64,000 nucleotides of DNA from Crambe crambe (taxonomy: Eukaryota > Porifera > Demospongiae > Poecilosclerida > Crambeidae), in the NCBI GenBank assembly GCA_963924555.1, contig OZ004598.1, forward strand, positions 4,364,501 to 4,428,500, given 5' to 3'. The stretch's first letter is position 1. Each line of letters opens with the position of its first letter. This document shows positions 1 to 64,000 of the stretch, in pieces. The notes beneath the pieces were generated by a model. That model was given only the letters and a program-made list of their open reading frames with translations, did not search any database and was not told the DNA's origin. Both the position numbers and the translations under genes were made by a program.

Positions 1-1071
1 ATCAGCATGGAATAGTTTCAGAGCATCGATATCACCTTTAAATAACAACCAAAACATTAGATAATGATTATCAGGTTGCAAGTAGTTGCCTCAGGCCACA
101 AAACATAGATACTGGCAAGTAAAATCAAGAGGAGATAAATTCTTGTGGTAAGAATGTCAAATGAGTAGGAAGATGATGATATTCACAACTGCAAAGACAG
201 CTGGAGGGTGCACTCCAAAACCACCAAAAAATCTGAAACACCTACACAAGATACATGGTACTGGATTCAGGATAAGATTACGATCGTTGGTTGCTATCAA
301 AGAAAGCATGGATGCACTCTCCTACCTACGACATCGATCAGAGGAAGAGGTCATTGGGAAACGAGTGATAAAAAAAGTTCTCTTCGACCACGTCAAGATA
401 AGCTTAGAAGAAAAATGAACAAACATAAACCTCAATCAATTTTTAAAAAAATAAAATTATAGGAAAAATGAAGATATAATCTTTGTGTGAAACACCACAT
501 TGACACCCACGACCAGGTTAGAACAGGTTATCTGAGCTGTCCGTCACTTTATGTGAGATCATTCAAAGCTGATAAACATGGTTCCTAAAGATGTTTTTCA
601 GGTCTTTGTACCATAGAGGTAGGTTTTCAATGGAATGTCATGGTGCTGTAGGATGTGACCATTAACTTCCTCTAATAACAGATTTCTTTTAGTATCCTAC
701 TACACCGTTATCACATTTCATTGATGTAACCCAGAGTTTTCTGGCTACAAAAGTCCAGAACTCTGTATCTTAATGCTGCTGGATCTGATTCTGACCTCAC
801 TAGACTTGTCACTCCAGCATGCAGCATATACACTGTACTAAGTTGCTTCCAATAATAATACATATCATTCACTCTCGGGACACCCCTGAAATAATTTCAA
901 ATCAGGATACCTCTCTAATCAGGACACCTTAATCAGGACACCTTAATCATCTGACTAATCAGGACATAGACACCTGATTAATCAAGACACCTCACTTAAC
1001 AGGGCACCTCTCTGATCAGGACACCTCACTAATCAGGACACCTTAATCAGGGCCTTTTGAACCCTCCTCAC
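1..1071. other. GMDS intron 5 (part): imperfect tandem repeats
   Basis: No gene recognised. Positions 870-1060 hold about eight imperfect copies of a unit like AATCAGGACACCT. Related units recur near 7385-7470. Confidence 0.6.
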
Positions 1072-17788
<16,717 letters not shown>

Positions 17789-17841
17789 CGCTCTGACCCT
17801 ATACTCAATCCTGAAAAACGTGACGAATTTTGAAATGCGAT

Positions 17842-17853
17842 TGCGCATGCGTG
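17842..17853. promoter_or_regulatory. NRF1-like site upstream of GMDS
   Basis: TGCGCATGCGTG differs by one base from the NRF1 palindrome and lies about 55 bp upstream of the GMDS start codon. It is probably part of the core promoter. Confidence 0.55.
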
Positions 17854-18239
17854 ACCTTTTTATTATTTTTATTCTTTTATTTATTTTATTGTAAAGAAGC
17901 AAATTTTACTATGAAATTGTAAAAGTGAGTTATAAAGTGTTATTTACAAAATAAATCTTGAATTTAAATACCTGAAAGGTCCTGAAGATAAGAGTCATGT
18001 AACGAACAGAGCGTGTTTTTTTTTAAAAGGAAAAGAAAAAAAAATAACTACAGTGTGCATGAATCATGAAACAAAAAAATATATTTCTGCAAAAGTGTTT
18101 TAAATGATTTAGGGGAGAAAATATATATGAATTAAGTGATCCTTGCACTATTGAGCCTAGGATGTCAAAAAAAATAGGCAACAACAAAGATGAAAAAAAG
18201 GAGGGAAAACTTTCTAAAGAGTGTCCATCCATCACTTAA
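17854..18239. other. Spacer between GMDS promoter and forkhead 3' end
   Basis: AT-rich. It should hold the forkhead 3' UTR on minus. No gene seen. Confidence 0.5.
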
Positions 18240-19796
18240 TTAGGATTTCTTTTCTTCCAACTCCTGACTGATCGATGGAATATGGACAGCGAGTTCTTCC
18301 TCGTCCAAATCACATCCAGTGAAACCAGAGAGTGTTATTCCAGTCTGTGGCTTGTGATTGGTGGAATTTTTTGAATTCTGGAACAAGCTGAAGTTGTCTG
18401 TGCAGCTCTGAGGAGAATTTCCATCGCTGCTGCTCTCTGATATCCTTACGTTCCTCATCTGCTGCTCAGTGGTAGTCTGCGAGGAACTATGATTCTCCGC
18501 ATTATTGGGAGTGCAAGTAGTGATGGTACAAGTGGAATTCATCCCTGAAGAAGGCATCGGTTGCATGTTAGAGGACCAACACTGAGGGGTATCTGGTGTC
18601 ACTGCTGGACTGGAAACTTGGAATTGAGAAGAATAATGGGAATTGTTATTACTTGAGTTTTCGTCCTGATAAACAGTCTGTGCTGGTGTTGGTTGTTGTT
18701 GTTGTTGTTGTTGCTGCTGCTGTTGATGTTGTTGTTGCTGCTGCTGCTGATGTGGTGTGATCAGGATAGGATGTTGCCCATAAGTTGGGATCAGAGGGGA
18801 AGAAATGCTTACAGCCGAGACATCTGCAGTGGTCAGTTGTGCTGCTCCTTGAGGAAAAGCTGCAGCCGGTGCAGCAATGAAGTTCGGGAAGCCGTCAAAA
18901 GGGCGCTGGATTGCAGGATAGCTGGATGCCGATTGTATGAATCCAGGAGATGTTTGAACAGTAGGGTGGCCAGCATTGCCTGAAATCCCCCTTGCTGTGG
19001 CAACAAGAGTGCTAAGTCCATCCCCTTGACCAACACCACCAAGTGGGTGGCAGTGTGATATATTCATCTCGGGTCTCTCTGCCATATTTTCCTCCTCGGT
19101 CTTTTGCTCAGGAATATCTCCTTTCTTGTAACGCTTCTTGCGTCTTCTGAATGATCCATCATCAAACATATGCTTTGCACCAGGATCCAAAATCCAGTAG
19201 TGGCCTTTTCCTGGCTTCCCTTGCTCTCTGGGCAACTTTTGAAAGCATTCGTTGAGAGAAAGATTGTGGCGAATGCTATTCTCCCAGCCCTGCTTGCAAT
19301 TTTCTCCATAGTAAGGAAAATTTTCTCTGATGAAATGGCAGATCTCAGCCAAAGTGGCTCTCTTGTTTTGTGTATGCTCAATTGCCATAGTGATCAGTGC
19401 TATATAGGAATAAGGTGGCTTCTGTGGTCTTTGCATTCGCCCCACCAGCTGATAATTAGTGGCAGGAGAGTCGGTAATATTCGCTCTCTGCTGCAACTGC
19501 GTAGTCGAATGCGCAGAGGGAAACTGTCCATACGAGTAGAAAGACCTGCTATACGAGGACAACTCTGGACTCGGGACCAGCCTAGCTGCGTCGTAGCCAG
19601 CTGCAGCGACAGATTGAGCTGCTCCAGCGGCGTAGTAGGAAGAGGCAGAAAGACCCGCAGCAGGGTAAGGGTAGACATATTTGTAAGGGTGATGACGAGG
19701 CTGCATCGTGGTTGCAGGTCCGAAATTGTAGTTGGTAGGCTCTAGAGTGTCCACGCTTGGCATCAGTAACAGCGATTTTTGGATACGTGCCTGCAT
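18240..19796 (-). CDS. Forkhead-box transcription factor (class I Fox)
   Basis: A nuclear DNA-binding protein of up to 518 residues in one coding exon. The forkhead domain lies at about residues 124-225. It starts [17 protein letters not shown], continues to the recognition helix ([20 protein letters not shown]), then GKGHYW and a basic [12 protein letters not shown] wing. The N-terminus is rich in Tyr/Ala/Ser. The C-terminal half is Ser/Thr/Asn-rich with a Gln tract (near 18690-18750). The unusual [19 protein letters not shown] helix 1-2 region prevents a subclass call; GHYW recalls FoxF/FoxQ2, but this is weak. The first ATG (19796) sits inside a strong acceptor-like CTTATGCAG, and a donor-like GTAAGG lies at about 20076. 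The true start may therefore be the next Met, at 19763. Confidence 0.93.
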
Positions 19797-20893
19797 AAGA
19801 AAGATTAACTAGGATGAGGTACGATATTTCTCAGAAGTTCAAACTGATTCTCAATGATGCATGCGGCCAGCTGTAGGATTGCAAATTAATGCTAGCTATA
19901 TGATTTACCTCTGGAGAGCCACAGCAATTTTAAGTCTTTCACTAGGGCTTATATAATTTTTTTTACATTTTTAAATACTGAAATAGAGAGATAGCTAGCT
20001 AGATTATACCCATTAAAAGGAAGTTTATTTTATTAAATGCTATGTATGTCAATATAAACTATGAAAACAGTCACCTTACCTATACAAATGATCAAGGAAT
20101 TATTAATGCTGCCACAAAGAGGAAAAGCATGAGAGCACAATCTGTTGCTGAGCTGAGACTTCAACGCTGGCTATGTTTGGATGCCTGCAGAAAGTGGCCC
20201 AGCACGGAACTGCTTCTATAGAGCCTCTTCCCTAAACAGATCTTTTTTATACTGCAAATCTGCAGAATGTGTGGGAGTAGCTCGCTCGCTCCGGCCCCGC
20301 CCCCCGCGGATCGCCCGCGCCGCGCACGTCACGGCCGGCCATGTTTGGTTTAGGGGAAAACCCAGTAAGATGGCGACGATGCATGACCGGTCGATCACTG
20401 ACAGGGGAGGTTGAATAAGAAGCAGAAACTGATAGCACCACAAAATCTTGCCCTCGGGGAGATAGATCTATCTGGTAAGGAGGGTCACTCAATAAATTTA
20501 TGCCTCTAACTGAAGCACGGTAGACAAGAAACCTCAAAAGTTTGCTAACTTAATTTACCTAGCTAGCTAGCTAACAGCAACTCCCATTATATACAAGCAC
20601 AAAAAACGAGCCTGAAATAGCCACTTGAGCTTATTAACTAATAAAGCATGATGAACCTAGGTGATGGGTATGATGGCAGGGCCAGTTCCATCTGATGCCG
20701 AGGCGAGGGGGTGGAATCAAATACATAGATGGGAAGATATTTGCTATTTCCCTCCTATGAAATGGAATCACTGTGGCTGCCTTGATCTTTAGTTGGATGC
20801 ACCCAATACCTCTTAGATAGTATCTTTGGACATAGAATGGTTGGGTGGTTGGTCTAAATAAATTAATTAAATATATAGGTCAATCCTCTGGCC
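19797..20893. other. Intergenic region between forkhead and HOIP genes
   Basis: Contains a probable forkhead 5' UTR exon ending at a donor-like GTAAGG near 20076 (minus), and the CpG-rich block at 20270-20400. The remainder, to 20893, holds no recognised gene. Confidence 0.5.
20270..20410. promoter_or_regulatory. CpG-rich putative bidirectional promoter
   Basis: The only strongly CpG-dense block nearby, with GGCCCCGCCCCCCGCG and CACGTCACG (CRE-like). AAGATGGCG at 20367-20375 matches the YY1-type motif common at animal promoters. It lies between the divergent forkhead (minus) and HOIP (plus) genes. Confidence 0.55.
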
Positions 20894-32036
<11,143 letters not shown>

Positions 32037-32174
32037 TAGATCACAGACTCTGCATACAAGTGTTGACAAAAATAATCTAGTTGTAACCACGTTTTCTTAT
32101 TTGTGTTTTTTTTTGTTGTTGTTTTTTTGTAGTATTTGTGCTTGCTATATCATCAATAGCTCAAGAAAAATTAC

Positions 32175-32257
32175 TGCGCATGCGCAATTCTCCACATCCG
32201 GTATACTCCCGGCCGGCCGGCCCCTTTATTGCCACTGTGTGAGTCTGCTTATAAATA
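32175..32257 (+). promoter_or_regulatory. Promoter of the ROCO gene: NRF1 palindrome and TATA box
   Basis: TGCGCATGCGCA at 32175-32186 is a perfect NRF1 palindrome. An ETS-like ACATCCGG follows, then TATAAATA at 32250-32257. They lie 139 bp after the HOIP stop and about 200 bp before the first ROCO coding exon. A 5' UTR exon probably starts near 32280; its donor is not decided. Confidence 0.6.
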
Positions 32258-32459
32258 CTACGTCGACTAGGTAGGGCTAGTAGTCGTTTCTATTCCAACT
32301 ACTTCGTTCAAGCATAGATGATGATATAATACATCCACGGTTCAAGCTTGTCTCTAAGACTTGGTCATTGAATTTTGAGGGCGAGGTCGGTTTACAAAAA
32401 AAGGGTAATTTTTGTCATATCTGAACTTATATCATTGTAGGTGCGTATATGTGCGGGGG

Positions 32460-35400
32460 ATGATCAGGTCTGAACTGGTGGAGCTGTGGAAGTCTCGGGT
32501 CCGATACCTGAGGCAATATTATTGTTTCCATGGCCATAGACCAAAGCAGAGAGGCTTCCCCACCCTATCCCGCCATGTCTGGTTCATCCCTTTCATTTTG
32601 ACTCTTTGGTGGTTGGTGATAGCCATTATCTTTCTATACACCCTCAAACTGGAGCATCTATTGAACACTGGTGAGAATCGTGCGTTTTAGCTTGTACATC
32701 TCAGTACTATGAAGAGTATAGTGAACTTCCTAGGCTGTTATGGATAAGGTATATTTTCTTTTATTTCAGGTGATATCATACGATACTTGCTTGGTTTGTA
32801 CTTTCTTCTGGCACTGTTGTTGTGGAAGCTCGCCATAACAGAATCTGAAGGAACGCTCAAACCTCACCTGTGTAAAGGTCCCCCTTGCTTGTGTCCCCTA
32901 TGTGCCAATCACGAGTTCCGATATGGCTGCACTATCAGACACGGGGATATGACCGTTGTGATTTTACCTCTTAAACGAAATTGGAAATGTTATCAAAGGA
33001 GAAAAGTCCTTCTCACTGTTCAATACTCCGACAATCAAGTGGCGACTTACTTGCTGTTATTATTGGCTGGCGATGTTGAAACTAACCCTGGTCCTGGTGA
33101 GTAGCATCTATGTTATGAGTTGGGGCTCATAGGTTAGGCCTCGTAGATTATTGAGTTAGACCATAGTTATCTCTAAGGTAGGAAACCATTTATAACCAGT
33201 CTGCACACATTCCTTGCATGTATGTATGCGCATATATGTTGGCATCTTATTTTAAGCAAGCATTGACCAATCAGATTGGGTGTTTCAATACAAGTCTAGT
33301 TTAAGATCATCCGATCCGATGACCATAGGTACAGCGTACGCAACGCTCTCGTGCACAAAAGGGGGAGCATGCATGCATTTTTCCCTGAAAGTGCAAAAAG
33401 ATTTCACCTTTAATAAAAAGTGTTATGTTAGCCAAACACTATTGCTCACATTTTGAATTATTTATTTTATTTTTAGATCATCTAACGATCAAGGATCATT
33501 TTAAAGTCACTGAGTATCTAAGATATTTATCTCAAGAAGACCAGATCAGGTTAGGTGGAGCGTTGGGTCTCCACTACACCAACTTGAAGGAGATGACCTC
33601 TCTCTGTGGAGATATGGTTTTGGCTTGGCTCAAACAGCAAGATAATGTGACACAGAAAAGTGGTAAACCAACCTGGGAGAGCTTGTTTTCGGCACTTAAA
33701 CTTATTGGTCACGAAGGGCTTGCTAAAACAATCACGAAAGGTAACTAGTAACTGATATGTAGATAGATGGGCAAGAATACATATCTAGATGGCATTTCCC
33801 ATCCTGGTTACCGTTTGGAACCACCTGACGTTAAAGTCTAATCTAATAACAAGTGGCTTTATAATGGTGTAAGATAGAATTGGTACTTTTGGGATATGAC
33901 AGAGAACTGGTTTCATAAGGTGGTCTGATTGGACAATTAACACTATCATTATGCCCCTGTGTACGTGTATTACCTTATTATAATGGTTACCTGGTTATAT
34001 ATGATTTAGAGCTGAAGTTAGAGATGTTCTACATGGAACTTGTTAATGTGAGTGACAAGTGGTTCCGTATCGGCAGACAGCTGGGTATCAATATTGGCGA
34101 ATTGAACGCCTTCAAATCCGAATATAGAGAAGACAAAAATGCTCTTTTGAAGAAATGTCTTGATGTTTGGTTGGAAACTACTTCGGACTGTACCTGGGAG
34201 GCACTAATCTCTGCTCTGGAAGACTCCACTGTGGATGAACCGAAACTGACAGAGAGACTACGACGCAAACACACCCGGCATTCCACCCAAAAAGGTTGTT
34301 TTTTTAAAAATAACCAGTTGATATCTTGGATATGGCTTGGTTAATGGATGAGAGCTATTGGAATAAGAATTATGAGCTATAAATACATCATTATATTACA
34401 TATCCAAGATTTCTTTATATTTATTCCGAATAATGTATGTGCAGATATTTTACCCCAAATTCCAAATATTGCCCACCTTTTTATTTGTTAATTGCTCTAT
34501 AATCGTATGAATGCTAGCTGTGTGCCTGGTTTTGCTGTGTAGCATGTACATGACACTGTGCATTTCCTAGCTCATGTATTGGTGAGATGTAATTATTTAT
34601 ATTGCATCATTTCACTCAAAATTTTAGGTGATTCTCGCTCATCTCCCAAAAATCAACATTCCAAATCCGCTGGATTCGCCACTTCTGCCAAACCTGCCCA
34701 AGTAAAGGACGGCAAATGGCCAACTGGAGCAACTTCAGTTGTCCATTGGAAAAAACCACGCATATGGCCCCCCCTCCGTGAGAATTATCATCTCTATTTA
34801 GCAGTAATGAGAGACCGAACAAGAAAAATGAAGTCAAAGTACACCACATTGTTTCTGGACTTCAGAACTTCGTTTTTGGAAAGAGACTTGGAAGATCATT
34901 TTCAAGACCTGTACAGTGTGACATCAGATTATTGTTTCGATGAAGCTGCTATGGAAGAAATCATAGAAAAGCGAGACGTAAAGGGTCTTTTGATGCAGGT
35001 TTTTTATCACCAGTCTTTCATGAACTTCGAGTTGCTTGTGGACGTAATTATTGAACGAGTGGGATCTGACGAAGACAAGAAGAACGCTCGAGAGTATCTC
35101 AATTCATTCAAAGAATACCTCAAGTTGAGAGTATTCGATCGTGCTCCAGACTTCTCTCCAGATCTTGACACTCACTGCACTGTCATTTTTGTTGTTGACT
35201 GGAATCAACCGGAATATAAAATCAGTGAAGTATGCGATTTCAAAATTTTTATTGGTGAGATATTGAACATCGATCCTGCGAGAATGCTAGTGTTTCGAGC
35301 GGAAAAGGGAAGTCTTGTGGTACATCTTCAAATCGCTTGGAAGGATTTGCAGCGTTTAGAGACCATGCCTCTGTTTCCGAGGAAACTGAGAACCATCAAG

Positions 35401-38114
35401 GACAAAGGTGTCCAATCCTACAAGTTTGAGAATCGTGAGGTGGTGATGCTGAAGCACTGGAAAGTGCTCACTGATGTCACATTAGAGCCACCTGAAGACT
35501 CGTCACCTGTGAAAGAATCGCCTGCACACAAGAAACAAAGTAATATTGTATTGGCTAAACATCAAGGCAAGGAGTGTATGGCTCTCGTGTACCCTGCTCA
35601 GTTTACCGATGAATCCAAGGTGGATACAGGGTATATTAAGTACCTTGAGCTTTTAATTCGAAACCACAGAGAAGTTCCATCAATCGAGGGGTTGTATTAT
35701 CCATCGGTGGAGGGGGAAGAGCCAAAGAAGTACCCAGCTGTGATCATTGAGAAATTAGAGCCTTTAAAAGAAGTTGTCTCTTATTACAGAGAATCGGAAG
35801 TCAATCAGTTATCGCTTCTGACGAGCATTTCAAGTTGTTTGAGCAGATTTGAAAATCTCAACCAAAAGCTGAAGGTGGTGAAGGAGCACATATTCATCGA
35901 AAAAAAAGATGCCGAATTAGAAGCAAAACTCATCCCTGTCTATGGTCATTCGTTCATTGGTGAACAGTCATCTCCAACTTCTGAAACATTATCATACGAT
36001 GACTTGCTGTGGATGAAAGAGATGATACTTTCGTTATTTTCACATGATAACGTCGCCCCCAGCCCCGATGACGTTCAACTTCCAAGCAATCACTTACTAA
36101 AGAACATTTTCAAACAAAAATGGCTATCTAAAGGCTCTCAATTCAGACCAGCTTCTTATTCAGTTCTAACAGATGAACTTCGGCACGTACTTGGTAAGTA
36201 TCTATGTATATAAATAATTTCTGGGTTTAATTTTTTTATAAATTATATAGAGACGGAAAAGACATGGATTGGCTTGGTAAATATTTCTGATAGTGATCTC
36301 GTGGAGGATGAAATCCAAATCCACGTCACACTGATTGGCCACACTGGAGTGGGCAAAACGAGTCTTCGAAAGCATCTCAAAGACGAACCGATAGACAAGC
36401 ATGAGACTCCAACAATAGTCATGCAATCCGAGTTCCTCTACCAGGAGGCAGCTGTTGCTGAAAGTGCCTTCAAGCCATTACTGCATCTACCCAAAACAAA
36501 GTCTCTATCACCATGTGGGACGCTGGAGGTAAACCAATATTTCAAGATCTGTTACCTTGCTTTGCACGACTAAAGTGCATGTACGGAATATGTTTCCGTT
36601 TGTATGATTTGAAAAATTTAGACGATAAGCCAGCTTCATCTCCTTTCAGTCATCGAGACATCCTGTATCGCAACTTATCTTTTGTCCAAGCTTTTTCATC
36701 CGGTGTGGGGAAGAAAACGGAGAATTTGCCACCACAAGTGAAATCGAGAGATTCCCAGAATGTTCCAACTGCAGCAGTCGTGGTTGGGACATTCAACGAT
36801 CAAGCAATAATTCACGAGGGAGATTTATACCAAGACAGGAAAGATGCTCTAAATGAATCCATTGGCAGGTTTGCGAGAAAATACAAGAGTGATTTTTCTA
36901 TTTATACCGCAAAAGAGCAAGATGAGCCTTACATTCACGAGGTGGACAACACTGGAGCTCTTATGAAGCTCGACATAAAAATTGATCCGGGAATCAAGTC
37001 CCTTCGAAACACCATATCGTCATATGCTAAGGACTTGCGATCTGAAATCCCTCGCTCATGGCAAGCATTCAAACTGGCACTTCAACGATTGTGCTACACA
37101 GAGTATGTCAACATCGGCATTATTCCCTTGGATGAAGCCATTTCTATCGGCAAGAGTGTCTGCCATGTCGATGAACCTAGAGCTGCATTGGTGTATTTCC
37201 ACGAGCTAGGTGTGTTCATGTGGCACCATTTGTCAGAGAGAAGGATAATGCGAAACTTTGTCGTCATCGATCCCAAAACCTTGTTCCAAGCTCTTGGAAC
37301 GCTTCTTAACTACGATTCCAGCTCTCTCACACCAGAATGGAGCATGTTGACCAAGAAGGGAATCGTACCAATGAGCTTATACAGGTACCTTCTTGACAAG
37401 AAACCAAATAAATTTGACGATGACTGGGTCATTGAATTTCTGGAAGAGCATCATCTGGCCGTGAAAGTAGATTTTCCAGGAGAAGAGATTTGTTACTTTA
37501 TTCCTTCCGTACTGCCCGTAAGAAAAGAATATGGAAAGGCATTGAAGCAGTTGAACGGAGAAGACAGATCTCCTATGTACATAGTCCCAGAAACAGACTA
37601 CATCCCCACTGCTATGTTCACTAGACTGTTGACTGCGTTGGCTGGAGTTACTTGCGGCAACACAAGATGGAGTATCCCTCTCGATAATGACAAGCAGTTC
37701 ACAGCAAGCAGAAATCAGTTTGAGTTTAGAATTAACGATTCCGTGCGTGTGATATTATCTGAATTTCCTCACTATATTCGAGTTGACTGTGTTCCATACG
37801 ACAATGCTAACTTGAGCAAAGATATCCACTATCATGTTTTGTCCACGCTAAATGTTCAGCTCCAGCGAATAGTGCCACGTTGGCTGGAAAAGAAGGAGTT
37901 CGATTTGACATTTGTCTGCACAAATGAAACCTGTTCATCGACTGCTGAACATTTCTACTCAATAAAGAAGTTGACGTTGGAATCAGATGTTTGTGAATGT
38001 ACTTATGGACAAGAAAACAAGCTCAAAGATTCAGAACTAATTTGGTTTGGAAGTGAAACGGTGTCCAAGATAGCTCTTGCCAATTTAGGTACTAACACAT
38101 CATGCATAGTATAA
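32460..38114 (+). CDS. ROCO protein with 2A leader, two death domains and pseudokinase-like region (one frameshift)
   Basis: Coding exons are 32460-32670, 32770-33096, 33477-33740, 34010-34294, 34628-36193 and 36251-38114, about 1,505 aa if the one frameshift is ignored. In order: a membrane helix (about residues 35-60), a second helix (about 72-92), a Cys-rich segment, a 2A motif DVETNPGP (172-179) at the end of exon 2, a death domain in exon 3, a second in exon 4, a 522-residue exon whose C-terminal half resembles a degenerate kinase, then Roc (P-loop GHTGVGKTS, switch WDAGG, GTFND) and COR. All five introns are phase 1. Around 36440-36500 the frame shifts by one base. ROCO proteins are GTP-switch signalling proteins; with death domains an apoptosis or immunity role is inferred. 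The start is the ATG at 32460, after an acceptor at 32440. Confidence 0.85.
33003..33095 (+). other. 2A ribosome-skipping peptide
   Basis: The codons end in ATYLLLLLAGDVETNPGP, matching the 2A consensus D[VI]ExNPGP with the usual Leu-rich run before it. In 2A sequences the ribosome fails to join the last Gly and Pro, releasing the upstream peptide and continuing. Here that would release a 178-residue membrane leader and start the death-domain/ROCO part at Pro179. Confidence 0.88.
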
Positions 38115-38289
38115 GCTATTGTTTTTGCTATTGTTTTTGTTATTGTTTTTGTTTGTTTTTTGCTGCCTATTTTTATTGGAAAACAAGATTTTTTAAAAAT
38201 TGAAATTTGTACTTCACAACAAGAAAAGGCAAGAACTAAAAATAAAGAATCTGGACCGGTAACATGATGTAACACATAATGAAACAAAA

Positions 38290-40273
<1,984 letters not shown>

Positions 40274-40432
40274 TGTCGTACTACTCCCAATAAAACTTAT
40301 AGAATAACAGTTCCTGTCACGTGATAAAGTGCGCTTTAAATCATGTCAATCGATCCGCGAAAAATTAATTTTCGCATTAAATAAAATTAATATAAAAAAT
40401 TAATGGTGATGGTTGACTGATGGTACATGGTG

Positions 40433-42613
40433 TTATTTGACTCTAGCAGATGCAGTATTGAGTATTAGACTGATAAAACGGTCTATGGAGACTGGAAAAT
40501 ATAATGCATTATGAATTCTTGCTCATTTCACCATCTAAATCACTTACCACTAATAGCATCAAGAAGTTTTGGTCTTAGTTGCCATGGCGTTTCCATGACA
40601 AATAAGAGATAGACAGGTGCACCTGCAAGGATGATGGAGAATGCCATGAGGGAGGGGAGGGGCTGAAGGAGGAGGGGAAGGAAGACAAGGAAGAAGTAGA
40701 CCAGTATCATGAAGATTGCCACAGGGAAAATGAACCATGCCTGGAAGGGGGAAGAGAATAGACATGCTCAGTGAATGGTGTAGGAGTATGTGCACTATTA
40801 CAAGGGATGGCTCACTGCTGCAACATAGCAAAGTCATCAATTAACATAAGTGCAGAGGAATTTATCAAGAGAAGGTGAGGAGAAGGAGTAGGGAGAAAAA
40901 AGCTTTGGACAAGGGGTGTGGCTAACAAACCTTAAAGAGACGAGGTTTTTCTCTGTAAGTGAATCGCATGATAATAAGACCGATAATCACCAGAAGGTAC
41001 TCAAGGAAAACAGCAGTACCGACTGTCTCAATAAGCTTGGCTATGTCACCCATCCAAACCATGATACTACTCACAGTTCCCTGGGGGAAACAAACAAATA
41101 AACAAACAAATAAACAAACAAATAAACAAATATGAGATATGGGGCTGGCCCACAATTGAGTCATTATGATATTATATACCAGAGTGATGATAGCTGGTAT
41201 GGGTGTTTTCAGGGTCACGTGGAGACCACTCAGTACTTGTGGGAGGAGGCCATCTCTAGCAGCTGTGAACATAACTCTGGAGGACGTGAGGAGTGTACCC
41301 ACTGTGGAGCCAAGCACGGAGATGCCCACCATCAGAGGGATGACAACCAAGCCAGCTCTGCCAATGGTGGCAATACCGAAAGGCTATATTGTGTGAGGTG
41401 TGTGAAGATTACTACTATTACGGCCTGATACACATACCAATGCAACTGCTTCAGCATTTAGTATCTCCTCATATGATAACACAGAGAAGTAAGAGACGTT
41501 GACAAGAAGATAGCTGGCAGCCACGAGGGGAATGCCTATCAGGATAGACAAAGGGAGGATCTTCTTGACATTCTTGGTTTCCTCAATGGTGTAGTTCACA
41601 GCACTCCTGGAAGAAACAAATTTTCGAGCTTGCAACTAAATATACCCGAATCTTTCACTCACCATCCATCGTATGACCACAAAACTCCATATAGAGAGAG
41701 AGAAATAGCAGAGGGGGTTAGTTTATAGCCCTCCGTAGTTCGAAAAGGATGGTTCCATACATCAGGATATTCCCCTTTGTACACTATGTAGACTGTGCCC
41801 ACTGCAACTATGAAGACGAGGGAGAGTAATTTTGTGAAGGAGAAGAGAGTGATGATCCTTGCAGCTGCTTTGACACTCAAGCAATTTATCATGCATATGG
41901 TGACTGCATAAGAGAGAAAGAATAGTGATGCATTAAAAGAGTTACAACAAGTCTTTAGCACCTCCTCGCATTGAAGAGCACTGATACACACACTTACTGA
42001 TTATGGAAACAGAGAGAAGCTTCACAGCAAGTTCAGGCACAGCACACCCAATGAAAAAAGGTCGTATGAAGTATTGAGCACAAATTGATACAGAAATGGC
42101 AATACCAGTGGGTCCCATTAGGCATAAATCTGTCCAAACTGCCAAGAATCCCATCATTGAGCCCAGCAACTCAACCACTTTGTTTCTCCGTCTAAAAGAA
42201 TAAGCGTGAGTGAGGTACATGAATTCCCCTCCACTCTTTCCCACTAAGAGTCCTATCTCGATGTAACAGAGGCCGGCACAAAGAACCACAACTGCTCCAA
42301 ACAGCCAGAGAATCAAAGAAGCTCCAAATGAACCAGCATAAGTTAGGACAAGTGTAGGAGCTATGAATATCCCCGATCCAATGATTTTACCAATGATGAC
42401 AGATACACCATGCACAAGTGTGATCTCCTTCTTCAAAGAGATTGGTGATTTAGTTTCCTCTCCTTTGGAGGATCCTTCAGGAAGACTCTTTCCTTGAAGG
42501 AATTTGTCCTTTTCACATGTTTCATCCTCACTGCTCTGTGGAGACTCAACCAAAGAACTATCTCTACTTCTTCTTTTCAGAGATATTTCAACCAATTCAA
42601 AGGTGTCGACCAT
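40433..42613 (-). CDS. SLC7/LAT-type amino-acid transporter, paralogue 1
   Basis: A 12-helix exchanger of neutral or cationic amino acids at the plasma membrane. Seven exons on minus (42613-41998, 41903-41663, 41606-41438, 41383-41180, 41080-40931, 40740-40548, 40482-40433) give 540 aa. TM1 has IIGSGIF, the unwound substrate-binding loop of the family. INCLSVKAAARI and LSLYGVLWSYDGW match LAT signatures. FFIGCAVPE carries the Cys that in LATs bonds to the SLC3 heavy chain. Intron 3 of the other three paralogues is absent: its exon 3 (169 bp) equals their exons 3+4 (45+124). The start is the Met at 42613, which puts the ATG 97 bp from that of paralogue 2. An in-frame Met at 42652 would add 13 residues. 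Confidence 0.93.
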
Positions 42614-42710
42614 TATGAGGGAAGACACGCCTTCTTCACTTACAAGCCACACCTCCTAGATACCCCTTGAAATTCAAAAAAAGAAACCGTAGAAGAAAAA
42701 CGAATAAAAC
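42614..42710. promoter_or_regulatory. 97-bp divergent promoter region between transporter paralogues 1 and 2
   Basis: Only 97 bp separate the start codons of the two oppositely oriented transporter genes. It must hold both 5' UTRs and both core promoters unless transcription starts inside the partner gene. No TATA box is obvious. Confidence 0.6.
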
Positions 42711-45079
42711 ATGAGTTATGATTCGCACATGAATGGACTAAAACTGACGGGGAGAAAATACAACAGAGTCCCCACTGACGAACTCCGGCGTAGAGGCATC
42801 AGAACAAACTCCATGGCAGCTGGAGGAGGCTCAGTGATAAAAAAAGAGGAACATATCGAATCTGAGAAGATAGCTTTGAAGAAAGAATTCACTCTGAGCT
42901 CAGGCATAGCAGTAGTGGTGGGTCAGATCATAGGCTCCGGAATCTTTGTCACTCCAAAGTCCATTCTTCATTACGCTGGGTCGTTTGGAGTTTGTATCAT
43001 CATTTGGGTACTAGGGGCTGTGATATCTATTGCTGGTGGTTTCTGTTACATTGAACTTGGACTTCTATTCAAGAAGGGTGGAGGCGAACCAGCTTACCTC
43101 CGAGAAGCATACTCCTTCAAGAAAAGATCAAAATGGTCCGAGTTGTTTGGATCTCTAATCAGCTTTCTCTTCATATGGAGTAATATTAGTATCTTACGGC
43201 CAGCTGGCATGGGGATCCTGTCCCTCACCTGTTCTCGTTACCTTGTCCGCCCATTCTTTGGAGATGATGAGATCCCCGAGTATTTGATCAAGGCAGTGGC
43301 TCTTAGTATACTGAGTAAGTTTACTGTCAGTGGCTCTTAGTATAGGCCTACTGAGTAATTTACTGAGTAAGAAGAAGCAGTGGGAGGGGGAGGGGATGAG
43401 GGAGAAGTGGAAATTCCCTAAGGAGTGGTAGTATGGAAGAGTTCTTTACTGTAGCTAAACTCTACTTTTTCCCCTCCCCCTTTCAGTTGCAGTGACCCTC
43501 ATCAATAGTCTTAGTGTCAAAGCAACAGCGCGAGTCATCACAGTTCTGTCCACCACCAAAGTGATAGCCGTGGTATTCATAGCTGCAGTGGGTGTGATCT
43601 TCACCATTCACAGGGGCGTGTATCCCGAGATATTCCACCATCCATTCCAGATGGTCGAAGGTCATGTGACTACACCTTCTGCTATTGCTCTTGCTCTCTA
43701 TGGAGTATTATGGTCCTATGATGGATGGTATGTACCAGAGAGGTTTCTAATGACAGGCTAAACTCTCTATACCTTTAGGAATTCAATGACCTATGCTTTG
43801 GAGGAGACAAAAGACATCAAAAAGTATTTAAGAATAAATAAATTAATAATTAGGTGCTGGTGTGATAATGTTATTATTGATTTAGGACACTGCCTTTGTC
43901 TCTGCTGATAGGAATACCCATAGTGGCTGTTTGCTACCTGCTTGTAAACCTTTCATTCTTTGCAGCACTCACATATCAGCAAATACTGAGTGCAGATGCT
44001 GTTGCTTTGGTAAGTTTGATTGACACCCCCAGAATGAGTTATGTTTTTCATCACTTCTTTTTAAACTATCAGCCTTTTGGAGAAGCCACGTTGGGGAAAG
44101 CAGGGTTGGTTATCATCCCTCTGCTGGTGGCAGTAGCAATTTTTGGTTCCCTGATAGGAACTGTCTTCACAGGCTCCAGAATTACTTTCAGTGCAGCAAG
44201 GGACGGCTTCCTCCCCGACTTCATGAGTGGTCTTCACAGGAGCTCAAAAACACCTCTGCCTGCAGTGATCCTATTGGTATGTGTGGAATACTGATAGTTA
44301 AAGAGTGATCCAATTCAAAAGGAAAGATTTGATTTGACATCCCATATTACAAATAATGACTGTAAAATGATCAGTGGCCAGTATTTATTCCATACTAAGA
44401 GTCTGGCTAAGTCTGAAAACTGCTTACGTCACTCAGATTGCAGCATTCTTGTCTGTACCATTAATTATGGCTTTCATTTCTCTGCAGTTCTTGATGGGGA
44501 GTGTTTCTCTGTTCGTTGGAGACATCTCTGAACTGATTGAAGGTTGTAGTGCTTCGATTTTTCTGTTCTATTTACTGGTGATTATTGGACTGATAATCAT
44601 GCGATTCACACACAAGGAGGAGCCTCGTTTTTATAAGGTTAGCTCGGTCTCCTTCTTTCCTCTGTCCATCCTTTCTTCCTTTGTCCTCCCTCTCCTTATT
44701 CACATGTCTTGGTCTCTCTTCCTCTATACAACACAGTCAAGATTTTATATCTCTTTCACCTCAGGCATGGTTCATCTTTCCTGTGGCAATCTTCATGGTA
44801 CTGGTCTTCCTATTCCTTGTCTTCCTTCCCCTCCTCCTTCAGCCCCTCCCCTCCCTCATGGCATTCTCCATCATCCTCACTGGTGCACCAGTCTACCTTT
44901 TCTTTGTCATGGAAACACCATGGAAACTAAGGCCTAAATTCTTTGATGCTATTAGTGGTAAGAAAATAATTATCACAACTCTGAGGAATAAAAATCATTT
45001 ATTTTCCACTGAATTAGGCTGGTTTTCTCGAATAATTAATTCTGCTTTGAACACACAATCTTCAAGAACTTGTAATTGA
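42711..45079 (+). CDS. SLC7/LAT-type amino-acid transporter, paralogue 2
   Basis: Eight exons (42711-43314, 43487-43727, 43779-43823, 43886-44009, 44073-44276, 44488-44637, 44765-44957, 45018-45079), 540 aa, the same length as paralogue 1. IIGSGIF in TM1 and GVLWSYDGW are present. The heavy-chain cysteine is missing: RPFFGDDEIPE replaces the RPFFIGC-type sequence of the others. Exon 7 is far more similar to exon 6 of paralogue 1 than the rest of the gene is. The exon 1 end is partly duplicated in intron 1. Function as a transporter is likely; dependence on an SLC3 partner is doubtful. Confidence 0.93.
43296..43375 (+). repeat. Local duplication of the exon 1 end and donor
   Basis: CAGTGGCTCTTAGTATA occurs at the exon 1 end and again about 35 bp into intron 1, each followed by ACTGAGTAA-type donor sequence. 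Confidence 0.75.
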
Positions 45080-45345
45080 AACACAATCTTCAAGAACTGT
45101 AATCAATACATGAAATCATAATAGTATGAATCCATTCTGTTATAAATGATATTATATATGAGCAGTACTTGGTACTTACTGTTCTACACTATGATCCATT
45201 GAGAGTTACCAACCAAAAAACAATAAATAAGCAGCTTAAAAATGATACAATAAATGATCACGTTGACATAAATGCAACAATGTTTTCAACACAACTGTAT
45301 GTATTATAAATGACGGTGGGTATGGAGCAATAAAACCTGATATAA

Positions 45346-47590
45346 CTACTGAAAATACTCTCTTTCTTTGTCTAATGTGGTATGATTCTGGTGCTTTTGG
45401 TACCCTGCCTCGAATGAAGACCATGGCCTAGTTCTTCTTCTCTGGTAGCAAAAGATGCACGCCAACATGCTAATACAAGCGACAACTGCCCCAGTTATCA
45501 AAGTGCCAAAGGCTATTCCGACCACGTGACCTTCCGAAACTCCCATGGCAGCCGAAGGGGGACAGGTGCCCGATGTAACTGGAGCACAAGAAGCTGTGGG
45601 GCTAACTGTAAAAGTTGTAGTGGTGGTTATAATGACAGGGGTCGGAGTTGGAAATGGGTAGTCGGTTGGGGAAACAGTGACATACTGTGTTTGAGTTGAA
45701 GTGATTGTAGTAGTTGAGCAATTCTGTGTCTCATTTGGCATCACCACAAAAGGAGTGACTGAACTTCCTGATGTAAGTTCGATTTGAAATGGCGCCTCTC
45801 CATTCACTGTATTGTCTATGATCATTTGGTATGCTTCCTTGGCAGTTTTGCGGTCTGAAACACTAGCCGCTGCAGTCAAGTTGGATATTTGCAGAGTAAT
45901 GAATATGAAACTCTCATTTGTATTTGTAATCTGTGTGATAAAATAACATGTTTTATAGCAATTGAATCAACATAACATAACCTCGATTTGGCCAGCTAGG
46001 CTAGCAGTTAAAAATATACTAGGAAGGCTGAAACACATGTTATATTTCCCTAAGGATTCAAACCAACCTCTGAAAAGTGGTAACTTCTCTATTAAGGACA
46101 TTTCTGTGGGTAATTAAGTAGTGGTGACTGTAACTAGCTACCACAGACCAAATAGGAACAGAATCATGTTATGATAGAGGACAATCTTCTTAAATTTAAA
46201 ATTTTCTCTGGTATGGAGTCCATTAAATATGTGTTCCACTGTATCTGTACAACAGAACAGAGCTATCCTACAAGTTTTTTTGACACTAAAATTAATGATG
46301 ATAACGCCAATGATACTATAATAAGTATGCATAGGCCTAAAAGATGCACATTGTAAGCTTTTTAAAGACATCTGGCACTCATTGTCGCATGCTATCTCAA
46401 TCCCATTGACACAATCTGTAGTGTTGATTCTTTTCACCCATTAAAATTGACACGAAAGGATCACAGAAGTGAACATATTATTTTAATAAGAGAAACATGG
46501 CTATTGTAGTGAACCTTTGAATTGTCCTAATTTCATGGGTAAACTGGACAAAGAAAAGCATGTCCTACATTGAAGGAATCTAAGGGGGTGGCTTCACTGT
46601 AGCTTCTTACCTCTACATTTCCAACTTGGATTGGGTATATCTCGGCGTATGTTGAGATGGCCTTTCTTACATTACCCCTGAATTCCCCTAAATTCACTCC
46701 ATTTACCAGCCCCGGCACGGCCAAAGTCATGAGTATACTGTCTCTCGAATCGACACAAATTGAGATATCGAAAATGTCAAAAGTTGGCTCGTCAAATGAC
46801 AAATCAAAAAATCTGAAGACACTTGATATATTATTAGTGACTGAAGTATCTGTGGATGTGACTAATCCTTGCAAGGAAAATCGCCATGGTATAGGAGAAG
46901 AAGTAATGGATGAAATACTAGGAACATTCTGTCCATTTTGTGTTACAGAGAGCTGCAACTTCGAGTTGGTATAATTGAAACCATTATGATTGAAATCTCC
47001 AGAAAATCCCCAGTTATTTAGCACAACACCGTGTGCACTCATATTACCGGCATAAGTGTAATTCACCACTGATAGGAAGAACAGCTCATTCAAACTTTTG
47101 AGGTGGTAGCGACTATCTTCTCCAATGTTTAAATCAGGGTATGATGAAAGTGGAGCAACAGTACAGTTACTATATTGCCTGTGAATTGAATATACAATGC
47201 CGATGTCTGTATCTTGGATTATAGATACTGTACCAGTACCACTGGGATCTAGAGACTGTGCTGCAATATCTATACGAGCCAAGTTCGTGTCAATATCATA
47301 GTAAGACTGAAAAAAAGAGATAAAGAATGCATGATAAAATGTAGAGTACTTGCTATTTGATAAGCTAACAAGTAGCTCAAATTTAGCTAGCGAGCCATCT
47401 CTTTTTTATTTACCCTGGAAATGTTGATGGCAGCACCACTAGAGCCTTCAACCGTGCTGGTGATCTCTGTGTATCCGCTGAAAAAGTTTGGCAGGGAGGG
47501 TAGGGTAGGATTATCCTGACCTAGAGCACCTTGTAACGAAGCCAGCAGGGCGAAGGCAGCTGCCATAGCTAGGCATAACATCAGTTTCAT
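45346..47590 (-). CDS. Secreted/one-pass membrane glycoprotein, family not recognised
   Basis: Three exons on minus (47590-47414, 47306-46611, 45930-45346), 485 aa. A clear signal peptide (MKLMLCLAMAAAFALLASLQ, cleavage probably before QDNP) is followed by a beta-rich ectodomain of about 270 residues with many N-glycosylation sequons and few cysteines. A Ser/Thr/Pro-rich stalk (TVSPTDYPFPTPTP) comes next, then one membrane helix (VGIAFGTLITGAVVACISML) and a short basic tail. The ectodomain reads like the LolA-like or SEA-like extracellular modules of other animal membrane proteins, but this is a guess from its pattern. Divergent from transporter paralogue 3, with 161 bp between start codons. 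Confidence 0.85.
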
Positions 47591-47751
47591 CTTGGGAATT
47601 TGATTCTAGGTGGCCAGAAGATTTATAAGTGTAGATAGAAGATATGGCTTCTTTTTAGCAAAAAAACAGACAACGAGTGGGCGCGGTCAAAGTGCTAGTC
47701 CCACCCTCATTATATTAAAGGGGCGTGTCTATCTTTTATCTGCTGACAATC

Positions 47752-50700
47752 ATGGAGGATAATGGAACAGAACTTGTTCCCATGACTACACTAGAAGGGA
47801 GAAATGGTCTGCTGAGTGAAGCAAGTGATAATGATTCTGGAAGTGAACTTATCTCTAAAGAAACTCCAACACCTGCTGCTGATAAAAGCTTCAATGATTT
47901 CTTCAATCAAAAGATCAAGTCTTTGCTTCAAAAGCATAAGAAGAAACCCGTTGATGGTGCAGATGACCAGAATGCTCTGAAAAAGGAACTCACATTATTT
48001 TCTGGTGTAGGTTATGTGGTAGGCATCATCATTGGTTCAGGTATATTTATCACTCCAAAAAGAATTCTCTGCCTGACAGGATCATTTGGCCTGAGTTTAA
48101 TTGTGTGGATAATAGGAGGCTTGGTAGCTATGGCAGGTGGGGTTTGCTATATCGAGCTGGGACTTCTGATTAAGAAGAGTGGGGCAGAGTACAACTACCT
48201 CAAGGAAACGTATTCATTCAACAAGAAGCATAAGATACTAGACTTGTTGGGATCTCTGATTAGCTTTCTCTACATATGGTCTTCTGTCTGCATCATCAGG
48301 TCTACATCCTTGGCCATCATATCACTAACATGTGCTGAATACCTCATACGTCCATTCTTTATTGGCTGCAAGGAAGTTCCTGAAGATGCTGTAAAGTTGC
48401 TGACTCTGACTATACTCCGTAAGTAATTGGAATTAATAGCTAAGGTTATAAAGGTCACTCTTGGAACTGAAACAAAGTTTCTGCTATGATATTATACACA
48501 GTACACAGTGACCTCTAACATAAGGTTTGATATCAGGTTCTCTCTTTTTGAGACTTTTTATCTTCACTGGTATAGCATAGAACTCAGGTGACCGACCACT
48601 AAGACAGGTTCCACTGTATTATGAGCCACTTAAAAGTTTGAAGATATCCCACCTCAGATGTTTACTCCACATTGCAGCTGTCTGGCCAAAATGTTATCAT
48701 CTCTCCTATTCACACAGTAATCTTGGGTCTCATGAACTGCTACAGCCTGAAGTTAGCCTCCAGGGTGATGTCTTTATTTATGGTGATCAAACTTTTGGCG
48801 ATTCTCTTCATTGTGCTTCTGGGTGTGGGCTTCATGATTAAAGACAGAACATTTCCAGATAGCTTCAAACACCCATTTGAGCCTCTGGATGGTAAGGAAC
48901 CCAGTGTGCCAACAGTGGCTCTTTCTCTCTATGGTGTGTTGTTTGCTTACGATGGATGGTGAGTGAGTACCAAGTCTAATGAGCAATGCAACTATGATCT
49001 ATTTATAGGAATAACATGAATTATGGAATCGAAGAAACAAAGAATCCCAAGAGGTGAGTACATAAGTGTTGCCTGTTGGTTCTGCTGGTGTGTTCGATAG
49101 TGATGCATGGTTACATACACTGATTATAGGAATTTGCCTCTATCTATTTTCATTGGAGTTCCTATTGTGATCCTAAGTTATACCTTGGTAAACGTCGCTT
49201 TCTTCGCTGTTCTGGACTATGATCAGGTCCTCAGTTCCAGGACAGTAGCCTTAGTAAGTTTTACCTGGCACCTCCAATAAAGCACGCTCCAAAAGAGGAC
49301 AAACCTCTCAAAAAATTACACTCTATACAAAATAACCTCCAAAAGAGGACAACCTCTCTACAAAGGACAAAAGGCTGGGTCCCAAGTGTGTCTATTATTC
49401 GGAGGTTCCACTGTACCTTATTGTATATAATGTTGCTTGCCCCTTTATTAATCTCTTCTCTTTTTTTTTTTGTAGCCATTCGGTGAGAAGATAATAGGAA
49501 CTGCTGGTCTTGTCATTGTACCCTTACTAGTTGCAATTTCAGCATTTGGTGCTGCCAATGGCACTCTCTATTCTGCTTCTCGGGTAGTTTTCGTGACTGC
49601 AAGGGAAGGTCAGTTTCCAGATTTCCTGAGTGGATTACACATCACAGCCAAGACTCCTGTTCCAGCGGTACTGCTCACGGTAAGTGCATGCACTGTCAGA
49701 GGTTAGAGTGTACTTTCAGAGTGTAGAGGTTGTCCTCTTAGAGGTTATTTTGTATAGGAGAGGTTTGTCCTCTTTCAGAGTGTATGGCTCTCTACAAAGG
49801 ATAAAAGGCTACGTCCCAAGTGTTTTGGTGCAAAACAATTAAAAATTTACCTCCTGAAAAAATTCTTTTATTAGTATTTCACCATGTGTATAAAAACTAG
49901 AGAGGTGCCCTATGAATTATTGAAATGGAACAGAAAAAAATCTCTTGGATTTCAGGGAGTCCATATTGAGTTCAAAAATCCCTTTATGGCAGTTTTCTTT
50001 GTCCCATAGCAATACTAATTACATCAATTCATCCCTGAAATGAGGACACCTCGTGTGTCCACATTATTGATTCCACTGTGTGCAGAATAGAGCACTATAA
50101 TATTATCTGTAATGTCTATTGACAGGTAACCATTGCCTCATTGATGGTGGTAGCAGGAACCATAGAACAACTGATAGATGGGTTCTCCTTTGTCTCTTTT
50201 GTGTTTTACACACTGGTCATCGTAGGAGTACTTATATTGAGGGTCACTCGTCCAAAGGAACCTCGAATCTTTAAGGTGAAATGAAATTTAGGAGTATATG
50301 TACCAGCATATTGATAAGAGAGATATTCGATGAAGTAAGAGAGATGTAGAAAGGAGATTTGTGTATGATTATAAGATATGCCAGCACATTGATAAGAGAG
50401 ATGTTCAATGGTATTAGTATACCAGCACATAGACATAAGAAATTTGTCTACTCACAATGGGTGCTAAGTTTCAACTGATTTGTCTACTCCTGTAAGGATA
50501 TGGTGTAGACTTTTGACTACTGTCTCAGCTGCCAAACATCAACATTATTCTGACCATGTGATGTTATGATCATTGCCTCTTCAAGCTATAATTGCTAGAT
50601 TTCATCATTACTATTTGCATTATTATTATAGGTTTGGTTCATTGTCCCAGTGGCAGTCTCTTTGACCCTCTTCTGTCTGTTCGTCGTCTTTGCTCCTCTC

Positions 50701-50936
50701 CTCACTGCCCCCATTCCGCCCCTCATTGCCATAGGTTTCATGTCCATTGGTCTACCTATTTTCATTTTCCTGGTCATGGACACACCTTACCAACTCCGCC
50801 CAAAGTTTGTGGATAAATTTTGTGGTAAGAATAGCTGTCACTAAGTTATAAAGCTGTTATATTATTTTTTAATTTAATTTCAGAATTTGTATGTCGCATC
50901 ACAAATAATATTCTCAACACAAGATCAGCAAGATAA
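47752..50936 (+). CDS. SLC7/LAT-type amino-acid transporter, paralogue 3
   Basis: Eight exons (47752-48418, 48718-48958, 49009-49053, 49130-49253, 49476-49679, 50126-50275, 50632-50824, 50884-50936), 558 aa. TM1 has IIGSGIFITP, FFIGCKEVPE carries the heavy-chain Cys, and GVLFAYDGW and NCYSLKLASR match LATs. The cytosolic N-terminus is acidic and serine-rich with a polybasic stretch. The Met at 47752 (ATCATGG) is preferred over 47725 because paralogue 4 starts with the same MEDN/MEEN-type sequence. Exons 2-7 have exactly the same lengths as in paralogues 2 and 4. A dispersed short repeat lies in intron 4. Confidence 0.94.
49316..49414. repeat. Dispersed short repeat, copy 2
   Basis: Nearly identical to 7121-7218, in intron 4 of transporter paralogue 3. 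Confidence 0.85.
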
Positions 50937-51054
50937 CACCATTATTTTTATTTTTTCCTTTTCAATAATTATTTTTTTATGTCACGACTATTATCGCACG
51001 CGCGACTGTCCTAGCTAGCGCGCGCTTGACTCGGAGGGGTGTGGTTTAAGAACC

Positions 51055-53467
51055 ATGGAGGAGAACTCGATAGAACTTGTTTCCTTGAGCAAAGAGGAGG
51101 AGAACAAAGTGCTGAGTGAGGTAAGTGATCAAGATTCTGAAAGTGAGCTTATCTGGAGGGAGAAAACAGGAACCACTACTGAAAGTCACTCCAATGGAGT
51201 CAAATTTATGCTACAAAAATGTGGCATTGAGAGAACAGTTAATAGTGGAAGTAATGATGATCAGGACGTCCTGAAAAAGGAGATCACATTATTTTCTGGT
51301 GTAGCTTATGTTGTAGGTGATATCATTGGTTCAGGTATATTTATCACTCCAAGGAGAATTCTCTGTCTGACAGGATCGTTTGGCCTGAGTTTAATTGTGT
51401 GGATAATAGGGGGCTTGGTGGCCATGGCAGGTGGGGTTTGCTACATTGAATTGGGACTCCTGATTAGGAAAAGTGGAGCAGAGTTCAATTATCTAAAAGA
51501 AATCTATTCTTTCGAAAAGAAGTTTAAAATGTTGGAAATGCTAGGCTCTCTATTGGGATTTCTCTTTATGTGGTCAAATATTTGTGTCATTGGACCATCG
51601 TCTTTGGCCATTATAACACTAACATGTTCTCGGTACCTCATACAACCATTCTTCATTGATTGTAATGATATTCCAGAAAATGCCGTAAAGTTATTGTCTC
51701 TTGCAATACTCAGTAAGTGATAATGGTTTTCTTGATGTTCCTTTCAGCTAATAAATACCTCTGATAAAGGACACTCTGAAAGAGGACAAACCTCTCAACA
51801 AAGAACAGTCTTAAAGCACTTTATCTATGCACTCAAAAAATAAATTCCAAAAGAGGACAACCTCTCTATGAAGGACAAAAGGTTGGGTCTCAAATGTGTC
51901 CATTGAGGCTCCACTATATCAGTACAGCAGTTAGCTCAGCTTATTAGGCTCCTGTATATTTCTATTCAGTAACTTTGACGATTGTAAACTGCTACAGTCT
52001 AAAGTTTGCCTCCAGGCTGATGTCCGTGCTCTCTGTGACCAAGCTCTTAGTGGTTCTCTTCATCGTGCTACTTGGTGTGAGCTTCATGATAAAAAACAGA
52101 ACGTTTCCAGACAGCTTCAAACACCCATTTGAGCCTCTGGATGATAAGGAGCCCAGTGTGCCATCAGTGGCTCTTTCTCTCTATAGTGTGTCATGGGCTT
52201 ATACTGGATGGTAAGACTTGTTTAATGACAATCACTATCATGCATAATTGTTCACTGCAGGAATATAATGAGTCGTGCAGTTGAAGAAACAAAGAATGTT
52301 AAAAGGCGAGTCATCTATCTACAGAGTGATTTTAGCTCCTCTCTTTAGTGATGTTGCCACTACTATTTGACAACCTACAGGACCATGCCTTTATCTATTT
52401 TCATTGGTGTTCCTATTGTGACCGTGAGCTATCTGCTAGTGAATCTCTCATTCTTTGCAATACTGACCTATGACAGAATACTCAGTTCAAGTACTGTTGC
52501 TCTGGTAATTGTCATTCTTATCCAAAACCATAACTTCAAAAATAATTTATTTATTAGCTTTTTGGAGAGGTGACAATAGGTACTGCCGGTCGAGTCGTTG
52601 TATCCCTACTAGTTGTAATCTCGACATTTGGAACAGCCAATGCTAGCCTTTATACCAACTCTAGGATCCCTTTTTCTGCCTCCAGGGAAGGACAGCTTCC
52701 AGATTTCATAAGTGGAACACATGTCACTTCCAAGACTCCCATACCAGGAATATTACTCTTGGTCTGTCAATACTTGATCTCAACACTTAGCTATGGGGTG
52801 AATCTTTTTTTGTTGTTTGTGTTTTTGTATTATAGGTGTCCATTGCTATGTTGATGGTGGTTACAGGGACTATTGATCAGCTGATAGATGGACTTGGATT
52901 CATTTCATTTGTATTTTACGCACTGGTCATTGTGGGTGTGTTAATATTGAGAATTACTCGTCCTAAGGAACCTCGGATTTTTAAGGTTAATATAATCAGC
53001 ACATGGTATTATTAGGTGGGGTGGGGGGAAGAAAGAGAGAGAATATGAGTGCTATAGGTTAATGTATTTATACTGTCCCCCTGGAAATCGAGCTTTGCAC
53101 CATTAGCTATATCGATACGATCTGGTGTTTTCTCCTTCTCTCTGGCAGGTTTGGTTCCTTGTCCCAGTGGCTGTTTCCTTGATCCTCTTCTGTCTGTTCA
53201 TTGTCTTTGCCCCTCTTCTCGCTGCTCCCATCCCACCCCTCATAGCCTTAGGATTTCTCCTCATTGGACTACCCATCTTCTTCTTCTTTGTCATGGAAAC
53301 ACCTTGCACAATCCGTCCAAAGTTTGTAGACAAACTAAGCAGTAAGTAGTGCCTCTTTTGTTATAGTTATCCTATACCATAACAATTTCCCTATTGCAGA
53401 ATTTTTATCTCAAATTGTGAACAGTACTCTAAACACAGTATCAACAAGGTCTGTGTGCCCAGACTAA
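51055..53467 (+). CDS. SLC7/LAT-type amino-acid transporter, paralogue 4
   Basis: Eight exons (51055-51712, 51970-52210, 52261-52305, 52381-52504, 52558-52761, 52836-52985, 53149-53341, 53400-53467), 560 aa. It is the closest relative of paralogue 3: the stretch from GSGIFITP through YIELGLLI is almost unchanged. Differences include an Asp just before the TM1 loop (VVGDIIGSGIF) and SWAYTGW in place of the YDGW motif. The heavy-chain Cys is kept (FFIDCNDIPE). Intron 3 has a GC donor (AAAAG followed by GCGAGT). A CpG-rich stretch (near 50993-51035) is its probable promoter. Confidence 0.93.
51752..51915. repeat. Dispersed short repeat in paralogue 4 intron 1
   Basis: A diverged copy of the GAGGACAAACCTCTC...GAGGCTCCACTAT family. 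Confidence 0.7.
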
Positions 53468-53622
53468 CAACCAACCAGATGATTTTGAACTATTTTCTTA
53501 AATTATCTCAGTGACTCAGACCTATTTATTAATTTTATGTACCTGAGATCGGCCAAAATTTAAGTACAAATAATAAGACTGAAGGATCTGTGCACTATAC
53601 TGCAAAATATGAGCAAGAGTTG

Positions 53623-53868
53623 CTAGTGATATTTGCGGTGTTTCTCGTACTTTAAATGGAACTTGTAGTCAAGCATATAGTTGAACAGGATGATAGCTCC
53701 AGCAACATGGAAGAAAGGGGTCATACGTGCATTCTTCACATGTATATATCTTGCTGCATACTTGTCGGTCCAGCTAGAAATATACTGAGGTATGGCACCG
53801 AATTTAAAGTTTTTGGACAGGTATCCCCCCAAATTACGGAGTTGAATATCACCAAAGTTTCCCGACAT
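53623..53868 (-). CDS. ATP5MF: Mitochondrial ATP synthase subunit f
   Basis: A small inner-membrane subunit of the Fo part of complex V, important for dimer formation. It has 81 aa, close to the usual 88-95. The order GAIPQYISSW, KYAARYIHVKNARM, one membrane helix (FFHVAGAIILFNYMLDY) and a C-terminal KYEKHRKYH matches animal subunit f, whose C-terminus ends RLRKYH. There is no cleavable presequence, as in the family. A splice acceptor lies 14 bp before the ATG, and a donor at about 54007 marks a 5' UTR exon. The gene is divergent from RNMT. Confidence 0.92.
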   Translation of the reverse strand: MSGNFGDIQLRNLGGYLSKNFKFGAIPQYISSWTDKYAARYIHVKNARMTPFFHVAGAIILFNYMLDYKFHLKYEKHRKYH

Positions 53869-54404
53869 GGTTGCACCACCTGCACAAAATCAATTCCAAG
53901 TTGCTTGCCATAGGAGTATATAGTGGTATTATGATATACATTTAATAGCTAAAATCATGTGGGAGTAAAAAATATCGTGCACGTCAAACCAAGCTCAATA
54001 GCCTTACCTTTGAGGGTCTTAGGAAGAAGGTTGTTTTGTTGGCTGGCTGATCTAGATAGCTAGACATGTGATGTTCACGTGACATGATAGGATTATCACG
54101 TGATATCCAACCTTTGACCTTTGAGGTGGTGAAGCAGGGAGAGGTGGCTGGCTGTTGTAGCCGCGTAGTAAACCAGCCAATCCATATATGAATCGTAATG
54201 ATCCGAAGGTTTGGACTGACCAATGACTTGGAGAACGCAAGGCATTACGAAGTAGGTGGCCAAGCTTTTCCCGCTTTTTCTGACCCAAAGGGCTCTACCC
54301 CCATATTGCTAAGCATGTTTTAATCATACCAGGGCTTATTCATTCATATGCATATCCATTGCCTTCCACTAGAGAGTTGCTTTTTGAAGTTTTCTCTGCC
54401 ACCC

Positions 54405-59776
<5,372 letters not shown>

Positions 59777-60443
59777 AAAATAATAATTAAAAAATGGCAG
59801 CAAGGAGTCTTATTTATTATCAAATGTCTTTCACCTTTCTCCCTTCATGGTACTGTTATAATTATACTTGCTATGTGATTCAATTGTCTGTGCATTCTGT
59901 TATATATGCACTCTTCTTACATTCCACATCTCACCTTCAGTATTTTTCATAACAATCTTTCTCTGATCCAATGTTTTTCAGCGGACACTGTGTGTGTATG
60001 GTAATCCATTTAGGACTTTATTATATTATGGGCAAATGAGAAATATATATTTTTTTACACCAAAAAAATTTTATTCTCATTTGCCCATAGCATTTCTTGA
60101 TAATAAAGTCCTAAACGGGATTGCCGTGTGTGTGTGATGCTAGAGATCACAAATCTTGATCACATATGCATGTATAAACACCTTGAAATGATCAAATGAA
60201 GGACTACTACAGCAGTTATTGCTACAGCTATTTCTAGAAATGGTCAAAATGAATGACCAGTGACCAACAGTTATTGCTCCATAATACAAGTCGGTTTGCT
60301 CACTGTGTATGTCTGCCACAGTAAAAAACAAGTGTGCTATCCACAAAGTGTCTGGCACAAAAATACCAGGTACGCATGCCAAAATGAATAGCATTTATAG
60401 TGAATCGTAAAGAAATATAACAATTAATGCTGGCTAAGTATAT
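59777..60443. other. Convergent 3' region of RNMT and the orphan gene
   Basis: Holds the 3' ends of both genes and a palindromic element (59988-60135). No gene seen. Confidence 0.55.
59988..60135. repeat. Palindromic (foldback) element
   Basis: Arms of about 67-75 bp share GTGTGTG, TTTAGGACTTTATTAT and ATGGGCAAATGAGAA in inverted orientation, around an A/T-only centre. Confidence 0.75.
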
Positions 60444-62405
60444 CTACAATTTCTCAACTATTAAGTATTCTGAAGGGTCTATATCCTTGGTCGTCAGTTG
60501 CTTTCGCTTGCATCCCGCTTCTGCCCACCACAAAGGCTTCCAGTTGTCCAACAGATCCCCCAACTTCAGATTCGACAAGTCATCCTTCCTGCTCTCCACT
60601 GAATTCTCCTTTAGCAGTAACTTCTTGTGCCTAGCAGACGAAGAGAGAGACACCACAGCATCAATATATTGCAAGAACGTATTCACAGACCACTCGGGAT
60701 TTATATCCATAATATTCGCAAGACGAGTACGAGCTGTTCGAGAATTTTGGTGAAGTGGGGTGTTATCTTGGCTGTAATCAGATAGTACTCTAACGGTAAT
60801 TGGTATTGAGGGACCCGTCACTTCAAACACTTGTACGATGGAGAAAGGATGGATCCCACATCCTTCTACACTCGTCCTATACAAAGGCATTGATTCATAA
60901 AGCTCTTCAATACTCAAGCCGCATTTCTGTGAATTTCTCGGAAACCGCCTCTCCTCTGATGACAGGAGTTCTATCACTTCGGCCATGAGGGGAGCAAAGG
61001 TGGCCACATCGTTCTCAGATCCTTGAGTGTGAGATCTTTCCCCTTGTCTTCTCGTGGAGAATTTTCTGAAGCTTCGTCTCAGACCATCCCTGAAAGAGCT
61101 ATTAGGGATGGAGAAAGGGTAAGTACACTTCCAGTTGTCATCAGCTGTATACTGGGGGGAGTAATCATCTTCTGCTAAGATAACCAGAAAGCTATCTTTT
61201 TGCAAGGCAAATTTCTCCCGTACGAGGACATCAAATTTTCTCATCGACATTTCCAAATCAACTTCCATATCTTGAATTTTCTCACCCACTAAAGAGACTA
61301 CCAAGTTGACTTTGGTGCTGAGTAATTCTTCTTCTTCCGAATTGTCATAAGAATCATTGCGAGCAACCACAAAGCAATCTAGAGCTTTGCATTCAGTGGA
61401 GACAATTTCACTCATGTAGACAGGTCTGTATTTGCTATAAAGCTTCAGACTGTTGCAGGGATTTATCTGTAAATGCTCTTTGACTAAGTACATGAACTCT
61501 GCAAAGAGAATTCCAGACTTCACCTTCATCTCCAAGTTAGCATCAGTAACACAGGTTTTTGGCCAGAGTGTAATGGAGATACTCACAGGATCTTGGGAAC
61601 CAAAGAAGATGTGGTAGAGCTTTGCTGGAATGGTATTGATATTATTTCGGATCGTGTCTAGATTTGCCACTGCCACACTGTAAGCATAACTTGTCAAACT
61701 CTTGACTCTTGGCTCAGAATCTTCCAAGGTGTTGTTCTCATCTCCTTCATTGTCATCCATCTGCAGACTTGTGCTTTTATTAACACTCTGATAAGTTAGT
61801 AGAAGACAACATTTGCAGAAATCTTCTTCATTCTCGAATGAAACTGGCAGTGAGCGAGCTTCCAACTCTCCTTTTTGACAACCCAAGACTTCCAAGTTGT
61901 CCTCCCTCCAGTGGAATTCGAGTTTCTTTCCTGCAAATTTGCCAAACACTGGCTGTATTTTGAGTATCATGATGAGTCCTTTGGTCCATCCATGACCTTC
62001 CAATGCCACTTTTAATTTATAAGGCTCTGAGCTCAACTTTAAGGCATCCTCCTCCTCTTTCTGTTCACTCTCTTGTTCATTTTTATCTGAAGCATCATGA
62101 TGTGGAGACTTGCTCTCTTCTTTCTCCTTCAGGTAATTGGCTTGTATTCGACGTTGCAGGTCACTGTTGCCAATGGTGAACCTCACTTGAGCTGTCGTGG
62201 CTATTTTCCCTGGAAGAACTGAAAACTCAGTGGGTGCAAACACCAAGCCAGTTCTCAGAGATGCTAAAAGTTCATTTAGTTTCACTTCTTCCTTGCCAAA
62301 TTCCACATTATTTCTCAATGCCTTGTCTGGAAGAGGGATTTGGGAAGATGGAGTAGTGTGCTTATCATCCTCCTCTGGGAGACTTACACTCCAGCATATA
62401 CCCAT
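60444..62405 (-). CDS. Orphan protein with N-myristoylation signal, single exon
   Basis: 653 aa in one exon on minus. It starts MGICWS, which fits the N-myristoylation rule (Gly2, Ser6) with a palmitoylatable Cys4, so it is probably anchored to the inner face of a membrane. Residues about 95-130 are Glu/Lys/Ser-rich linker. Two or three stretches look like beta-grasp (ubiquitin-like/RA) folds: about 270-350 (VSISITLWPKTC to LKLYSKYRP), 365-430 (NLVVSLVGEK to FLVILAEDD) and 535-600 (IPITVRVLSDY to LQYIDAVVSL). This fold call is from hydrophobic pattern only. A basic Ser/Arg patch (FRDGLRRSFRKFSTRR) lies between. No family recognised. The absence of introns is unusual beside the multi-exon neighbours. 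Confidence 0.8.
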   Translation of the reverse strand: MGICWSVSLPEEDDKHTTPSSQIPLPDKALRNNVEFGKEEVKLNELLASLRTGLVFAPTEFSVLPGKIATTAQVRFTIGNSDLQRRIQANYLKEKEESKSPHHDASDKNEQESEQKEEEDALKLSSEPYKLKVALEGHGWTKGLIMILKIQPVFGKFAGKKLEFHWREDNLEVLGCQKGELEARSLPVSFENEEDFCKCCLLLTYQSVNKSTSLQMDDNEGDENNTLEDSEPRVKSLTSYAYSVAVANLDTIRNNINTIPAKLYHIFFGSQDPVSISITLWPKTCVTDANLEMKVKSGILFAEFMYLVKEHLQINPCNSLKLYSKYRPVYMSEIVSTECKALDCFVVARNDSYDNSEEEELLSTKVNLVVSLVGEKIQDMEVDLEMSMRKFDVLVREKFALQKDSFLVILAEDDYSPQYTADDNWKCTYPFSIPNSSFRDGLRRSFRKFSTRRQGERSHTQGSENDVATFAPLMAEVIELLSSEERRFPRNSQKCGLSIEELYESMPLYRTSVEGCGIHPFSIVQVFEVTGPSIPITVRVLSDYSQDNTPLHQNSRTARTRLANIMDINPEWSVNTFLQYIDAVVSLSSSARHKKLLLKENSVESRKDDLSNLKLGDLLDNWKPLWWAEAGCKRKQLTTKDIDPSEYLIVEKL

Positions 62406-62904
62406 GATGATGTTGATGATATCTTTCCAATTCTATTGGTGGCAGTGGTAATATAGCACAATATATACTGCTGAACAGTCTACAGATGGGTGGCTACATA
62501 GTGAGTGTGGAATGTCTATAGAAGCCATGATAGCTAGTGTATGCATGCTTTCATATTTAGGCACTGATCAGTACAGTAACTACAATGTCATGCAAGTTAT
62601 TACATCATAGCTAGTCCCAATTAGATGCCTTTATATTTAGCTGGATGAATTCACTGCACCTAGAGTGAGCAGTATATAGAATTAATGCATTGTACATTAC
62701 GTGTATCATTATTATGGGGGTTTAATCAAATTCGTGTGGTGGAGCAGTAGGTATTATAAATTTAATAAGATTATCTGCTAATGTAATTGAGTCTGTTTTT
62801 GTTGTAGCTACAAAGTCATGCAGAAGTTTTAGTGAAGTGATGCATGTGCCCATAAAATAAAAAAAATTCAGAGTGTATAAATAATTTTTGGACTGAGAGA
62901 TTTA
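62406..62904. other. Spacer, no gene seen
   Basis: AT-rich. It should contain the 3' UTR of the acidic-protein gene and the promoter of the orphan gene, both on minus. Confidence 0.5.
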
Positions 62905-63962
62905 TTATGCATCTGGGATTTCAAAACCAGTGTCCGATTCACTTTCTTCTTCGATTTCCCCTTCCTCCTCTTCCTCTTCCTCACTTTCTTCCTCACTTCC
63001 TTCCTCTTCTTCTTCACTTCCTTCCTCTTCTTCCTCACTTTCTTCCTCGCTTCCTTCCTCTTCCTCACTTCCTTCCCCTTCCTCACTTCCTTCCTCTTCC
63101 TCTTCTTCATCACTTCCCTCCTCTTCATCAGTCTCTTCCTCCTCAGAATCACTTTGTCCCAGATCTTTCTTCTCTTCTTCACTTTCCTCCTCTTCCTCGT
63201 CATCATCCGGAGCTGTCATATCCAACACTGGCCGGACTCTCATATCATCATCCTTGCTGGTGATTGGGGGTGGGGGAGGGTGCCAGTTCAAAAGAGGCTT
63301 TTTCTCCAGATCCTTGCTGCGTCGTTCTAAAGTGGTGGAAGCTTGAGAGAGGGACTGCTGATCGGGTTTGATCTCAACCAAAATTTCTTCTTCGTCTTGG
63401 TGAGAAAACTCATCCATTGAATATTCCTGGAGGGAATATAACAGTACATAAGTATATGTTATATGAATCCATGTTCTCTCCCCCTTCCTGAAGCTAAGCT
63501 AATCTCTCCCCCTTCCTGAAGCTAAGCTAATCTCTCCCCCTTCCTGAAGCTAAACTAGTGGTGTTGGTCTTACATTTGCGTACACTTTCCCTCTCTTTGA
63601 TACTTTCTTGTGTTTACTTGACTTGGAGTCATTCAGAACATCCACACTTCTCCTGAGAACAAGAGTCATGTGATAATCATGTGACATTGTAACTACCTTA
63701 GCTAAGCATGTATGTACTCACTCATTAAATGCTACATCATCAGACCAATCATTTCCATAAGGATCGTCCCAGGTAGGATTTTGATAGTCCCTGAAACAGA
63801 GAGAGAGAGAGAGTTGATAACTTAGGGGGGAGGAGGTTAATTGTTTTATGATGTGCTTACTTGGAGTCTCTTGGTGCATAGCCTCTTACTTCTGAGGTGC
63901 GCTTCTTCTTTCTTGATTTTGGAGCTTCTTCTGATGGACTGAATCTCTTCTTTCGCTTTCTC
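62905..63962 (-). CDS. Basic/acidic, probably nuclear protein, 3' end (partial)
   Basis: The last four exons on minus (63962-63861, 63790-63722, 63652-63574, 63426-62905) of a gene whose 5' part lies beyond the window. The visible protein begins with basic NLS-like runs (RKRKKRF, SRKKKRT). A conserved-looking RGYAPRDSKDYQNPTWDDPY and GNDWSDDVAFNE follow, then SSKHKKVSKRGK and a proline stretch. It ends in about 100 residues of almost pure Glu/Ser/Asp repeats, closing SDTGFEIPDA. Acidic tails of this type occur in chromatin and nucleolar proteins and in histone chaperones. The family is not recognised. Confidence 0.8.
63476..63553. repeat. 28-bp tandem repeat, about three copies
   Basis: The unit CTCTCCCCCTTCCTGAAGCT plus about 8 bp is repeated in the last intron of the acidic-protein gene. 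Confidence 0.85.
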
Positions 63963-64000
63963 CTGCAAAATGAGAATAACTGCCTTTAATTTTGCTTTAT

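Follow-up and report, generated by a model that had tools for sequence, protein, structure and literature searches.

Several described systems come close to the gene analyzed here. In sea urchins, NLR genes carry N-terminal 2A sequences, and a leader of this kind placed in reporters gave an estimated 80% ribosome skipping in vitro and two localizations, with some of the product free in the cytosol and some entering the exocytic pathway (Roulston et al. 2016, PMC4981915). The introduction of that paper assigns an N-terminal 2A to about 35% (85/241) of sea-urchin NLRs, and its results section gives a 26-residue N-terminal 2A for 14 of 87 current entries. N-terminal 2A leaders on cellular immune genes are, in this respect, already known. 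Among the viral StopGo/2A elements, the L-rich motifs 2 and 6 have an Asp preceded by (A/S/C)G and a hydrophobic run, and an example of motif 6 is active in vitro (Li et al. 2026, PMC12846837). Death-TRADD-N expansions in Amphimedon have one to three N-terminal death-like domains and variable C-termini (ankyrin, kinase, PDZ); the section that describes them reports no 2A leader, and neither NPGP nor ribosome skipping occurs in the main text (Kaur et al. 2021, PMC8195603). Relatives within the ROCO family include LRRK2 and DAPK1 (PMC4104024).

The window, a stretch of 64,000 nucleotides from Crambe crambe, contains a predicted gene that combines features of these systems (Table 1). Like the sea-urchin genes, it is a cellular immune-type gene with an N-terminal D(V/I)ExNPGP 2A ahead of a death/NACHT-type downstream protein (PMC4981915). 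The leaders differ: those of sea urchins are signal sequences of 26 residues on NACHT-LRR genes (PMC4981915), whereas the one in the window has 178 residues, two exons, two helices and a Cys-containing tail and stands on a ROCO gene. Some other leaders of this genome (L094, L100) look short. As in the viral L-rich motifs 2 and 6, the Asp (p12) follows (A/S/C)G and a Leu-rich run; the viral element is a polyprotein junction, whereas here it lies in a host gene, at an exon end (PMC12846837). The gene shares a Roc P-loop and COR-A matches with the ROCO family (LRRK/DAPK relatives), from which it differs in its N-terminal 2A leader, its death-like exons and its frame-shifted Roc. We consider it highly probable that the gene belongs to a paralogous death-domain/ROCO family in which a two-exon membrane leader ends in an active 2A, with a cytosolic main product and a tethered minority. 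The original prediction knew of no established 2A in a ROCO protein, and none came to light in the literature searched, which took in few subscription papers and no bioRxiv preprints, nor did any use of 2A on ROCO genes with long two-helix leaders and at this genomic scale.

Table 1. Predicted features of the leader-2A/ROCO gene, in window coordinates.
Feature	Position	Strand	Description	Evidence
Exon 1	32460-32670	+	Positively charged N-terminus, hydrophobic helix 1 (residues ~40-58)	Translation, hydropathy
Exon 2	32770-33096	+	Hydrophobic helix 2 (~75-93), Cys-containing tail, Leu run, 2A, phase-1 donor	
2A/StopGo element YLLLLLAG-DVETNPGP	33048-33095	+	Predicted skip: Gly178/Pro179	
Exon 3 (DD1)	33477-33740	+	Death-domain-like, phase 1-1	
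Exon 4	34010-34294	+	Death domain PF00531, phase 1-1	
Exon 5	34628-36193	+	Conserved region, read as the pseudokinase part in the original prediction, phase 1-1	
Exon 6	36251-38114	+	Roc-COR region in two frames: P-loop 36251-36570; WDAGG-COR 36462-38111	

Once joined as predicted, exons 1 to 5 (32460-36193) form 884 open codons with GT/AG ends throughout, and exons 2, 3, 4 and 5 are all of phase 1-1. The exon 4 donor, GTTGTT, is weak. Translation and the predicted exon phases confirm that DVETNPGP occupies residues 172-179 (33072-33095) at the end of the leader exon, directly before the death-domain-like exon: exon 2 ends one base past the final Pro codon with the donor GTGAGT, and the predicted phase-1 splicing joins the 2A in frame to exon 3. 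The two hydrophobic helices and the Cys-containing segment that had been placed upstream of the 2A were likewise recovered by hydropathy and by six Cys between helix 2 and the 2A. The octapeptide lies within an open reading frame and fits the StopGo/2A pattern (D/G/C/N)(V/I)ExNPGP. It stands near the N-terminus, behind both hydrophobic helices, and the L-rich run before its Asp ends in (A/S/C)G (LLLLAG-D); its free position is Thr and so departs from the Ser favored by the published L-rich class. Lys/Arg to Asp/Glu ratios are 9:2 in the N-tail, 1:2 in the short loop and 10:5 in the tail after helix 2, a charge distribution which suggests that the leader forms a hairpin whose two ends face the cytosol. 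A hairpin of this orientation would give a cytosolic product and a tethered fusion. Among five leader loci taken with 1.5 kb of flank, three (L005-L007) have an exon-1-like stretch of 70-74% identity about 0.7-1.0 kb 5′ of the leader exon (tblastn E 4e-24 to 1e-25), and no window-like exon 1 was found in the other two, L001 and L008.

The motif is far too frequent in this genome for coincidence. The exact codon pattern of DVETNPGP occurs at 87 sites in the 143-Mb genome and its reverse at none, with about 0.008 expected at even base composition; a wider (D/G)(V/I/M)ExNPGP codon pattern occurs at 208 sites, again with none for the reverse and about 0.5 expected on the same assumption. The 2A motif in the window is real and not a chance match. 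The gene had been presented as a single oddity, a view that does not survive the 208 wider-pattern sites and the paralogous leader family described below. Positions are known for 194 of the 208 sites, and the site analyses use these. The first residue is Asp in all 194, though the wide pattern admits Gly, and Met takes the second position once (C5:9085034). The free residue is T in 88, L in 51, V in 28, S in 26 and M in 1, the remaining octapeptide positions being forced by the search pattern itself; Ser is preferred at this position in the viral L-rich class (PMC12846837), whereas mostly Thr, Leu and Val are found here. In 68 other 2A sites that were fetched with their surroundings, the Asp always follows Gly, in 67 of them as (A/C/S)G, and at least three of the four residues ahead of this pair are hydrophobic (Cys counted). 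A 17-residue segment with a mean hydropathy of at least 1.6 lies upstream in 47 of these 68; for many of the remaining sites, the DNA examined covered a single leader exon.

The leader can also be followed independently of its 2A. A 98-residue leader from C8, without the 2A, served as the query, and all 77 candidates were scored. It gave 72 matches in the genome, 67 of which, counting the window and the locus of the query itself, extend to the end of the leader. A listed 2A stands directly after 62 of the 67; in four of the five others (L041, L043, L044 and L045) the octapeptide is DVEINPGP or DIETNPGP, and the leader of L042 is interrupted, with DVETNPGP 495 bp further on. This makes an intact 2A straight after 66 of 67 leaders found without using it, at leader identities of 34-100%. 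At the exception (C11:2666227-2666722), leader and 2A are separated by what looks like an insertion of about 0.5 kb, the sole interruption among the 67 leaders. For 46 leader copies, reduced to 22 representatives below 95% DNA identity, we calculated pN/pS values, which are descriptive since the copies share ancestry: 0.055 for the octapeptide (0.024 for its seven core codons without the free position), 0.48 for the ten residues before it and 0.57 for the rest of the exon, with pS alike in all three parts (0.44-0.48). The octapeptide is kept by amino-acid selection, and the leader exon is under moderate constraint only.

Selection of this kind could in principle act on the octapeptide for some protein-level reason other than skipping, e.g., as part of a signal anchor or as a processing site. 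A hydrophobic run does precede the octapeptide in all 68 fetched sites, and SignalP predicted a peptidase site inside a sea-urchin 2A leader (PMC4981915). We nevertheless find such an explanation very improbable. Among the 46 leader-found copies, the residues that 2A requires are fixed, with V or I second, whereas T, I and V all occur at x, which varies over the 194 listed sites as well; moreover, the upstream context obeys the rule of the published L-rich class (PMC12846837), and a sea-urchin leader does skip in vitro, at the estimated rate given above (PMC4981915).

We hypothesize that the two leader helices would emerge during translation and engage the ER membrane, that at NPG/P the leader (residues 1-178) would in most cases come free of the ribosome, and that translation would then resume from Pro179 and leave the death-domain/ROCO part in the cytosol. 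Products of the minority that fails to skip would remain anchored on the membrane's cytosolic side. This arrangement suggests that one mRNA may give rise to a free and a membrane-anchored form of one protein. Its splicing, skipping activity, topology and two localizations are what we infer from features that the DNA itself carries: the predicted exon phases, the copy number, the selection on the octapeptide, the context of a published class and the position of the leader-2A 5′ of Roc-COR.

The chief rival accepts an active 2A and gives it another use: rather than tuning localization, near-complete skipping would make a separate small membrane protein one-to-one with the downstream product. Exon 2 of the leader is indeed kept as protein, with a pN/pS (0.57) below 1 and with Cys, Trp and charged residues that are invariant in six copies, and exon 1 is common to three other loci. 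In vitro, skipping reached between about 92.7% and almost 100% in four published classes of motif, of which one is L-rich; the text of the paper gives no figure specific to the L-rich class (PMC12846837). Against a leader protein with a single function, 69 leaders fall into 12 groups without BLAST linkage, all of which share the hydrophobic run and the 2A, and this is a better fit to targeting or tethering. The grouping excluded the ten residues next to the octapeptide, and short leaders may hide distant kinship. We take the two-protein use as a tentative but serious possibility.

The preferred reading places the leader on a ROCO-type product, and its link with Roc-COR can be followed in the paralogues. 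In the window, Roc (2.7e-4) and COR-A (7.7e-6) are both under their curated cut-offs and in different frames; in the L113 paralogue, Roc (7.6e-10) is above and COR-A (1.3e-8) at the cut-off, in one frame. Twenty other loci are related to the window's Roc-COR piece, at 57-75% identity; 19 are nearly whole and one is in three pieces. Within 15 kb, a same-strand 2A lies upstream of 15 of the 21 close Roc-COR loci (window included; 15 different 2As) and downstream of one. Widening the distance to 35 kb gives 20 of the 21 loci an upstream 2A (19 different sites) and 11 of them a downstream one, the control being weaker at this distance because the genes lie in tandem clusters. The nearest upstream 2A is attached directly to a window-type leader in 19 of 20 of these loci, and the twentieth shows a partial leader match. 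Seen from the 67 leader copies, Roc-COR follows within 15 kb in 14 and precedes in none; within 35 kb, it follows in 19 and precedes in nine. No close Roc-COR was found for the other 48, and most leaders precede other or unread genes. Conversely, a 2A lies within 15 kb upstream of 12 of the 150 scored COR-A matches, so most scored ROCO matches are without a nearby 2A. One copy on C8 carries, on one strand and in order over about 13 kb, the leader-2A (L039), a Death domain (L040), an exon-5-like stretch and Roc-COR; its identity to the window is 54% in the last part of exon 5, 56% in Roc-COR and 71% in the P-loop part. Together with the selection on the octapeptide, the position of leader-2A 5′ of Roc-COR in paralogues upholds the claim that a membrane leader closes with a 2A that reads in frame into a gene of the death-domain/ROCO type. 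As separate observations, COR-A and Death are much expanded in the genome, by eye mostly in tandem clusters; there were 339 candidates for COR-A and 965 for Death, and 150 of each were scored. After its first Roc-COR, L113 (L113:423-5402) has a 642-aa ORF without a Pfam match, a second Roc-like ORF of 695 aa (Roc 9e-6, just below cut-off) and a Death domain (2e-9). The C8 paralogue gene may therefore contain more than one ROCO module, or another gene may lie behind it.

The exons between 2A and Roc-COR are of uneven standing. At least 43 of the 194 listed 2A sites (window included) are followed on their own strand by a DD1-like exon no more than 3 kb away; within the same 3 kb, none of the scored matches lay upstream, and none downstream on the opposite strand. 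In turn, a 2A stands just ahead of 37 of the 50 best DD1-like matches (the window's own included), and these DD1 counts are lower bounds since 150 of 343 candidates were scored. The prediction of two death domains holds for exon 4, which Pfam recognizes as Death (PF00531; E 3.8e-6, 27.4 bits against a cut-off of 22.6), but exon 3 is not recognized as Death by Pfam, nor are any of nine DD1 family members; its predicted structure is a five-helix bundle (pLDDT 71). The pseudokinase proposed for exon 5 is unproven: neither Pfam nor a search of PDB sequences gave a match, the structure model is unusable (pLDDT 35), and neither lends support to a kinase fold. The exon is conserved all the same, its last part matching the C8 paralogue (the 54% above) at E 2e-85. 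A TRADD-N domain in exon 5 is a guess, which Pfam did not detect.

A further question is whether the window copy itself encodes a full-length product. Compared with L113 (C8), its Roc sequence has a 6-base gap and then a 10-base gap on the way from the P-loop to WDAGG. The latter puts the remainder out of frame, and both the C8 paralogue and L117 (C10) are open through this stretch. The frame-shifted copy may be decaying, truncated or misassembled. A pseudogene or an assembly error, in a family that would have a functional full-length product elsewhere, is a possibility that we would place only a little short of even. It has to be set against the 884 open codons of exons 1-5, the 550 open codons of the Roc-COR piece, an intact leader and 2A, and a window-C8 pN/pS of 0.33-0.40 in exon 5 and Roc-COR, though this value mostly reflects past shared constraint. 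The DD-DD-pseudokinase-Roc-COR product originally drawn for this gene is accordingly not supported as intact for the window copy, with its broken Roc frame and unproven kinase, but family members with a one-frame Roc-COR exist.

Leaders with 2A are not confined to this gene type. Downstream of 14 other 2A sites, Pfam was run on 30 of 58 ORFs, and at L113 and L114 on 8 of 12. COR-A was found at L101 (6e-13), at L113 (at the cut-off, as above) and, together with ankyrin, at L114 (6e-10); just below cut-off, it accompanies PDZ at L102 (1e-7) and ankyrin at L103 (5e-8). NACHT, LRR and Ig occur at L107, ankyrin at L105 and L108, and Ig at L109. Death passes its cut-off at L040 and falls below it at L104, L108 and L112. 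L106 has no Pfam match in the ORFs scanned but contains an exon-4-like stretch by tblastn (E 3e-10), and nothing convincing was seen in the scanned ORFs of L110 and L111. By these matches, 2A leaders, related and unrelated, also stand before NLR-like, ankyrin (Ank-ROCO) and PDZ-ROCO genes. In L106 (C11), whose leader-2A is intact, the exon-5-like stretch downstream has stop codons, so some family members look decayed.

Odon et al. reportedly described 2A in non-LTR retrotransposons in 2013, and such elements share with the present sites a genome-borne motif. A 2A derived from, or marking, a retrotransposon inserted at the gene start would have the precedent of 2A sequences in these elements (PMC11512398, PMC4981915), and a Retrotrans_gag match, though weak, lies about 6 kb downstream at L111. 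Unlike in retrotransposons, ORF scans yielded neither a reverse transcriptase nor an endonuclease domain, whether behind the 14 other 2A sites (30 of 58 ORFs) or at L113 and L114 (8 of 12), and among six window ORFs scanned no RT or APE domain follows the 2A in frame. We find a retrotransposon origin scarcely credible.

We offer a broader idea as speculative and unlikely. Ribosome skipping might be a standard, exchangeable front-end module of intracellular immune-type receptors in this animal lineage: at least 12 leader groups would have acquired the same L-rich 2A by capture or by convergence, phase-1 leaders would have been shuffled onto ROCO, NLR-like, ankyrin and PDZ-ROCO bodies, and membrane insertion of the leader may set the skipping rate. 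Skipping can be inhibited when the stretch ahead of a 2A is translocated into the ER (de Felipe et al. 2010, PMC2978324). A switch coupled to the membrane is therefore thinkable, in which the membrane would set the balance between tethered and free receptor. Cellular genes are described as rarely using 2A/StopGo (PMC12846837). With about 200 sites in one genome and clear amino-acid selection in the tested leader family, C. crambe supplies many natural leaders and contexts side by side, in which the purpose of skipping in animals can be studied.

Finally, the surroundings of the gene in the window show some features of their own. Just past the ROCO gene, an ORF on the minus strand (38003-38545) has, by eye only, a hydrophobic tail like that of a tail-anchored SNARE. 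A long GA/CT dinucleotide repeat at 38925-39278 yields low-complexity ORFs on both strands. Beyond it, at 40540-44937, the ORF list shows by eye two related amino-acid-transporter-like genes on opposite strands.
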